DNA from: an uncultured Bryobacterales bacterium
GTDB lineage: Bacteria > Acidobacteriota > Terriglobia > Bryobacterales > UBA6623
Assembly: GCA_958295955.1 (NCBI GenBank)
Contig: OY282420.1
Location: 1,874,435-1,938,434 of the forward strand
Direction: 5' to 3'
Length of the DNA stretch: 64,000 bases
Part shown: positions 1 to 64,000 of the stretch, in pieces
Layout: every line of letters starts with the position of its first letter
Numbering within the stretch: the stretch's first letter is position 1
Made by a program: the position numbers and the translations under genes
Notes under the pieces: model-generated
Databases searched by the model: none
The model's input: the letters and a program-made list of their open reading frames with translations, nothing else
Told to the model about the DNA's origin: nothing

Positions 1-831
1 CGTCGCCGCCGTCGCCTGGCCGCCGTCCCCGGTGTAGCTGTGCGCCCCGGTTCCCGCCGCCAGGGAGATCATGCCCGTGGAAACAGTCACCTTGAAGACG
101 CGGCTTTGTTGCATGGCGATGTAGATGTTGCCGGCGCTGTCCACCGCCACGCCGGTGAGGATTCCGATATTCGCCGACGTCGCCGCGCCGCCGGTGGCGT
201 AGGCGCCCGTCCCGCCTCCCGCCACCGTGGAGATGACGCCCGTGGAAACAGTCACCTTGCGGACGCGCTTGTTGATTCGATCGGCGATGTAAATGTTGCC
301 GTCGCCGTCCAGCGCCACGTCCCAGGGGGTGTTGAGTTGCGCCTCCGTCGCCGGGCCGCCGTCCCCGCCGTAGCCGCTCGTCCCGTCGCCCGCCACCGTG
401 GTGATGACGCCCGTGGAAGCAGTCACCTTGCGGACGCGCTGGTTGTTGACATCGGCGATGTAGATGTTGCCGTCGCCGTCCACCGCCACGCCCCGGGGGG
501 CGTTGAGCTGCGCCGACGTCGCCGGGCCGCCGTCCCCGCCGTAACCGGAAGCCCCGTCGCCCGCCACCGTGGTGATGTTGCCCGTTGTCGCGTCCACCCT
601 GCGGATGCGGTGGTTGTTGGCATCGGCGATGTAGATGTTGTTATCGCTGTCCACCGCCACGCTTGCGGGGGAACTCAGTTGCGCCGCGGTCGCCGCGCCG
701 CCGTCGGCTACGTCCGAGTTTCCCGCGACCGTTTCGATAATCCAGTCGGTTTGCGCCCAAGCGGGGGCGGCCGCCGCCAGAACGGCGGCGATCGTTAGTA
801 AAGAACAGCGAGCGGCGAGCGCGTGAAGCAC
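1..831 (-). CDS. NHL-repeat secreted protein, 3' end outside window
   Basis: The reading frame is open from about 831 to the window edge (277 codons) and lacks its C-terminus. The N-terminus has a hydrophobic stretch ending APAWAQ, a typical Sec signal peptide. It is followed by four complete and one partial NHL-type repeats of about 56 residues, each with the pattern ITTVAGDG-GYGGDGGPAT-AQLN-P-GVAVD-DGNIYIAD-N-RVRKV. NHL repeats fold as blades of a beta-propeller. Such proteins are usually exported, with binding or enzymatic roles that cannot be read from the repeats. The GTG at 829-831 is chosen because it gives a short n-region before the hydrophobic core; no in-frame ATG lies nearby. The frame stays open further upstream through the heptamer array, so the true start is uncertain. 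Confidence 0.8.
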   Translation of the reverse strand, partial: MLHALAARCSLLTIAAVLAAAAPAWAQTDWIIETVAGNSDVADGGAATAAQLSSPASVAVDSDNNIYIADANNHRIRRVDATTGNITTVAGDGASGYGGDGGPATSAQLNAPRGVAVDGDGNIYIADVNNQRVRKVTASTGVITTVAGDGTSGYGGDGGPATEAQLNTPWDVALDGDGNIYIADRINKRVRKVTVSTGVISTVAGGGTGAYATGGAATSANIGILTGVAVDSAGNIYIAMQQSRVFKVTVSTGMISLAAGTGAHSYTGDGGQATAAT

Positions 832-860
832 ACGAGCGCCGCGCCTGCGCTTGTCCTTAT

Positions 861-978
861 CTGACGACTGACGACTGACGACTGACGACTGACGACTGAC
901 GACTGACGACTGACGACTGACGACTGACGACTGACGACTGACGACTGACGACTGACGACTGACGACTGACGACTGACG
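861..978. repeat. Heptanucleotide tandem array (CTGACGA)n, about 17 copies
   Basis: A perfect 7-bp unit, CTGACGA, is repeated about 16.9 times with no spacers. It lies 30 bp upstream of the proposed start of the NHL-repeat gene. Read on the minus strand the unit cycles through TCG TCA GTC GTC AGT CGT CAG in every frame. It therefore contains no stop and would encode (SSVVSRQ)n if translated. On the plus strand it contains TGA. Perfect copies suggest recent expansion by slippage. Confidence 0.97.
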
Positions 979-1183
979 GACTGACCTTTTTTCATCGTAC
1001 AACCTTTTGCTCCCATGCTGCAATAAGAACCCATCTTACCGCTTCGGTCCGTCAAGAGCAAATTTACGGAAGACAAGCATGCGCGCCGCCGGCCTCAAGC
1101 GGGTATCCGGGGCGTTCCGCCGGGGGCGGGCGGGCGTTCTGCTAGGCTCGAAGGGTTGGATGGCCAGGGAAGGGGAATCCGCC

Positions 1184-2539
1184 ATGCCCGCTCCGCTGCA
1201 GGCCGGCGCAGACGTCATCGATCGCCGGCAGGTCATGCGGGCCTACCGCGCGAACCGAGCCCGGACGCAGGCGCTCTTCGAGATGCTCGCGCCGGACGCC
1301 TATTATGAGCGCCCGATCCCGCTCAGGCATCCCGTGGTGTTCTACGACGGCCACATGCCCGCGTTCGCCGTCAATACCTTGCTCAAGAAGGGGCTGGGGC
1401 ATGCGGGGGTCGACGACGGTCTCGATGCGCTGTTCGAGCGCGGCATCGATCCGGCCGACCGGGCGGCCGCCGCGGCGGCGGACAGGGGGGCATGGCCGGC
1501 GCGCGACGTTGTCCGCCGTTATGCGCAGCGGGCCGACGAAGCCATCCTGACGGCGCTCGCATCCGCCGACATCGAGAGCGGCCGGAACGCCGTGCTGCGC
1601 CGCGGGCAAGGGGTCTTCACGATACTCGAGCACGAGGCGATGCATCACGAGACGCTGCTCTACATGTGGCGCCGGCTCGCCCCGGAGCGGAAGAAGCGCC
1701 CGCGGGGATACGCGCCGGCCGGCGTGACCGCGGCGGCGCCGGCGGCGCGGGCGCCGGTGGCGATCCCCGCGGGAGAGGCCGTGCTCGGCGCCCAAGTCGA
1801 AGACATCCCGTTCGGTTGGGACAACGAATTCCCGGCCCACGTCGTCCACGTTCCCGCGTTCGCGATCGACGTCCACAACGTCACGAACGCCGCGTTCCTC
1901 GCGTTCGTCGAGGCCGGAGGCTATGAAAACGCCGCCTTGTGGACTGCCGCGGCGTGGCGCCGCAAGAACGAGGCCGGCCGCTCGCATCCGCTGTTCTGGG
2001 AACGGACGGAAGGCCGCTGGTTCTGGCGCGGGATGTTCGAGCGCGTGCCGCTGCCCCCCGCGTGGCCGGTTTACGCGACGCACGACGAAGCGGACGCCTT
2101 TGCGCGTTGGAAGGGCATGCGGCTGCCGACCGAGGCCGAATATCAGCGGGCGGCTTTCGGCGCGCCGGACGGGTCGCAGCGGGCGTATCCCTGGGGCGAT
2201 GCGCAGCCCGACGAGACGAGGGGAAACTTCGACTTCCGCCGCTGGGAGCCGGCGCCCGTAGGGTCGTATCCCGGCGGCGCCTGCGCGTGGGGCGTCCACG
2301 ACCTCATGGGCAACGGCTGGGAGTGGACGTCCACGCCGTTCGACGGCTTTGCGGGTTTCGAGGCCATGGCTGCTTATCCGCAGTACTCCGCGGATTTTTT
2401 CGACGGCGAGCATTACGTCGTCAAGGGAGCGTCGCCGGCGACCGCGCGCCCGCTGCTGCGCCGCAGTTTCCGCAACTGGTTCCGGCCGCACTATCCGTAT
2501 GCGTACGCGGCGTTCCGCTGCGCCGGAGATGCGCGGTAG
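1184..2539 (+). CDS. egtB: Ergothioneine synthase-type non-heme iron enzyme EgtB
   Basis: EgtB catalyses O2-dependent C-S bond formation between hercynine and a thiol donor, giving the sulfoxide precursor of ergothioneine. The 451-aa protein has an N-terminal DinB-like helical domain (about residues 15-160) and a C-terminal FGE-sulfatase domain (about 175-450, with LPTEAEYQRAA and MGNGWEW motifs). The iron ligands are visible as H57 and the H150-x3-H154-x-E156 motif. The ATG at 1184 is preceded by GGAAGGGG at good spacing; ATG 1160 is an alternative. It overlaps egtD by 11 nt, so the two are surely co-translated. No egtA, egtC or egtE is adjacent, consistent with type II enzymes (described from Chloracidobacterium) that use cysteine directly. 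That donor preference is an inference. Confidence 0.9.
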   Translation: MPAPLQAGADVIDRRQVMRAYRANRARTQALFEMLAPDAYYERPIPLRHPVVFYDGHMPAFAVNTLLKKGLGHAGVDDGLDALFERGIDPADRAAAAAADRGAWPARDVVRRYAQRADEAILTALASADIESGRNAVLRRGQGVFTILEHEAMHHETLLYMWRRLAPERKKRPRGYAPAGVTAAAPAARAPVAIPAGEAVLGAQVEDIPFGWDNEFPAHVVHVPAFAIDVHNVTNAAFLAFVEAGGYENAALWTAAAWRRKNEAGRSHPLFWERTEGRWFWRGMFERVPLPPAWPVYATHDEADAFARWKGMRLPTEAEYQRAAFGAPDGSQRAYPWGDAQPDETRGNFDFRRWEPAPVGSYPGGACAWGVHDLMGNGWEWTSTPFDGFAGFEAMAAYPQYSADFFDGEHYVVKGASPATARPLLRRSFRNWFRPHYPYAYAAFRCAGDAR

Positions 2540-3494
2540 CGCGGCGGAAGCGGCCGGCGGCCTGGCCCGCGACGCAGCCGCGGGACTCACGGCCAAGCCG
2601 AAGCGGCTGCCGGCGAAGTACCTCTACGACGCGCTGGGGTCGCAGCTTTTCGAGGCGATTTGCGAGCTTCCCTGGTATCCGATCACGCGCGCCGAACGCG
2701 CCCTGCTGGCCCGCGAGCGCGACGCCATCCTGGCGCGGCTCGATACGCCGGCGACGCTGATCGAGCTCGGCGGCGGCAATGGGGAGAAGCCGGCGATTCT
2801 GGTCGAGGGGTTGGCTGCGCAGCGCCGCGCGGCAACGGTGCATCTCATCGACATTTCGGAGACGGCGCTCGAGCGGGCGCGCAGCGCCGCGGCGCGCTAT
2901 CCGTCGGTGATCGTGCGCGGGCATCGGGGAACGTACGCCGCCGGCCTGCGCGCCGCCGCCGCCGAGCTCGACCCGCAGCGGTCGGCGATGGCGCTGTTTC
3001 TCGGGTCCAACATCGGCAACCTCGATGCGCACGAGTCGCGCCGCTTTCTCGCCGAAATCGCCGGCGCGCTGCGCCCGGGCGACTCGCTGCTGCTCGGGGC
3101 CGACCTGGTCAAGCCGGAGCGCGATCTGCTGCTCGCCTACGACGACCCGCTGGGGGTGACGGCGGCGTTCAACCGCAATCTGCTGGTGCGTCTGAACCGC
3201 GAGCTCGCTGCGGATTTCGCGGTCGAGCGGTTCCGGCACCGCGTCGTCTGGAACGCCGCGGCATCGCGGGTGGAGTCGTACCTGGTCAGCCAAGCCGAGC
3301 AGACGGTGCGCCTCGCCGCGGCCGGCGGCTGCAGCATCCGCTTCGCGGAGGGCGAGGCGATCTGGACCGAAAGCTCGTACAAATACAAACCGGAGGAGGT
3401 CGCGGCCCTGGCGGAGAGCGCCGGATTCACGCTCAGCGCGCAGTGGATCGAAGCGGACGCGGCGTTCGCCCTGACGCTCTTCGACGCGCCGTAA
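2529..3494 (+). CDS. egtD: L-histidine N-alpha-methyltransferase EgtD
   Basis: EgtD trimethylates histidine with three S-adenosylmethionine to make hercynine, the substrate of EgtB. The 321-aa length is normal for the family. Diagnostic segments are KYLYDALGSQLFEAI near the N-terminus, LIELGGGNGEKPAIL (SAM-binding loop), ALFLGSNIGN and ESSYKY near the C-terminus. The start at 2529 lies inside the end of egtB in another frame and keeps the N-terminus close to family members. With egtB it forms a two-gene hercynine-to-ergothioneine module for cytoplasmic redox protection. Confidence 0.92.
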   Translation: MRGSAAEAAGGLARDAAAGLTAKPKRLPAKYLYDALGSQLFEAICELPWYPITRAERALLARERDAILARLDTPATLIELGGGNGEKPAILVEGLAAQRRAATVHLIDISETALERARSAAARYPSVIVRGHRGTYAAGLRAAAAELDPQRSAMALFLGSNIGNLDAHESRRFLAEIAGALRPGDSLLLGADLVKPERDLLLAYDDPLGVTAAFNRNLLVRLNRELAADFAVERFRHRVVWNAAASRVESYLVSQAEQTVRLAAAGGCSIRFAEGEAIWTESSYKYKPEEVAALAESAGFTLSAQWIEADAAFALTLFDAP

Positions 3495-3534
3495 GCGCCG
3501 CTCAAGGAGCTCGTTGCCGGCCGGCCCGCGGAAA

Positions 3535-3624
3535 TGGCGGAGGAAGAGGGATTCGAACCCTCGGGACTCTTGCAAGCCCAACGGTTTTCAAGACCGCCGC
3601 CTTCAACCACTCGGCCATTCCTCC
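3535..3624 (-). tRNA. tRNA-Ser (anticodon UGA)
   Basis: The minus strand folds as a 90-nt class II tRNA: acceptor GGAGGAA paired with TTCCTCC, discriminator G, an encoded CCA, a T-loop GGTTCGAATCC and a long variable arm. The anticodon loop is CTTGAAA, giving anticodon UGA for serine UCA codons. It lies between egtD and a plus-strand SDR gene. Confidence 0.97.
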
Positions 3625-3674
3625 ACTGCCGCCGCGCAGTCGCTGCTCTACCGTTTTAGTGTAACTTCAGAGCC

Positions 3675-4451
3675 ATGAGCGGAAGACTCGCGGGCAAGGT
3701 CGCGCTGATTACCGGCGCCGGCGGCGGGATAGGGTCGCGCACGGCCCGGCGCTTTGCCGCAGAGGGCGCCGCGGTCGTGGTCAACGATATCTCCGCGCCC
3801 AAGGCGGAGGAGGCGGCGCGCGCGATCCGGGCGCAGGGGGGCGCCGCAGCCGCGCACGTTGCGGATGTTTGCTCGTCGGCCGAGGTGGCGGCGATGGTTG
3901 CCCGCGCCGTCGAGACCTTCGGCGGCCTGGACATCCTGGTGAACAACGCTTTCGCCAAATTCGACGACACGACGATCACGGCGCTCGACGAGGATTCGTG
4001 GGCGCGCACGATCGACGTCTGCCTCAAGGGACCGTTCCTTTGCACGAAGCACGCAATCCCGGCGATGCAGCAGCGCGGCGGGGGCAGCATCGTCTCGATT
4101 TCGAGCGTCAACGCGCTGAGAACCGTCGGCGATACCGCCTACACGGCGGCCAAGGGCGGGCTGATCGCCATGATGCGGCTGGTCGCCGGCGAGTACGGCG
4201 GGGCGAATATCCGCTCGAACGTCATCTGCCCCGGAACGATCGCCACGGAAGCCTCGCTGAGCCATTGGCGAAAATTCCCCGCCGGGTTCGCGGAGTTGAT
4301 GAAAATGTACCCTCTGGGGCGCATCGGCGACGCGGACGACGTGGCCGGCTGCGCGCTCTTTCTGGCTTCGGACGAGTCCCGCTGGATCACCGGCACGGTG
4401 CAGATAGTGGACGGCGGATTGACGGCCGGGAACAAGCTCGAATTCGAGTAG
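3675..4451 (+). CDS. Short-chain dehydrogenase/reductase (SDR)
   Basis: A 258-aa classical SDR with the cofactor motif TGAGGGIG at residues 13-20, the NNA motif of the central strand, and catalytic Y156-x3-K160 in YTAAK with a preceding serine in ISSVNA. The family performs NAD(P)-dependent oxidation or reduction of alcohols and ketones in the cytoplasm. The acidic D after the second beta strand (VNDIS) suggests NAD preference. The substrate cannot be told from sequence. It lies 26 bp upstream of the ankyrin lipoprotein gene on the same strand, but that gene has its own -10-like box, so co-transcription is not assured. Confidence 0.9.
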   Translation: MSGRLAGKVALITGAGGGIGSRTARRFAAEGAAVVVNDISAPKAEEAARAIRAQGGAAAAHVADVCSSAEVAAMVARAVETFGGLDILVNNAFAKFDDTTITALDEDSWARTIDVCLKGPFLCTKHAIPAMQQRGGGSIVSISSVNALRTVGDTAYTAAKGGLIAMMRLVAGEYGGANIRSNVICPGTIATEASLSHWRKFPAGFAELMKMYPLGRIGDADDVAGCALFLASDESRWITGTVQIVDGGLTAGNKLEFE

Positions 4452-4463
4452 GCCGCGGTCTGC

Positions 4464-4469
4464 TAGACT
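4464..4469 (+). promoter_or_regulatory. -10-like box TAGACT close to the ankyrin gene start
   Basis: TAGACT ends 8 nt before the ATG at 4478, so a transcript from it would be nearly leaderless. No convincing -35 is seen. Confidence 0.4.
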
Positions 4470-4477
4470 CCGGGAGC

Positions 4478-5053
4478 ATGCCGCTGCTTCGTTTCTGCGT
4501 CGTTCCCTTGTTGCTGCTCTGGGCGTCCTGTTCGAGCGGTTCCCCCGAGGCGGGCTTGGGCCGCGGCGCGGCGGCGTCCGCGCGGTCGAACGCCGCGCTG
4601 ATCGAAGCCGCATTCCGCGGGGACGCCGACAGCGTCGAGGCGCTGCTGGCCGAAGCCGATATCGACGCGGTGGACGAGGGCGGGCGGACGGCGCTGATGA
4701 TGGCGGCCTACGACGGCCACGCGAGCACCGTCCGGCTGCTGTGCGAGAAAAAGGCCGATCTGAACATGCAGGACATCAATCGGCGGACGGCGCTGATGTT
4801 CGCCGCGTCCGGGCCGAATGCGGCCGCCGTGGAAATCCTGCTGGCGCACGGCGCCGAGGTCAACGTCGCCGACGGCGAAGAGGGGTGGACGGCGCTGATG
4901 TTCGCGGCCGCCGAGGGCCACGCCGATATCGTCCGCCTGCTGCTCGACCGCGGGGCGTCGCCGGAGATCAGCGATATCGACGGCGAGACCGCGCTGACGT
5001 TCGCCGCCCAGAACGGGCACGCGGCCGTCGTCGCGCTGCTCGAACGCCGCTAA
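4478..5053 (+). CDS. Ankyrin-repeat lipoprotein
   Basis: A 191-aa protein with a hydrophobic N-terminus ending LLLLWASCSSGS. Cys at the end of this segment resembles a lipobox (L-W-A-S-C; the W at -3 is atypical), so it is probably lipid-anchored. Residues about 38-190 form four to five ankyrin repeats with TALM-AA-GHA--V-LLL signatures. Ankyrin repeats mediate protein-protein contacts; the partner is unknown. ATG 4478 was chosen because it gives the signal peptide; the same frame stays open further upstream through the SDR gene but without signal features. Confidence 0.85.
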   Translation: MPLLRFCVVPLLLLWASCSSGSPEAGLGRGAAASARSNAALIEAAFRGDADSVEALLAEADIDAVDEGGRTALMMAAYDGHASTVRLLCEKKADLNMQDINRRTALMFAASGPNAAAVEILLAHGAEVNVADGEEGWTALMFAAAEGHADIVRLLLDRGASPEISDIDGETALTFAAQNGHAAVVALLERR

Positions 5054-5090
5054 GCCGCCGCCGCGGCTTGCCTTGCCGGACGCTATCCGC

Positions 5091-6389
5091 CTATCCGGCG
5101 GCCTTGCGGTGGACCGCCATGATCGTCATGTCGTCGCCTTGCGGCGCGTCCTGGCAGAATCGCCCCACCTGCGCGGTAATGGTTTCGATCAGCTTCGCCG
5201 GCGGGAGTCCCCGGTGCGCGGCGGCAAGCTCATGCAGGCATTCCTCGCCGAATTCCTCGAATTGGAGGTTCATCGCTTCGCTGTAGCCGTCGCTGTAAAC
5301 CAGCAGCGTGTCGCCGGGGCTCATGCTCACTTGCGCGCGGCGGTAGGGGAACTGCGGCATGACGCCGAGCACGGGGCCGCCGACTTCGAGCAGCATCGGC
5401 CCGCGCTCGGCGGAGACCAGGATCGGGGGATTATGCCCGGCATTGCTGTAATCCAGAGTGTTGGTTGCGACATCGAGCACGGCGTAGAACATGGTCACGA
5501 ACTTGTCCGCGTCGGTGCTCTCGTAGAGCATGCGGTTCGAGTGTTCGACGCATTTGCCGGCATCCGGCGCCAAACGGCTCTGGCCGCGGATGGTCGCCTG
5601 CACGTTGGCCATCAGCAGAGAGGCCGTAATGCCCTTGCCGGAAACGTCGGCCAGGCAGAATCCCCAGCGCCCGCCGCCGAGCTCCAGAAAATCGAAATAG
5701 TCGCCGCCTACGCGCAACGCGGGCTGCGATTGTCCGGCAACTTCGTAGCCGGCGATCTCCGGCGGCGTCTTGGGCAGCAGCCGCATCTGAATCTCGCGCG
5801 CCAGTTGCAGCTCTTTCTGCAGATTCGCCAGCGCTTTCTCTTCTTCGGCAAGCCGCGCATTTTCGACGACCTGCGCCGATTGCGCGGCGATGATGCTCAG
5901 CAAGCGCCGGTCGCCCGCGTTGAAGACCGCGCCGTCTTTCTTGTTGAACACGTTGAGCACGCCGATCATGCGCCCCTTCAAGCGCAGCGGGACGCAGAGC
6001 AGCGATTGAATCTTGCGCGCCTCTTGGGGAACCCGAAACCGTCCGTCCGTTGCAAAATCGTTGACGATCAGCGGCTCCTGGTTTTTGAGCATCCAGCCGG
6101 TGATTTGATCGCCGAGGCGGTAGGGAATGACCTCGACCTCGGTATGCGCCTTGCGCACCATCGTCTTCAGCGCGGCGCCTTCGGCCTGGTTGTTGAACAG
6201 CAGCGCCGCGCCCTGCTCGACGTTGAGATGCTTGACGCACTTCTGGACGATCAGGTCGACGATGCGGTCGAGCGAGGAAGTGGACGAGACGGCAGAGGCG
6301 ACCTCGTTGAGTATCGAGAGCTCTTCGACGGCGCTCTTGAGCCGCGCGTTTTCCGCTTCGAGGCGCTTGATGCGAAGTTCAGCGTCCAT
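5091..6389 (-). CDS. GAF-domain PP2C (SpoIIE/RsbU-type) serine phosphatase
   Basis: A 432-aa cytoplasmic signalling protein. Residues 1-25 are a charged coiled coil, about 30-170 a GAF sensor domain, about 178-205 a second coiled coil of the kind that links sensor and output, and about 215-430 a SpoIIE/RsbU PP2C phosphatase domain. The phosphatase shows metal-binding motifs GGDYFD, LADVSGKG, SNAGHNPP and SDGYSEA, ending with GDDMTIM. Such enzymes usually dephosphorylate anti-anti-sigma factors and so control sigma factor release. No anti-sigma partner gene is adjacent, so the target is unknown. It is convergent with the ankyrin gene. Confidence 0.92.
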   Translation of the reverse strand: MDAELRIKRLEAENARLKSAVEELSILNEVASAVSSTSSLDRIVDLIVQKCVKHLNVEQGAALLFNNQAEGAALKTMVRKAHTEVEVIPYRLGDQITGWMLKNQEPLIVNDFATDGRFRVPQEARKIQSLLCVPLRLKGRMIGVLNVFNKKDGAVFNAGDRRLLSIIAAQSAQVVENARLAEEEKALANLQKELQLAREIQMRLLPKTPPEIAGYEVAGQSQPALRVGGDYFDFLELGGGRWGFCLADVSGKGITASLLMANVQATIRGQSRLAPDAGKCVEHSNRMLYESTDADKFVTMFYAVLDVATNTLDYSNAGHNPPILVSAERGPMLLEVGGPVLGVMPQFPYRRAQVSMSPGDTLLVYSDGYSEAMNLQFEEFGEECLHELAAAHRGLPPAKLIETITAQVGRFCQDAPQGDDMTIMAVHRKAAG

Positions 6390-6604
6390 TGCCGGAGCCG
6401 GGATTCAGGCAGGCCGCGAGAACCCGCTACAACCATGCTAGTTGTTTCGCCGCTCCGGCGGCGCGCCGCAGATCGGTTTTCCGCTCATGCCGCCGGCCGC
6501 GGCCACTTGAATTGCGACGGCATGCCGTTTGGTTTGCGACGTTGCGCCACCTGCATTGCGCTGCCGCGCCGGCGCCCGCGCGGCGGAGTGGAAAGCGGAG
6601 GGCC

Positions 6605-6610
6605 TAAAAT
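6605..6610 (+). promoter_or_regulatory. -10-like box TAAAAT directly before a TTG start
   Basis: TAAAAT (five of six matches to TATAAT) ends 6 nt before the TTG at 6617, where transcription would be expected to begin. This implies a leaderless mRNA. A TAA stop overlaps the box, so the frame cannot start further upstream. Confidence 0.5.
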
Positions 6611-6616
6611 AGAGGG

Positions 6617-7405
6617 TTGCAGTCGAAAGAATACCTCCACGAGCTTTTCGGACTCGACGGTCAAGTTGCGGTTGTGATCGGCGGTACCGGCGTCTTGGGC
6701 GGGGCGCTTTGCACGGGCATTGCGCAGGCCGGCGCCCACGTAGTCGTTGCGGGCCGCTCCGCGGAACGCGGCAGGGAGCGCGCCGCGGCCATCGCGGCGC
6801 GCGGCGGGTCGGCCGCGTTCGCCGCCGTGGACGTGACCTTGCGCGAGTCGATGACCGCGCTCAAGGACGCCGTCCTGGCGCAGCACGGCCGCGTGGAAAT
6901 GCTGGTCAATTGCGCGGGAGTCAACTCGGCCGTTCCCTACGCCGAGATCAGCGACGACGATTGGCAAAGAGTCATCGACACCAACCTGCGGGCGACCCAT
7001 CTGGGCTGTCAGATTTTCGCGCCGGTCATGGCCGCGCAGAAGCAGGGCGGGGCGATTCTGAACATCGGCAGCGTGACCGCGCACTTGCCGCTTTCCCGCG
7101 TCTTTGCCTATTCCGCATCGAAGGCCGCGGTCAACAACCTCAGCAAAAACGTCGGCCGCGAGTACGCGGCGCAAGGCGTGCGCGTCAATGCGCTCAATCC
7201 GGGGTTCTTTCCGGCCGAGCAGAACAGAAAAATCCTCCAGCCCGAGCGCGTGCGCAAAATCATGGAGCAGACGCCCATGCGGCGTTTCGGCGAGCCGCGC
7301 GAGTTGGTGGGCGCCGCGCTGCTGTTGCTGTCGGGCGCCGCCGGAAGCTTCGTCACTTGCAGCGAGGTTTTCGTCGACGGCGGCTTCACGGGCATGCGCT
7401 TTTAG
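6617..7405 (+). CDS. SDR oxidoreductase, fructuronate/mannonate-type
   Basis: A 262-aa SDR with cofactor motif GGTGVLGG (about residues 22-29), NCAGVN, and catalytic Y165-x3-K169 (YSASK). The segment NPGFFPAEQNRKIL is characteristic of SDR enzymes annotated as D-mannonate oxidoreductase/fructuronate reductase, so a sugar-acid substrate is plausible but not proven. The TTG start is forced by an in-frame stop just upstream. It has no Shine-Dalgarno and sits directly behind a -10-like box. aroA follows 60 bp downstream with its own -10-like box. Confidence 0.85.
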   Translation: MQSKEYLHELFGLDGQVAVVIGGTGVLGGALCTGIAQAGAHVVVAGRSAERGRERAAAIAARGGSAAFAAVDVTLRESMTALKDAVLAQHGRVEMLVNCAGVNSAVPYAEISDDDWQRVIDTNLRATHLGCQIFAPVMAAQKQGGAILNIGSVTAHLPLSRVFAYSASKAAVNNLSKNVGREYAAQGVRVNALNPGFFPAEQNRKILQPERVRKIMEQTPMRRFGEPRELVGAALLLLSGAAGSFVTCSEVFVDGGFTGMRF

Positions 7406-7450
7406 TTGCGTCCTCCGCCTGACGCGGCGGGGAGCCGCCGGCCGCGTCCC

Positions 7451-7456
7451 TAGAAT
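7451..7456 (+). promoter_or_regulatory. -10-like box TAGAAT before aroA
   Basis: TAGAAT (five of six matches to TATAAT) ends 9 nt before the aroA ATG, predicting a leader of only about 2-3 nt. GGAAGG lies between the two and could still act as a Shine-Dalgarno if transcription starts further upstream. Confidence 0.45.
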
Positions 7457-7465
7457 GGAAGGTTC

Positions 7466-8746
7466 ATGGAGCGCGAGATTCAACCCGCGAGACGAGTCGC
7501 CGGAACCATCTCCTTGCCCGGAGACAAATCGATTTCGCACCGCTATGCGCTGCTGGCCGCGCTTGCCGAGGGGCGCAGCACGATCGCCAATTACTCTAGC
7601 GGCGCCGACTGCGCCTCGACTCTGGGCTGCCTTGGGGCGCTGGGCGTGCGCTACAGGCGCGACGGCGCGGCGGTCACGATCGACGGCGGCGGCCTCGAGG
7701 GACTGCGGCCGGCGGCGGCGGCGCTCGATGCCGGCAATTCGGGAACGACCATGCGGCTGCTGTCGGGCATTCTCGCCGGACAGCCTTTCGAGACGGCCAT
7801 CGGCGGCGATGCGTCCCTGTCGCGGCGGCCGATGCAGCGCATCATCCGTCCGCTGGAGCGGATGGGCGCCACGATCCGCGCCCGCGAGGGGGGGCTCCCG
7901 CCGCTGGTCGTGCGCGGCGGGGCGCTGCGGCCGATCCGCTACGAGTTGCCGGTGGCGAGCGCGCAAGTCAAGACGGCGGTGCTGTTCGCGGGCCTGTTCG
8001 CCGACGGCGTAACGACCGCGGTCGAGCCCGCGCCGACGCGCAACCATTCCGAAATCGCGCTGCGGCAATTCGGCGCCGCGGTGACGGTTGAGGGGAACGC
8101 CGTTGCGGTGAGCGGCAAGCCGCGGCTGCAGGCGCAGACGCTGCGCGCGCCTGCCGATCTCTCGTCGGCTGCGTTTTTTCTTGCCGCCGCTCTTATGCTG
8201 CCCGAATCGGACCTGCGCATCGAGGGCGTCGGGCTCAATCCGACGCGCACCGCCGTGCTCGACGTTCTGCAACGGATGGGCGGCCGCATCACGACCCGCT
8301 GCAAGGCGGCCGCGGGGGAGGCGAGCGGCTCTCTCGCGGTGCAGGGCGGCGGGCGGCTGCTCGGCGGCGAGATCGCGGGCGAGATCACGGCCGCGACGAT
8401 CGACGAATTGCCGCTGCTGGCGGTATTGGGGGCGGTTTCCCGCGAGGGACTCGGCATCCGCGACGCGGCCGAGTTGCGCGTCAAGGAAAGCGACCGCATC
8501 GCGGCGACGGCCGAGAACCTGCGCCGCATGGGCGTGCGGGTGACGACCTCCGCCGACGGCATGGACATTGCGGGCAACAGCAGGCTGCGGGGCGCCGCGC
8601 TGGACTCGTTCGGCGACCACCGCATCGCCATGGCCTTCACGGTTGCCGCGCTCGCCGCCGAGGGGCCGTCGCGCATGGCCAACGCCGAGGCGGCTGCGGT
8701 ATCGTTCCCCGAGTTTTACGGCTTGCTCGACCGCTTGACGGCGTGA
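7466..8746 (+). CDS. aroA: 3-phosphoshikimate 1-carboxyvinyltransferase (EPSP synthase)
   Basis: AroA condenses shikimate-3-phosphate with phosphoenolpyruvate to give EPSP, the sixth step of chorismate synthesis in the cytoplasm. The 426-aa length is normal. Diagnostic motifs are LPGDKSISHRYALL (about residues 18-31), DAGNSGTTMRLLSG, SLSRRPMQRI, the D-ELPLLAVL region, and RVKESDRI near the C-terminus. GDKSISHR together with GNSGTTMRLL lacks the proline following MR that is seen in class I enzymes and resembles class II types. The glyphosate response cannot be concluded from this alone. Confidence 0.95.
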   Translation: MEREIQPARRVAGTISLPGDKSISHRYALLAALAEGRSTIANYSSGADCASTLGCLGALGVRYRRDGAAVTIDGGGLEGLRPAAAALDAGNSGTTMRLLSGILAGQPFETAIGGDASLSRRPMQRIIRPLERMGATIRAREGGLPPLVVRGGALRPIRYELPVASAQVKTAVLFAGLFADGVTTAVEPAPTRNHSEIALRQFGAAVTVEGNAVAVSGKPRLQAQTLRAPADLSSAAFFLAAALMLPESDLRIEGVGLNPTRTAVLDVLQRMGGRITTRCKAAAGEASGSLAVQGGGRLLGGEIAGEITAATIDELPLLAVLGAVSREGLGIRDAAELRVKESDRIAATAENLRRMGVRVTTSADGMDIAGNSRLRGAALDSFGDHRIAMAFTVAALAAEGPSRMANAEAAAVSFPEFYGLLDRLTA

Positions 8747-8766
8747 CGGCTTCCGCCGCGCGGTGG

Positions 8767-8772
8767 TATAGT
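8767..8772 (+). promoter_or_regulatory. -10 box TATAGT upstream of serine hydrolase gene
   Basis: TATAGT (five of six consensus matches) lies 30 nt upstream of the ATG at 8803, just after the end of aroA. This supports the downstream ATG rather than the GTG overlapping the aroA stop. Confidence 0.45.
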
Positions 8773-8802
8773 CAGTCACGGCCGCCGCAAGGGGCCGTCG
8801 TC

Positions 8803-9996
8803 ATGCGCCGTCGATTCCTGCTTGTTTTTCTGCTTGCAGCCTACCCGCTGTCCGCTGCTTCCGGCGCGGTCCCGCGCGCCGCCCCCGAGTCGGTCGGCAT
8901 GTCTTCCGAGCGGCTGGGCCGCATCGAAACCTGGCTGCAAGGCATGGTCGCCGACGGGCAGGCGGCCGGCTTCGTCACCCTCGTCGCCCGCAGGGGCAAG
9001 GTCGTCCACCACCTGGCGACCGGCAAGCGCGGCATGAGCGTGAACGAGGCGATGCCTCTCGACGCCATTTTCGATATCGCTTCGATGACCAAGCCGCTGA
9101 CGGCCGTTGCCGCGCTGCTGTTGTTCGAAGCAGGCCGCATCACGCTGGACGAGCCCGTTGCCGAGCGCCTGCCGGAGTTCAAGGAACGCATGGCGCCGAC
9201 GGATGCCGGCAAGCTCGCGCCCGCGGAGCGGGAGATGACCGTCCGCCACTTGTTTACGCATACGTCGGGAGTGCGCGACCCGCGAAGCCGCGCCGAAACC
9301 TACGCCTTCCCGACGATGGACGCTTACATGAAAGACTTCGCGAGGCTGCCGCTGCAAGCGCAGCCGGGCGCGAAGTGGATTTACGGCGATTCCCTCGACG
9401 TGCTCGGCTATCTGGTCGAGCGCGTATCCAAACAAAGGCTCGACCGCTTCCTGCAGCAGCGCGTGCTCGACCCGCTGGGCATGACCGACACGCATTATTG
9501 GCCTCCCGCGGCCAAGCAGCGCCGCCGGGCCCTGCTCGTGGTGGACGGCAAAGACGACCCGCAGCGCCTCTCGCGCGAACCCGCCGCGGCCGCCGAGGCG
9601 CAAACGTTCATCGCCGGCGCAAGCGGCCTGCACACGACCGCGGCCGACTACTGGCGGTTCTGCCAAATGCTGCTCAACGGCGGCGAGCTCGACGGAAAAC
9701 GCCTGCTGGGGCCGCGGACCGTGAGCTTGATCGCGGAGAACCATCTCGAGCAAGGAACCCCGTACGCGCCCGGCCTGGGCTTCGGCCTGGGCGTCGCCGT
9801 CGTCCTCGACCGGGCCAAGACCGCTTCGCCTTATTCCGTCGGCTCGTACTACTGGGGCGGGTCGCAAGGCACTCTGTTCTGGATCGACCCCGCCGAGGAA
9901 TTGATCGGCGTGCTGATGACGCAAGCGCGCCCGGCCGGCCGGCTGAAGCTGCGGCAGAAATTCGCCGCCCTGGCTTACTCCGCGATTATCGACTGA
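8803..9996 (+). CDS. Secreted serine hydrolase, beta-lactamase class C/esterase family
   Basis: A 397-aa protein with a clear signal peptide (MRRRFLLVFLLAAYPLSAASGA) and a beta-lactamase-like (PF00144-type) fold. The nucleophile motif S-x-x-K is S94-M-T-K97. The YGDS motif near residue 193 occupies the Y-x-N/S position, and WGGSQG near the C-terminus matches the third KTG-like box (W-G-G). Family members are penicillin-binding-protein-like peptidases, esterases (EstB type) or transesterases acting in the periplasm; the substrate is unknown. A GTG at 8743 overlapping the aroA stop would also open this frame, but it would bury the signal peptide 20 residues in. Confidence 0.88.
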   Translation: MRRRFLLVFLLAAYPLSAASGAVPRAAPESVGMSSERLGRIETWLQGMVADGQAAGFVTLVARRGKVVHHLATGKRGMSVNEAMPLDAIFDIASMTKPLTAVAALLLFEAGRITLDEPVAERLPEFKERMAPTDAGKLAPAEREMTVRHLFTHTSGVRDPRSRAETYAFPTMDAYMKDFARLPLQAQPGAKWIYGDSLDVLGYLVERVSKQRLDRFLQQRVLDPLGMTDTHYWPPAAKQRRRALLVVDGKDDPQRLSREPAAAAEAQTFIAGASGLHTTAADYWRFCQMLLNGGELDGKRLLGPRTVSLIAENHLEQGTPYAPGLGFGLGVAVVLDRAKTASPYSVGSYYWGGSQGTLFWIDPAEELIGVLMTQARPAGRLKLRQKFAALAYSAIID

Positions 9997-10029
9997 CGGC
10001 GGAACGGGAAACCGCGCCGGCGCGGAGGA

Positions 10030-12243
10030 TCAGTCCTCGGAGACAACCGCGGTCTTGGCGGCCGCGAGGTTGCCCTGGCTGTCGCGGACTCTCACCGCCG
10101 CGGCATGCGTCCCCGTCTCGGCCGGGCCTGCGTCGAAGTCGAAGTCGAGCGCGGACGCATCGTAGAGGCCGTTCACGGGGGCGAGCAATTGCCAATCGCC
10201 GCCGTTCAGCGAGTACTCCGCCGCGGCGATTTTCGATGCCGCGTCTTTCGCGCTGAAGGCGATCCGCAGGCGCCCGTCCGCGACCGCCGCGGCGAATTGC
10301 GTTACGACCGGGGCGGAATTGTCAATCAGGAAAGGCTCGCTGATCTTCGCGCCGCTCAGGGCCTCGGGTCCCGGGTTGGAGAGCGCGTCGCTGACCGTGA
10401 CGCGGGCCCGGTACCAGCCGTCGGCGAAGGAGGTGGAGTCCCAACTGTGATAGGGGAACTCGATTTTTTCGTCGATGGGCAGCCAGGTCGTTTCTCCTTC
10501 GCCTTGAATTTCGAGACGGGCCCGGAGCTTGTCGTTGTTGGCGTCCTCGGCCTTCCAGCGGACGCCGATGTAGCCCCGCGCGGGCGTCATGGGTTGCGGC
10601 GGTTGGCGGCTCGTCGGGGCGGGGCGGCCGCCGCTCGGGGCGGCGCCCAGAGGCGGCAGCGTGATGTTCGCCGGCCTCGCGTTCGCAGAGCGGGTCGGAA
10701 AACGGTAGTGGGGCGGCGCGGCCTCCACCGCCGTGACTCGCGGCGCGCTGTTTTTGGGTTGGTAATAGAGCGTGGCGGAGCGCAATTCGGGCGGGGCGCC
10801 GTCTTTGGCGCGGAGGACGGCTTTCCATTGCACGAAACGCGCTCCCGGAACGCCGCTGACCCCGCCCTCGGGGCCGGGCGCGGCGCGCCATGACGACCAA
10901 TTGCGCTCGGGGGATTTCAGATTGCCGCTGCGGACGTAGAGCGCAATCTCTCCGGCGCCTTTCCATTCGATCCGGCCGAATCGAGAGAAGCCGCCCGCGT
11001 CGTGGACGTCGGATTCGAAGACGCCCTCGTCCGCAAGCTCCGGGCCGACGGCAAAAACCGCCCCGGCGTTGCTGGAGGCGGCGACGAGGCGCCCGTTGGA
11101 CGAGGCGAGAGCGGTGATCTGCCGCGCATCGCGCGTGGTCAGGATCGTCGAGAGCGTGTCGCTGTCGATGCGCATGAGCCGTCCCGCGTCGCCGGTTCCC
11201 GCCACGAGGCGGCCCGCGGCGTCCAGGCCCAGGGCGTAAACGATGGTTTGCGGCGAGTCCCAGATTTTCCGCGGTTCGCCGTCGGGCGCGATGGCGTAGA
11301 TACTGCTGCCGCCGACGACGCGCGCGAGCAGGGCCGCGGGATCTGCGCGCGTCGATTGGATCACGGACGTTTGCTGCCGGACGGCGCCCGCCGGGGTTTG
11401 GGTCGGCGGCGGCGCCTGGCGCACGGTCGGCGCGCTGCGCGTCGTTCTGCGTCCCGCCGGCGCGCGGTCGCCTACGCCGGCTGCATAGACGATGCCGTCT
11501 CGACCGCGAACGATGGCGGTGATCTCGGCGCGCGGGGACTGATACAACACGAACCCTTGGGGCGGCGCTGCGCCGCGGTCCACGATGCGCATCAGCAGTC
11601 CGCCGGGGTCCGTGCCGGCGATCAGGTTGTCGTCTTCGTCGATCGCCAGCGAGCGGACATGCGTTTCGCCGGTCTCGAAATACGGTCCGCCCGCGCCGTC
11701 GGTGGAGATGCGGTGGATTTCGCCGCGGTCGCCGGTCGCCAGGTAGAGGCGCTGCCGCGAGTCGAAAGCCAGCGCCCAAATGTAGTCGCAGCCGGGCTCG
11801 TAGATCACGCGGGATTCTCCGTCGGGAGCGATGCGGTAAACCTTGGCTGCGGGCGATACGGCGGCGTAGAGGTTATCGTTTTCATCGAAGGCCAGGGCGC
11901 GGATGTCCACAGCGTCGGCCTCGAAAAAGGGCTCGCTTGCGGCTTGGCCGCCGTCCGCCGGGATGCGGAAGATACGCGCGTCCGGTCCGCCCGAGACGAA
12001 GACGTTGCCCTGGGAATCGACGGCAATGGCGCCCAGGTAGGCGTCCGCTGTCGCGAACAACTCCACGATCTTGGGAGCGAGGGTCAAGACGCCGTTGCTG
12101 CCGACGGCCACGCGTTGGGCGTCTCCCTTGGCGAAATCGACGCCGGAGGCGCGGCGCCAGGAAAGCGTCTTTTCCGCCGCGGGGGAGGGACAGAGCGCAA
12201 CGGCAAAACCGAGCGCCGCGGCAATGGCTTGGAGTTTGCTCAC
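10030..12243 (-). CDS. Secreted beta-propeller (NHL/SMP-30-like) protein
   Basis: A 737-aa protein with a signal peptide ending PSPAAE. Residues about 45-430 contain repeated blades of the type ALAFDENDNLYAA, SLAIDEDDNLIAG and ALGLDAAGRLVAG, which resemble the ligand-binding propellers of SMP-30/NHL proteins. A proline/threonine-rich linker lies near 275-310. The C-terminal part (about 560-737) looks like Ig/fibronectin-type beta domains (for example GYIGVRWKAEDANNDKL). The start is GTG at 12243, overlapping the upstream TGA in a GTGA junction, so it is translationally coupled to the S55-like peptidase gene. Function is unknown. Confidence 0.82.
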   Translation of the reverse strand: MSKLQAIAAALGFAVALCPSPAAEKTLSWRRASGVDFAKGDAQRVAVGSNGVLTLAPKIVELFATADAYLGAIAVDSQGNVFVSGGPDARIFRIPADGGQAASEPFFEADAVDIRALAFDENDNLYAAVSPAAKVYRIAPDGESRVIYEPGCDYIWALAFDSRQRLYLATGDRGEIHRISTDGAGGPYFETGETHVRSLAIDEDDNLIAGTDPGGLLMRIVDRGAAPPQGFVLYQSPRAEITAIVRGRDGIVYAAGVGDRAPAGRRTTRSAPTVRQAPPPTQTPAGAVRQQTSVIQSTRADPAALLARVVGGSSIYAIAPDGEPRKIWDSPQTIVYALGLDAAGRLVAGTGDAGRLMRIDSDTLSTILTTRDARQITALASSNGRLVAASSNAGAVFAVGPELADEGVFESDVHDAGGFSRFGRIEWKGAGEIALYVRSGNLKSPERNWSSWRAAPGPEGGVSGVPGARFVQWKAVLRAKDGAPPELRSATLYYQPKNSAPRVTAVEAAPPHYRFPTRSANARPANITLPPLGAAPSGGRPAPTSRQPPQPMTPARGYIGVRWKAEDANNDKLRARLEIQGEGETTWLPIDEKIEFPYHSWDSTSFADGWYRARVTVSDALSNPGPEALSGAKISEPFLIDNSAPVVTQFAAAVADGRLRIAFSAKDAASKIAAAEYSLNGGDWQLLAPVNGLYDASALDFDFDAGPAETGTHAAAVRVRDSQGNLAAAKTAVVSED

Positions 12244-14117
12244 CGGATTTCCAACGTCTGCATCTGCGCCCCTTCAACGATCGCGCCGCAGGGGATGGAG
12301 ACTTCGGCGAGCGGCGTCTGCGGCTCGATCGACAGGCGGCGGCCGATGCCGGAGCGCATCACGTTGAGCAGAGAAACCGGGATATTGGGCATGGCTTGTC
12401 CGTCCACGCGGGCCGTTGGGCCGCGGCGGCTGAGCGTTATATAGACCGCGTCGTTGGCGCGCTCGCGGTTGAGCAGCGACACGGTATCGCGCAGCGTCAG
12501 CGGGCCGTTGCGCGCCGCGGCGGCCTGCAGGACGCGGTTGAACGGCGCCGCGCCGCCCGCGGTCACCGTGAGCTGCCCCTTCGCCGCGCCCGGCGGGATT
12601 TGCAGCGAAAAATCCTTTTCGACGCGGCTGCCGCGGTAGGGGCGAATCAAGACCTTGCCGCTGACGGTATCGCCGGGTTTGGCGGCGAAGCGGTCGAGAC
12701 TGACGTGCTCGATGGTTGCCGTGCGGCGTCCGGGAAGCAGGTCGATGTCCACGCGGATCCGGTCCACCTCGGGCAGCTCGGGCGGGCTGTCGAGAGCTTG
12801 GCCGATTTTGCGGGCAAGGACGGCCGCGAGTTGCAACGGCGGCGGCACGGGGCCGGCGGCCGCCGCGGATTGCAGCGTGCGCAGCTTCAGCGCCGGCGCG
12901 TCTGCGAACAGCGCCGCCGCGTCGAGGCGGTAAGTGGTCTCCAGCGCCACTTCGTTGACGTTGAAAACGGCGCTGTAAACGGCGAGCATCAGCAGTTGCG
13001 GGGTCCAGCGGCGGTTGCGGAAGATCGAAACTGCGTAGTTCTTGCGGCCGGAGACTTCGCCGCCGGGGGAGAAATTGCGCACCGTGATTTCCAACGGAAT
13101 CATGCGGGCGCTCTCGCCGAGCACGCCCATGATTCCCGAGTGGCGGTCCTGGCGCAGGGCGCCGACGATATGGGCGGCATTGGAAATTTTCGCGGGGGCG
13201 AACTGCGAGGCCAGCACGAGCAGGACATCCGCCGCGGCCATGGGCATTTCGACGGGGCCGCTATTGAACATCGCGTGGCCGAAACCGAGAACGCGCTTGC
13301 CGTCGTTATAGCTGACCGTTCCCAGACCGACGGCCGACATGTCGCCGCTCATGAGCACCGCGGCGAGAGATTCGCCCGGATTCATCGCTCCGGCGGAAGA
13401 ACTCGCGCTCGGGGCCGAGCCGCCGACCGCCCCGCCCTGCGCGGCGACGATTCCCGATTGCCTGAAGTAGCCCGCGAAGAGGTCGAGCACGGGCTTGGCC
13501 ACCCCGGAGAACGTGAGCGGCGTTTCGATGGGGGCGGCGTAGCCGTCTTCGGGAAGCCGCGCCCCGCGGGCGTCCCAAATTTGCCGCGCGAGGTCGGCTG
13601 CGGCGGGCTCGCTCCCGCCGGGCCGCGGGGCGGCGGGGAAGCGCGACGCGGAGCGGGCCGGCAGCGAGCGGTCTTGCTCGTCGATTTCGAGCATGAGCTC
13701 GATGGGCGTGATGCCGGCGACCGCGTCGGGCGAAAAGGTCGAGAAGCGCAAGGCGACGGCGCCCAGCAGCTTGCCGTCGTGATAGACGGGGCTGCCGCTC
13801 ATTCCGGCGGCCACGTTGGTGCGCACGGCCCGCCCGCCCAACTTGGCCAGGATGATGTCCTGCTTCGGCCCCCAGGCGTTCTTGAGCTTGCCCAATATCT
13901 CGACGGGAACGGGCTCGGCCGCCGCGCCTTCGAACACCGTCCAGGCGACCGCCTCCATGCCCTTCTCGACTTCATCGAGCGGCAGGATTTCAACCGGTCC
14001 CGCCTGCGGCGGGCCAACCGGCTGCCGCGCAGGACGGGAAGACTGCGCGCTTGCGAAAGAAACCGACAGAAAAACAGCCGCAAGCGCCGGCACAAGCCGC
14101 TGGTGGGCGCGACGCAT
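12240..14117 (-). CDS. SpoIVB peptidase S55-domain protein
   Basis: A 625-aa exported protein: signal peptide MRRAHQRLVPALAAVFLSVSFASA, then a domain (about residues 40-270) resembling the S55 serine peptidase of the sporulation protease SpoIVB. The conserved nucleophile segment is visible as AAGMSGSPVYHDGKLLG, preceded by the EVEKGMEAVAWTVFEG entry motif. No other sporulation gene is present, so a role in spore formation is not implied; non-sporulating Acidobacteriota carry such proteins. The remaining 350 residues are beta-rich and unassigned. It is the first gene of a two-gene operon with the propeller gene, overlapping by 4 nt. It is divergent from the sulfatase, with 59 bp between the two starts. 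Confidence 0.82.
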   Translation of the reverse strand: MRRAHQRLVPALAAVFLSVSFASAQSSRPARQPVGPPQAGPVEILPLDEVEKGMEAVAWTVFEGAAAEPVPVEILGKLKNAWGPKQDIILAKLGGRAVRTNVAAGMSGSPVYHDGKLLGAVALRFSTFSPDAVAGITPIELMLEIDEQDRSLPARSASRFPAAPRPGGSEPAAADLARQIWDARGARLPEDGYAAPIETPLTFSGVAKPVLDLFAGYFRQSGIVAAQGGAVGGSAPSASSSAGAMNPGESLAAVLMSGDMSAVGLGTVSYNDGKRVLGFGHAMFNSGPVEMPMAAADVLLVLASQFAPAKISNAAHIVGALRQDRHSGIMGVLGESARMIPLEITVRNFSPGGEVSGRKNYAVSIFRNRRWTPQLLMLAVYSAVFNVNEVALETTYRLDAAALFADAPALKLRTLQSAAAAGPVPPPLQLAAVLARKIGQALDSPPELPEVDRIRVDIDLLPGRRTATIEHVSLDRFAAKPGDTVSGKVLIRPYRGSRVEKDFSLQIPPGAAKGQLTVTAGGAAPFNRVLQAAAARNGPLTLRDTVSLLNRERANDAVYITLSRRGPTARVDGQAMPNIPVSLLNVMRSGIGRRLSIEPQTPLAEVSIPCGAIVEGAQMQTLEIR

Positions 14118-14176
14118 CTTCTGACTCAGTGCTTCAGGGTAGCACCGGCGCGCCGGGCTTGCTACCCTACATCTCG

Positions 14177-15598
14177 ATGCAACCGACGCGGCGTGAAGTT
14201 CTGGGCGCTCTCGGGGGGGCGGCGGCCGGATGGCGTTGCGGCCAAGAGCCGCCGCGGCAACCGAACATTCTGTTCCTTCTGACCGACGACCAGCGCTGGG
14301 ACATGCTCGGCGCGGCCGGCAACTCGATCATCAAGACGCCCAACATGGACCGGCTGGCGCGCGAGGGCGTGCGCTTCGCCAACAATTTCGTGACGACCTC
14401 GATTTGCGCGGTCTCGCGGGCTTCGTTCTTCACCGGCCTGTATGCCCGCTGCCACGGCATACACGGCTTTCGCACGCCGTTGAGCGACGAGCAGCACGAG
14501 TTGAGCTATCCGCTGCGGCTGCGCAATGCCGGCTACCGGACGGGGTTCGTCGGCAAATACGGCGTGGGCGGCGCGGACGCTATCGACGACGCGGCGCGGC
14601 GGTACGACTACTTCAAGGGCTTTCCCGGACAGGGGCGCTATCTGGTTGAAGGGCGCGAGCACATGAGCGAGTACCTGGGCAACCAGTGCCTGGAGTTTCT
14701 CGACGGCTCGCCGGCGGACCGGCCCTGGAATCTCTCGGTCAGCTTCAAGGCGCCGCACGTGCAGGATAACGTCGCGCCGTATTTCATCAACGATCCGCTT
14801 TACGACGACCTGTTCGCGGGGGTGGAAATTCCGCCGTTCGCGCACATGGACGGCAAATATTACGATGGACTGCCCGAATTTCTCAAAGCCGACACGGAGA
14901 GCCGCATTCGTTGGGAGCGCCGCTTCGGAACGCCCGAAAAGTGGCAGGAGTCGGTCAAACGCTACTATGCGTTGATTTACGGCGTCGATGTGCAGATCGG
15001 CCGCATGCTCGACAAGATCGAGGAGATGGGCCAACTCGACAATACCGTGATCGTTTTTACCGGCGACAACGGCTTTTTCCTCGGCGAGCGGGGCTGGGCC
15101 GGCAAGTGGTACATGCACGAGGAGTCGATTCGCACGCCGATGATCGTCCGCGATCCGCGGTTGCCGCAGACAGCCGGCGCGGTGCGCAACGAGATGACGC
15201 TCAACATCGACGTCGCGCCCACGATTTTGAGCGCCGCGGGGCTGGAAGCGCCGCAATCGCTCAACGGCAGGGACCTGATGCCTCTGGCGCGGGGCGAGCG
15301 CCCGCCCTGGCGGCAGGAATGGTTTTACGAGCACCTGTTCGAGCACCCGAGAGTGCCGAAGAGCGAAGGCGTGCGCAGCGGAGATTGGAAGTATTTCGTG
15401 TTTCCCGAGGCCGATCCCGTTTACGAAGAGATGTACGATCTGGCCTCCGACCCGCGGGAGACGAGCAATCTGGCCGGCGCGGCGGAACACGGCGGGACGC
15501 TGGAGACGATGCGCGCCAAACGCGAGCTGTGGATCGAAAATTTGTCGTCCTGGCGCATCGACCGGCCCTGGACGGAACCGGAATACACGCCGGTTTGA
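14177..15598 (+). CDS. Sulfatase (arylsulfatase family), exported
   Basis: A 473-aa type I sulfatase hydrolysing a sulfate ester of unknown substrate. The N-terminus MQPTRREVLGALGG has twin arginines followed by a hydrophobic stretch, suggesting Tat export. The metal-binding start motif is LLTDDQR, and the catalytic formylglycine site is C77-A-V-S-R81 followed by ASFFTG. The third position is Val rather than the usual Pro or Ala. The second metal site is visible in VFTGDNGFFLGERG. Starting at 14177 gives the signal; the frame is open further upstream, through the start of the divergent S55 gene. Downstream, 15599-15780 holds a short hairpin (CTCCCG/CGGGAG at 15602-15617) without a T-tract and nothing else recognised. 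Confidence 0.88.
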   Translation: MQPTRREVLGALGGAAAGWRCGQEPPRQPNILFLLTDDQRWDMLGAAGNSIIKTPNMDRLAREGVRFANNFVTTSICAVSRASFFTGLYARCHGIHGFRTPLSDEQHELSYPLRLRNAGYRTGFVGKYGVGGADAIDDAARRYDYFKGFPGQGRYLVEGREHMSEYLGNQCLEFLDGSPADRPWNLSVSFKAPHVQDNVAPYFINDPLYDDLFAGVEIPPFAHMDGKYYDGLPEFLKADTESRIRWERRFGTPEKWQESVKRYYALIYGVDVQIGRMLDKIEEMGQLDNTVIVFTGDNGFFLGERGWAGKWYMHEESIRTPMIVRDPRLPQTAGAVRNEMTLNIDVAPTILSAAGLEAPQSLNGRDLMPLARGERPPWRQEWFYEHLFEHPRVPKSEGVRSGDWKYFVFPEADPVYEEMYDLASDPRETSNLAGAAEHGGTLETMRAKRELWIENLSSWRIDRPWTEPEYTPV

Positions 15599-15780
15599 CG
15601 CCTCCCGCGGACGGGAGACCGGCTGCAAGACAGACGTTCGAGCGAGTCCCGGACCATATCTGCTGCATCGGGGTCAGTCGCCGTTTTGTCCTAGAAATCC
15701 CAATAAACTCCGGCGCGATGAGAGTAGAGCCGTCCCCGAATCGTTGCCGGATCAAGGACAAGACTTGGCCGGCGACATGC

Positions 15781-18700
15781 TCAAAACGGCCTACGCAATA
15801 TCTCGAAGATTGATTTGAACTTCACCTGCCGGCACCCTGCCGCCTTTGCCTGAGCATAGGCGCCGGCGAGTTGAGGACTATTCGGGTCACAATCCCACAG
15901 AGGGTGCGCGATGATCTCCGCTCGGTTGCCGCGTCGGCCCGCCTGCAACCCGCCAAACGTAACCTGCCGCCAGCCCGGCATCGCGTTGAAGTAGGGTGCT
16001 GCTGCCGTGGCATCGAGGCCCTGCCAGTATGACACTGTAAAGTCGGTCGGCGCGGCGGCGTCCAATGCCAGCCGCGCAAGGTCGAGCCCCAAGCGCCAAT
16101 CGAGGATGCTGTGATACGCCAAGTTGCTGAAATCTCGAAGGCAGTCGGGACACGATGTCGTACAGGCGCCCGCATGCTTCGGGCCAACCAGGAAGCCGGA
16201 GAACGTCGAGTTCGATTGCGGAATCATATCCTGGAGCAACGTCTTTGTTTCCGCCGGCCGGCCCAGAAGCGAAGCGTACCCCGCACCGTTCTCAAGGCTG
16301 TCGGAGATGAATATCTGGCCGATGATATCGTCGGCGGCGTTCCGTATCACCCGCAAGCCGACATTGATCTCACGCTCGTGAACATCGAGTCGATCTGCAG
16401 CCGCACGCCGGGCCAGGTAGCCGAACGAATACAAGGCTGCACGCACTCCAAGCCCTTCGTCACCAACTGGGGATTTGCGGATACCGGCAGGCCAGTCGCA
16501 AATGCCGAGCACCATCACGTCGGTGGTCTTAACCGAACCCAGCGCCCGCTGGTCGATGCCAGCGTTTCTGGCGAGTGATGGTTCGTTCACACCTACATTG
16601 GCGAGAGCTCGCTGGGTTATCCAGGTTTCTTCCTTTGCCAGCTTCTCGAAGTCGAACAAGCGACCATTGTTGTCGTTGATGACATAGACAGTCTCCGGAT
16701 CTGCCCACACCTCAAAGTTGGCGTTGCGGGTTGCTGGCAGAGGAGATACTCCTATCTTCGGCCGCGATGCCCGCGGCGTCCATTCGAAGGTGCCATCGAA
16801 ATCGCGGCTGCGCCCATACCATGTCCGAAAGCCGGCAGGTTGCGCTAATTTGGTAATCCGATACGCAAGGTCCTGTTGCTGTGTCGCACCGCAAACCGGG
16901 CAATTCGTAGAGGGAAGCTGCGAGCCGTCAATGGCTTGACATGCCGAGCACACTCCGACGTCGATTGCCGGTCCAAGCGGGTTTGGCATTTCCTCGAGAT
17001 GGTTACCTCGTGGGCGATAGTCGACGACCCCTACCGCCGTGTGGATGAGACCGTCCTTTACCGTTTCGGAACTGGGCGCGAACTGGCTAATCGCAATGTC
17101 AAGTTCGCGGTCAACAGCGTCTCTCGGAGGCCAAGGATGTGCCCCCCTGGGTTTGTCGTGGAACAGGTAACGCACCCTCGTTGGGAAGCCGAACATCGGC
17201 AGCACGCCGGCGTTCGCCAAGCGTTCACTCAGAGCGTCCTGCGGAAACCTCGGGTCGGTCGCGTATCGAGTGACCTCGGGCACAAGATTGTGCAGGCAGT
17301 AGTCGATGAGGTTCCGGCGCTTCGCCATGAGCGATGAGTCGCTGTATGCGAGCAACATGTCCGTCACCCGAGCAATCTCCGAAGCATTCTGCTGAATCCA
17401 GCCGGCAACGCGCTTTTTCGTCGTGACCCCGGGAGCGCCACCGGAAGGCGGTAAAGAGGGCGGCTGCGGGTTCCAGTTCGAGGCTTCACCGAACTCACCG
17501 TGAACGCTTTCTCCGACTCCCCCGCTGAACAGATCAAGAGCAGCAAATGCTTGGCGGAGGACCTCCTTTGCCAGAATCCTCTTGACGATGCTTTCACGCC
17601 TCATATCTACATAGGGCTGCGGAGGTGGATCGGACGTGATCCTCTGGGGGCGCTGGAAGTAATAGTCGTCGTGGCTCCGCCCTCTGCATAAGGTGAGAGC
17701 TACGGACATCCCCGCTCCGCGCCTGCCGGCACGCCCGACGCGCTGCTGGTAGTTGAAGCGCATAGGCGGCATGTTCGCCATCATCACGGCTTCCAAGAGA
17801 CCGATATCGACTCCAGCTTCCATCGTCGTCGTAACGCTGAGCAAATCGACGGGATCGGTCCGGGAGTTCTCCACCGGCGGCGGCAAGCAGATATCTTGAA
17901 ACAACCTCTGCCGTTTGCGGGCATCGGACTTACTCGTCTGACCTGTTAGCTCCTCACAGTTCAGCCGGAAGAAACTGTCTGCGCGCGTTGCCAAGAAAGA
18001 ATAGTAGTCGGGCGATTGCTGCACATTGGCGGTTGGCTGCGCAGAGCCAAGCGGAGACTCACAGTCGGTGCAAACACCCCCCGATGGGTTCAGATGAAGC
18101 CGCCGGCATTGTGTGCATTCGTAGCATTCGTCGTAGGACACTGATACAGGTAATAGGCAGAGCTCGGGCACATTCAGATAAAAATGATTCGCATCGAGGC
18201 AGCTAGTGGCTTGCAGATGACGAATTACGTTATCCGTATAATCGGTCGGGTTAAGTCCGTGTTGATGCGCAATTTCGGCAAGATATCCCGCGACATAGCC
18301 TGGCGGCGCACTCAGCGGAGAGCAGGGATGAGTGGACAGCCTTTTCCTCGATCCAAACAGTAGGATCACGCCGTCAACGCCTTCCTGGACGACCTGAGAA
18401 GACGCCGGGAACTTAAGGCGGTCGGTAGTCGGCAGAGCGAGGAGGAGCGATTCCATGCTCCGCCTCCCCGATGCAAAGGTGATATCCATGAGCTCGACAA
18501 GCACCTGGGACTCAAGCCGGTCGAGATGCCTTTGTTGCTGTGGCGTTAGCTGTCCTGTCGGCATTGGCTTCGGCGGCGCGCCGTTGGGCCACTGGTACAG
18601 ATCTCTCCAACTACCTGTGCTGTTTTCTGGCTCTCTCCACAGTACGTTTTGCGTGTAACCTGCCGGGTTCATACCCTTCTCCAGCATTCGAGCCGATACC

Positions 18701-21357
18701 TCGGCTACAATTTGAGACAATCGAAAAGGGCCTGAAGTTGTTTTCTGAAGTATCTGCCGGGCCGCCTGTTGGTTCGTCATTCCAGGGTATGCCGCACACG
18801 GAGTTGTTGGTGCGGTTGCCGCCATGGCAATAGTAAGCGCTTCCGCTGCATGTGCGCCGGCGAACGCGTCGGCAGCGGCTTGGTCTTCAGGCGATAACTG
18901 TTGACCTTGAACCTGTGAGGCAAACGCTCGCGGGCCTCTTCCTTGACCGTTCAAGGAGGCGACAAGCGCTTGGCGAAGGGAATCCCGATAATGGGAAAAT
19001 CGCATTCCCGCAGAGAGCTTCGCGGCATCCTGGCGGCTGTCCGAGAACACGACGAGTTTCCGGCTGCCGGACAGGGGCGGCCCGGACAAATCGCGCAACA
19101 GAGTGTCCGACAACACTTGAGCAAGTTTCTGGAAGCCTGTTCTCTGCGTTCGAATCGGCGAACGGATGATTTTGCTCTTGCGCCAGTCGGCGTCGCATCG
19201 GGGACAAATCGCCGGATATGTCTCTCGTCTTGCCGGCGAGTCGGGGCGATTCGCACCGTGGAATGCCGGGACATAATAGAGATAGCCTGACAAGGCTCCC
19301 GCCCGTACCCCAAGCCCAACGCACCCGTCATGCGGATCCAAAACGGCTTGGCGCCAGTAGTATCTTATTCCCCCCTGTTGCCACTGCGGCCTTGCGGGTG
19401 CGAGATTCCCGGTGGTCGGCCAAAAAATGGCGTAGTGATCGTAGTCCCGGTCGAGAGAAGTGAGGTCCGGCGCAGCCTCAAGGTTTGGATGGTCCGGACT
19501 CAAACGCCATTCGTTTGGGTTATCGGTAGCGCTACGATACCCGCCGAGGAATATCTCTCCGCATGCTTCGCAGTTGAGGAGTTCCAGAACGCGCGACCCG
19601 CACTGGCACGTAAGCGTCGGGACGTAGTGCATGACGCCTATGGGACATGAATTCGTCCGTGTAGAAGCTTGCTTGCAATTTGGATTCGAACACGCCCAAA
19701 TACCCTGAAGATTGCGCAGCATAAGATGCACGCGCATGGGAAGAGGGGCGACCTTATCAACATTCCGAGCATGGGAAAACGCGGTCAACAGACCATCTGC
19801 TGCATCTGCGGCTTGGGATTGAGGAGCGTCCGGGAACAACTTCAGTGCGATATCCTCGGGTGTCTGTGGTACGAGTTGTTCGTCTCTCGTGCAGCCGATA
19901 CGCAGTGCATCGGACGCTTTTACGCGTTCAAGAGCAAGCGTGAGTTTCTCTTCGTCGGAACGGTCGACGGCATTTGTTGGGACCCCCACGGCAGCCAGTA
20001 GAGTATCGGCCTCATGGGAGAGAGAATTACTCCCGCCGGTTCGTGTGCATCGACCGAACTGTGCGAATGCGCCGGCGTGGGTGGCCAGGGTTTCCGGCGC
20101 GTTTGGATCCGGCGGAACGATATAGGAGGAGCCGCCAATGACTTCGAAACGGCCCCTGTCACGCCCGAAGAACTGCTCAAGATAGTTAAGACCCGTGGCT
20201 CCACTCTCCAAAGAAGCGCTCGACGAAATGATACGGAGTTGATCCGATTCAGGAGTCAGCCCCAGGCGATCCAGAAGCACGCGTAGTAGATAGGCAACCT
20301 CCGTGCCGGGCGTCCCTCTGTAAGTGTGCAGTTCGTCAACCACAAGATGAAAGATGCGGTCTGGAGAACCCTCTAGCCACTTGCGGGTCCGATCGAAGAT
20401 TGTGGTTTCGATTGCCCGCATCAGCATGATATTCAACATCGAATAGTTGGTAATGAGGATGTCGGGCGGGGCATCCTGCATATCCCACCGGGACCACATT
20501 TCAGCGCCGTCCATGCTTTGGAAGAAGTACTCGGCCTCACTGCCGGCTACCCTTTGTGCGTCTCCAGCAATCTCGCGAAGCTCCTTACGTAGCCGTCTCG
20601 TGTTTGAACTTGTGCGTCCGCCGGAAACCGGCGTATTACCGGTGTACCGGCCGAAGTAAATTCTATTACCGTTACGGTTCGCATCGAGCCAAGCTCGAGC
20701 ACCGGAACTGTCGAGGGATTCTCGCAACCGCGCGAGTTGATCTTCGACGAGCGCGTTGAACGGGTACAAAATGAGTGCGCGGACTCCCGGAGGCCGGTTC
20801 TCATGCTGTCGTTGCGAAATCCGTCGGGCGCCGATACGTTGCTGCCGCTTTCCAGTACCGCGAATTTTGTCGTAGCTGGAATTCCACCAATCCCACTGCG
20901 CGGGTCTATGATTGGGAGTTGCCCACGAGACCGATTCGCGCAAGATGGAAGCAACAATCGGAAGCAAGAAGCACTCTGTCTTTCCCGATCCTGTTCCGGT
21001 TGTCACCACGATGTCTCGTCCGTTGACAACTACATGCTCGAAGGCGTCTCGCTGGTGCCGGTGAAGCCTGTATTTAGAGGGGAACAAGCCCTGCGAAACA
21101 AAGTCGGTGAGCGCCGTAATCTCTCCGGGTTGCCATCTTCCGGTCAAAACCTGCTGGGCTGCCTGAGCGAATGATTGATTCGATGAGCGATAAGCCGGCA
21201 CCGGCTCGATGAGGGGGAGCCGGTAAATACGTCCGTCCCGGTCGAGAAGCCGGCGGCGTTCGGCAACGAGATCCGCATAGCGGATGTCGAACGGGCTGTC
21301 GATATATCTGAGGTACGCGTCCTTCAGGTTCTCAAAGAATCGAATCGGGTTGCTCAT
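15781..21357 (-). CDS. Very large DEAH-box helicase with DUF1998-type C-terminus (candidate defence helicase)
   Basis: An 1858-aa superfamily 2 helicase. Walker A is TGTGSGKTECF (about residue 120). Motif II is DELHTYRGTPG, motif III is SSASLE, then FSDSRQDAA, TTTMEAGVDIG and QRVGRAGRRG (motif VI). At least three Cys4-type clusters are interspersed: CSNPNC with CQCG and CEAC, CTQC with CTDC, and CSAC with CPVC. The C-terminus has CTTSCPDCLRDFSNLAYHS-LDWRLGLDLA, the signature of DUF1998. Fused DEAD/DEAH-DUF1998 proteins of this size occur in Druantia (DruE) and, as separate subunits, in DISARM. The start is ATG 21357 with GGAG upstream and an ATGA overlap with the 315-aa gene. It is probably the motor of the three-gene system. 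A repair role like that of MrfA is the alternative, but MrfA is far shorter. Confidence 0.88.
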   Translation of the reverse strand: MSNPIRFFENLKDAYLRYIDSPFDIRYADLVAERRRLLDRDGRIYRLPLIEPVPAYRSSNQSFAQAAQQVLTGRWQPGEITALTDFVSQGLFPSKYRLHRHQRDAFEHVVVNGRDIVVTTGTGSGKTECFLLPIVASILRESVSWATPNHRPAQWDWWNSSYDKIRGTGKRQQRIGARRISQRQHENRPPGVRALILYPFNALVEDQLARLRESLDSSGARAWLDANRNGNRIYFGRYTGNTPVSGGRTSSNTRRLRKELREIAGDAQRVAGSEAEYFFQSMDGAEMWSRWDMQDAPPDILITNYSMLNIMLMRAIETTIFDRTRKWLEGSPDRIFHLVVDELHTYRGTPGTEVAYLLRVLLDRLGLTPESDQLRIISSSASLESGATGLNYLEQFFGRDRGRFEVIGGSSYIVPPDPNAPETLATHAGAFAQFGRCTRTGGSNSLSHEADTLLAAVGVPTNAVDRSDEEKLTLALERVKASDALRIGCTRDEQLVPQTPEDIALKLFPDAPQSQAADAADGLLTAFSHARNVDKVAPLPMRVHLMLRNLQGIWACSNPNCKQASTRTNSCPIGVMHYVPTLTCQCGSRVLELLNCEACGEIFLGGYRSATDNPNEWRLSPDHPNLEAAPDLTSLDRDYDHYAIFWPTTGNLAPARPQWQQGGIRYYWRQAVLDPHDGCVGLGVRAGALSGYLYYVPAFHGANRPDSPARRETYPAICPRCDADWRKSKIIRSPIRTQRTGFQKLAQVLSDTLLRDLSGPPLSGSRKLVVFSDSRQDAAKLSAGMRFSHYRDSLRQALVASLNGQGRGPRAFASQVQGQQLSPEDQAAADAFAGAHAAEALTIAMAATAPTTPCAAYPGMTNQQAARQILQKTTSGPFRLSQIVAEVSARMLEKGMNPAGYTQNVLWREPENSTGSWRDLYQWPNGAPPKPMPTGQLTPQQQRHLDRLESQVLVELMDITFASGRRSMESLLLALPTTDRLKFPASSQVVQEGVDGVILLFGSRKRLSTHPCSPLSAPPGYVAGYLAEIAHQHGLNPTDYTDNVIRHLQATSCLDANHFYLNVPELCLLPVSVSYDECYECTQCRRLHLNPSGGVCTDCESPLGSAQPTANVQQSPDYYSFLATRADSFFRLNCEELTGQTSKSDARKRQRLFQDICLPPPVENSRTDPVDLLSVTTTMEAGVDIGLLEAVMMANMPPMRFNYQQRVGRAGRRGAGMSVALTLCRGRSHDDYYFQRPQRITSDPPPQPYVDMRRESIVKRILAKEVLRQAFAALDLFSGGVGESVHGEFGEASNWNPQPPSLPPSGGAPGVTTKKRVAGWIQQNASEIARVTDMLLAYSDSSLMAKRRNLIDYCLHNLVPEVTRYATDPRFPQDALSERLANAGVLPMFGFPTRVRYLFHDKPRGAHPWPPRDAVDRELDIAISQFAPSSETVKDGLIHTAVGVVDYRPRGNHLEEMPNPLGPAIDVGVCSACQAIDGSQLPSTNCPVCGATQQQDLAYRITKLAQPAGFRTWYGRSRDFDGTFEWTPRASRPKIGVSPLPATRNANFEVWADPETVYVINDNNGRLFDFEKLAKEETWITQRALANVGVNEPSLARNAGIDQRALGSVKTTDVMVLGICDWPAGIRKSPVGDEGLGVRAALYSFGYLARRAAADRLDVHEREINVGLRVIRNAADDIIGQIFISDSLENGAGYASLLGRPAETKTLLQDMIPQSNSTFSGFLVGPKHAGACTTSCPDCLRDFSNLAYHSILDWRLGLDLARLALDAAAPTDFTVSYWQGLDATAAAPYFNAMPGWRQVTFGGLQAGRRGNRAEIIAHPLWDCDPNSPQLAGAYAQAKAAGCRQVKFKSIFEILRRPF

Positions 21358-22301
21358 CTCAACTCCTGGCAAAGTAGTTGTGCAGCAAGACGTGCTACAT
21401 CCAGCGGAACGCGGTCGTATTCGAGACGGCTTGCCTGCGGATCGAAGCGAGGCAGAAACCCAGAGCAGAGCACCAAGGCTCTTTCAATGAGGAGAGGCGG
21501 CCTCATAATCGCCGGAACCGATAGTACTCGCTGAGCGCCATTATAGGCGATAAGACCTTTTTTTCTGCGCATCACGGCGTACTTGCCCGCTTGCACGGGG
21601 ACTTCATAAGAGCAGCCTCGCCAACGTAAGCAGTAGAAGCGCCGGTACCCCATGGTGAATCGAAACAGCCCCGTATGGACCTTCGCGACCTTTGTCTGAG
21701 CAACTTCTTTCCACGACAAAACAGACTTTGAAAAACAATGCACGTCCCACCCAGGATTCCCAGGTATCGAGAACTCAGGCCATGCATGCGAATCGTGAAT
21801 TCCGGGAATCGTTGACAACATCGCGACCGGCGCCGCTTGTTGAACGTGGAAACCAAGAGACCTGATCCGGTCCGCCAGTACCTTCTTCGAAGACGCGCGC
21901 AGCACGATTCGTGACGGGCTGCCCCAAACAGCAGACACCTGCATCTCAATATCGGGCAACTTGTCGAGGTTATCGATTATCTCTCGCGAGCGAGCACCGC
22001 ACAGCAAGCCTTGGGTTGTCTCATCGCTAAAGAGCGCTACAACCGGCGGTACCATGCGCCACCGATTCTCAGTGAGAAACTCGACATGACCGAGTCGTTG
22101 CAGCGACATACGGGCTTGCTGGTAGCGGGGTAAATCGGCGCCGGGCACCCGGTTCTCTGCTTCTTCTTCCGAATTAGCCCAAGACGCCTGCTCCGACACA
22201 TAGAATCTTTCAACAGCGGCGCGGAACTGCGGCCACGAACCGCTGCCTTTCGCAGAGAGCCAGAGCAGCAAGCGATCAGAGGTCACCGGCTTTTCTTCCA
22301 T
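21354..22301 (-). CDS. Unknown protein of the DUF1998-helicase operon (315 aa)
   Basis: I do not recognise the family. The protein begins MEEKPVTSDRLLLWLSAKG. Residues about 8-95 look like a helical, possibly winged-helix region (QQARMSLQRLGHVEFL followed by WRMVPP). A middle alpha/beta part contains ASSKKVLADRIRSLGFHV. The C-terminal part is basic and aromatic (GYRRFYCLRWRG, RRKKGLIAY). It begins 19 nt inside the end of the upstream gene and its stop overlaps the helicase start as ATGA, so all three are co-translated. An upstream in-frame start at 22409 would add 36 residues inside the previous gene and is less likely. The constant company suggests a helicase partner or substrate adaptor. 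Confidence 0.8.
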   Translation of the reverse strand: MEEKPVTSDRLLLWLSAKGSGSWPQFRAAVERFYVSEQASWANSEEEAENRVPGADLPRYQQARMSLQRLGHVEFLTENRWRMVPPVVALFSDETTQGLLCGARSREIIDNLDKLPDIEMQVSAVWGSPSRIVLRASSKKVLADRIRSLGFHVQQAAPVAMLSTIPGIHDSHAWPEFSIPGNPGWDVHCFSKSVLSWKEVAQTKVAKVHTGLFRFTMGYRRFYCLRWRGCSYEVPVQAGKYAVMRRKKGLIAYNGAQRVLSVPAIMRPPLLIERALVLCSGFLPRFDPQASRLEYDRVPLDVARLAAQLLCQELR

Positions 22302-24352
22302 ATGGCTCGCGCGTGCGATTTGTACCGGCGCCAGAGATTCTCGATTTCCGGCGTCGCGGACTCGACCGATAATCCTTTCCTGCCGGCATCCAGGATCAGT
22401 CGGCACCACGGTTCGGGTGCTCCTCGAACCGTCTTGGACGTATCCCGAGATATGCCATGTCCAGGCTCAACCGGCTTTCCAACGAGAAGGATTCGGCGGC
22501 TCTGTTTGTTGCACTGAAGAGGCCGTATGGGAAGTGCCCAGACAGGCGAGAACCGAGGCGAGGCGATGCAACTTGCTCCGCGCACATCCTGACGGCAGTT
22601 TGCTATGTATATGTCCCCAGGGCCGGAACCCAAAAGTACGGGATTGTTCGATGGAACTTCGATAGATTCCGGCCAATCTGCACCGTCGTCAAACGAGACA
22701 TCTTCTCCGTGGAATCTCACGATGGGGCCGCAGATAGTAAGACAGCCATCGCTGTTGCCCGGCGATGAAAACGTATGGGCGGGCCAGATCGTCCGTTTGG
22801 GCGGGCGCGAAACCACCGAGTAAGCCGAATTCTTGCCGTCGCACCAGACCTTATGGTGCCCGACTTTGTCCCATCCCGGCACACTGTAACCTCCGCCGGT
22901 CGATAACTCCGCTTGTTGCCCGTCAACGAGAATCGCGGCGCCCTTGGAATCACCGTAGACGTCTATCGATGGCGGATACCCAGACAGCCATGTGTTGCGG
23001 TCCAACCGTATACCTCCCCGAAGCGCTATCTCGATTGCGGGGAGTGGCCGGAGCACGTTGCGGATATCTGTGTCGTCCGCGAGCGGCACAGGGCGCGACG
23101 GGACGACGGACTTGAGAGCGACCCACCCGGCCGGTAATCCATCGTCTTCTTCAAGTTGCGTCCAGTCACCGCATGCAGCTTCGCGGAGAGCCGCCTCGAC
23201 TGCAGCGAGTTTTGCTCTCGTACACACTACGACGTGCGGGCGTTGGAGTGCAAGTCGAGAACATGACGTGAAACCGCGATGCGACGTTCCCTGACCGAAC
23301 ACAAAAACTTCACGGCCGGACAAACGCCATTCTTGCCCGGTCGTCTCATCTTTCCACACAAATCCGTTCTGCAACCGATCTCCGAAACCATCGATTTCAA
23401 TGTCCTGGTACCAGTCGTCATCGAAGGCTACAAGTTCAAGAGATCCCGTAGGGCCGGCAACGGTAATTCTGACCGGTAATCCTGCAGGCCGCTTCGGTAG
23501 CAGACTCATCCGGCAATACCCCCCGTGCTCGAAGAGAATACGGAGTCTAATGGAAGCTGCCTGAGTATGGTTTCCCGCTATTTTGTCGCCGCCGCGACTG
23601 CGGCCTATAGGGAGAGGAACCTGCCGTGGTGAAGTAGGCGGCTTACCTGTCGGAGGCCTGTATGACGTTGGACGCCTTTTCTTATCTCGTGAAGAATTGT
23701 CCCCCTCGATGTCTGTGCCCGTGTTCGTTACTCCGGAGATATCGATTTCGCTGAGGCCGTCAGTCGCTCCAAGGTCACCCTCATCGCCACTGTTTTCATG
23801 TTGCCGGCCGCATTCGACATTCTCATGCGTATCGGCGTTCTCATCCGGAGAGGGAGTGTTGTTTACAGGTTCTTTTGTCCGAGGCGGATGTGGCGCTTTT
23901 TCATCAGCAATAGACCCAGGCTTAGAACTGCCATCAAGCTTCCATTCGGTGTTACCTGAAAGGTCATCGGTTCGCTTGTCGTCGTTACCACTTCCGACAA
24001 CCGGCGGCTCTGTTCCGGCAGGTTGCTTTGTACTTGTTTTTTCACTGGTGCAGATAATGTCCTCTTTACTGAGGGAATCTGCTTTATCCTCCTCGCCGAC
24101 TGGAATCACAGTGTCATTTTGATCGCCATCCGACAAGTTATCAGTCCCTTTAGCGGGATGATCAAAAATCCGGCCTTGCTCCGGCTCTTTCGATTCGTTA
24201 CTGATCCCACTTGTGTCTCCTTCTGTCTTGTGTTGTTGATCTGTATAATTCCTATCGTTACGCGATTCCAAATCCTTCTGAAATAGATATTCGGTCCAAA
24301 ATACTGATAAAATATGCCGAATAGAAGCAAAAATTGAGCGGAAAAAATCCAT
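22283..24352 (-). CDS. Unknown protein with long disordered region, first gene of the DUF1998-helicase operon
   Basis: A 689-aa protein with three visible regions. Residues 1-28 form an amphipathic, aromatic N-terminus (MDFFRSIFASIRHILSVFW). Residues about 30-250 are low-complexity, rich in D, E, N, S, T, K and P, and surely disordered. Residues about 255-689 are a folded, beta-rich part with segments such as LRGGIRLDRNTWLSGYPP and SVPGWDKVGHHKVWCDG that look like Ig-like sandwiches. I know no named family. Base composition at the 5' end (24100-24350) is clearly richer in A+T than the surrounding genes. AAAGG lies upstream of the ATG. It overlaps the next gene by 19 nt. Role is unknown; target sensing by the folded part is conceivable. 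Confidence 0.8.
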   Translation of the reverse strand: MDFFRSIFASIRHILSVFWTEYLFQKDLESRNDRNYTDQQHKTEGDTSGISNESKEPEQGRIFDHPAKGTDNLSDGDQNDTVIPVGEEDKADSLSKEDIICTSEKTSTKQPAGTEPPVVGSGNDDKRTDDLSGNTEWKLDGSSKPGSIADEKAPHPPRTKEPVNNTPSPDENADTHENVECGRQHENSGDEGDLGATDGLSEIDISGVTNTGTDIEGDNSSRDKKRRPTSYRPPTGKPPTSPRQVPLPIGRSRGGDKIAGNHTQAASIRLRILFEHGGYCRMSLLPKRPAGLPVRITVAGPTGSLELVAFDDDWYQDIEIDGFGDRLQNGFVWKDETTGQEWRLSGREVFVFGQGTSHRGFTSCSRLALQRPHVVVCTRAKLAAVEAALREAACGDWTQLEEDDGLPAGWVALKSVVPSRPVPLADDTDIRNVLRPLPAIEIALRGGIRLDRNTWLSGYPPSIDVYGDSKGAAILVDGQQAELSTGGGYSVPGWDKVGHHKVWCDGKNSAYSVVSRPPKRTIWPAHTFSSPGNSDGCLTICGPIVRFHGEDVSFDDGADWPESIEVPSNNPVLLGSGPGDIYIANCRQDVRGASCIASPRFSPVWALPIRPLQCNKQSRRILLVGKPVEPGHGISRDTSKTVRGAPEPWCRLILDAGRKGLSVESATPEIENLWRRYKSHARAIWKKSR

Positions 24353-24359
24353 GTTTAGG

Positions 24360-24593
24360 CTACCTTTCTGATGTTTTCCGGATGACCAGATTTCTAAGAA
24401 ATGTATTTCGACCTACCGGAAATACGTTTTTGAATAGGCTATACGGGAGTACGCACTTGGTTCCTTTCCACGACAATCCGGGGATGCGGATGGGTACGCG
24501 GCTCTGCTTCCATATCGGCCATCTCTTGGAACACACCGGCGATAACTCTCCGAACCGAGCATACATCACACTGAAGAGTTGCTTGGGTAACAT
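24360..24593 (-). CDS. Possible small basic ORF ahead of the helicase operon
   Basis: A 77-aa frame (MLPKQLFSVMYARFGELSP...) ends 7 nt before the ATG of the 689-aa gene on the same strand. It is basic and lies in the A+T-richer intergenic segment between the operon and the upstream sulfatase. No Shine-Dalgarno is visible and no family is recognised. It may be only an open frame within the promoter region, which otherwise shows nothing definite. Confidence 0.22.
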   Translation of the reverse strand: MLPKQLFSVMYARFGELSPVCSKRWPIWKQSRVPIRIPGLSWKGTKCVLPYSLFKNVFPVGRNTFLRNLVIRKTSER

Positions 24594-24608
24594 CGGGAAC
24601 TGTTACTC

Positions 24609-25973
24609 TTATTTGCGGCCGACGGTTTCCGCCGTCGGTTTCGGCCCCGACGCTGGGTAGGGGATGTTGAACACCGTCTCGCGGTCACCTTGCTCTTGCA
24701 TCCAGCGGTCGAGACTCCCGCGCAACTCCCGCAGCCGATCCGCGTAATCCGGGCGCCCCGCCAAGTTGTCTTGTTCCAGGGGATCCTCTTGAAGATCGTA
24801 CAGTTCCTCGGCCGGACGCAGATAGTAGCGCCGGACGATCTCCGCCGCCGCTGGGTCGGCCTCCGCCGCCTTGTCCCAGGAATGCCAATAGGCCCCGGCT
24901 CCGGGCTTGCGCAGGATGTCCGAATGATTCGTATGGTAGTGGCCGGGCAGCAGATTGCGGATGTATTTGAACCTTGCGGTGCGGATGCTGCGCATCGGGT
25001 AAACGTTGTAAACGCCGTCGCCGCTGTGCGTGGTGAAAATCTCGGCGCGGCTCTCCCGGCGGCGTCCGGTCAGGACCCCGGCGAACGACCGGCCGTCCGT
25101 GTCCGCCGGCGCTTCTCCTCCCGCAAGATCGATCAGCGTCGGCAGGATGTCGATCCAGCTCACCATCGCCTCGGTGCGGGCGCCCGCTTCGATCTTCCCC
25201 GGCCAAGCCGCGATCAGCGGCACGCGAACGCCCGCCTCGTAAAGATTCCACTTGCCGAACGGCCACTGTCCGCCGTGGTCGCTGCTGAACACATAGACGA
25301 CGTTCTCGCCCAGCCTTTTGCGGGCCATGTCCATAATCTTGCCCAACTCCTCGTCGAGCCCCGTGATATCCGAAAAGTAACGCGCGCGGTGCTCTCGGGT
25401 TGCAGGCGAGTCGATGAAGTACGGAGGCAGGCTGACCTCGTCCGGGTCGTAGATGTTCTCCGCGGTCCAGGGCACATGCGGCCGGCGGTCCCCGACCAGC
25501 AGGCAGAGGGGAGCGTCGGACCGGCGCCGAGCGAAGTATTCGGTTGCATGATCGGCGAGGTTCACGCGCAGACGGGAATAGTGGTCGAACCCGTATTCGG
25601 GCTTGTTCTTGCCGTGGACTGTCTTGCCGAAGGAAGCGATTTCGTAACCCAGGCGTTTCAGCGCGGCGGTCAGGAACGGAACGCCCGGTTTGGGGTGCGT
25701 GTGATTCGCCTCCGCCCCGTTCCGCGACGGCATCAGTCCGGTGAGCAGCGCCGCCCGGCTCGGCGCGCACGACGGCGAGACCGTGAAAGCGTTGTCGAAG
25801 GTCATGCCCATCGCCGCCAAGCGTTCGAGGTTGGGCGTGCGTACGTCTTTGGAGCCGTAAACGGTCGTATCCAACACGCCGAGGTCGTCGGCCAGAAAGA
25901 CGACCAGGTGCGGCGGCGCGGCAAAAGTTGCGCCGGCGATCAGAAACGGCAGGATCGCCACCATCGATCTCAT
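24609..25973 (-). CDS. Sulfatase (arylsulfatase family), secreted
   Basis: A 454-aa type I sulfatase with signal peptide MRSMVAILPFLIAGATFAAP. The metal-binding motif is VFLADDLG. The canonical formylglycine site C69-A-P-S-R73 is followed by AALLTG, with VFSSDHGGQ as the second metal site. Family members hydrolyse sulfate esters of polysaccharides or aryl compounds in the periplasm; the substrate is unknown. The start at 25973 is preceded by GAGGAG at 8-nt spacing, whereas the longer frame to 26012 lacks signal features. It lies upstream of the helicase operon on the same strand, separated by 256 bp. Confidence 0.92.
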   Translation of the reverse strand: MRSMVAILPFLIAGATFAAPPHLVVFLADDLGVLDTTVYGSKDVRTPNLERLAAMGMTFDNAFTVSPSCAPSRAALLTGLMPSRNGAEANHTHPKPGVPFLTAALKRLGYEIASFGKTVHGKNKPEYGFDHYSRLRVNLADHATEYFARRRSDAPLCLLVGDRRPHVPWTAENIYDPDEVSLPPYFIDSPATREHRARYFSDITGLDEELGKIMDMARKRLGENVVYVFSSDHGGQWPFGKWNLYEAGVRVPLIAAWPGKIEAGARTEAMVSWIDILPTLIDLAGGEAPADTDGRSFAGVLTGRRRESRAEIFTTHSGDGVYNVYPMRSIRTARFKYIRNLLPGHYHTNHSDILRKPGAGAYWHSWDKAAEADPAAAEIVRRYYLRPAEELYDLQEDPLEQDNLAGRPDYADRLRELRGSLDRWMQEQGDRETVFNIPYPASGPKPTAETVGRK

Positions 25974-26392
25974 TTGTCGTGCTCCTCGCCGCTCCGCTTG
26001 CGTCCGGGGCAAACGGGATTATAGCGCCGGCGTTTCCCGGATTGCGCTCCGCGGAGGGTATGCTTTTCTGGAACCGATTCCAACTCGCAAATGCCGCTGA
26101 ATATGATTTTGAGATAGGTTGAAGTCAGGTATGACACAATCCCCCTGCTTGCCACTACCTTTTCAGGCCTTCCCCAGCCCATTTTTAACAGGATTGCGGG
26201 TCATTTTGCCGATTTGGGCGACATTTCGGAGAGCGCATCCCTGCAGGGGGCTGAAAACGGAACCACCCGTCCCCGAAGCACCGGGAGCGGGCGGGCGGTT
26301 GCGGGAGGATTCCATAATCACAAGTTTGTTGATTCCAGTACATTAGATTGAGAGAAAGCAGGCCGGTTCCGCGCCGGCCGGGCGGTTGTTGC
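25974..26392. other. Divergent intergenic region between sulfatase and murA
   Basis: About 420 bp without a convincing gene. It must hold promoters for both flanking genes. TACATT (26339-26344) is a possible -10 for murA. A stretch around 26250-26276 (CTGAAAACGGAACCACCCGT, then CCCC) looks like a degenerate REP-type element, but I cannot confirm a second copy in the window. Confidence 0.5.
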
Positions 26393-27655
26393 GTGCAGAA
26401 ACTTTCGATTGAAGGCGGCCGGCGGCTCTCGGGCGTCATTCCGATCAGCGGCGCCAAAAATGCGGCGCTGCCGGCGCTGGCGGCGGCTTTGCTCACGGAC
26501 GAGACGGTCCGGCTGACAAGAATTCCGGGCGTGGTGGATATCCGCACCATGGCGCAGTTGCTGGCCAGCATCGGCGCCGAGGTGCAGGCCGCCGACAACG
26601 CTTACACCATCCGCTCCGGCGGCGCGCTGATTCCGGAAGCGCCGTACGATCTGGTCAAGACCATGCGCGCTTCGAGCCTGGTGCTCGGGCCGCTCGCCGC
26701 GCGCTGCGGCCGGGCGCGCGTTTCCCTGCCGGGCGGCTGCGCGATCGGAGCGCGCCCCATCGACCTGCACCTGGCCGGCCTGAAAAAATTGGGCGCAACC
26801 ATCCGCCATGACCGCGGTTATATCGAGGCGGCGGCGCCCCGCGGCGGTCTGGTCGGCGGGCACATCCATTTCAAGCGCGTTACCGTCACCGGGACCGAGG
26901 ATTTGCTGATGGCGGCGACGCTGGCGAAAGGCGAGACGGTGCTGGAAAATTCGGCCCGCGAGCCCGAAGTCGTCGATCTCGCCCGCCTGCTGGCCAAAAT
27001 GGGCGCGGAGATCGAAGGCGCCGGAAGCGGGACCATTCGCGTGCAGGGCGTCGACCGCCTCGGCGGCGCCGAGCACGGCATCGTTCCCGACCGGATCGAA
27101 ACCGGCACCTTTTTGGTTGCCGGGGCGCTCATCGGAGATGAATTGCGCCTGGAAGGCGCGAATCGCGCGCATCTGCAGGCCGTGCTGGAAAAGATGGAGC
27201 AGGCCGGCTGCGAAATTTCCGCCCCCGACGATTCCACGCTGGTCGTGCGCGGCGGCGCCGAGTTGCGCGCCGTCGATGTCACGACACGGGAACACCCCGG
27301 CTTTCCTACCGACATGCAGGCCCAGTTCATGGCGCTGATGACGCAGGCGGCCGGGGAATCGAACATCGTCGAAACCATCTTCGAAAACCGTTTCATGCAC
27401 GCTTCGGAGTTGCAACGCATGGGGGCGCATATCGCCGCCCGGGGCAACCGCGCGGTGATTCGCGGCAAGACGCGCCTGACCGGAGCGGACGTGATGGCCT
27501 CGGATTTGCGCGCCAGCGCCTGCCTGGTTCTTGCCGGACTTGCCGCCGAAGGCGTTACCAGGATTCACCGCATCTACCATCTGCAGCGCGGATACGAGCG
27601 CCTGGCGGAGAAGCTCGCGGCGGCCGGGGCGGCGCTGGAGCTAAGCGAGGAGTGA
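26393..27655 (+). CDS. murA: UDP-N-acetylglucosamine 1-carboxyvinyltransferase MurA
   Basis: MurA transfers enolpyruvate from PEP to UDP-GlcNAc, the first committed step of peptidoglycan synthesis in the cytoplasm. The GTG start gives the family-typical N-terminus (M)QKLSIEGGRRLSGVIPISGAKNAALP and 420 aa, the usual length. The active-site cysteine is C116 in LPGGCAIGARP, the residue alkylated by fosfomycin. The C-terminal motifs HPGFPTDMQAQFMAL and RIYHLQRGYE are intact. A TTG at 26348 would add 15 unconserved residues. Its last 15 nt overlap the convergent Fe-S scaffold gene. Confidence 0.95.
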   Translation: MQKLSIEGGRRLSGVIPISGAKNAALPALAAALLTDETVRLTRIPGVVDIRTMAQLLASIGAEVQAADNAYTIRSGGALIPEAPYDLVKTMRASSLVLGPLAARCGRARVSLPGGCAIGARPIDLHLAGLKKLGATIRHDRGYIEAAAPRGGLVGGHIHFKRVTVTGTEDLLMAATLAKGETVLENSAREPEVVDLARLLAKMGAEIEGAGSGTIRVQGVDRLGGAEHGIVPDRIETGTFLVAGALIGDELRLEGANRAHLQAVLEKMEQAGCEISAPDDSTLVVRGGAELRAVDVTTREHPGFPTDMQAQFMALMTQAAGESNIVETIFENRFMHASELQRMGAHIAARGNRAVIRGKTRLTGADVMASDLRASACLVLAGLAAEGVTRIHRIYHLQRGYERLAEKLAAAGAALELSEE

Positions 27656-28015
27656 CCGGCCGCCGAGCTTGGCTTGCAAGGCCCGCGCGCCGTCCGCGGC
27701 GAGCCGGGCGGCGTGCTTCGATTCGTTAGGCAGACCGTCGAGAGCCGCTTCGACGGCAGCGGCGTCGATCGCCGGCAGCGCGCCGACGGCGGCGCCGTGG
27801 AGCAACTCGGTCAGCGCCGAGCCGGCGGCGATGGACGCCGTGCAGCCCCGCGTCCTGTAGCGCACGGCAACGATGCGCCCGTTCTCGACGCGGGCGGCGA
27901 GCGTAAGGATATCGCCGCACGCCGGGTTCTCCACGCGGACCTGAACCGCGGGCGGCGGCAAGCCGCCGGCATTGCGCGGGCGCTGAAAGTGATCGAGCAG
28001 TCGAGCGCTGTACAC
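27641..28015 (-). CDS. IscU/SufU-like iron-sulfur scaffold family protein lacking the third cysteine
   Basis: A 124-aa protein of the NifU N-terminal/IscU fold. Two of the three cluster-binding cysteines are present, in NPACGD and RGCTASIAAGSAL. At the third site the expected H-C-S context reads SKHAARLA, so His is kept but Cys is Ala. IscU/SufU proteins assemble Fe-S clusters with sulfur from a cysteine desulfurase; with one ligand missing, this one may use another ligand or have a changed role. No desulfurase gene is adjacent. It lies 4 bp downstream of the 163-aa membrane protein gene on the same strand. Confidence 0.8.
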   Translation of the reverse strand: MYSARLLDHFQRPRNAGGLPPPAVQVRVENPACGDILTLAARVENGRIVAVRYRTRGCTASIAAGSALTELLHGAAVGALPAIDAAAVEAALDGLPNESKHAARLAADGARALQAKLGGRSLLA

Positions 28016-28019
28016 GGGG

Positions 28020-28511
28020 CTACTCGCCGGCCTGCCGCAACGTGGTCTTGCGGCCGCGGAAATCGACCGTGTGAAAGATCAACTCCCTGCGCATGTCGAG
28101 CTCGTGCTTGGGGATGGCGAAGCGGGCGGCGGCGAGGGCGCGCACGCTCTCTCCCGGCGGTATCCGCTGCCTGTCCACCATCGGCTCGTCTTTCATGCCG
28201 CCGAGCGCCGGATAGTAGCGGAACAACTGCTGGATGTCGAAGACGCTGATAATCTTTCCCGCCAGGCGGTTGCCTTGCGCATCGACGACTTCCATCTCCC
28301 GGCGCCCGATCGAGACATCGTAGTTCGAGCTGTTGAGCGCATGGATATTGACGATCGCGACGGAGTTGATCTTGTCCATTCCCAGCGTTCGGACTTCGAC
28401 GATCGCGCCGCTCAGGGCCGGCGTGGCGCCGGAGTTGTAGAAAATAATTCCGCCCGCCACGACCGCCGCGCCGAGCAGTCCGCCGAATACTTTGGGCCGG
28501 TTCAGATGCAT
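28020..28511 (-). CDS. Hypothetical membrane-anchored protein
   Basis: A 163-aa protein with one N-terminal transmembrane helix (about residues 8-26, VFGGLLGAAVVAGGIIFY) and a presumably periplasmic beta-rich domain of about 125 residues. That domain resembles LEA/DUF2393-type ligand-free sandwiches (IVEVRTLGMDKINSVAIVNI) and later has RIPPGESVRALAA. No catalytic motif is seen. It is just upstream of the IscU-like gene. Function is unknown. Confidence 0.72.
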   Translation of the reverse strand: MHLNRPKVFGGLLGAAVVAGGIIFYNSGATPALSGAIVEVRTLGMDKINSVAIVNIHALNSSNYDVSIGRREMEVVDAQGNRLAGKIISVFDIQQLFRYYPALGGMKDEPMVDRQRIPPGESVRALAAARFAIPKHELDMRRELIFHTVDFRGRKTTLRQAGE

Positions 28512-28545
28512 GGGCGGCCTCCTATCAGTTTACAGCGGCGGAAGA

Positions 28546-28956
28546 TCAGGGCTGGGCAAAGAGGGCGGTCTTCCATCCGGAGTGAACCTCGAAGCCGAGG
28601 CGCTCGAAGAATTCGGGCTCGCTGGAGACGGCCAACAGTTGCCTGACGCCGCGTTGGCGGGCGCGCTCGCGGCACCGCTCCACCAAGCGAACGGCGATCT
28701 TTCGACCGCGGTAATCGAGTCTGACGGCAAGGCTGCGCACTTCCGCCAGCCTTGCGGAATAGACTTGCAGCGCGCAGCAGCCCACGATCTCCGCGTTATG
28801 CACGGCTACGAAAAACGAAGGCGGGCGGGGGATGCTCTCCTGGTCGAGCTCGTCCGGGAAGGCAGCGATGAGGCGGCGAATCGCAGGCATATCGCCGCGT
28901 TTCGCCGGTCGAATCGCGATCCGGCCGCTTGCGCCGGAGAGCCGGCTCTCGGACAT
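28546..28956 (-). CDS. GNAT-family N-acetyltransferase
   Basis: A 136-aa GCN5-related acetyltransferase. Motif A, which binds acetyl-CoA, is visible in EVRSLAVRLDYRGRKIAVRLVERC, followed by the C-terminal strand region FFERLGFEVHSGWKTALF. The sequence resembles the acetyltransferase domain of N-acetylglutamate synthases (ArgA type), so arginine biosynthesis is possible but unproven. The start at 28956 lies 8 nt downstream of the DUF255 stop, suggesting one transcript. Confidence 0.82.
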   Translation of the reverse strand: MSESRLSGASGRIAIRPAKRGDMPAIRRLIAAFPDELDQESIPRPPSFFVAVHNAEIVGCCALQVYSARLAEVRSLAVRLDYRGRKIAVRLVERCRERARQRGVRQLLAVSSEPEFFERLGFEVHSGWKTALFAQP

Positions 28957-28964
28957 TCGTTTTA

Positions 28965-31058
28965 TTATGGCGAGCGGGCGAACAATTCCCCGGGATCGGT
29001 GACGGGTCGGCGGCAAACATAGTCCCGGCAGACGTAAGCCGCCGGCGCGCCGGAGACCGTCGTCCTGCCTTCCAGCAAGGGAATACGCACGGCCGCCTCA
29101 GCGCTTTTGGGGACGGTGCGGGCGACGACCTTGTTGGGGCGGTAGGCGGCATGAACCTTCGCCAGCAAGCTCTGCGTGCGCGGGTCGTCCGGCTCGCCGG
29201 CAACGGCGATCTCATCCAGGCCGCGCTGCCGGGCGTCGAGCGCGCACAACAGCCTCTCCTGCTGGAAGACGCTGCGCAGCGACGCGTCCGCGAAAACGCG
29301 CAGGATTTGCTCGGCTTTCTGCTTGTAGTCGCCGCGGCCCAGCAACACGGCCAGTTTTTGCAACTGCATCGCCATGGTCGAGTTTGCGGAGGGCACGGCG
29401 CCGTCGTGCGCCGTCTTCGGCCGCAGCAGCAGCTTCTCGTGGTCCGACGCGGTGAAGAAAAATCCGCCTGCGGGGGCATCCCAGTAGAACGCGGTCAGCG
29501 TGTCGGTCAGCGCTTGGGCTTCCTGCAGGAAGGCGGGGTCGCCGTTCCACTCGTAAAGCGCCGTGAGTCCCTCGATCAGAAACGCGTAGTCGGTGCTGTA
29601 GGCGGTCAGGCGCGCCGCCCCTTTCCCGTAGCCGGCGAGCAAGCGGCCGTCGCGGCGGACTTCGCTGAGCAGAAACCGCGCGGCGCGCGCCCCGGCTTCG
29701 CCGTAGGCAGGCTCTTGCAGAACGGCGGCGGCCTTGGCCAGCGCCGTAATCATCAGGCCGTTCCAGCCGGTCAGGATCTTGTCGTCGAGGCCGGGCCGCA
29801 CTCTACGCCCGCGGACGGCGAGCAGCTTGGCCCGCGACGCGGCCAGCGAAGCCTCGATGCGTTCGGGCTCTACCCCGTCGAGCTTGGCGCCGGCCTCGGC
29901 CGAGCGCACGATCTGCAGTATGTTTTTCGGCCCTGCGGGGACGTGCGCGTCGCCGGGATGCAGCCAGTTGCCGTACTCGGAAACGTCGTAGTGCGCGGCA
30001 AACACTCTTGCCGCCGGCTCGCCCAATACTGCGCGAATCTCGTCGCGCGTCCAGATGTAGAACTTGCCTTCGAGTCCTTCGCTGTCGGCGTCTTCGCTGG
30101 AATAAAAAGCCCCCTGCGGACTCGTCAGATCGCGCAGCACATAATCGCAGATGCCCCGGGCGCGGTCGGCGAACAGCCGCTTGCGCCGCGGGACTGTGGC
30201 GGCGCGATAGGCGTCGATGAAGATGGAGGCGACCAGCGCCTGGTCGTAGAGCATCTTTTCGAAATGGGGAACGAGCCATTTCGGGTCGGTCGCGTAACGG
30301 TGCAGACCTCCGCCCAAGTGGTCGTAAATGCCGCCGTTGGCGATGCGCTCGAGCGTGATCTCGACGGCGTCGCGGTAACGGGCGTCTCCGGTTGCGTCGA
30401 AGGCATGCAGCAGCAGGTCCATCGAAAGACTCTGCGGGAACTTGTTGGCGCCGGCGGCAATGCCCCCCAGCGTGAGGTCGAACGCGCGGTAAACGGCGTC
30501 GGCCGCGGCGGCGACATGCTCTTTGTCCGGCAAGCCGCCCGCCTCGCCTGCCGTATGGATCCGCTTGACGGCGTCAACGACGCGCGAGGCGTCGGCCAAA
30601 AGCGCATCGCCCTCACGGCGCCACTTTTCATGAATCAGACGCAGCAGCGTCTTGAAACCCGGACGCCCGTAGGCGTTGTCTTTGGGGAAATAGGTGCCGG
30701 CATAGACGGGCCGCAGGTCGGGAGCGAGGAAGACGCTCATCGGCCAGCCGCCGTGGCCGCCCGTAAACAGCATCGTGGCCGACATGTAGATCTCGTCGAG
30801 GTCGGGGCGTTCCTCGCGGTCGACCTTGACGGCGACAAAATCGCGGTTGAGGGCGGCGGCGACTTCGGCGTCCTCGAACGATTCGTGCTCCATCACGTGG
30901 CACCAGTGGCAGGCCGCGTAGCCGATGCTGAGAAAGATCAGCTTGTTTTCGGCGCGCGCCTTGGCCAGCGCAGCTTCGCCCCACGGATACCAATCGACCG
31001 GGTTTTCGGCATGCTGCAACAGATAGGGGCTGGCTTCTGCCGCAAGGCGGTTGGGCAT
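28965..31058 (-). CDS. Thioredoxin-domain DUF255 protein (YyaL/SPATA20 family)
   Basis: A 697-aa protein, the normal length for the family. An N-terminal thioredoxin-like DUF255 domain (about residues 1-165) carries the C50-H-W-C53-H motif in [16 protein letters not shown] long alpha/alpha-barrel region related to glycoside-hydrolase-like folds follows ([23 protein letters not shown]). The biochemical role of the family is not established; a redox or sugar-related function is proposed. The frame extends another 400 codons upstream without features, but [26 protein letters not shown] at 31058 is the conserved start. It is followed closely by the GNAT gene. Confidence 0.93.
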
Positions 31059-31145
31059 AAGCTGCGATGTTAGCAGGCGGTTCCGCCCGCGGCGGACTGT
31101 TACGATTGGAGTTCGCGCCCGTTCCCGGCCGAAGGAGATTCCAAG

Positions 31146-32549
31146 ATGAAAAGAAGAAATCGGAACGCCCTTGTCCTGACTTCCGCGTTTCTCTGTGTCC
31201 TGCCGGCGGCGGCCCAGCAAAGCGAAGCCACCAGGCGGCTGCTCGAACGCAACAAGATGTTCCAGCCGCGCATTATCGAGGTCGCCGATAACGTCTATAC
31301 GGCGATCGGCTATCAGGTCAGCGCCAACTCGATGATTGTCGGCAACGACGGGGTGATTATCGTCGATCCCGGCCAAGCGCCCCCGTTCGCGGCGAAGGTG
31401 CGCGCGGAATTCGACAAGATCACGGCGAAACCGGTCAAGGCGATCATCTATACCCACGGCCACGGCGACCATACCAACGGCGCGCCTCCTTTTTTCCAGC
31501 CGGGAAAGGGCATCGAGGTCTGGGCCCGCTCGAACTTCGGCTCGGAACAGGCGCTGCTCGCCCAAAAGGGGCTGGGCGGGGGCATGCGGCCTGCAAACTC
31601 CCAAGGGTTCGATCTGCTGCCGGAGCAGAAGATCGGCATAGGCATCGCCATCCCGCCCGCACGCCGCCCCCAGGGGAACATGATGCAGGACGGCCTGCGC
31701 CGCCCCACCGACGCCGCGGCCCGCCGTCCGGGCGGAGTCCCGGTCCCGCCTACGCACACCTTTGCGGAAGAACGCAAGAAGCTGGAAATCGCCGGCGTCA
31801 AGCTCGAGTTGGTCGCCGCCCCGGGCGAAACCGCCGATCAGTTGTACGTCTGGCTCCCCGACCAACGAGTCGTTTTCGCCGGCGACAATTTTTATCAATC
31901 CTGGCCGAACGTCTATCCGCTGCGCGGCACGGCGCGGCGCTCGCTGCGGGATTGGATCGCCGCCGCCGACAAGATGGTGCGCGAGAACCCCCTGCACGTT
32001 GTCGGCGGTCACACGACGCCGATGCTCGATAACGCCGTCGAGGTTCTGACCAACCAGCGCGACGCCATGCAGTGGGTGCTCGACCGCACGATCGAGGGCA
32101 TGCGCCGGTTCATGACTCCCGACGAACTGGTCGCCTACGCCGCGCTGCCGGAGCGGTTCGCCAAGCTCGACTACCTTGCCGACTATTACGGAACGGTAGA
32201 GGGAACCGTGCGCGATGTTTACGCGCAGGACCTGGGCTGGTTCGACGGCGACCCGCTGAGCTTGCACCGCGAGAGCCCGCGCAAGCAGTCCGAGCGCATG
32301 GCCGAGCTGGCCGGGGGCGTGGACGCGCTGCTGCAGAAAGCCGAGGCGGCCATGAGCGGCGGCGACCCGCTCGGAGCCGCGCAGCTTCTACGGCACGTCA
32401 TCCGCCTGCGACCGGACGACCGCGGCGCCAAAGCGGCGATGGCCGACGCGCTGGCCATCGTCGGGGAACGCACATTCAACGGACCGGTGCGCAACTACAC
32501 CCTATCGTTCGCGAACCGCTACCGCCGCCAAGCCGAGGGCGGGGAATAG
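31146..32549 (+). CDS. Secreted metallo-beta-lactamase-fold hydrolase, alkylsulfatase-like
   Basis: A 467-aa protein with signal peptide (cleavage near AAAQQ) and a metallo-beta-lactamase core. The zinc motif is H104-G-H106-G-D108-H109 ([10 protein letters not shown]), with [10 protein letters not shown] and GGHTTPM supplying later ligands. Residues about 285-465 ([31 protein letters not shown]...) match the alkyl sulfatase dimerisation domain of the BDS1/SdsA1 group. The C-terminal SCP2-like domain of full alkylsulfatases is missing, so the protein is shorter than SdsA1. An AGGAG precedes the start. It may cleave alkyl sulfates or related esters in the periplasm. Confidence 0.87.
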
Positions 32550-32586
32550 GGCCGCCGCGCGGCCGGCGGATCACAAGATCGGCGCG

Positions 32587-33882
32587 CTACAGCCGCGCCT
32601 GCAAGATCTTCAGGGCTTCGATGGCGGCGACCGCGACCTTGTCGTCGGGGTCTTCCGCCAGCTTTTGCAAATAGCGTACGCTCTCTGCGTTGCCGCTGAG
32701 CGCCATCACGTGCGCCAGATGCCGCCGCTGCGGCGCCGTGCCCGAATCGAGCTTGGGATGCAGCCTCTCCAGAACCTCGGGCTTGCGCGCCAACTCCACG
32801 AGAAAGGGGCGGGCTTCCAGGCGGTGGATGGTGGAATTGAGGCCGTCCACAAGGTAATCCATCAGCGACAGATTGCCCAGATGGACGGCTGCGAAGGCCA
32901 GCGACAGCCGGGCCGACTCGGCGCTTTCCGCCTGGAACGCCTTGGCGATGACGTCAGCATCGCGCGGATTGCCGATGCGGCCAAGCCCCTCGGCGGCCGC
33001 GGCGCGCATGAATTTGTCTTTGTGGCGCATGAAGGTCAAAAACAGCGCGCGCTGCTCGGGGTCGGGAATTTTGGCCAGCGCCACGAGCGCTTCGCGCCGG
33101 ATTTTCGCCTTGTCGCTTTCTTCGATAATTTCGACCAGACCCGGACGAGCTTCCCGAGTGCGCAGTTGCCCGACGGTCTGAATCACCGCGAATTGAACGT
33201 CCTCGTCGAGATCGCGCAGCAAGAACACGATGTCCGGCCCGGCGCTCGTATCGGCGATCTTCTTGATGGCATAGACCGACTCCAGGATGATTTTCGAGTC
33301 GCGCGAGCGGGCGCCCTGCTGCAAGGCCGCAAGTCCCTCTCTGCCGCGCAGAATGCCCAGCGCCCTGGAGCCGTTGGCGCGCACATCGGAATTGCCGCCG
33401 TTCGCAGCCACGTCCGCGATGGCGCGGATGACCTCGGGATTGACCGTTACATAGGGATCGATCACGACCGGATTGGGCTCCGAAAAGCGGCTCTTGAGCC
33501 GGCCGGAGAATGCTGTGATCGAGCCGAGCCGGCCGAACTTCACGTACCCGGGGTAATAGAAATCGACCAGGCCGTCGACGGCCAACGCCCGGATTTCAGG
33601 AATTTCGTCTCGGGTGGCCGTAATCAACGGCTCGATAGATTGGGCCGAGCGGAATTTGATCAGGGCGCCGACGGCGGCGTTGCGCACCTCGGCGGCCGTG
33701 TCCTCGACCAGCGGGACAAGCGCGGCGATGTAGGAGAAGCCGTCGGGCCGGTCGCCCAGCTTGCGGGCGGCCTTAGCGCGCGCGGCGGCGTTCGGGTTGC
33801 GCAAATCTTCCAGCGGAACGTCCGCGCCGAGCGCCAAGCCGACTCCCAGAAAAAAACTGAATAGCGTTCGCGTGATTGCCAC
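32587..33882 (-). CDS. Exported HEAT-repeat protein
   Basis: A 431-aa protein with an N-terminal signal sequence (AITRTLFSFFLGVGLALGA) followed by at least eight HEAT-like helical repeats (for example EVRNAAVGALIKF, KIRREALVALAKI and FMRAAAAEGLGRIG). HEAT arrays act as protein-binding scaffolds; no enzymatic motif is seen. The start is GTG at 33882 with GAGGAA upstream; the long upstream extension of this frame lies over the MqnD-like gene and has no ATG near the signal. It follows the MqnD-like gene by 44 bp on the same strand. Confidence 0.84.
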   Translation of the reverse strand: MAITRTLFSFFLGVGLALGADVPLEDLRNPNAAARAKAARKLGDRPDGFSYIAALVPLVEDTAAEVRNAAVGALIKFRSAQSIEPLITATRDEIPEIRALAVDGLVDFYYPGYVKFGRLGSITAFSGRLKSRFSEPNPVVIDPYVTVNPEVIRAIADVAANGGNSDVRANGSRALGILRGREGLAALQQGARSRDSKIILESVYAIKKIADTSAGPDIVFLLRDLDEDVQFAVIQTVGQLRTREARPGLVEIIEESDKAKIRREALVALAKIPDPEQRALFLTFMRHKDKFMRAAAAEGLGRIGNPRDADVIAKAFQAESAESARLSLAFAAVHLGNLSLMDYLVDGLNSTIHRLEARPFLVELARKPEVLERLHPKLDSGTAPQRRHLAHVMALSGNAESVRYLQKLAEDPDDKVAVAAIEALKILQARL

Positions 33883-33926
33883 GGTTCCTCGCCTCGCAGC
33901 CCGATTTTTTACGGGATCGCACACAT

Positions 33927-34763
33927 CTAGACGTATTCCAACTTGACGCGTTTCGGGATAAGCCCCGCTTGCACGCCCATATCGAGCAGCTTCTGGCCTG
34001 CTTCGAGCACTTCGTCCGCCATGGCGGTGGTGTGGTGGTTGACGTACATGCCGACGAACCGGTCGGCGAGCCGCGGGTCGAGCCCGCGGGCGAATTGCAG
34101 CGCGTATTCGAGCGCCGCCTCGCGGTTGGCCAGCGAGAAGGCGATGCTTTCGGACAGCTTCTTGCGCGCCTCGGTCTTGATCGCGTCCGGCAAGCGGCGC
34201 AAGATGCAGTTGCAACCGAGCGGCAGCGGGAGATCGTACTTTTGCTTCCACCAAGCGCCGAGATCGACAACTTTCTTGAGACGGGAATCCATGTAGTTCA
34301 ACTGCCCTTCGTGGATGATTACGCCGGCATCGACGACGCCCGCCTCGACGGCGTCGCCGATCTTGTTGAAGTCGATGACCACGGGCTCGAAGTCCGGCTC
34401 GTAGAGCGTCATCGCCAGGTAGGCGGTGGTCAGCTTGCCGGGCACGGCGATGCGCTTGCCTTGCAGAGCGGCGGGGTCGAGCGCCGACGCCGCCACGAGA
34501 ATCGGGCCGTAACCGTCGCCGACGCTCGACCCGGCGGCCGTCAACACGTATTTGTCGGCGACATAGGGGTAGGCGTGGTACGAAATCGCGGTCATGTCGT
34601 AGCGCCCTTCGCGGGCATCGACGTTCAGCGATTGGATGTCTTTGAGCACGTGCTCGAACTCGAGCAAGTCGGATTCGACCTTGCCCGTCGCCAGCCCGTA
34701 AAACATGAACGCATCATCGGAGTCGGGGCTGTGGGCGATCGTCAGCCTGTATTTTTCCGCCAT
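33927..34763 (-). CDS. mqnD: MqnD-like 1,4-dihydroxy-6-naphthoate synthase (futalosine menaquinone pathway)
   Basis: A 278-aa protein of the MqnA/MqnD family, which has a periplasmic-binding-protein-like fold but is cytoplasmic. The N-terminal HSPDSDDAFMFYGL, the central GKRIAVPGKLTTAYLAM and HEGQLNYM, and LPLPLGCNCILRRLPD match proteins annotated as MqnD. MqnD converts cyclic dehypoxanthine futalosine to 1,4-dihydroxy-6-naphthoate. No other mqn gene lies in the window, so MqnA or a generic substrate-binding homologue remains possible. There is no signal peptide. Confidence 0.78.
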   Translation of the reverse strand: MAEKYRLTIAHSPDSDDAFMFYGLATGKVESDLLEFEHVLKDIQSLNVDAREGRYDMTAISYHAYPYVADKYVLTAAGSSVGDGYGPILVAASALDPAALQGKRIAVPGKLTTAYLAMTLYEPDFEPVVIDFNKIGDAVEAGVVDAGVIIHEGQLNYMDSRLKKVVDLGAWWKQKYDLPLPLGCNCILRRLPDAIKTEARKKLSESIAFSLANREAALEYALQFARGLDPRLADRFVGMYVNHHTTAMADEVLEAGQKLLDMGVQAGLIPKRVKLEYV

Positions 34764-34875
34764 CGCGCCGGTTGGAACTTATAGGGTAACAAACGAGTCG
34801 CGGGGCATGGGCCGCGCAAACGTTCCGGCCGCGGGACAGGTGATTGAGTCGCGCGCTTATCGATTTTCGGCCGGC

Positions 34876-34905
34876 TTGCATCCCTGAACGCAGGGTTCCT
34901 ATAAT
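34876..34905 (+). promoter_or_regulatory. Sigma70-type promoter of the TonB-receptor gene
   Basis: A perfect TATAAT at 34900-34905 is preceded by TTGCAT at 34876-34881 with an 18-nt spacer. It lies 55 bp upstream of the receptor ATG, leaving a leader of about 48 nt. This is the best-looking promoter in the window and suggests strong expression. Confidence 0.75.
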
Positions 34906-34960
34906 TGCGGGGGGAAAAAGAAGTCCGCGCCAAGCGGGCTCTCCGAAGGGGGATTGCACA

Positions 34961-37900
34961 ATGCGTTTGAAGCATGTTTTTCTTTCGTTGGCGGCGTGGG
35001 GTCTGTTGGCGCTGCCCGCGGCGGCTCAGCAATCCGGCTTGACCGGGACGGTCGCCGACAACACGGGAGCGGTCATCGTCGCCGCCGACGTTGTCGCGCT
35101 CAATTTGAACACGGGCGTCGGCTATGCCGCCCAAACCAACGAGGCGGGCGTTTACAACTTTCCGCCGATGGCGCCGGGAGCATACGAGTTGAGTTGCGAG
35201 TCCACGGGATTCAAGCGGTTCGTGCAGACCGGCCTGGTTCTCGAAACCGGCCTGACCAAGCGCGTCGATATCGCGCTCGAAGTCGGCGCCGTGACCGAAA
35301 CCATCGAAGTGACCGGAACCGCCCCGCTGCTCGAAACCGACAATTCGACGGTCGGGCAGTTCATCGAGCGCACGACGGTGGCGCAGATGCCGGTTTCGAG
35401 CCGGCAGGCCGGCCAACTGGTCAAGCTCGTGGGCAACGTGACCTTCGCCAGCTCGGGGGGCGGGCTTTACGACTTGCCCTTCTTCTCGATGGGCGGCGGG
35501 CGCTCGCGCAACCAGATGTGGCACCTCGACGGCGGAGTCGTGCAGAACATGGCGCTGGGCATCGCTCAACTCAATTTGAACCCTCCGGTTGAATCCTTGC
35601 AGGAGTTCAAAGTCGAATCGAACAACTATCAGGCCGAGTACGGCCGCAGCGGCAACGGCCTGATCATCATGACGACGCGCTCGGGAACGAACGAATTGCA
35701 CGGCGCCGTCTATCACAACTTCCGCAACGACAAGCTCGATACGCGCACCTTCTTCGCGCCCAGCGTGGCCCCGCTGCGCTACAACATCTTCGGCGGCTCG
35801 GTCGGCGGCCCCATCGTCAAGGAAAAGACCTTCTTCTTCTTCAATTACGAGGGCCAGCGCCGCGGGGACGGCCGCACGATCGCCAATACCGACGTGCCCT
35901 ACCCCATGGAAGTCGGCGGCGATTTCTCGCAACGCGCGAACTTCGAGCTGCTCGACCCGCTAACCGGCGATCCGTTCGACAACAACACGATTCCGCAGAG
36001 CCGTTTCGACTCGCTGGGCAAAGCCTTCGCGGATCTCTACCCCGCGCCGAACGTCAGCTTCAATCCGGCCAATGCGCCGCGCGACAACTTCCTCAAGAAC
36101 GTATCGGACAAAGGCGTCTCCGACTTTTACACCGCAAGGATCGATCACAACTTCTCGGACAAGGACCGCGTTTACGGCCGCTTCAGTTGGGTGGAGGCGC
36201 CCGCGTCCCCCGCCCCGATCTATCCCAACGAAACGGTCGATTTCAGGGCATCGAACCAGGAACGCAGCAACCTGGTTACAACGATCGACTGGAGCCACAG
36301 CTTCACGCCGACGATCATCAACGATTTCCGCTACACCTACGGCAAGCGCCTGTTCACCACGCGCGGCTTGGGCACGGGCAGCGGGTTGAACGGTCAGTTG
36401 GGCGTGCCCAACGTCGATCCCGAATTTTTCGCCACGGTCAACCTGACGGGTTACACCCGCTTGGGAGCGGGCAATCAGGAACGCATCCAGACGCCGATCG
36501 CCACGACACAGATCATGAACAGCACCTCGGTGTTCTCGGGTAACCACACGTTCAAGTTCGGCATGGAATACCGCTACTCGCGCAACCAGGACGATTTCAA
36601 CTCGGCCGCGGGCGGCAATTTCAGTTTCAACAACCGGGTCACCAACGATGCCCTGGGCCAATTGCTGCTGGGCTGGACGACCAGCGCGAGACTGACGGAC
36701 ACCGACATCCTGAACACCCGCAGCGACTACTGGGGCTTCTACGCGCAGGACAACTGGAAGATCAACCAGAAGCTTACGCTCAGCCTCGGACTGCGCTACG
36801 AATTGGACACGCCGCGCTGGGAATGGGAGAACCGCCAGAGCGGATTCGATCCGCAAGCAATCAACCCCGTCTGCAACTGCCCCGGCGCCGTAACTTTCTC
36901 GGGCCGCGACGGGCTGAGCCGCTACGCCCACGACTTCGACAAGAACAACTGGGGTCCGCGGCTGGGCATCGCTTACCGCGTCAACGACTCGACGGTGATC
37001 CGCACCGGATACGGCGTCAACTACAACGGCGCGTACGCCCGCGCGGTGCCCTTCACGATGTTCTGGACGTTCTCCAAAAATCTCGAGCTCAACTCGCCCG
37101 ACGGCGGCTTCACCCCGGCTTTTAACTTCTCCGACGGCCTGCCGGCGGCGACTCCGTTCGCCGAGGCCGACCGCAACGCGAGCTTCGGCGCGGTTACCAG
37201 CGGCCGGCGCACGGTGGCGCCCGACTTCATTCAGCAGAACCAGCGCAACGGCTACTCCCAGCAGTGGAATTTCACCGTCCAGAAGCAGTTGCAAGGGAAC
37301 GCGCTGGTCGAGGCGCAGTACATGGCCAACGTGGGCCACAAGCTGGGCGGCCCGAACGTCAGCATCAACATGATTCCGCTGGTCAACGGCATGGGGCCGG
37401 CGTCGCAGGCGCAGACGGCGCGTCCCTTTCCGCAGTTTTCGAACGTGCTCCACGAGAGCCCGGCGTGGGGCAACTCCACGTACCACTCCCTGAACCTGAA
37501 AGCCGAGAAGCGCTTTTCGAGCGGCCTCAGCTATCTGTTCAACTACACTTGGGCGAAGTTCATCGACGACGTGGAGTCGGCCAACGAACTGGGCGGGGAG
37601 CAGGGCAACGGCTATCAGCACGTCGAGTTGCGGCACCTTGACAAGGCGCTGTCCGGCAACGACATTCGCCATCGTCTGGTCGCCAGCGGCGTTTACGAAG
37701 TGCCGGTAGGCAGAGGCCGCAAGGTCGATGTGCAGAACAGCGCGTTGAACGGCGTGATCGGCGGCTGGAGCCTGGGCATCATCGGCGAGTTCCGCACGGG
37801 GTCCCCCTTCGGCGTCATCGAGCAGACCAACCGCTCCAACGCGTTTGCCCACTCGCAGAGACCGCACTTGTTCGGATCGGTCGAGCGGTTATCCAATTGG

Positions 37901-38212
37901 CGCGACAACGTGAGAAGCAACACATACATGGACCCGGGGCTTTTCGCGTCGCCCGGCGTCGGCGTTTTCGGCAGTTCGCCCCGCAACGTCTGCTGCGGCC
38001 CGGGTTTCGCCGTCGTCGATGTCTCGATCAACAAGAAGTTTCCGTTCGGCGAACGGCGCTTCGTCGAGTTTCGAGCGGATTTCTTCAACATGCCCAACCG
38101 TCCGAATTTTGCGATTCCCGAACGGCGCCAAGGCAACAGCGCGTTCGGCCGCGTGCGCGGGACGATCGGCACGGGGCGGCAGTTGCAGTTGGGACTGCGC
38201 GTGCAGTTTTAG
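34961..38212 (+). CDS. Oar-like TonB-dependent receptor with carboxypeptidase regulatory-like domain
   Basis: A 1083-aa outer-membrane protein. The signal peptide is MRLKHVFLSLAAWGLLALPAAAQQ. A CarboxypepD-regulatory-like beta-sandwich (about residues 24-110, LTGTVADNTGAVIVAADVVALNLNTG) is followed by a plug domain with VTGTAPLLETDNSTVGQ. A long beta-barrel ends LQLGLRVQF with the terminal aromatic needed for outer-membrane assembly. Oar-type receptors are expanded in Acidobacteriota and are thought to import large nutrients such as oligosaccharides or peptides; the substrate is unknown. The gene stands alone with its own promoter and a rho-independent terminator. Confidence 0.92.
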   Translation: MRLKHVFLSLAAWGLLALPAAAQQSGLTGTVADNTGAVIVAADVVALNLNTGVGYAAQTNEAGVYNFPPMAPGAYELSCESTGFKRFVQTGLVLETGLTKRVDIALEVGAVTETIEVTGTAPLLETDNSTVGQFIERTTVAQMPVSSRQAGQLVKLVGNVTFASSGGGLYDLPFFSMGGGRSRNQMWHLDGGVVQNMALGIAQLNLNPPVESLQEFKVESNNYQAEYGRSGNGLIIMTTRSGTNELHGAVYHNFRNDKLDTRTFFAPSVAPLRYNIFGGSVGGPIVKEKTFFFFNYEGQRRGDGRTIANTDVPYPMEVGGDFSQRANFELLDPLTGDPFDNNTIPQSRFDSLGKAFADLYPAPNVSFNPANAPRDNFLKNVSDKGVSDFYTARIDHNFSDKDRVYGRFSWVEAPASPAPIYPNETVDFRASNQERSNLVTTIDWSHSFTPTIINDFRYTYGKRLFTTRGLGTGSGLNGQLGVPNVDPEFFATVNLTGYTRLGAGNQERIQTPIATTQIMNSTSVFSGNHTFKFGMEYRYSRNQDDFNSAAGGNFSFNNRVTNDALGQLLLGWTTSARLTDTDILNTRSDYWGFYAQDNWKINQKLTLSLGLRYELDTPRWEWENRQSGFDPQAINPVCNCPGAVTFSGRDGLSRYAHDFDKNNWGPRLGIAYRVNDSTVIRTGYGVNYNGAYARAVPFTMFWTFSKNLELNSPDGGFTPAFNFSDGLPAATPFAEADRNASFGAVTSGRRTVAPDFIQQNQRNGYSQQWNFTVQKQLQGNALVEAQYMANVGHKLGGPNVSINMIPLVNGMGPASQAQTARPFPQFSNVLHESPAWGNSTYHSLNLKAEKRFSSGLSYLFNYTWAKFIDDVESANELGGEQGNGYQHVELRHLDKALSGNDIRHRLVASGVYEVPVGRGRKVDVQNSALNGVIGGWSLGIIGEFRTGSPFGVIEQTNRSNAFAHSQRPHLFGSVERLSNWRDNVRSNTYMDPGLFASPGVGVFGSSPRNVCCGPGFAVVDVSINKKFPFGERRFVEFRADFFNMPNRPNFAIPERRQGNSAFGRVRGTIGTGRQLQLGLRVQF

Positions 38213-38231
38213 CCGAAGGCGATTTTCAATT

Positions 38232-38259
38232 GGGGCGGCCGTCGAGGCCGCCCCTTTTT
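38232..38259 (+). terminator. Rho-independent terminator after the TonB-receptor gene
   Basis: A perfect 9-bp stem (GGGGCGGCC/GGCCGCCCC) with a GTCGA loop is followed by five T residues. It begins 20 bp after the receptor stop. It sits directly before the convergent pentapeptide gene's 3' end, so the complementary hairpin may also serve that gene. Confidence 0.9.
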
Positions 38260-38263
38260 ACGT

Positions 38264-38653
38264 TCAATCCCAAGCGCCGGGGCGCTCGACGCCATCGGGC
38301 AGCACGGTTTCCGCGTCGCCTCGATTCTCGCCGAGTTGCTTCGCCGTCAAATCCTCGGCCGTGCGCAGATCGGCGGCGCGGATATCGGCGCCGCTGATGT
38401 CGGTGCCGATCAGACGCGCTCCCACGAGATTGGCGCCGCGCAAATCGGCGCCGCGCAAGTCGGCGCCGGTCAGATCGGCCATGACCAGATCCGCTTTGCC
38501 GAGATCGGCGCCCTTGAGGTTCGCCAAGCGCAAATCGACGCCCCTGAGCGGCGCGCCCGAGAGGTCGACGCGCTCGCCGGGATTCCGCTTCCGCCAACCG
38601 TTCCAAGCATCCACGTCGGAAGAAATGAGTTGCAGTTGTATCGGATTCGCCAT
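38264..38653 (-). CDS. Pentapeptide-repeat protein
   Basis: A 129-aa protein. Residues about 28-100 are about fourteen A(D/N)LxG-type pentapeptides (GADLGKADLVMADLTGADLR...), which form a right-handed quadrilateral beta-helix. No signal peptide is present, so it is cytoplasmic. Members range from DNA-gyrase-protecting DNA mimics to proteins of unknown role; nothing here decides. The start codon lies within a 14-bp tandem repeat. Confidence 0.85.
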   Translation of the reverse strand: MANPIQLQLISSDVDAWNGWRKRNPGERVDLSGAPLRGVDLRLANLKGADLGKADLVMADLTGADLRGADLRGANLVGARLIGTDISGADIRAADLRTAEDLTAKQLGENRGDAETVLPDGVERPGAWD

Positions 38654-38682
38654 ATCGGATTCGCCGTATCTGATTCGTCATT
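38641..38682. repeat. 14-bp tandem repeat, three copies, over the pentapeptide gene start
   Basis: Copies TCGGATTCGCCATA, TCGGATTCGCCGTA and TCTGATTCGTCATT are head to tail. The minus-strand start codon of the pentapeptide gene (38651-38653) is in the first copy. The third copy again contains CAT, an ATG on the minus strand. Confidence 0.85.
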
Positions 38683-38986
38683 GCGCGCGGACAGATGGTC
38701 CGCGCAGTTTCAGGGCGGCATGTTGCGCATACTTTAGCGCACGGGATCGGGCGAAGCCGCCGGGACGCCCCGACCGCCGCGCCGTTCGCGGCCGCTTCCT
38801 TCTTCCGTATTTCGATTCTACCGCCCTCCTCGTGGAACGACAATACACGAGAACGCCGGCCGGAAGGCGCGGTCCGCCTCCTGAACGAGGTTTTGTTTCC
38901 CCCGACGAAATTGCCGGTGCTAACATGCCTTAATCCGCGCCTGCCTCGGTATTTTCGCGGCGGCGCAGGCATTCGGTATTTCCGTT
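38654..38986. other. Divergent intergenic region, pentapeptide gene to addB
   Basis: About 330 bp without a gene. Besides the repeat copies at its left edge it contains a weak -10-like TAACAT near 38921-38926 and a short imperfect inverted repeat (GCGCCTGCC and GGCGCAGGC) around 38938-38971 just before the addB-like start. No RNA gene is recognised. Confidence 0.4.
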
Positions 38987-41665
38987 GTGTTGCTGATCGG
39001 TCCGCCCGGAAGCGGGAAAACCCATTTTGTTCTGGAAGCGCTCGAGGCCGCGGTGCGCGAAGGACGGGCGCAGGAATCGAAGTTGATTGTCCCCACGACG
39101 AGCATGGCGCAGCATCTGCTGCACACGCTGGCGCGGCGCGGGCTGGTCGTTCCGGGAAACCTGGTGCAAACCCTTGCGAACTTCGTGCGCGAGGCAACGC
39201 CCGGCGCGCGGGAGATTTCCCCGGCAATGGAGGCGTTTCTGCTGAAGGAGGCGCTGCGGCAGGTTTCGCCGGCGGCGTTTTCCGGCCTTGAAGCCTCGCC
39301 CGGTTTGCGGGCGCGGATTGCGCAGTCGATGCAGGAGTTCTGGGCCGCCGGCGCCGGCAACCTCCAACTCGACGGGCTGGTGAAAAGCGACCTGCAACGG
39401 GCGTTCCTGGAGGTGTTCCGCCGGTTCGAGGAGTTGCTCGCGGAGGCCGGCCTGGTTCACCGCAACCAACGGATCGCCCAGGCGGCCGCATCCTTTCGGC
39501 GCGGCGGGCTGGGGGCGGTCAAGAGGGTCTATCTCGACGGATTTTTCCGCTTTACGCAACAGGAGCAGGTTTTTGTCGAAGCGCTGGCCGAGCAGTCAGA
39601 ATCCATCGTGATTACGCTGCCGGACGGATTGGCGCCGTATCCGTTTCAGGCGATGGGGAGCCGATTGCTGCCGGGCGCATACCGCCCGGCGCCGCTGCCG
39701 GAGATCGTCGCCGCGGATTCTCCCCGCGATGAAGTGCTGGAGATCGCGCGGCGGATTCTCGCTGACGGGCGGCCCTTGCAGCAGTGCGGCATCGTGCTGC
39801 GCTCGCAGCCGCAGTATGCGCCGCTGATCGAAGAAGTTTTCGGCGCCTTGCGGATTCCGTTTCGCATGCGCTCGGAGCGCAAGCTCGCCGATCATGGCGT
39901 CGTCCGCTATCTGCGCCGCTGGCTGGCGGCGGTCGGCGCGGGGTTTCCCGCCGAGGCGGTGCTGGAGTTGGTCTGTTCCCCCTTGTCGCCGGTTGGGGGT
40001 TTCACTGACGCCTTCGATTTCGCGGTGCGCCAAAAGCTGCCCGGCGCCGGGATCGATCTTCTGAAGACGGAAGCCGGCGAACGCGCCGATATCTTGAAAC
40101 TGCTCGACGCCCTGCCGGCGCCCGGCGAATGGCCGCGGCGGCGGCGCAGCGGCAGGGAGTGGGCGCAGGACGCGCGGCAATTGCGCAGTCGGCTTCTCAA
40201 GCGGGCGAAACCGGTTCCCGATGTCGAACCCGACCGCGTGCTTGCGATGAAGGAGCGGGCGCGGGCCGAGGCGCAGTTCGATGCCGCCCTGGATGCCGCG
40301 GCGGAGCTCGGCCGGGGGCCGGCGGACGAACCGATTGCGTTTGCCGCGTTCCTCGAACGGCTCGACGAGGCGCTCGCGGCGGCGCCTCTGAGCACGCCCG
40401 ACGACCGCCGGGAGGTTGTCCAGGTTCTCACCGTGTATGAGGCGCGCCAGTGGGCCTTGCCGGTCGTTTTCGTTTGCGGGCTTGTGGAAGGCTGGTTCCC
40501 GCGGAAGCATGCGCAGGACGTGTTCTTCCCGGATGCCGACCGGGCGCGGCCGGCCGCGCGGGGGATCGCCTTGCGCACCACGGCGGACCGGGCCGAGGAA
40601 GAGAAATTTTTCTACCGCATGGCGACGACCCGGGCTACGGAAAAACTCACGCTCACGTATCCGCGCGCGGACGAGACCGGCAATCCGCTGTTACGCTCGT
40701 TTTTTCTGGACCGCGCGAACGACGGCGCCGCTCCGGCGGCGAGGACGTCTTCGCTGTCCGCCGGGCGGAGTCCGCGGCCGGCCGGATTGCAGGAACAAGA
40801 TTTTGCGGCCGTTGCCGGGCGGAGCACGCGGTTCAGCCCCACGGGATTGGATACGTTTCTGCAATGCCCGTACCGTTACTTTGCCGGACATACGCTGCGG
40901 CTGAAGGGCCGCCCCGAAGCTGCGGGATTCCGCTTCGGGGCGCAGACGGCAGGATCGATCGTCCACAAAACGATCCATCTATGGAGCCTTGAAGGAGGCT
41001 CCATCGGGGCCATTCTGGACCGCGTGTTCGCGGACGCATTGGCGGAGGCGCATTTGCATCTCGATTTTCGGGCGGCGTTGATGCGCGTCAACATGCGCGC
41101 GGATCTGGAGCGTTTCGCCCGGGAATCGGCCGCTTTGTCGGCGCAAGGCGAGTCCGAAACGGACGTCGAGTACATGCTGGACGAACTGGAACCGCCCGCG
41201 GCGATCGCCGGGCGGGTCGATCGCTACCGGATCGACAACGAGGGGCGCTGCTTCGTGATCGACTACAAGTATTCCAGCGCGGCCAGCGTCAAATCGCTGC
41301 GCATGGGACACGCGAAGGACGAGCAATTGCAGCTTCCGCTCTATATGCTCGGGTTGCAGCAGGAACATCGGGCGCGGCCTGGAGGCATGGCGCTGTGCGG
41401 CATTCGCGGTTCTACCAGCTATGAGGGTTGGAGCGTGGTCAAAGACGATCCGAGCGGTTCGGTCGCCCTGGTCTCGGAGGAATCCCTGCAGCGGATGACG
41501 GCAAGCGCCCGAACGGTCGCCGCGAGGGTCATCGGCGAGGTGAGGACCGGCGAGATTGCAGTCGCCCCCCGCGATACGGACGTTTGCAAGCGGTTCTGCG
41601 AGTACAAAGCGGTCTGCCGAATCGGCTGGGACGCCGCGCAACGCGCGGACGACGCGGACGCTTGA
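38987..41665 (+). CDS. addB: AddB-like helicase-nuclease subunit with Fe-S nuclease domain
   Basis: An 892-aa protein of the AddB family, which with AddA resects double-strand breaks and creates 3' tails for RecA. It has a Walker A at the N-terminus (LLIGPPGSGKT, residues 2-12), a degenerate helicase body, and a C-terminal PD-(D/E)XK nuclease (AGRVDRYRI, then VIDYKYSS). The four cysteines of the structural Fe-S cluster are C627 (FLQCPYRYF) and C867, C871 and C877 (VCKRFCEYKAVC). The start is GTG at 38987. It lies 8 bp upstream of the addA-like gene, so the two form an operon. Confidence 0.85.
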   Translation: MLLIGPPGSGKTHFVLEALEAAVREGRAQESKLIVPTTSMAQHLLHTLARRGLVVPGNLVQTLANFVREATPGAREISPAMEAFLLKEALRQVSPAAFSGLEASPGLRARIAQSMQEFWAAGAGNLQLDGLVKSDLQRAFLEVFRRFEELLAEAGLVHRNQRIAQAAASFRRGGLGAVKRVYLDGFFRFTQQEQVFVEALAEQSESIVITLPDGLAPYPFQAMGSRLLPGAYRPAPLPEIVAADSPRDEVLEIARRILADGRPLQQCGIVLRSQPQYAPLIEEVFGALRIPFRMRSERKLADHGVVRYLRRWLAAVGAGFPAEAVLELVCSPLSPVGGFTDAFDFAVRQKLPGAGIDLLKTEAGERADILKLLDALPAPGEWPRRRRSGREWAQDARQLRSRLLKRAKPVPDVEPDRVLAMKERARAEAQFDAALDAAAELGRGPADEPIAFAAFLERLDEALAAAPLSTPDDRREVVQVLTVYEARQWALPVVFVCGLVEGWFPRKHAQDVFFPDADRARPAARGIALRTTADRAEEEKFFYRMATTRATEKLTLTYPRADETGNPLLRSFFLDRANDGAAPAARTSSLSAGRSPRPAGLQEQDFAAVAGRSTRFSPTGLDTFLQCPYRYFAGHTLRLKGRPEAAGFRFGAQTAGSIVHKTIHLWSLEGGSIGAILDRVFADALAEAHLHLDFRAALMRVNMRADLERFARESAALSAQGESETDVEYMLDELEPPAAIAGRVDRYRIDNEGRCFVIDYKYSSAASVKSLRMGHAKDEQLQLPLYMLGLQQEHRARPGGMALCGIRGSTSYEGWSVVKDDPSGSVALVSEESLQRMTASARTVAARVIGEVRTGEIAVAPRDTDVCKRFCEYKAVCRIGWDAAQRADDADA

Positions 41666-41673
41666 TTTTCGCC

Positions 41674-44600
41674 ATGCAGTTGACGCCGTCGCAGGAAGAG
41701 GCCGTCGGCGGCCGGCCGGCCGCAAACACCGTGGTGACGGCGGGCCCCGGGTCGGGCAAGACGCGGATTCTCGTCGAGCGGGTCAGAAGGCTGATCGAGG
41801 TTCACCGGGTCGACCCGCGAGAAATCCTGGCCATTACGTTCACCATCAAGGCCGCGCATGAAATGTACTCGCGGCTGGTCGGCGCGGAAAACGCCTCAGA
41901 GGAGCTCAGAAGGAAATTCGAGAACGCGCAGATTCAGACGATCGACGGATTCTCGTCGAGCCTGCTTCGCGAGAATGCCTTGACGGCCGGGGTCGACCCG
42001 GAATTCACGGTTCTGGAACCCGCGGAGTCAGAGGATCTGTTGCAGCAGACGATCGCGGCGGCGCTCGACGACGCCTTTGCGCGCGGCCCGCAAGAGGCCG
42101 AGGTTTTTCTGCGCGCGTTCAGCGGCTCCGACGAACGCGCCGACAAAATCGAGCCGACCAAAGTGCATCGCTGGTTGTCGGCGTTGGTGAACCGTATCCG
42201 GTCGCACGGAGTCGAGCCTTTCGTCAAGGAATGGCTGCCGCGACTGTCGCTCGACGATTTTGCCGCGGACCTCCGCGAGCTGGCGGCATTGAAGAACGAT
42301 GCCGGTCTTCGCGCCGCCGCCAAGGCGCTGGCCGCGGTCGATGCGGCCGACCTCGAAGCGCAGGCGCGCATTCTGCGCGGCATTGACCCGGGCGATGCCC
42401 GGGCGAAGCAGGCGCGTCCGTTGGTCAAGCGGATTCGTGAGAAGTGGCTGCCGGATCTCGCTGCGGAATTGGCCGCGGAGATGCACGAGCCGGCGCGGCG
42501 GTGGCTTTTCGGCGTAACAGCCCGCATTCTCGACGACTTCGAGCAACGCAAGCGCGAGCGCGGCGCCGTCGATTTCGACGACCTTCAGCGGCTGGCGATT
42601 CGACTTTTGCGAGGCGAGTCGGCGCCGGCGCTGCGCTACAAGCACATCCTCATCGACGAGTATCAAGATACGAACCCGTTGCAAGCGAAGCTGATCGAGG
42701 CGGTGATCGCCGCCCACGGGAATTCGCCGCCGGCGTGTTTCGTCGTCGGCGACATCAATCAGTCGATCTACGGGTTTCGGCACGCCGACCCTACGGTGTT
42801 CCGCAACTACCGCGACCGGGTTCGGAAAAACGGGGGCAAGGTTGTTGCGCTGCACGAGAATTTCCGCAGCCGCCCGGAAATCCTCGGCGCGGTCCACCGC
42901 CTGCTGCCCGGCGGCGTGGATTCCGGCGTCGAGCCCCACCGACTGCAAGCGGGCCGCGAGCATCCTGCGCAGTCCGCCCCGAGCGTCGATATCCAGATTG
43001 TCGCTAAAGCCGGCGGAAAGGCTGCGGAGTGGGAAGCCGGCTGGTGCGCCGCCCGGTTGATGGAGCTGATTGCGGCAAGCCGCAACGCAGCGTCCCCCGG
43101 CTCCGAGATCGAGTGGGGCGACTGCGCGATCCTGCTGCGCACCCGGGAGTTGACGACGCGCTTCGCGGCCGAGTTGCGGCGCCGGCGGATTCCCTACCGG
43201 CTCGAGGCCGGAAAGAATTTCTACCGGACGCCGGAGGTTTATGAGGCGGCGGCGTTTCTGCGCATGCTGCGCAACCCGCGCGACGAGATCAGTCTGGCCG
43301 TCGTGCTGAAGTCGGCATTCGTGGGCGTCGAAGACGGAACCTTGCTCGCCCTGAAGGCGGCGGACAAGAACCTGTCCCACGCGCTTGCGGCCGTCCCCGT
43401 CGCCGGCCCCGACGGCGAGCTTCTGCACGAGTTCAACGAGCGCCTGCGCGATTACCGAGCCGACCGCGATACGACGGCGCCCGACCGGTTGTTGGCCGCG
43501 GCCATGGCCGATTGCGGCTACGACAATTGGCTCGCAGCCGCGGGCGGGGGAGAGCATGCCTTGGCGAATACCCGGAAGCTGCTGCGGATTATCCGCGGGC
43601 TCGCCGCCGGCGGGGCGGGCTTCGATGCGGTTTCCGCGGCGCTCGATGAACGGCTCAACGCGGCGCCGGCGGAAAACGAAGCCGAAGAACCGAAAGATTC
43701 GAGGACCGCGCTCGAGTTGTTGACCATGCATTCGGCCAAAGGCATGGAGTTCCCGGTCGTCGTTGTTGCCGGATTGCAGCACAGCCGCGCCGCCGTCGAG
43801 GCCCCGCTGACTTTTTCGCCCCAGCGCGGCATCGGCGTGAAATGGCGGAATCCCATAAGCAAAGGGTCGATCGGAGATCCCGCGCACCGGGCGGTTGAAC
43901 AAGAAATACGGCAGCGAGACCGCGAGGAAAACGAGCGGCTGCTTTACGTTGCGGCAACGCGGGCCGAGCGGCATTTGATTCTTAGTTGTTCTTTTTCGGC
44001 GAAACCCCAAAAACGCGGTTTCTGCAAGCTGTTGTTCGAGCGGTTCGGGATCGACCACTCGGCGGTGACGAACGAGCGCCGCAGGATCGCGAAGGACCGC
44101 CCGGCGTTCGGCCTGCTGCAGACGAACCGACCCGCCCCGCCGGGCGACGCAGCCGGACCGATGTCCGCGCCGCCTCCCGCCGCTATTCTGCTGCGGCCCC
44201 GCACCGCCGAGGCGAGCGCCGATATTGCGATATCCGTCAGTTCCGTCGCGGCGTTCGCGCAATGCCCGCGCAAATACTTCCTTTCGCGGTACATCGGCCT
44301 CGAATCGACCGTTGCTCCCGCGGTCTCCATGACGGCGGCGGACGATGCGGCCGAACCCGTCGAGCGGGATAAAAACGCCGGCGACGCTGCGGCGTTCGGG
44401 CAGGCCGTACACGAATACCTGGCCGGCGGGGCGGCCGCGGAGGGCGCGTCTGCCGCGGTGCGGAAAACGGCCGAGCAATTCCTTGAGCATCCGTTGGGCC
44501 GGCGGGCCGCCCGCGCGGAACGGAAATCCTTCGAGCAAAGTTTTCTGTTCGCGCTCGACGATCGCATCCTGCGGGGGCAGACCGACTTGCTCTTCGAGGA

Positions 44601-44964
44601 AGACGGCCGGCGCATCCTGGTCGATTACAAGACGGACCAGGTCGCCAAGCGGGATATTGCGGCGCGCGCGCGCGGCTACGAACCGCAGGTTCAACTTTAC
44701 GCCGCGGCGCTCGCGAATGCCGGACAACCGGTCGATCAAGCCTTTCTGTTTTTTTTGCGCGAGCCCGAGGCATACGAGGTCGATGTCGGCGCGGACGCTC
44801 TCGCCCGCGCCCGCGCAACGGCCGCGGAGCTTTTCGAGGCGCAGCGCCGCCGGGAGTTTCCGTTGAACGTCGGCGGGCACTGCCGACACTGCCCGCACTA
44901 CCGGAAAGCTTGTCCGGCGGAACTGCCCGCCAAGACCGGCGCCGGGGCGCGGCCGAGAGCCTGA
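41674..44964 (+). CDS. addA: AddA-like UvrD-family helicase-nuclease with an additional Fe-S-type nuclease domain
   Basis: A 1096-aa superfamily 1A helicase. Q-motif and Walker A are LTPSQEEAV and TAGPGSGKT (residues 22-30). DEYQDTN is motif II, QSIYGFRHAD motif III, LLTMHSAKGMEFPVV motif V and VAATRAERHL motif VI. The C-terminus is a RecB-like nuclease (GQTDLLFEE, then ILVDYKTD). Unlike classical AddA it also carries a four-cysteine set: C864 (FAQCPRKYF), C1070, C1073 and C1080 (HCRHCPHYRKAC). This is the Fe-S arrangement of AddB/AdnA nucleases. It forms the recombinational repair complex with the preceding gene. The frame is open upstream into addB, but ATG 41674 begins the conserved N-terminus. 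Confidence 0.87.
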   Translation: MQLTPSQEEAVGGRPAANTVVTAGPGSGKTRILVERVRRLIEVHRVDPREILAITFTIKAAHEMYSRLVGAENASEELRRKFENAQIQTIDGFSSSLLRENALTAGVDPEFTVLEPAESEDLLQQTIAAALDDAFARGPQEAEVFLRAFSGSDERADKIEPTKVHRWLSALVNRIRSHGVEPFVKEWLPRLSLDDFAADLRELAALKNDAGLRAAAKALAAVDAADLEAQARILRGIDPGDARAKQARPLVKRIREKWLPDLAAELAAEMHEPARRWLFGVTARILDDFEQRKRERGAVDFDDLQRLAIRLLRGESAPALRYKHILIDEYQDTNPLQAKLIEAVIAAHGNSPPACFVVGDINQSIYGFRHADPTVFRNYRDRVRKNGGKVVALHENFRSRPEILGAVHRLLPGGVDSGVEPHRLQAGREHPAQSAPSVDIQIVAKAGGKAAEWEAGWCAARLMELIAASRNAASPGSEIEWGDCAILLRTRELTTRFAAELRRRRIPYRLEAGKNFYRTPEVYEAAAFLRMLRNPRDEISLAVVLKSAFVGVEDGTLLALKAADKNLSHALAAVPVAGPDGELLHEFNERLRDYRADRDTTAPDRLLAAAMADCGYDNWLAAAGGGEHALANTRKLLRIIRGLAAGGAGFDAVSAALDERLNAAPAENEAEEPKDSRTALELLTMHSAKGMEFPVVVVAGLQHSRAAVEAPLTFSPQRGIGVKWRNPISKGSIGDPAHRAVEQEIRQRDREENERLLYVAATRAERHLILSCSFSAKPQKRGFCKLLFERFGIDHSAVTNERRRIAKDRPAFGLLQTNRPAPPGDAAGPMSAPPPAAILLRPRTAEASADIAISVSSVAAFAQCPRKYFLSRYIGLESTVAPAVSMTAADDAAEPVERDKNAGDAAAFGQAVHEYLAGGAAAEGASAAVRKTAEQFLEHPLGRRAARAERKSFEQSFLFALDDRILRGQTDLLFEEDGRRILVDYKTDQVAKRDIAARARGYEPQVQLYAAALANAGQPVDQAFLFFLREPEAYEVDVGADALARARATAAELFEAQRRREFPLNVGGHCRHCPHYRKACPAELPAKTGAGARPRA

Positions 44965-44965
44965 G

Positions 44966-45382
44966 CTAAAGGCCGAGTTCTTTTTTAATCGAGTCGAGCA
45001 CTCCGTTGAGGAACGGGGTCGAGTCTTCGCCGGCGAAGCGGCGCCCGATTTCCACCGCCTCGTCGATGATGACGGCCGGCGCGGTTTCTCCGGCGCGAAG
45101 TTCCTGGGCCGCCAGCCGCAGCAGATTGCGGTTTACGGCCGACATGCGTTCCATGGTCCAGTTCGCGGCGTGCTTGCGCAGGAGCGCGTCCAGCAGATCG
45201 ACATTCGCTACGACGTCCGCGAACAGCTTCCCGGCGAAACGATCGGGCTCCGACGGGAGCAGGTCGTCGGAAGAGAGTCCCCCGAAAAAATCCGCGACAA
45301 CCTTTTCGGGCGCGGCGTTCGAGGCGTCCCATTGAAAGACCATTTGCAGCGCTCGTTCGCGGGAGCGGCGGCGGGAGGGCAT
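44966..45382 (-). CDS. nusB: Transcription antitermination factor NusB
   Basis: A 138-aa all-helical protein of normal length. It starts MPSRRRSRERALQMVFQWD, has WTMERMSAVNRNLLRLAAQEL in the centre and EAVEIGRRFAGEDSTPFLNGVLDSI at the end, all hallmarks of NusB. With NusE (S10) it binds boxA RNA and supports antitermination, chiefly of rRNA operons. It follows ribH by 30 bp on the same strand, the common ribH-nusB arrangement. Its 3' end is 1 bp from that of the convergent addA-like gene. Confidence 0.95.
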   Translation of the reverse strand: MPSRRRSRERALQMVFQWDASNAAPEKVVADFFGGLSSDDLLPSEPDRFAGKLFADVVANVDLLDALLRKHAANWTMERMSAVNRNLLRLAAQELRAGETAPAVIIDEAVEIGRRFAGEDSTPFLNGVLDSIKKELGL

Positions 45383-45412
45383 GCGATTCGAGGAAAGAGG
45401 CTGGTGGATGGC

Positions 45413-45898
45413 TCAGCGCAGTTTTTTCAGCAGGTTGGCCATCTCGATCGCGTTCATGGCGGCGTTGAAACCGGCGTTGCCGCCTTTTGCGCCGGCGCGG
45501 TCGATAGCCTGCTCGAGAGTATTGCAGGTGAGAACGCCGAAAATGGCGGGCACGCCGGTATCCCCGGCGATGTCGGCGATGCCGCGGGCGGCGCCTTGCG
45601 CAACGTGATCGAAGTGCGTCGTTTCGCCGCGGATGACCGCGCCGAGGCAGATGACCGCGTCGTACTTGCCGCTTTGCGCCAGCGTCCGCGCGGTGAGCGG
45701 AATCTCCAGAGAACCGGGCACGCGCACGACATCGACCGCCGACGCGTCGCCGCCGGAACGGCTGACGGCGTCGACGGCGCCCGCAAGCAGCCGGTCGGTG
45801 ATGAAGCCGTTAAACCGCGCGACGACAATCGCGAAGCGCAAGCCGGCCGCCGTCAGTTCGCCTTCGATCGTGTTGCAGCCGGAAGTTTCCCCAGACAT
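45413..45898 (-). CDS. ribH: 6,7-dimethyl-8-ribityllumazine synthase
   Basis: RibH condenses 5-amino-6-ribitylaminouracil with 3,4-dihydroxy-2-butanone 4-phosphate, the penultimate riboflavin step, in a multimeric cytoplasmic shell. The 161-aa length fits. Motifs are [27 protein letters not shown] and [17 protein letters not shown], then [17 protein letters not shown] and GGNAGFNAA. The usual GAFEIP is here GSLEIP. There is no FMN riboswitch in the 61 bp upstream. It is probably co-transcribed with nusB. Confidence 0.95.
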
Positions 45899-45912
45899 AA
45901 CGCCCGCCTTTT

Positions 45913-45918
45913 GTTATA
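45913..45918 (-). promoter_or_regulatory. -10-like TATAAC upstream of ribH
   Basis: On the minus strand TATAAC lies 14 nt before the ribH ATG. A UUCG-type tetraloop hairpin (CGACC/GGTCG, 45924-45937) stands just upstream of it, behind the selenoprotein stop. The hairpin has no T-tract, so it is at best a weak terminator. Confidence 0.4.
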
Positions 45919-45959
45919 TCAGACGACCTTCGGGTCGGGCGGCGCCGGCGGCGGGGCCG

Positions 45960-47000
45960 TCAGCGCCGTATCGCTTCCGGCGCCCGTTGGCGGTCGTGCT
46001 GCTCGAAATCCAACGTCCACTCCAGCGGCACGGATGCCGGCAAGTAGCAGATTTTGTCGTCGCATGCCTGGTACTTGAGAGACCCGCGCAAGGTCAAGCG
46101 CCCGTTGTCGTCGAGCAAGTGCTCGATCTCGTTGGGCTGTCCGATCATGACATCGGTCAGCAGGCGGAAGGAGCCTTCGTAAACGGGAACCGTTTCGTCG
46201 ATGGCGGGTAGATGAAGCTCCTTCGATGCGGGGTATTCGACATCGTAGCGGGTTACGCCGCTAACGTCTTCGACCTGCCAGTCGATCGGAATGTAGCCTT
46301 CGACTTGCGGAGCATAGACGTGCATTTTGGGGTTCAGGTCGATGTCCAGAACCAGCGAGAACCGGTTGCCGCCGCGAACGGCCGCGTCGCTTGCCCAGGA
46401 AACGACCCGCAGATGCGGCGTTTCCGCTACCTGCCGCGCGGCGCCGGTCTCGGCGCCCAACGTGCGGACCAGGACCCGGCCGGCGGTAAACCGGTCGCGA
46501 TAGTTGTCTTCGAAATACTTCGCGCGGACAACCCGGTCGGGGCCGATGAGGTACTCGCCGGGGATCGGCACGCCGAAAAACCGATGGGTTTCAGGAATCG
46601 TCTCATTGAGGATGCCGAACGCGCGGATGACCGCGGAATCGGGGTCCGAGAGGAGCGGATAGCCGATGCCCGCTCTAGCGGCGAAGTGCTTGAGAATCTC
46701 GACGTTGTCGTGGCTGAGAGCGGCGATGCGTACGCCCTGGGTTGCGAGTTCTTCGCGTTTGCGCTCCAACTGAACCAGTTGGCCCTTGCAGAACGGTCAC
46801 CAGTCGGCCGAGCGGTAGAACAGCAGCAGCAAGCCGTTCGGACCGGCGAGGCTTTCGAAGGTTCGTTTGGCGCCGGTCTGGTCGACCGCCTCGAACGCGG
46901 GAACCGTTGCGCCGACTGCGGGGCCGGTCGGCGGACCCGCCGCAACTAACGGCATGGATACCGCGCCGAATAGAAACGTGGACCGCAGCAGTGTTCTCAT
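45960..47000 (-). CDS. Selenocysteine-containing peroxiredoxin-like redoxin fused to a DsbD-alpha-like domain
   Basis: The gene reads as one 346-aa protein only if the UGA at 46797-46799 (codon 68) is decoded as selenocysteine. The frame before and after the UGA is the same and encodes continuous homology: FYRSADW-U-PFCKGQLVQLERK, a UxxC version of the redoxin CxxC/CPFC active site, then LLSDPDSAVIRAFGI and the rest of an AhpC/TSA-type thioredoxin fold. The signal peptide is MRTLLRSTFLFGAVSMPLVAAG, so it acts in the periplasm. Residues about 190-340 resemble the N-terminal domain of DsbD (SLKYQACDDKICYLPASVPLEW, with a C-x4-C pair). A hairpin of bacterial SECIS type follows the UGA. The product is likely a thiol peroxidase or reductase with its own redox partner domain. 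A nonsense mutation is the alternative. Confidence 0.82.
46766..46799 (-). promoter_or_regulatory. Candidate bacterial SECIS element with its UGA codon
   Basis: Downstream of the UGA (46797-46799) the mRNA reads CCAACTG-GUU-CAGUUGG, a perfect 7-bp stem with a GUU loop (46766-46782). The loop begins at nucleotide 22 after the UGA. Known bacterial SECIS hairpins lie inside the coding region with the apical loop about 16-37 nt after the UGA and a conserved G at the start of the loop, as seen here. SelB would bind this loop. Confidence 0.72.
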
Positions 47001-47109
47001 GGAAACTTCATTATGACGCAGGCGGCGGCATTGTCCAAACGGCAACCGCGCAAACCGATACAATAAGCGTTGCCGTCGAAACGACGCCCGCGCGGGCGTC
47101 GGGCCCCGC

Positions 47110-47199
47110 GGAGAGGTGGCCGAGCGGCTGAAGGCGCACGCTTGGAAAGCGTGTTTAGGGGAAACTCTAACGAGGGTTCGAATCCCTCCCTCTCCGCCA
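47110..47199 (+). tRNA. tRNA-Ser (anticodon GGA)
   Basis: A 90-nt class II tRNA with acceptor GGAGAGG/CCTCTCC, discriminator G and encoded CCA. The anticodon stem is CACGC/GCGTG around loop TTGGAAA, giving anticodon GGA for serine UCC/UCU. It has a long variable arm and T-loop GGTTCGAATCC. The accessory island starts directly downstream, which is typical of integration next to tRNA genes. I found no second copy of the tRNA 3' end at the far side. Confidence 0.97.
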
Positions 47200-47253
47200 C
47201 TCAATCGGTGAAACCCAGGGTTTGCCTTACGAGATTATTGGAGTCGAAAGTCG

Positions 47254-49509
47254 ATGAAAGACGCCCAGAAACCCGATCACGTCAGCCTCACCACGATTAT
47301 TGACCGCCTGCGAGACGGTCGGTACGTCATTCCGGACTTCCAGCGGGAGTTCGAGTGGACGCCCGGGGACATTCTCGAGCTTATGAGGTCAATCTTTCAG
47401 GACTATTACATCGGGAGCCTCCTGCTATGGAAGGGCAAGACCGACAATTTCGAGGCCCTCGCGTGCGAGCCGCTGCACGGCTTCAAGGGCAAGACTGACA
47501 AGACACATATTGTGCTCGACGGCCAACAGCGGCTGACTGCGATGCACTACGCCTTCCTCGCGCCCAATGTCCCGGCGCCGAACCGAAAAAATCGCTTCCT
47601 GTTCTTTGTTCTTGTGGACAAGTTCATGGAGGAAGCCTACGACGAGGCATTCGACTACTACTGGACCCGGCACGGAGAGACGCTACTCGCCGACAGGACT
47701 GCCCAGTTCGACGACCACATGTTCCCGCTGGCTGTCGTAGGTCAGGGCATTTTTGAGCTCTTCAACTGGCTCCAGGACTACGAAAAGCACTGGCGCGCCA
47801 AAGAAGGCGAAGCCAAGAATTCGAGCAACGAGGCCGCATGCCAAGCTGCAGGGCGCCATGCGGACAACGCTCATGCTTTTCGCAATCACTTGCAGAGCAT
47901 CATGCAGCAGTACCAGATTGCCTACATTGAGCTCGACCAGGATCTCGCGATCGACAAGGTGTGCAACATCTTTACGCAGATCAACAGCCGCGGTATTCGG
48001 TTAGACGTCTTCGACCTGATTAACGCGCTGCTCAAGCCAAAGGGTCTCCAGTTGAAACATCTGTGGCGCAAAGCTGCGCCGAAGCTCGACTTCGTCGAAA
48101 CCAAACGGATGAACGTTTACATCCTCCAGGTGATGTCGATCCTTCGTCAAGCCTATTGTTCGCCGAAATATCTTTACTATCTCCTCCCCGGCCAGGAGAA
48201 GAAGGTGCGCGATCCCGCCGGCTCGTTGCGCAAGGAAGTCCTGATCCCGGATGTTTCGGGATTCGAGCAGCGTTGGCATGAAGCCGTTGAGGCGCTTCGT
48301 CAGGCGATCGAGTTGCTGCGGCATCCCCAAGAATTCGGCGCGATCTCGTCCCAGCATCTGCCCTACGTCTCCATACTTCCGGTCTTTGCCGCCTTGCACG
48401 CCTCGGCTCGGTCGTTACCTGCTAACCACCGGCTCGGCGCCGGAGTCAAGCTCCGGCACTGGTACTGGGCCAGCGTATTTACGAACCGCTACTCAGGGTC
48501 AGTCGAATCCACGAGCACACGGGACTTTCTGGATCTGAAAAATTGGTTCCAAGACGACGACGCCCCGCCGCCGCTCATAGCCGAATTCAAGATGCGGTTT
48601 CGGAATCTCGATTTGCGGCGTGAAACCAAACGCGGGACCTCCGTGTACAACGGCATCTACAACCTGCTCATCCTGCGCGGCGCACAGGACTGGATGACGG
48701 GAGCGGCGCCTCAGTACGGCGGTCTTGACGACCATCACATCGTTCCGAAGAGTTGGGCGAAAGAACGCACGCTCGATACTTCGATTGACACGATTCTGAA
48801 CCGCACGCCGCTCACAGCAGAAACGAATCGGAAAATCAACGACCGTCTGCCAAACGAGTACCTGCCGGAACTGATCGCGGCGAACGGCGAAACCACGGTC
48901 CGCTCGACGCTCGAATCGCATTTCATTTCGCAGGCCGCGCTCGAGATCCTTCTGCGCAACCCTTTTACTCCTTCGGACTACGAGGATTTTCTCAACGTGC
49001 GCCGGCGCACGCTTCAGGAAGCTATCGAGGATTTGTTGGTGAAGGAACGTTTGGATCTTCCGCCTCAGCTTCGAGAGTTGGATGCCCGGATCGAAAAAAT
49101 CGAACTCGCGCTTCGAAAGCTGATTTGCGCGTCGCCGGCCGGCGACGCGGACAAGATCCCTCCTCATGTAATCCAAAAAGTCGAAGGACGAATTCAGGCG
49201 GCTCTCAAGAAGAATCCGGCGCTCGACGCCAATCACTACGCAGCACTCGAGGGCAAGCTTGAGTATGCCGACCTGCGCGAACTCCAAGATACGATAACGA
49301 GCAAAGCGCTCACCCCGATTTTCCGGTCGCGGTTTCCGCACAAGGAAACGCTTGTCAAACGCTTCGATCAGCTCTCCGAGCTTCGCAACGGCATTCGACA
49401 CAGCCGCACCGTGGATGACGTGACACGCAAGGAAGGCGAGGCAGCCGTTTTGTGGTTTGAGCAGGCGCTCGCTGCGTGTCCGCGGATTACAAACGCTGCC
49501 CCGGGATAA
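47254..49509 (+). CDS. GmrSD-type DUF262/HNH nuclease with C-terminal HEPN-like domain
   Basis: A 751-aa single-chain protein. An N-terminal DUF262 (ParB-like, GmrS) domain has IPDFQREFEW (about residues 28-37), and LDGQQRLTAMHYA near 88-100, where the DGQQR motif is the nucleotide-dependent catalytic centre. A central helical region follows. An HNH-type motif GGLDDHHIVPKSW lies near 489-502, with ILNRTPLTAETNRKI behind it (GmrD-like). The C-terminus (about 640-745) is helical and holds ELRNGIRHSR, an R711-x4-H716 motif typical of HEPN ribonucleases. GmrSD enzymes cut DNA with modified bases; the HEPN end suggests an additional RNA-targeting or abortive activity. GGAG precedes the ATG. It is the first gene after tRNA-Ser(GGA). 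Confidence 0.87.
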   Translation: MKDAQKPDHVSLTTIIDRLRDGRYVIPDFQREFEWTPGDILELMRSIFQDYYIGSLLLWKGKTDNFEALACEPLHGFKGKTDKTHIVLDGQQRLTAMHYAFLAPNVPAPNRKNRFLFFVLVDKFMEEAYDEAFDYYWTRHGETLLADRTAQFDDHMFPLAVVGQGIFELFNWLQDYEKHWRAKEGEAKNSSNEAACQAAGRHADNAHAFRNHLQSIMQQYQIAYIELDQDLAIDKVCNIFTQINSRGIRLDVFDLINALLKPKGLQLKHLWRKAAPKLDFVETKRMNVYILQVMSILRQAYCSPKYLYYLLPGQEKKVRDPAGSLRKEVLIPDVSGFEQRWHEAVEALRQAIELLRHPQEFGAISSQHLPYVSILPVFAALHASARSLPANHRLGAGVKLRHWYWASVFTNRYSGSVESTSTRDFLDLKNWFQDDDAPPPLIAEFKMRFRNLDLRRETKRGTSVYNGIYNLLILRGAQDWMTGAAPQYGGLDDHHIVPKSWAKERTLDTSIDTILNRTPLTAETNRKINDRLPNEYLPELIAANGETTVRSTLESHFISQAALEILLRNPFTPSDYEDFLNVRRRTLQEAIEDLLVKERLDLPPQLRELDARIEKIELALRKLICASPAGDADKIPPHVIQKVEGRIQAALKKNPALDANHYAALEGKLEYADLRELQDTITSKALTPIFRSRFPHKETLVKRFDQLSELRNGIRHSRTVDDVTRKEGEAAVLWFEQALAACPRITNAAPG

Positions 49510-49518
49510 AGGACTCCC

Positions 49519-49917
49519 TTGTGGGGTGTAGCGGGAAGCCGGCGGCCGCACAGGCAACCGATCGTCATCGGCCGCGGCCGAACGAGTCCGAGCGGCTTTC
49601 TCCGACGTCTTGTTCGAGATCAGGCCGGCAGTGCCGGCGAGCAAGCGCCGGAGCCGGAGCGCGAACGCCGGCGGCGGTTGTTACACGAGGTATTTCAAGA
49701 GATCTGCGCGACACGCGGCGGATTCAAGGCGCCCGACAATCTCGATTACGAGAGCCGTATGGCGCTTGAAGACAGAGCTATCGATGTCATTCTCAACCAC
49801 GAGCCAAGTTGGCAACGCACTCCGGCCGGTGGTCACGATGTTTTCCAAGGATTCCTAACAGCAACGTCCAGGCCGTCGAAATCCGCGGTATTTCGTGTTG
49901 CGACGGAAAGATCATGA
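49519..49917 (+). CDS. Possible small hypothetical protein after the GmrSD-like gene
   Basis: A 132-aa frame starts with GTG 9 bp after the GmrSD-like stop. Residues 45-108 have natural-looking protein composition (HEVFQEICATRGGFKAPDNL and onward to DVILNHEPSWQ), whereas the first 40 residues are arginine/proline rich and less convincing. The end overlaps the 3' end of the convergent VapC-like gene by 85 bp. No family is recognised. It may be a real downstream gene of the nuclease or a fragment of one. Confidence 0.35.
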   Translation: MWGVAGSRRPHRQPIVIGRGRTSPSGFLRRLVRDQAGSAGEQAPEPERERRRRLLHEVFQEICATRGGFKAPDNLDYESRMALEDRAIDVILNHEPSWQRTPAGGHDVFQGFLTATSRPSKSAVFRVATERS

Positions 49918-50252
49918 GCCTTCGCTGTTCCGGCGATTAGCGCATCGCCCAGATGTAGAACGCGGCCGGACCGATGCGCCTGCGCCCGAAGCAGGGCGGC
50001 GCACTCCGCCTCTCTGCGCTCAAGCGGCAGGATACGGTCCGCATACTCCGCGATGAACGCCGATAATGCCGCGCCTATCCGGTCGCGGCGGCGTCCTTGT
50101 GGAAGCAGCCGCAAACCGAACTCCAATTCATGCAGCACAATCGCCGAAAGCCACAGATCGTGTCGAACGGTCAGGAAGGCAACAACCTGCGGGTCCGGTA
50201 TGGCTTTGGTCGTCTCCGAAACCACGTTGGCGTCCAATAGAAAACCGTTCAT
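49833..50252 (-). CDS. vapC: VapC-family PIN-domain toxin
   Basis: A 139-aa PIN-domain ribonuclease. The acidic Mg2+ ligands are seen in LLDANVVSE (D7), LHELEFGL and HLGDALIAGTAKAHDLSVATRNTADFDGL. VapC toxins cleave tRNA or rRNA and are neutralised by a cognate antitoxin. Its ATG overlaps the antitoxin stop as ATGA, so the pair is translationally coupled. No frameshift is seen. Confidence 0.92.
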   Translation of the reverse strand: MNGFLLDANVVSETTKAIPDPQVVAFLTVRHDLWLSAIVLHELEFGLRLLPQGRRRDRIGAALSAFIAEYADRILPLERREAECAALLRAQAHRSGRVLHLGDALIAGTAKAHDLSVATRNTADFDGLDVAVRNPWKTS

Positions 50253-50524
50253 TCGCTCTCTTGGGCGAGGAATGGAATCTCACGCCCCGCCTCGCGACGG
50301 CTTGGAATCTCAAGGGTAACCCCGCGCGGCATGTTGTCAACCAGCCACTGTCCGAGGGGTTTGCGCGGTTGCGCTTGTGTCTTCCACGCATGCTCAGGCG
50401 CTACGACGAAAGATTTTCTGATGCCGATACGTTGCGGCCCTTCCTCTTCGGCAAGACGCAAGATTTCGGATAGATGCGCCTTGGCCGCGGCGACAGTCCA
50501 GATTCGATGGGGTTTGGAATCCAT
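50249..50524 (-). CDS. Phd/YefM-type antitoxin of the PIN toxin
   Basis: A 91-aa protein. The N-terminal DNA-binding part has WTVAAAKAHLSEILRLAEEEGPQRI, the Phd/YefM fold, and the C-terminal tail is the likely toxin-binding part. The ATG at 50524 gives MDSKPHRIW; a TTG at 50545 is less likely. It lies just downstream of a perfect palindrome that should be its operator, and it overlaps vapC by 4 nt. Confidence 0.88.
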   Translation of the reverse strand: MDSKPHRIWTVAAAKAHLSEILRLAEEEGPQRIGIRKSFVVAPEHAWKTQAQPRKPLGQWLVDNMPRGVTLEIPSRREAGREIPFLAQESE

Positions 50525-50546
50525 GTCAGCGGCTCCGACAATCAAG

Positions 50547-50565
50547 CTATACTAGTTTAGTATAG
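50547..50565 (-). promoter_or_regulatory. Palindromic operator/promoter of the toxin-antitoxin operon
   Basis: CTATACTAGTTTAGTATAG is a perfect 8-bp inverted repeat with a 3-nt centre, 22 bp upstream of the antitoxin ATG. It contains a TATACT -10-like hexamer on the minus strand. Antitoxin dimers typically repress their own operon by binding such a site. A further partial half-site (ATAGTATA) follows at 50569-50576. Confidence 0.75.
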
Positions 50566-50624
50566 ACCATAGTATATGTTTCCTCAAGAGCGAATCTCCT
50601 CCAAATGAAAAACGAGCCTTTTCT

Positions 50625-51674
50625 CTATGGGGAAATGCTGTATTGCAACACGCCTCGGGAGCCGCCGACCTGAGCGCCCAGGACGCGGTTCCCGTAGGCG
50701 GCGACGCCTTCGGCTCCGCTGGTGACCTTGCCGAGGTCAGGCTTCGGGTCGGGGATGAACGCCTCGACCTTCCCGGTCCGCGCGTCGCCGATGTAGATGC
50801 CGCGCTCGAAACCCGGATTGCGGGGACGGCCGCTCGAGTCGGGGTCGAATCCCGAGTCGGAATCCGCCACGTAGATCGTGTCGTTCTCATCGATGTATAT
50901 CCCGCTCGGCGAACCGAACTGCGTCCACGTGGCGAGGTGATTGCCGTTTTGGTTCAGAATCTGGATCCTGCGGTTCGCGCGGTCGCCCACGAATATGCGG
51001 CCTTGCGAGTCCATGGCGAGGGCGTGAATGCCGCTGAATTCCCCCGGCCCGTCGCCTCCCTTGCCCCAGGCCGCGGCGAACTTTCCGTCGCGCGTGAACT
51101 TGACGATGCGGTTGTTGCCGCCGTGTCCGTGATTGTGTCCGTCGGCGACGAAGATGTCGCCGTCCGGCGATACCAGCACGTCGGACGGACAACTGAACGT
51201 CCGTTCGTCCTCTCCGGCCTTGCCCGCCGCGCCCAGGCTCATGAGGAGCTCGCCGGCAGGGCTGAACTTGTGGACTTGGTGGCCCTTGCCGTTTTCGCGG
51301 CCCGTCTCGCAATTCGTGTCGACGGCGTCGGCGACCCACACGTTGCCCGTGCGGTCAACGAAGATGCCGTGCGGCCAGACAAACAGCCCGGCCCCGAAGC
51401 TGCGCATGAGATTCCCGTCGGCGTCGAACAGCAGGATCGGGTCCAGGTCGCTTCCTCGGCAGTGGCTTCCGGCGCAACGCTCGGCAACCCAGATTTTTCC
51501 GGTCAACGAACCGTCCCGGCCGCGGTGGGGATAAATCGCGCTGGCGGACCCCCATAACCGCCCCGCCGGCAGCTTGCCCCAGGCTTCCCCGGCGCCGTAT
51601 GGATTCGGCGGCCGTTGCTGAGCCGCGCCCGGTATTGCCGCGGCCAGCAGCGCCAGCGCCAAGCATTTTTTCAT
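50625..51674 (-). CDS. Secreted NHL-repeat protein, peptidyl-alpha-hydroxyglycine lyase-like
   Basis: A 349-aa protein with signal peptide MKKCLALALLAAAIPGAAQQ and a six-bladed NHL propeller (WPHGIFVDRTGNVWVAD, FSCPSDVLVSPDGDIFVADGHNH, FSGIHALAMDSQGRIFVGDRANRRIQ, SPSGIYIDENDTIYVAD). The histidine-rich blade junctions and spacing resemble the lyase domain of peptidylglycine alpha-amidating enzymes, the name usually given to bacterial relatives. The natural substrate is unknown. The frame is open much further upstream, but 51674 is the start giving the signal peptide. It is flanked by the toxin-antitoxin operon and the small coiled-coil gene. Confidence 0.87.
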   Translation of the reverse strand: MKKCLALALLAAAIPGAAQQRPPNPYGAGEAWGKLPAGRLWGSASAIYPHRGRDGSLTGKIWVAERCAGSHCRGSDLDPILLFDADGNLMRSFGAGLFVWPHGIFVDRTGNVWVADAVDTNCETGRENGKGHQVHKFSPAGELLMSLGAAGKAGEDERTFSCPSDVLVSPDGDIFVADGHNHGHGGNNRIVKFTRDGKFAAAWGKGGDGPGEFSGIHALAMDSQGRIFVGDRANRRIQILNQNGNHLATWTQFGSPSGIYIDENDTIYVADSDSGFDPDSSGRPRNPGFERGIYIGDARTGKVEAFIPDPKPDLGKVTSGAEGVAAYGNRVLGAQVGGSRGVLQYSISP

Positions 51675-51840
51675 CGTGCGCCCTTCGAGTCGAAGCGTTC
51701 GAGGGAGCGGCGGCTCCTCGGCCTCGGTGTTCATTATGGCCGAATCGGCTTCAGCGGCCAAGAATTTCGAGATCGCGAGTCGCCGGCGAACGTCCGCCCG
51801 GAATCGTTTTCCGTACGCGCCGGTCTTGCCTTGAAGCGTC

Positions 51841-51868
51841 GCTTGAAGTAGAGTGCTTGAAGTAGAGT
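51841..51868. repeat. Perfect 14-bp direct duplication upstream of the small coiled-coil gene
   Basis: GCTTGAAGTAGAGT occurs twice head to tail and ends 7 bp before the ATG at 51876. A third partial match (CCTTGAAG) precedes it. It may be a recent slippage event in the promoter or ribosome-binding region. Confidence 0.9.
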
Positions 51869-51875
51869 AAGGTGC

Positions 51876-52106
51876 ATGGCTGTGCTTGCATTCGATACCC
51901 TCAAGGCCGCAAAGACACTCAAGGAAGCCGGGTTCGAGGAAGCCCAGGCTGAAGCCGTTGTCGCCGCGGTCGGCGGCGCCATGGGCGAGAACGTCGCGAC
52001 AAAGGCTGACCTGGCCGCTTTGGAAGCCCGGCTCTACCGACATCTTTGGATCATGGCTGCCGGAATCGTTGGCGTCACGGTTACGTTGATGAAGCTGATC
52101 CCGTGA
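51876..52106 (+). CDS. Small DUF1640-like coiled-coil membrane protein
   Basis: A 76-aa protein. Residues 1-52 match the pattern of CCDC90/DUF1640-type proteins (FDTLKAAKTLKEAGFEEAQAEAVVAAV, then ATKADLAALEARL), and residues about 57-74 are one C-terminal transmembrane helix (WIMAAGIVGVTVTLMKLI). Such proteins form trimeric coiled coils anchored in the membrane; their bacterial role is unclear. They are common next to accessory or phage-derived genes. TAAGG lies just before the ATG. Confidence 0.8.
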   Translation: MAVLAFDTLKAAKTLKEAGFEEAQAEAVVAAVGGAMGENVATKADLAALEARLYRHLWIMAAGIVGVTVTLMKLIP

Positions 52107-52241
52107 CTTGCCGTGATTGAACATCTGGGGGCCTTCGATAAGCGTCTGCCAGGAAACGCCATGTTGGGCCAACAGGAAAAGATGCGCCCCTGAAGCGATC
52201 TCAAGGTTCCAGAAAAATGGCCAACTCAGGATTTCAAGCCG

Positions 52242-52375
52242 CTCATTCGCTCTCGCGGGTGATGAAGGGGCTCTCGCGCCCCGCGGTTCGTGGCGGCTTG
52301 GCCTCGACGACAGTCCGTATTCGATGGAATTTGGAATCCATGTCACGGCTCCGACAACCGAGCTATCATAGCACG
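52242..52375 (-). pseudogene. Internally deleted copy of the Phd-type antitoxin gene and its operator
   Basis: The segment matches both ends of the intact antitoxin locus. 52242-52303 corresponds to the antitoxin 3' end and the first codons of the toxin (50250-50305), and 52304-52375 to the antitoxin start and operator (50485-50565; CTATCATAG remains of the palindrome). The middle, about 179 bp in the intact copy, is missing, and the junction falls at CTTGG, which is present at both borders in the intact gene (50301-50305 and 50480-50484). The loss is not a multiple of three. The toxin start retains ATG but meets a stop after five codons. From 52107 to 52241 nothing else is recognised. Confidence 0.8.
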
Positions 52376-52388
52376 AGGAGAGTATGAA

Positions 52389-53465
52389 ATGTTTTGTCAG
52401 GAATGTGGCAAACCAATCGCCACGGAAATCCGATACTGCGCAAATTGCGGTACGCACGTTTCGGAGCAAGTGATGCAAGATAAAGCTGCCACCACATACA
52501 CAGCAATCCGGGAATTGACTGGAGTTGACGGTCACAAGTTACTGAATCGTCCCGAGATTACTCACCTGCCATCAATCCTGGAAGAAGGGGAGATGCCGGA
52601 GTGCGTAACGACGAATAGCCATCTGTCCATCGCGATTGCCACCGACAGGCGGATTATCAACATCAAGAAATCATATTGGAACGACTCGATCAATAAGGTC
52701 GAATCGTATCCATATGCCGACATTCTCTCGATCAAAGCGGGCAGGGGAATTTCCGAACACCCCTTGGCAATAGAAATTTCCGGGAAAATACACAGGATTG
52801 ATGCAGATAAAGAGACACGTTTTACTTTCGCCGAATTTGTGGCTGGCAGGATACGGTTACCTAAATCTGGGGAAACTGGGGATAAAATCGAATCCGCTGT
52901 CAAAGATAGCGGGCCTATAAAACAAGATCCTAGAGGTGCTGAGATTAACGCGCAGATTAAGAATCTTGACGACATGTCCAGGGTATTAGGGTACCGTGAG
53001 ATCAAAGAACTACCCAATATTCTGTGGGATTCAGAGCATATCTATGACATCGTCCAAGGACTGTACGACAGTGGGCGGGGGATTCTTGTATCCACGGACA
53101 GACGGCTCATCTTTGTGAACAAAGGCATGATTTATGGTCTTAAAGTAGAGGACTTCCCGAACGACAAGATTACGTCGATTCAGTATGAGATCAAGCTACT
53201 ATTGGGCTCGATCACGATCTTTGCCTCGGGTAATAAAGCCGTTGTAGAACATGTGGACAAGAAGCGGGCACGTGCGTTCGCAGAAGGGGTCCGAGCACGG
53301 CTGGCTGCTGGGAGTGAGCCTGTCGCTACCCCGACGGCAACCAGGGGCGACCACACAGAAGACGATGTGGCGGGTCAGCTGGAAAAGCTGGCTACACTGA
53401 AAGAAAAAAGAATTCTGACTGAAGAAGAGTTTGCCGCGAAGAAAAAACAAATACTTGGCATCTAA
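52389..53465 (+). CDS. Zinc-ribbon, bacterial PH-like and SHOCT domain protein
   Basis: A 358-aa protein. The N-terminal zinc ribbon is C3-x2-C6 ... C17-x2-C20 (MFCQECGKPIATEIRYCANCG). Two similar beta-rich regions follow (about residues 65-165 and 215-320), each with an ATDRRIINIKKS or STDRRLIFVNKG strand typical of bacterial PH-like domains. The C-terminus (about 325-358; LEKLATLKEKRILTEEEFAAKKKQIL) is a SHOCT motif. Such proteins are thought to oligomerise or bind membranes; function is unknown. GAGGAG lies before the ATG. Base composition is less G+C rich than in the core genes. It is followed by a gene with a near-identical 5' end. Confidence 0.85.
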   Translation: MFCQECGKPIATEIRYCANCGTHVSEQVMQDKAATTYTAIRELTGVDGHKLLNRPEITHLPSILEEGEMPECVTTNSHLSIAIATDRRIINIKKSYWNDSINKVESYPYADILSIKAGRGISEHPLAIEISGKIHRIDADKETRFTFAEFVAGRIRLPKSGETGDKIESAVKDSGPIKQDPRGAEINAQIKNLDDMSRVLGYREIKELPNILWDSEHIYDIVQGLYDSGRGILVSTDRRLIFVNKGMIYGLKVEDFPNDKITSIQYEIKLLLGSITIFASGNKAVVEHVDKKRARAFAEGVRARLAAGSEPVATPTATRGDHTEDDVAGQLEKLATLKEKRILTEEEFAAKKKQILGI

Positions 53466-53482
53466 CACAAGGAGAGCATGAA

Positions 53483-54487
53483 ATGTTTTGCCAGAAATGC
53501 GGCAAGCCAATTGCCGCTGGAACCCGGTACTGCACGAATTGCGGTACGCACGTTTCGGCGCAAATGACTGCATCGCAGCAACAGCCATCCCCCCCTTCGC
53601 CTGCGGCCTCTCCCGACGACTCTCAGGTATCACAAACGGGGAATATGTTTCGCCATAAATGGGTCTGGGTAGTAGGTGTCCTGATCGTGATTGGGGCAAT
53701 AAGTGGAGAGGAAAATAGGGGCGGATTGTTGATTCTCGTGAGTATTGTGACAGGACTTGTGTCGTTCATCGGACTTATTCGACCGTTGCCGGGCCTCGGG
53801 TTGCCGACCAGGAAGCAGGCGGGCATAGTGTGGGCGGCGTCATTTGTGTTGTTTGTCATCGGTGGATCGTTGCTGACGCCTGATCTCAAGCCGAAGCAAT
53901 CTGCAGTACGGGAAGCACGAGAACAAGAGCAGCAGGAGACGGCAGAACAGATGGAGACAGGCACCGGAGAGTCGCCTGTAGATGTGAGGACTGAACCGGA
54001 ATTCGTTTTTACCGTTGAAGAGTTCATAGAAAGGTATCATGAAAGCACTAAAAATCTAGATTTCGAAGCTCGTATTTCAGTGAAAAGAGAGCTCGATAAT
54101 GGTGAATTCATCACCATAAATCTAGAAGATAAAATAAATAAAAATACGGGAATGATATTGAACGCAAATAGACAAACTAGAGCAGTCAGGAGTTTAACAT
54201 TCATTGGTGCTGGCGATGGAGAATTAGACTCAGGAATGGCTATATTTTCGGGAATTATTGTTTCCATTATGGCTATTGAGAATCCATCAATGCCTGCTAG
54301 TCGGAGAGGGAAAAGAATAAAGGAAGTCGGATTTCTGGAATTACTTGATGAAGAAGATATAACCTCAGAAAGATGTGACGTGAAATACATCCTCCGAAAT
54401 TCAGAAATGCTCGGTGTTTGGTTAACGGCATCGCCAGTAAAGCATCAGGCCCCCGATACCGTATGTCTTGACGCCCTTGGCCCATAG
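53483..54487 (+). CDS. Zinc-ribbon membrane protein, unknown function
   Basis: A 334-aa protein with the same zinc ribbon (C3, C6, C17, C20) as the preceding protein, then a proline/serine linker and three hydrophobic segments (about residues 58-72, 80-98 and 112-130). A charged helix follows (KQSAVREAREQEQQETAEQ), then an A+T-rich C-terminal domain of about 160 residues (FVFTVEEFIERYHESTKNLDF...) that I cannot assign. The start context AAGGAGAGC precedes the tandem ATGAAATG as in its neighbour. The two genes are 17 bp apart and form an operon. The A+T-rich 3' half suggests a different origin for the C-terminal domain. Confidence 0.8.
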   Translation: MFCQKCGKPIAAGTRYCTNCGTHVSAQMTASQQQPSPPSPAASPDDSQVSQTGNMFRHKWVWVVGVLIVIGAISGEENRGGLLILVSIVTGLVSFIGLIRPLPGLGLPTRKQAGIVWAASFVLFVIGGSLLTPDLKPKQSAVREAREQEQQETAEQMETGTGESPVDVRTEPEFVFTVEEFIERYHESTKNLDFEARISVKRELDNGEFITINLEDKINKNTGMILNANRQTRAVRSLTFIGAGDGELDSGMAIFSGIIVSIMAIENPSMPASRRGKRIKEVGFLELLDEEDITSERCDVKYILRNSEMLGVWLTASPVKHQAPDTVCLDALGP

Positions 54488-54764
54488 AAATAGATCGTTC
54501 TTCTTCGCTTTCGCAGTTCGCAGATTTTCGGAACAACTGAAATCTGTCCGTGGCAGACACAAGAGTAGATCGGCAACAATTGAGGGGCATTCCCATTGTC
54601 AAGTGCATTGTTCAGATTCCAATCTTTGTTGGTGAGAAGCGCCGTATGCATCTGGAATTCCCTGCCATTCGCGCGACTGTCCGGTAGCAACCGGATAGCC
54701 GGTGTTTTCGACGCGTAGACGACGTACAGCGATAATCCCCGCCAGGGTGAGGGGTGCGCCGGTC
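54488..54764. other. Island edge, no recognised gene
   Basis: About 280 bp between convergent genes. A minus-strand frame of 81 codons (54445-54690) overlaps the end of the zinc-ribbon gene but has no family or start signal. A shift to G+C-rich sequence occurs near 54690, which I take as the approximate right border of the accessory island. Confidence 0.35.
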
Positions 54765-55625
54765 TTACCGCGCGGTCGGGTCGCCCGGTTGGGGCAGCAG
54801 CCTCGGCGGGGGCGGAATCAGGCCCTCCGGATCGAAAAGGCGGCCGGGAAGATAGTCGGTTGCGCGCGGGCCTTCGAGCGTGCGGACCTTGATGTTGCGG
54901 TACCAGACGGGGTGGTTGTGGTGGGTCAGGGCAATGTGCCCCTCGCCCTTGAAGCCGAACCCCGGCACGCGCTTGAACTTGGTTTGCTCGATGCGGGCGA
55001 ACATTTCAGGCGAGTTGAACTCGTATTCGAGCAGCTTTTTGCCGTTGAGCCAGTGCTCGCCGTGAGTCCCGCGGACGACGATGCGCGAGCGGTTCCATTG
55101 ACCCGCCGGGTTGACCTGTTTGTCGGGGCCGGGTTTGTAGAGCAGGTAGAGAGACCCGCAACTTGAGTATTCCCAGCCTTTTTTGCGTCGATTCAAGATC
55201 GTGTCGTCGAGCAACTGGTATTCGGGGCCTGTCGCGCCGAGCAATGCCCGCGCCTTGCGCTCGCGGCTCAGGTGCGGGCGGTAGCCGGGTCCGGCCCAGG
55301 CTTTCTGCACCAAGTACTTGACGCCGCTGTTGCCGCCCTTGACCAGCTTCCAATCGAAGACGAGCTCGAAGTTTTCGAATTGGCTGATCGTGACCAGGTC
55401 GCCGCCGGAACGGTCGGCGAGCGTACGCAGGGTTCCGTCTTCGACGGTCCACGACTGGGTTGGGAACGGCGTGTCGTTAAAGCCTTCCCAGCCGGCGGTC
55501 GTCTCGCCGTCGAAGAGCAACTGCCATCCGACGAGCTTTTCAGCGTCGGTCAAGCGGTTGAGAAGTTCGCCGGCGGACGCGGCTGCGATTGCGATGGAGG
55601 CGAGTGCGGCCAAGCGGATAAGCAT
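54765..55625 (-). CDS. DUF1080 (3-keto-disaccharide hydrolase family) secreted protein
   Basis: A 286-aa protein with signal peptide (MLIRLAALASIAIAAASAGE) and a jelly-roll domain with the family hallmarks GWQLLFDGETTAGWEG, FENFELVFDWKLVKGGNSGV, TGPEYQLLDD, GQWNRSRIVVRG and GHIALTHHNHPVWYRNIKV. Members act on 3-keto-glycosides or related sugars in the periplasm; the exact substrate is unknown. The start at 55625 gives the signal peptide. It follows atpC by 104 bp on the same strand but is functionally unrelated. Confidence 0.9.
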   Translation of the reverse strand: MLIRLAALASIAIAAASAGELLNRLTDAEKLVGWQLLFDGETTAGWEGFNDTPFPTQSWTVEDGTLRTLADRSGGDLVTISQFENFELVFDWKLVKGGNSGVKYLVQKAWAGPGYRPHLSRERKARALLGATGPEYQLLDDTILNRRKKGWEYSSCGSLYLLYKPGPDKQVNPAGQWNRSRIVVRGTHGEHWLNGKKLLEYEFNSPEMFARIEQTKFKRVPGFGFKGEGHIALTHHNHPVWYRNIKVRTLEGPRATDYLPGRLFDPEGLIPPPPRLLPQPGDPTAR

Positions 55626-55729
55626 ATTCGAATCTCGTTGCGCGGGATGCGGGATTGGCGTTACAAGTCTAGCAACTCGCGGCAAAAGTTACGCAGGCGG
55701 CGTTACGCGCCTTGGGTCCGAAGCAGGAG

Positions 55730-56140
55730 CTACCGTGCGCCGGAGCCGGCGGCAGCCAAGCGGGCCCGCGCGCGCGCTATCGCCCGCCGGGCGCGGTCGG
55801 CGTCGATTTCCAGGTTCTCCATTTGCAGGCGCTTGTCGGCCCGCTCCAACGACCGGAGCGCGCGCTCGCGGTCGATCTCGGGCGCGGGCTCGGCGGTCGC
55901 CGCCAGCACCCGAACGCGGTCAGGAAGGATTTCGGCGACTCCTCCGTTCAGCGCCAGATAGCTGTCGCCTGCGCCGGTCTTGAAGGTCAAAACCCCCGTG
56001 CCGATCTCCGCCATCATCGGCGCATGACCGGGCAGCACGCCCTTGTAGCCGGTGGCAAGCGGCAGTTGCGCCGCGCTCGTCTCCTCGCGGACGACCTGCC
56101 GCTCGGGAACCGCGACTTCCAATGTCATCTGCCGGCTCAT
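55730..56140 (-). CDS. atpC: ATP synthase F1 epsilon subunit
   Basis: A 136-aa epsilon subunit of the F1 central stalk, which couples rotation and inhibits ATP hydrolysis. The N-terminal beta-sandwich is typical (LEVAVPERQVVREETSAAQLPLATGYKGVLPGHAPMM), followed by the helical C-terminal hairpin rich in Arg and Ala. It is the last gene of the F1 operon, 4 bp after atpD. Confidence 0.93.
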   Translation of the reverse strand: MSRQMTLEVAVPERQVVREETSAAQLPLATGYKGVLPGHAPMMAEIGTGVLTFKTGAGDSYLALNGGVAEILPDRVRVLAATAEPAPEIDRERALRSLERADKRLQMENLEIDADRARRAIARARARLAAAGSGAR

Positions 56141-56144
56141 TTCG

Positions 56145-58466
<2,322 letters not shown>

Positions 58467-58484
58467 CGCCAATGCGCGGCGCCG

Positions 58485-60029
58485 CTAGGCGGCCGCCGCC
58501 TCCACGGGGGCGTTCCTCGCCGCGAAGCGCTCCTTGAAGGCCGCGACCGCTTTTTTCAAAGCTTCCGTCGCCTCGTCGTCCAGCTTCTTTTTGGCGCGGA
58601 TCTGCTCGAGCGCCCCCCCGGCGCCCTCGCGGTCGAGGTAATCGTAAAGTCCTGCTTCGAATGCGCCGATCTGCGAAACTTCGAGATCGTCCAGGTAGCC
58701 GTTGGTTCCCGCGTAGATAATGGCGATCTGCTTTTCGACCGGCAGCGGCGCGTATTGCTTTTGCTTCAGCAGTTCCACCAGGCGGTCGCCGCGGTGAAGC
58801 TGCTGTTGCGAAGCTTTGTCGAGGTCGGCGCCGAACTGCGCGAACGCGGCAAGCGCGCGGTACTGGGCCAGCTCCAGGCGCAGCGTGCCGGCGATCGACT
58901 TCATCGCCTTGATCTGCGCGTTGCCGCCGACGCGGCTGACCGAGATGCCGACATCGACCGCCGGCCTCACGTTGGCGTTGAACAAGTCGGCCTGCAAGTA
59001 GATCTGGCCGTCGGTGATCGAGATCACGTTGGTCGGGATATAAGCCGAAACGTCGCCCGCCTGCGTCTCGATGAACGGCAGCGCGGTCAGCGACCCGCCG
59101 CCGAGGGCGTCGTTCAGCTTGGCGGCGCGCTCCAGCAGGCGCGAGTGCAAATAGAAAACGTCTCCCGGAAACGCCTCGCGCCCCGGCGGACGGCGCAAGA
59201 GCAGGGAAATTTCGCGGTACGCCGCGGCGTGTTTCGACAAGTCGTCGAAGACGCACAGCGCGTGGCGGCTCGAATCGCGGAAGTATTCGCCGATCGCCGT
59301 GCCCGCAAAAGGCGCCAGGAACTGCATCGGCGCCGGGTCGGCCGCCGACGCGGCGACCACGATCGTGTACTCCATCGCGCCGTTGTCTTCGAGCACTTTA
59401 ACCACCTGCGCCACCGTCGAGCGCTTTTGGCCGATGGCGGTATAGACACAGATCATGTCGCCGCCTTTTTGGTTGAGGATCGCGTCGACCGCGACGGCGG
59501 TCTTGCCCGTTTGCCGGTCGCCGATAATCAACTCGCGCTGCCCGCGGCCGATCGGAATCATCGCATCGATGGCCTTCAAACCGGTCTGCATCGGCTCGCT
59601 GACCGGCCGGCGGGCGATGACGCCGGGCGCGATGCGCTCGACCGGGTTGTACTGCGTCGTCTCGATCGGACCTTTGCCATCGATGGGCCGGCCCAAGGCA
59701 TCGACCACGCGGCCGATCATCGCCTCGCCGACCGGAATGGAAATGATCCGGCCCGTGCGCTTGACCTCGTCGCCTTCCTTCAGGTTGGAAGCATCGCCGA
59801 GCAGCACCGCGCCGACCTGGTCTTCCTCCAGGTTCATCGCAATGCCCGACACGCCGCCGGGAAAAGCCAGCAACTCGCCGGCCATGACTTTCTCCAGACC
59901 GTGCAAGCGGGCGATGCCGTCGCCGAGCGAAACGATCCAGCCGACCTCGGCGACCTCGACGGCGCCTTCGTAGTTCTCGATCTGGTCTCGAATCAATTTC
60001 GAGATTTCACCGGCGCTGATTTGTGCCAT
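58485..60029 (-). CDS. atpA: ATP synthase F1 alpha subunit
   Basis: A 514-aa non-catalytic alpha subunit. It starts [22 protein letters not shown] and has the Walker A motif [20 protein letters not shown] (about residue 170), the [14 protein letters not shown]-like element ([24 protein letters not shown]) and the [13 protein letters not shown] segment. It alternates with beta in the F1 hexamer. Second gene of the operon. Confidence 0.97.
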
Positions 60030-60059
60030 AGAAACTGTCCCTTGTAATTTCTCGATGTT

Positions 60060-60611
60060 CTAACCGGCCTCGCGCATCGCGCGGTCGAGCGCTTGCAGCC
60101 CGGCGCGCAGCGAGCCGTCGTAAACCATGGACCCGACGCGGACGATGCCGCCCCCCAGCACGTCCGCATCGACGACATATTGCGCCGCGATCGACTTGCC
60201 GGTCAGCGCGGCGAACCGCTCTTCGAGAGCAGCTTGCTGATCGGCGTCCAGCGCCCGCGCCGTGCGCACTTCGATCCGCGCCGCGCCGCGCCGGCGGTCG
60301 AGCCATGAGCGGTAAGCATTTACGCATTCGCCGAACAACGCGACGCGCCGGTGATCGACAACCACGTAGATGAAGTTGCGCACCTTCTCCGAGCACCCCA
60401 GCCGGTTGCAAAGCTGCGCCGTCAAGGCCCGCTTTTCCGCCGGCCGCACCGCCGGCGAAAGCAGAACGCCGCGCAACTCCGCCGAGGCTTCCAAAGCCGC
60501 CTCGAAGTCTTGAAGCTGCTGCAGAGCCTGCTCGGGGCCAAGTCCGGAACCCGGTTGGGAAACGACATCGGCCAGAGCCGAGGCGTAACGGTTAGCGATT
60601 GCAAGAGCCAT
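60060..60611 (-). CDS. atpH: ATP synthase F1 delta subunit
   Basis: A 183-aa delta (OSCP) subunit linking F1 to the peripheral stalk. The N-terminal helical domain starts MALAIANRYASALADVV, and the C-terminal part contains ALEERFAALTGKSIAAQYVVDADVLGGGIVRVGSMVYDGSLRAGLQALDRAM, the family signature. It is the first gene of atpHAGDC. Subunit b, c and a genes, normally just upstream, are absent and must lie elsewhere. An 11-codon upstream extension to 60644 is not conserved. Confidence 0.93.
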   Translation of the reverse strand: MALAIANRYASALADVVSQPGSGLGPEQALQQLQDFEAALEASAELRGVLLSPAVRPAEKRALTAQLCNRLGCSEKVRNFIYVVVDHRRVALFGECVNAYRSWLDRRRGAARIEVRTARALDADQQAALEERFAALTGKSIAAQYVVDADVLGGGIVRVGSMVYDGSLRAGLQALDRAMREAG

Positions 60612-60727
60612 GAATTTTGCGCCGGGAGCCCCGCTTCGATGCACGCATTTGAAAAGAGTTGCGGTACGCGGGTGAACGCTGGGGCCTGCAAGGCTGCTTC
60701 GAACCGCCGAAAGGCCCTGAAACCATT

Positions 60728-60756
60728 AAGCTAGCACAACCGCTCCGGCGGGTCAA
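60728..60756 (-). promoter_or_regulatory. Promoter of the F1 ATP synthase operon
   Basis: On the minus strand TTGACC (60751-60756, five of six matches) is followed after 17 nt by TAGCTT (60728-60733), preceded by a TG one base before the box (extended -10). It lies about 117 bp upstream of atpH. Confidence 0.6.
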
Positions 60757-60785
60757 CCAAGACGCTTCCCGCACGAGAGAAAACG

Positions 60786-60815
60786 TTGCTTTCTCATGGA
60801 GCGTTGTTTCAGAAT
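60786..60815 (+). promoter_or_regulatory. Possible promoter of the zinc-ribbon/RDD gene
   Basis: TTGCTT (60786-60791) and CAGAAT (60810-60815) are separated by 18 nt and end 14 nt before the ATG at 60830. The leader would be only about 7 nt. Confidence 0.4.
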
Positions 60816-60829
60816 GAAATTCCCCCCGC

Positions 60830-61603
60830 ATGCGCTGCTCCCACTGCGGCTACTGGAATTCGGAAGGCAACCATCGCTGCACGCATTGCGGCCGCCGGTT
60901 CGAGCTTGTCGACGGCGTTTCCGCGGTCGTCGCGCGCGGCTCGAAAAGCGCCGGCAAGCCGGATTCGCCGCGGCCATTGCCCGCGCCGCAAGCCGCGCCG
61001 GCGCCGGGCGGGCGGGACTCGCCGGCCGATTTTCCACCGCGCAGCGGCGCCGCGGCGGCGTCCCGGCAGCTTCCGCTGCCGCTGCCGCGAAACCCGGAGT
61101 CTGCGGGCGCCGCGATGTCTCAGGCCGCCCCGCTTCTCCCCCTGCGGCCAAGGTCCGCCAAAACTTCTCGCGCCGCGGCCGCGCAGGCCGCCCCGCTCAA
61201 ACGGCGCGCTCTGGCCTGCTTCCTGGACGGGATATTGATCGCCGCCGCCGGCGCAATCTTCGTTTTCGGCTTCACCGGCCTTAAAACCTATCTGCGGCCC
61301 GATTCCGCCGCGGAAATCGGGGTCAAAACCGCCGCCTTCGTGTTTTTCATCCTGCTCTGTTTCTATTGGTCGATTTTTATCTACTTCACCGGCCGCACCC
61401 AAGGGATGCAATGGGCGCGGCTCGAAATCGCCGCTCTCGACGGAACGGAGCCGACGGACTCCCAGCGCCTGATGCGGATATTGGGAACGATCGTCAGCAC
61501 GGTCTCGTTTGGAATCGGTTTCGCCTGGGCTTTTATCGATGAACGCAAGCTCACCTTCCACGACAACATGTCGAAGACCGTGATCGTGGAATCGAGCCGG
61601 TAA
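60830..61603 (+). CDS. Zinc-ribbon and RDD-family membrane protein
   Basis: A 257-aa protein. The N-terminal zinc ribbon is C3-x2-C6 ... C17-x2-C20 (MRCSHCGYWNSEGNHRCTHCG), followed by a long Pro/Ala-rich linker (about residues 35-120). An RDD domain with three transmembrane helices begins at PLKRRALACFLDGILIAAAGAIFVFGF and continues with FFILLCFYWSIFIYFTGRTQGMQWARLEI. RDD proteins are suspected transporters or membrane anchors, with unknown substrate. Divergent from the ATP synthase operon. Confidence 0.87.
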   Translation: MRCSHCGYWNSEGNHRCTHCGRRFELVDGVSAVVARGSKSAGKPDSPRPLPAPQAAPAPGGRDSPADFPPRSGAAAASRQLPLPLPRNPESAGAAMSQAAPLLPLRPRSAKTSRAAAAQAAPLKRRALACFLDGILIAAAGAIFVFGFTGLKTYLRPDSAAEIGVKTAAFVFFILLCFYWSIFIYFTGRTQGMQWARLEIAALDGTEPTDSQRLMRILGTIVSTVSFGIGFAWAFIDERKLTFHDNMSKTVIVESSR

Positions 61604-61652
61604 GCCGCCGGCAATTTCAGAACGGAATTCGCCGCCCGCGGGCGTAAGCGTG

Positions 61653-61658
61653 TACAAT
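61653..61658 (+). promoter_or_regulatory. -10 box TACAAT before the acyl-CoA dehydrogenase gene
   Basis: TACAAT (five of six matches) ends 11 nt before the ATG at 61670, giving a predicted leader of about 4 nt. No Shine-Dalgarno sequence is visible. Confidence 0.5.
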
Positions 61659-61669
61659 GGCGAATCGCC

Positions 61670-62794
61670 ATGCCACGTTTGCAAGACACCCCCGGGGAGG
61701 CTGCGTTCCGCGAACGGCTGCGCGGCTGGCTCTCCGCGAACGCCCCGAAAATCGAAGGCCGCGATGTCGGCGCCCTCAAAGCCTGGCAAAAGAAACTTTT
61801 CGATGCCGGCTGGCTCGGCTTGAACTGGCCGCGGGAATACGGCGGGCAAGGCGCCTCTTTCCGCGAGCAGGTCGTTTACAACGAAGAAGTCATCCGCGCC
61901 CAAACGCCCGCGCCGATCAACGGCATCGGCCTGATGATCGTCGGCCCGACGCTTATCGCCGTCGGCAGCGAAGAACAAAAGCGACGCTATCTGGCGCCTA
62001 TCCTCTCCGCCGAAGAAATCTGGTGCCAAGGCTTTTCCGAACCCAACGCCGGTTCCGACCTGGCGGGGCTGCAAACGCGCGCCGTCTCCGACGGAGACGA
62101 CTACGTCATCACCGGACAGAAAATCTGGACCTCGAACTCGCGGATCGCCGACTTCATCTTTCTGCTCGTGCGCACCGCTCCCGACGCGCCCCGCCACAAG
62201 GGCATTACCGCCTTGATCGTCGATATGAAATCGCCCGGCGTCAGCGTCAAGCCGCTGCGGCAAATCACCGGCGACGCCGAGTTCGGCGAGGTTTTCTTCG
62301 ATGAGGTGCGGGTTCCGCAAGCCAACCGGATAGGCGAAGAGAACAACGGCTGGATCGTGGCGATGAAGACCTTCACCCGCGAACGCGCCAACATCTCCGT
62401 TTCCACCAGTGTCCGCCTCCAGCAGCAATGCGGCAACCTGCTCTCCGCCGTCAGGGGCCGCGACATCCCTGTCGACCCCCAATTCCGGCGTGAGGCCGCG
62501 CGGGCGTATCTCGACAGCGAATGCCTCCAGCTCACCTGCGAGCGTCTATCCGAGCAGCTTTTCGGCTTCGAGTCCTCGCTGGTCAAGATCGTCGGCTCGG
62601 AAGTCAACCAGCGCCTCCAGGAACTCGGCTTGAGCATGCTCGGCCCCGATGCGCCGCTGGTTCCGGACGGCGATTTCGAGAAGACTTGGCAATTCGGCTT
62701 TCTGCGCTCGCGCGGCAACACGATCGAAGGGGGCACCTCCGAGATTCTGCGCAGCATCGTAGCCGAGCGCATCTTGGGACTGCCGCGCAAGTAA
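61670..62794 (+). CDS. Acyl-CoA dehydrogenase
   Basis: A 374-aa FAD-dependent acyl-CoA dehydrogenase that introduces the alpha-beta double bond in an acyl-CoA. It has the conserved WCQGFSEPNAGSDLAGLQTRA and the FAD-binding GQKIWTSNSRIADFIFLLVRT. The C-terminal FLRSRGNTIEGGTSEILRSIVAERILGLPRK is also typical of the family. The EGGTSEI context matches the subgroup that acts on branched or complex (for example steroid-like) acyl-CoAs, where partner subunits are common. No electron-transfer flavoprotein gene is adjacent; the substrate is unknown. Confidence 0.92.
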   Translation: MPRLQDTPGEAAFRERLRGWLSANAPKIEGRDVGALKAWQKKLFDAGWLGLNWPREYGGQGASFREQVVYNEEVIRAQTPAPINGIGLMIVGPTLIAVGSEEQKRRYLAPILSAEEIWCQGFSEPNAGSDLAGLQTRAVSDGDDYVITGQKIWTSNSRIADFIFLLVRTAPDAPRHKGITALIVDMKSPGVSVKPLRQITGDAEFGEVFFDEVRVPQANRIGEENNGWIVAMKTFTRERANISVSTSVRLQQQCGNLLSAVRGRDIPVDPQFRREAARAYLDSECLQLTCERLSEQLFGFESSLVKIVGSEVNQRLQELGLSMLGPDAPLVPDGDFEKTWQFGFLRSRGNTIEGGTSEILRSIVAERILGLPRK

Positions 62795-62845
62795 AATAGG
62801 CCCGAGCGCCCCAGGCCGGTTATTCGCTTTTGGCGGCGGCCCTGC

Positions 62846-62851
62846 TATACT
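62846..62851 (+). promoter_or_regulatory. -10 box TATACT before the S41 protease gene
   Basis: TATACT (five of six matches) lies 30 nt before the ATG at 62882, in the short gap after the acyl-CoA dehydrogenase gene. A G+C-rich hairpin (GCCCGG around ACGG, then CCGGGC) follows before the start codon. Confidence 0.45.
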
Positions 62852-62881
62852 GATGGCGCCCGGACGGCCGGGCTTCCAGCG

Positions 62882-64000
62882 ATGAAAATAAACGGACGCC
62901 GCTTCCGGCTCGGATGCCTTTTCGCTTCGGTATGCGCTCTTGCCCTTGCGCTCGGAGGCGCCGGCGGGCGGGCCGCCCCGCGGACGGACGGCGACCGGGT
63001 CGACGAAAGCTTGCGCAAGTTTACGCATGTCCTGGGAATCATCGAAAACAACTACGCCGACGAGGTCGAGTCCGCCAAGGCCATCTATCACGGCGCGATT
63101 CCGCAAATGCTGCGCGTTCTCGATCCGCATTCGTCGTTCTTCGATCCCGAGGCGTTCAAGCAGCTTCGCGACGATCAAAAAGGGCGCTATGCGGGCGTCG
63201 GCATGCAAATCGGCAACCGCAACGGCGGAACCGTCGTCATCGCGCCCTTCCCGCGCACTCCGGCCTATCGAGCCGGCTTGCGCCCCGGCGATGTCATTGT
63301 CGAAGTCGATAAAAACAATGTGGAAGACATGACGGTCGGCGAGGTTGCCGACCGCCTCCGCGGACCGGCCGATACCGAGGTCCTGATCGGGGTCGAGCGC
63401 CGGGGCCTCGATGAGATGCTCGAGTTCGCCGTGGTGCGCGCCGAAATACCCAGGCCCAGCATTCCGACGGCGTTCCAAATCGAGCCGGGGGTCGGTTTTA
63501 TCAGGATCGACACCTTCAACGAAAACACCGGCCGCGAGCTCGATGCAGCCTTGGCGAAGCTCGACGCCGCGAACCTGCAAGGCGTCATCCTCGACATGCG
63601 GGAAAACCGCGGCGGCCTGCTCAGCGAGGGCGTGCGGGTTTCGGACCGCTTTCTGGAAAAAGGCCAGACGATCGTATCGCATCACGGCCGCGCTTCCCAA
63701 GAGCGCAACTACACGGTGCGCAAGGGCAACGGCGGCAGGAAATTTCCGATGGTGGTGATGGTCAACTGCAATTCCGCCTCGGCCTCGGAAATCGTCGCCG
63801 GCGCCATGCAAGACCACGACCGCGCGCTCGTCGTGGGGCACAGCACATTCGGCAAGGGTCTGGTGCAGACCGTCTATGAGCTTCCGGAGACGTCGGGGCT
63901 GGCGCTGACGACGGCGCGCTATTACACGCCCAGCGGCCGCCTCATCCAGCGCCGCTACGACGGCGTTTCGATGATCGACTACTACAACAATCCCTGCAGT
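62882..64000 (+). CDS. S41-family C-terminal processing protease (CtpA-like), 3' end outside window
   Basis: The frame is open from ATG 62882 to the window end (373 codons) and lacks its stop. An N-terminal hydrophobic signal (LGCLFASVCALALALGGAGG) is followed by a helical region with DPHSSFFDPE (about residues 82-91). A PDZ domain comes next (PAYRAGLRPGDVIVEVD). The protease core has GVILDMRENRGGLLSEGV, the nucleophile in NSASASEIVAGAM, and Lys in GHSTFGKGLVQT, forming the Ser-Lys dyad. Such proteases trim exported proteins in the periplasm. Confidence 0.92.
   Translation, partial: MKINGRRFRLGCLFASVCALALALGGAGGRAAPRTDGDRVDESLRKFTHVLGIIENNYADEVESAKAIYHGAIPQMLRVLDPHSSFFDPEAFKQLRDDQKGRYAGVGMQIGNRNGGTVVIAPFPRTPAYRAGLRPGDVIVEVDKNNVEDMTVGEVADRLRGPADTEVLIGVERRGLDEMLEFAVVRAEIPRPSIPTAFQIEPGVGFIRIDTFNENTGRELDAALAKLDAANLQGVILDMRENRGGLLSEGVRVSDRFLEKGQTIVSHHGRASQERNYTVRKGNGGRKFPMVVMVNCNSASASEIVAGAMQDHDRALVVGHSTFGKGLVQTVYELPETSGLALTTARYYTPSGRLIQRRYDGVSMIDYYNNPCS

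Follow-up and report, generated by a model that had tools for sequence, protein, structure and literature searches.

The gene described here lies on the minus strand of the window, by which we mean the whole 64,000-nucleotide stretch of DNA that was analysed, from the genome of an uncultured Bryobacterales bacterium. When TGA is read as selenocysteine (Sec), the frame running from 47000 to 45963 encodes a protein of 346 residues (MRTLLRSTFLFG...EAIRR), and the complete gene (45960..47000; 346 codons plus the stop) ends with its own UGA at 45962-45960, after codon 346. The internal, in-frame UGA (46799-46797) is codon 68 and stands in the peptide context SADW-U-PFCK. An earlier reading of this DNA, made from the sequence alone, had described this frame, the UGA and a hairpin downstream of it; on re-reading of the letters all of its coordinates were correct, the frame is continuous across the UGA, and the same UGA codon is kept in relatives. 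The sequence-only reading had also predicted that ordinary annotation would cut the gene in two, and mechanical ORF calling did give two pieces at the UGA, both on the minus strand: 45960-46769 (a 269-aa TTG ORF) and 46797-47204.

The encoded protein consists of several recognizable parts, all coordinates being those of the minus strand. Residues 1-21 (MRTLLRSTFLFGAVSMPLVAA; 46938..47000) form a predicted signal peptide, identified by eye from its charged start, hydrophobic core and AxA-like end; the N-termini of relatives are similar, and confidence of the structural model is low over these residues. The protein is accordingly predicted, from this segment of its sequence, to be exported. Residues 29-160 (46521..46916) constitute an AhpC/TSA-Redoxin domain (Pfam PF00578, E = 8.4e-25), which contains (i) Sec68 (46797..46799), the N-terminal residue of a UxxC motif, (ii) Cys71 (46788..46790), which is likely to be the resolving partner of Sec68, and (iii) Pro147 (46560..46562). 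Residues 211-322 (46035..46370) match the DsbD_N domain (PF11412, E = 2.5e-10) and carry the motif C-x4-C (YQACDDKICY), composed of Cys313 (46062..46064) and Cys318 (46047..46049). Residue 68 (Sec or Cys), Cys71, Cys313 and Cys318 are invariant in alignment A1, which was built from whole-protein searches, and the three cysteines are likewise invariant in alignment A4. Since loci L051-L130 were collected by patterns that included YQACDD and DWCPxCK, which introduces a selection bias, and the set of 114 loci used below was filtered on the active-site motif, our statements on invariance rest on A1.

Both Pfam domains were found in 51 of 51 relatives (DsbD_N being matched at E values of up to 0.01), and an AlphaFold model of the two-domain protein has a pLDDT of 93.4 and a pTM of 0.87. 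It is nearly certain that the redoxin and the DsbD-alpha-like domain are fused on one chain. Just upstream of the start codon there is a promoter-like site, TGGACA-16-CATAAT (47010..47037, minus strand), which agrees with the consensus at 10 of 12 positions; this is a consensus match alone, and 0.3 such sites are expected by chance. The promoter and terminator scan gave this one promoter-like site and no terminator.

Selenocysteine decoding at codon 68

Homologues of the window protein were found in 57 of 100 related genomes, and most of the full-length matches hold exactly one in-frame TGA, while a few hold none. In a phylum-wide draw, a homologue was present in 58 of 396 genomes. Records that carry a name belong almost entirely to Acidobacteriota and range from Bryobacterales to Vicinamibacteria and Thermoanaerobaculia; some few of the homologue-bearing MAGs are labelled Gemmatimonadetes, Armatimonadetes or Acidimicrobiia. 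At codon 68, the 114 distinct loci that contain the active-site motif have TGA (98 loci), TGC (13) or TGT (3); homologues with Cys at this position, which the sequence-only reading had named as support for Sec, thus number 16. Mapped on a maximum-likelihood tree, these codons require at least nine Sec/Cys changes, seven of which are forced by well-supported branches.

The machinery for Sec incorporation is complete in the window's own genome, in which all four of selA, selB, selC and selD were found: a tRNA-Sec with the anticodon UCA (75.9 bits; cut-off 47), and SelA, SelB and SelD with scores of 518, 376 and 296 bits, respectively, each above its curated cut-off. SelB was detected in 37 of 38 relatives with a full-length Sec form, compared with two of five with the Cys form (Fisher P = 0.003); the sole Sec-form genome that gave no SelB match, G069, is a 610-contig assembly. 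We are highly confident that Sec is incorporated at codon 68.

The hairpin, CCAACTG-GTT-CAGTTGG, is exact at 46782-46766 (minus strand) and spans nucleotides 15-31 past the UGA, with its loop beginning at the 22nd. In the published model of the bacterial SECIS (bSECIS), the loop has 3-9 nt with a G in its first two positions, the stem 4-16 bp, the spacing 16-37 nt and the energy is at most -7.5 kcal/mol (PMC13188914); the hairpin agrees with each of these values (7 bp stem, GUU loop, 21 nt from UGA to loop, -8.6 kcal/mol). Folding of the lone 40-nt sequence revealed no unusual stability (z = -0.18), and a competing fold scores better than the hairpin (-11.4 vs -8.6 kcal/mol). Single-sequence folding was thus rejected as evidence for a SECIS, and the case made here is comparative rather than thermodynamic.

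The comparison of loci, in which the hairpin columns lie outside the homologue search patterns, gave the following picture. All five core pairs are formed in 96 of the 98 UGA loci, whereas resampling of synonymous codons (500 trials) produced a mean of 29 and a maximum of 41, and the GU of the loop is invariant in the UGA loci. Two of the pairs covary. In one, the wobble position of Gln74 pairs with the first position of Leu78 (G-C 72, A-T 23); in the other, the wobble position of codon 73 pairs with the first position of codon 79 (C-G 48, G-C 38), the latter codon specifying Glu or Gln in most rows. When the comparison was confined to 64 distinct sequences, the same two pairs were represented by G-C 40 and A-U 21, and by C-G 37 and G-C 17; two-sided changes occupied 46 cells, versus 19 in shuffles (none of 500 shuffles was as high), and sliding the partner column by one to three positions destroyed the signal. 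The core is intact in two of the 16 Cys loci, and the covariation is gone from them. The hairpin thus fits the published model, covaries in the UGA forms and is lost in the Cys forms; as judged from sequence comparison, it is the SECIS that the sequence-only reading had proposed. The coexistence of Sec and Cys forms amounts to a natural experiment, in which the SECIS decayed at Cys codons through at least seven well-supported changes.

Several further observations concern selenium use in these genomes. The window's own genome contains eight other matches to TGGTGACCNNNNTGY (W-U-P-x-C), of which seven were inspected and rejected, as none occurs in a redoxin context. Relatives carry redoxin paralogues that are shorter or more distant and contain a single in-frame TGA (for example G094:C66:55055-55555, G057:C3:88470-88970 and G012:C29:8590-9063); these are possibly additional UxxC selenoproteins that have no DsbD-like domain. 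A second copy in genome G007 (C330:3222-4154) has one TGA and one TAG, and the same genome also has a Cys copy; it is possible that this is a decaying Sec copy beside its Cys replacement. The SelD encoded at locus L166 (11097-13364, plus strand) forms a fusion with a pyridine-nucleotide-disulphide oxidoreductase, an architecture of the Ndh-SelD type already known from marine metagenomes.

Fold and catalytic register of the two domains

In a structure search with the redoxin part, the best matches were peroxiredoxins (BcpB, 5epf, Z 19.8; AhpE, Z 18.5); the search was led by the BCP/PrxQ-type, AhpE and typical 2-Cys peroxiredoxins, with ResA less close overall. In a profile alignment (5.5e-16), Sec68-P-x-C71 falls on W-C-P-H-C of a ResA variant, with Sec68 at the N-terminal Cys of the ResA CxxC. 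When aligned on AhpE, Sec68 occupies the position of the Thr of TxxC and Cys71 that of the peroxidatic Cys, while the position of Arg116, the catalytic Arg of AhpE (Ala in the R116A entry 4xih), is taken by the family-invariant Pro147. Because Sec68 stands at the Thr position and an invariant Pro at that of the Arg, the peroxiredoxin Thr and Arg are gone: the protein has the AhpC-TSA/Redoxin fold, but neither the catalytic Thr of PxxxTxxC nor the catalytic Arg. Pro147 would correspond to the cis-Pro of thioredoxin-type reductases. With a PF00578 domain and Sec as the first residue of UxxC, the protein agrees with the description of the Prx-like thiol:disulfide oxidoreductases (UxxC). No model of NCBIfam 20.0, those for peroxiredoxins included, reaches its cut-off for the window protein, and the SelL-related redox protein model (NF040769) gives 50.6 bits against a curated cut-off of 120.

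The sequence-only reading had left the choice between a peroxidase and a reductase. Since Thr and Arg are missing and UxxC is combined with a Pro as in thioredoxin-type reductases, the reductase is favoured, and the sequence makes it likelier that the redoxin domain would act as a thiol-disulfide reductase than as a peroxidase.

The same reading had assigned the C-terminal C-x4-C domain to the DsbD-alpha type, which is borne out by both profile and fold. The PF11412 score is 40.8 bits, above the Pfam gathering cut-off of 25, and when the C-terminal part was searched alone, the first eleven matches were N-terminal domains of ScsB and DsbD (Z 12.6 to 10.0; 12.6 for ScsB-N and 10-11 for nDsbD), followed by unrelated beta sandwiches at Z 9.7 and lower. 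The two redox cysteines that DsbD_N domains have on their catalytic hairpin are represented by the invariant Cys313 and Cys318, spaced by x4 (x5 in Escherichia coli).

In E. coli, electrons pass from thioredoxin through the membrane part of DsbD to its gamma domain, then to its alpha domain and on to DsbC, CcmG and DsbG (PMC7347389). The window's genome encodes a single DsbD, in which an alpha, a membrane and a thioredoxin-like domain are all present. It also contains, on the minus strand of locus L167 (about 5430-6400; G000:C1, about 808,430-809,400), a gene for a ResA/TlpA-like reductase (WATWCGPC), with a standalone DsbD_N gene (FQACDDKSC) immediately after it; this pair is apparently an unfused counterpart of the fusion. 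A further DsbD_N-like protein, standalone and secreted, is encoded on the minus strand of locus L166 (5386-5934), about 1.3 kb from selA; it scores 24.2, against the Pfam cut-off of 25.

Relation to known systems

Selenoproteins of the UxxC Prx-like kind have been known from metagenomes since the Sargasso Sea survey of 2005 (PMC1088965), and they appear in reviews as UxxC Prx-like or 'Redoxin family protein' selenoproteins (PF00578 or PF08534; PMC9312934, PMC13188914). The window protein resembles the Prx-like thiol:disulfide oxidoreductase selenoproteins in its AhpC-TSA-type domain and in having Sec first in UxxC, but as listed in these reviews such proteins comprise the redoxin domain only, the entries mentioning no DsbD-alpha-like second domain. 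Among the selenoprotein fusions described in the GOS survey is one of Prx-like 3 with Unknown_3, the latter with three conserved Cys including a CxxC (PMC2398784). As far as that description goes, both this fusion and the window protein join a Prx-like UxxC domain to another domain that has conserved Cys; unlike Unknown_3, with its three Cys and CxxC, the window protein has an invariant C-x4-C and a recognizable DsbD_N domain.

The second domain resembles the alpha domain of DsbD/ScsB in its fold (6c29, Z 12.6, for ScsB), its Pfam assignment and its paired redox cysteines, but it is joined to a redoxin and not to a membrane electron-transfer domain, and its Cys spacing is x4, in contrast to the x5 of E. 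coli DsbD (C103 and C109; PMC7347389). TsoB (NF045694), a bacterial selenoprotein resembling a Rhodanese/DsbD fusion, also has a DsbD-like part, but there Sec lies within the x4 motif (UxxxxU) and the partner is a rhodanese (PMC13188914), whereas the window protein has a redoxin as partner and only Cys in its x4 motif. Like ResA/TlpA/CcmG, the redoxin domain has the register W-[U/C]-P-x-C and, in the later loop of the active site, a Pro. ResA, TlpA and CcmG are single-domain Cys proteins which receive electrons in trans. AhpE and the BCP/PrxQ peroxiredoxins provide the closest solved folds, and differ in the catalytic Thr and Arg that are not conserved here. We found no literature on a UxxC redoxin fused to a DsbD-alpha domain, the Unknown_3 fusion being comparable by its description only. 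Selenoproteins of the UxxC redoxin kind are established, and we found no earlier report of their fusion with a DsbD-alpha-like domain.

Proposed electron route and alternatives

These comparisons lead us to propose the following route. On the comparative evidence, SelB and tRNA-Sec read the UGA at 46799-46797 as Sec, directed by the hairpin 15-31 nt downstream. In the exported protein, Sec68 would attack an oxidised substrate of the cell envelope (a protein disulfide or a related oxidised thiol), and Cys71 would resolve the intermediate, leaving a selenenylsulfide. This bond would be reduced, either intramolecularly or from one subunit to another, by Cys313-x4-Cys318 of the fused DsbD-alpha-like domain, which the membrane DsbD of the genome would in turn recharge through its gamma domain. 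The route from DsbD gamma through the fused domain to Sec68-Cys71 is inferred from homology and domain order. It is, in our judgement, fairly probable that the protein is an exported UxxC reductase which receives its electrons in cis from its DsbD-alpha-like domain, and it may be likened to a reductase of the ResA/TlpA type that carries an electron donor of its own. The wider proposal, of a self-contained selenium relay, old and widespread, in the acidobacterial envelope (DsbD gamma, fused alpha-like domain, UxxC selenenylsulfide, undescribed substrate), we consider evenly poised between right and wrong.

The most serious competitor is a Sec peroxidase, in which Sec68 or Cys71 would reduce H2O2 or organic peroxides and the DsbD-alpha-like domain would serve as a built-in reductant. 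Sec suits peroxide chemistry well, the domain scores best as AhpC-TSA, its closest folds are peroxiredoxins of the BCP/PrxQ-type, AhpE and typical 2-Cys groups, and Cys71 lies where these enzymes have the peroxidatic Cys. However, Sec/Cys itself stands in place of the catalytic Thr and an invariant Pro in place of the catalytic Arg, and the window protein does not attain the cut-off of any NCBIfam peroxiredoxin model, which makes this reading unlikely, although it deserves attention.

We regard it as still less probable that this redoxin receives its electrons from elsewhere, and that the DsbD-alpha-like domain serves another partner, works in the oxidising direction or merely docks the protein to DsbD. 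The alpha domain of E. coli DsbD does serve several partners (PMC7347389), and sequence does not tell which way the electrons flow; against this stand the retention of the fusion across the phylum, with all four redox residues invariant, and the two-gene counterpart in the same genome. Finally, UGA is by default a stop codon and the window is assembled genome sequence, so that two genes, a pseudogene or a sequencing error might be suspected; but 98 distinct loci, drawn from numerous assemblies, share this UGA and keep the same frame before and after it, the covarying SECIS is lost in Cys forms and the Sec machinery is complete, and a real stop is hardly credible.

If the preferred reading, an envelope reductase with its donor attached, is correct in the form of the relay, the gene represents a selenoprotein architecture not described before, whose donor and Sec catalyst have evolved together on a single chain. 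With this locus, a large phylum with few cultured members gains a widespread selenoprotein architecture, encoded by a gene that would be annotated as two fragments. The function of the UxxC Prx-like class is largely unknown, and the fusion points to a likely electron donor; because it names this donor, the donor hypothesis for the class becomes testable.

Comparison of neighbourhoods across the phylum revealed no conserved neighbour gene that would point to the substrate; neighbours such as nusB are common to close relatives only. Beside the selenoprotein gene, a tRNA-Ser (GGA) is located at 47110-47199 (plus strand), directly followed by a GmrSD_N-type restriction-like gene (47254-49509, plus strand), and the DNA adjoining this tRNA gene is possibly foreign in origin. 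A VapC-like PIN-domain protein is encoded at 49833-50252 of the window (minus strand).
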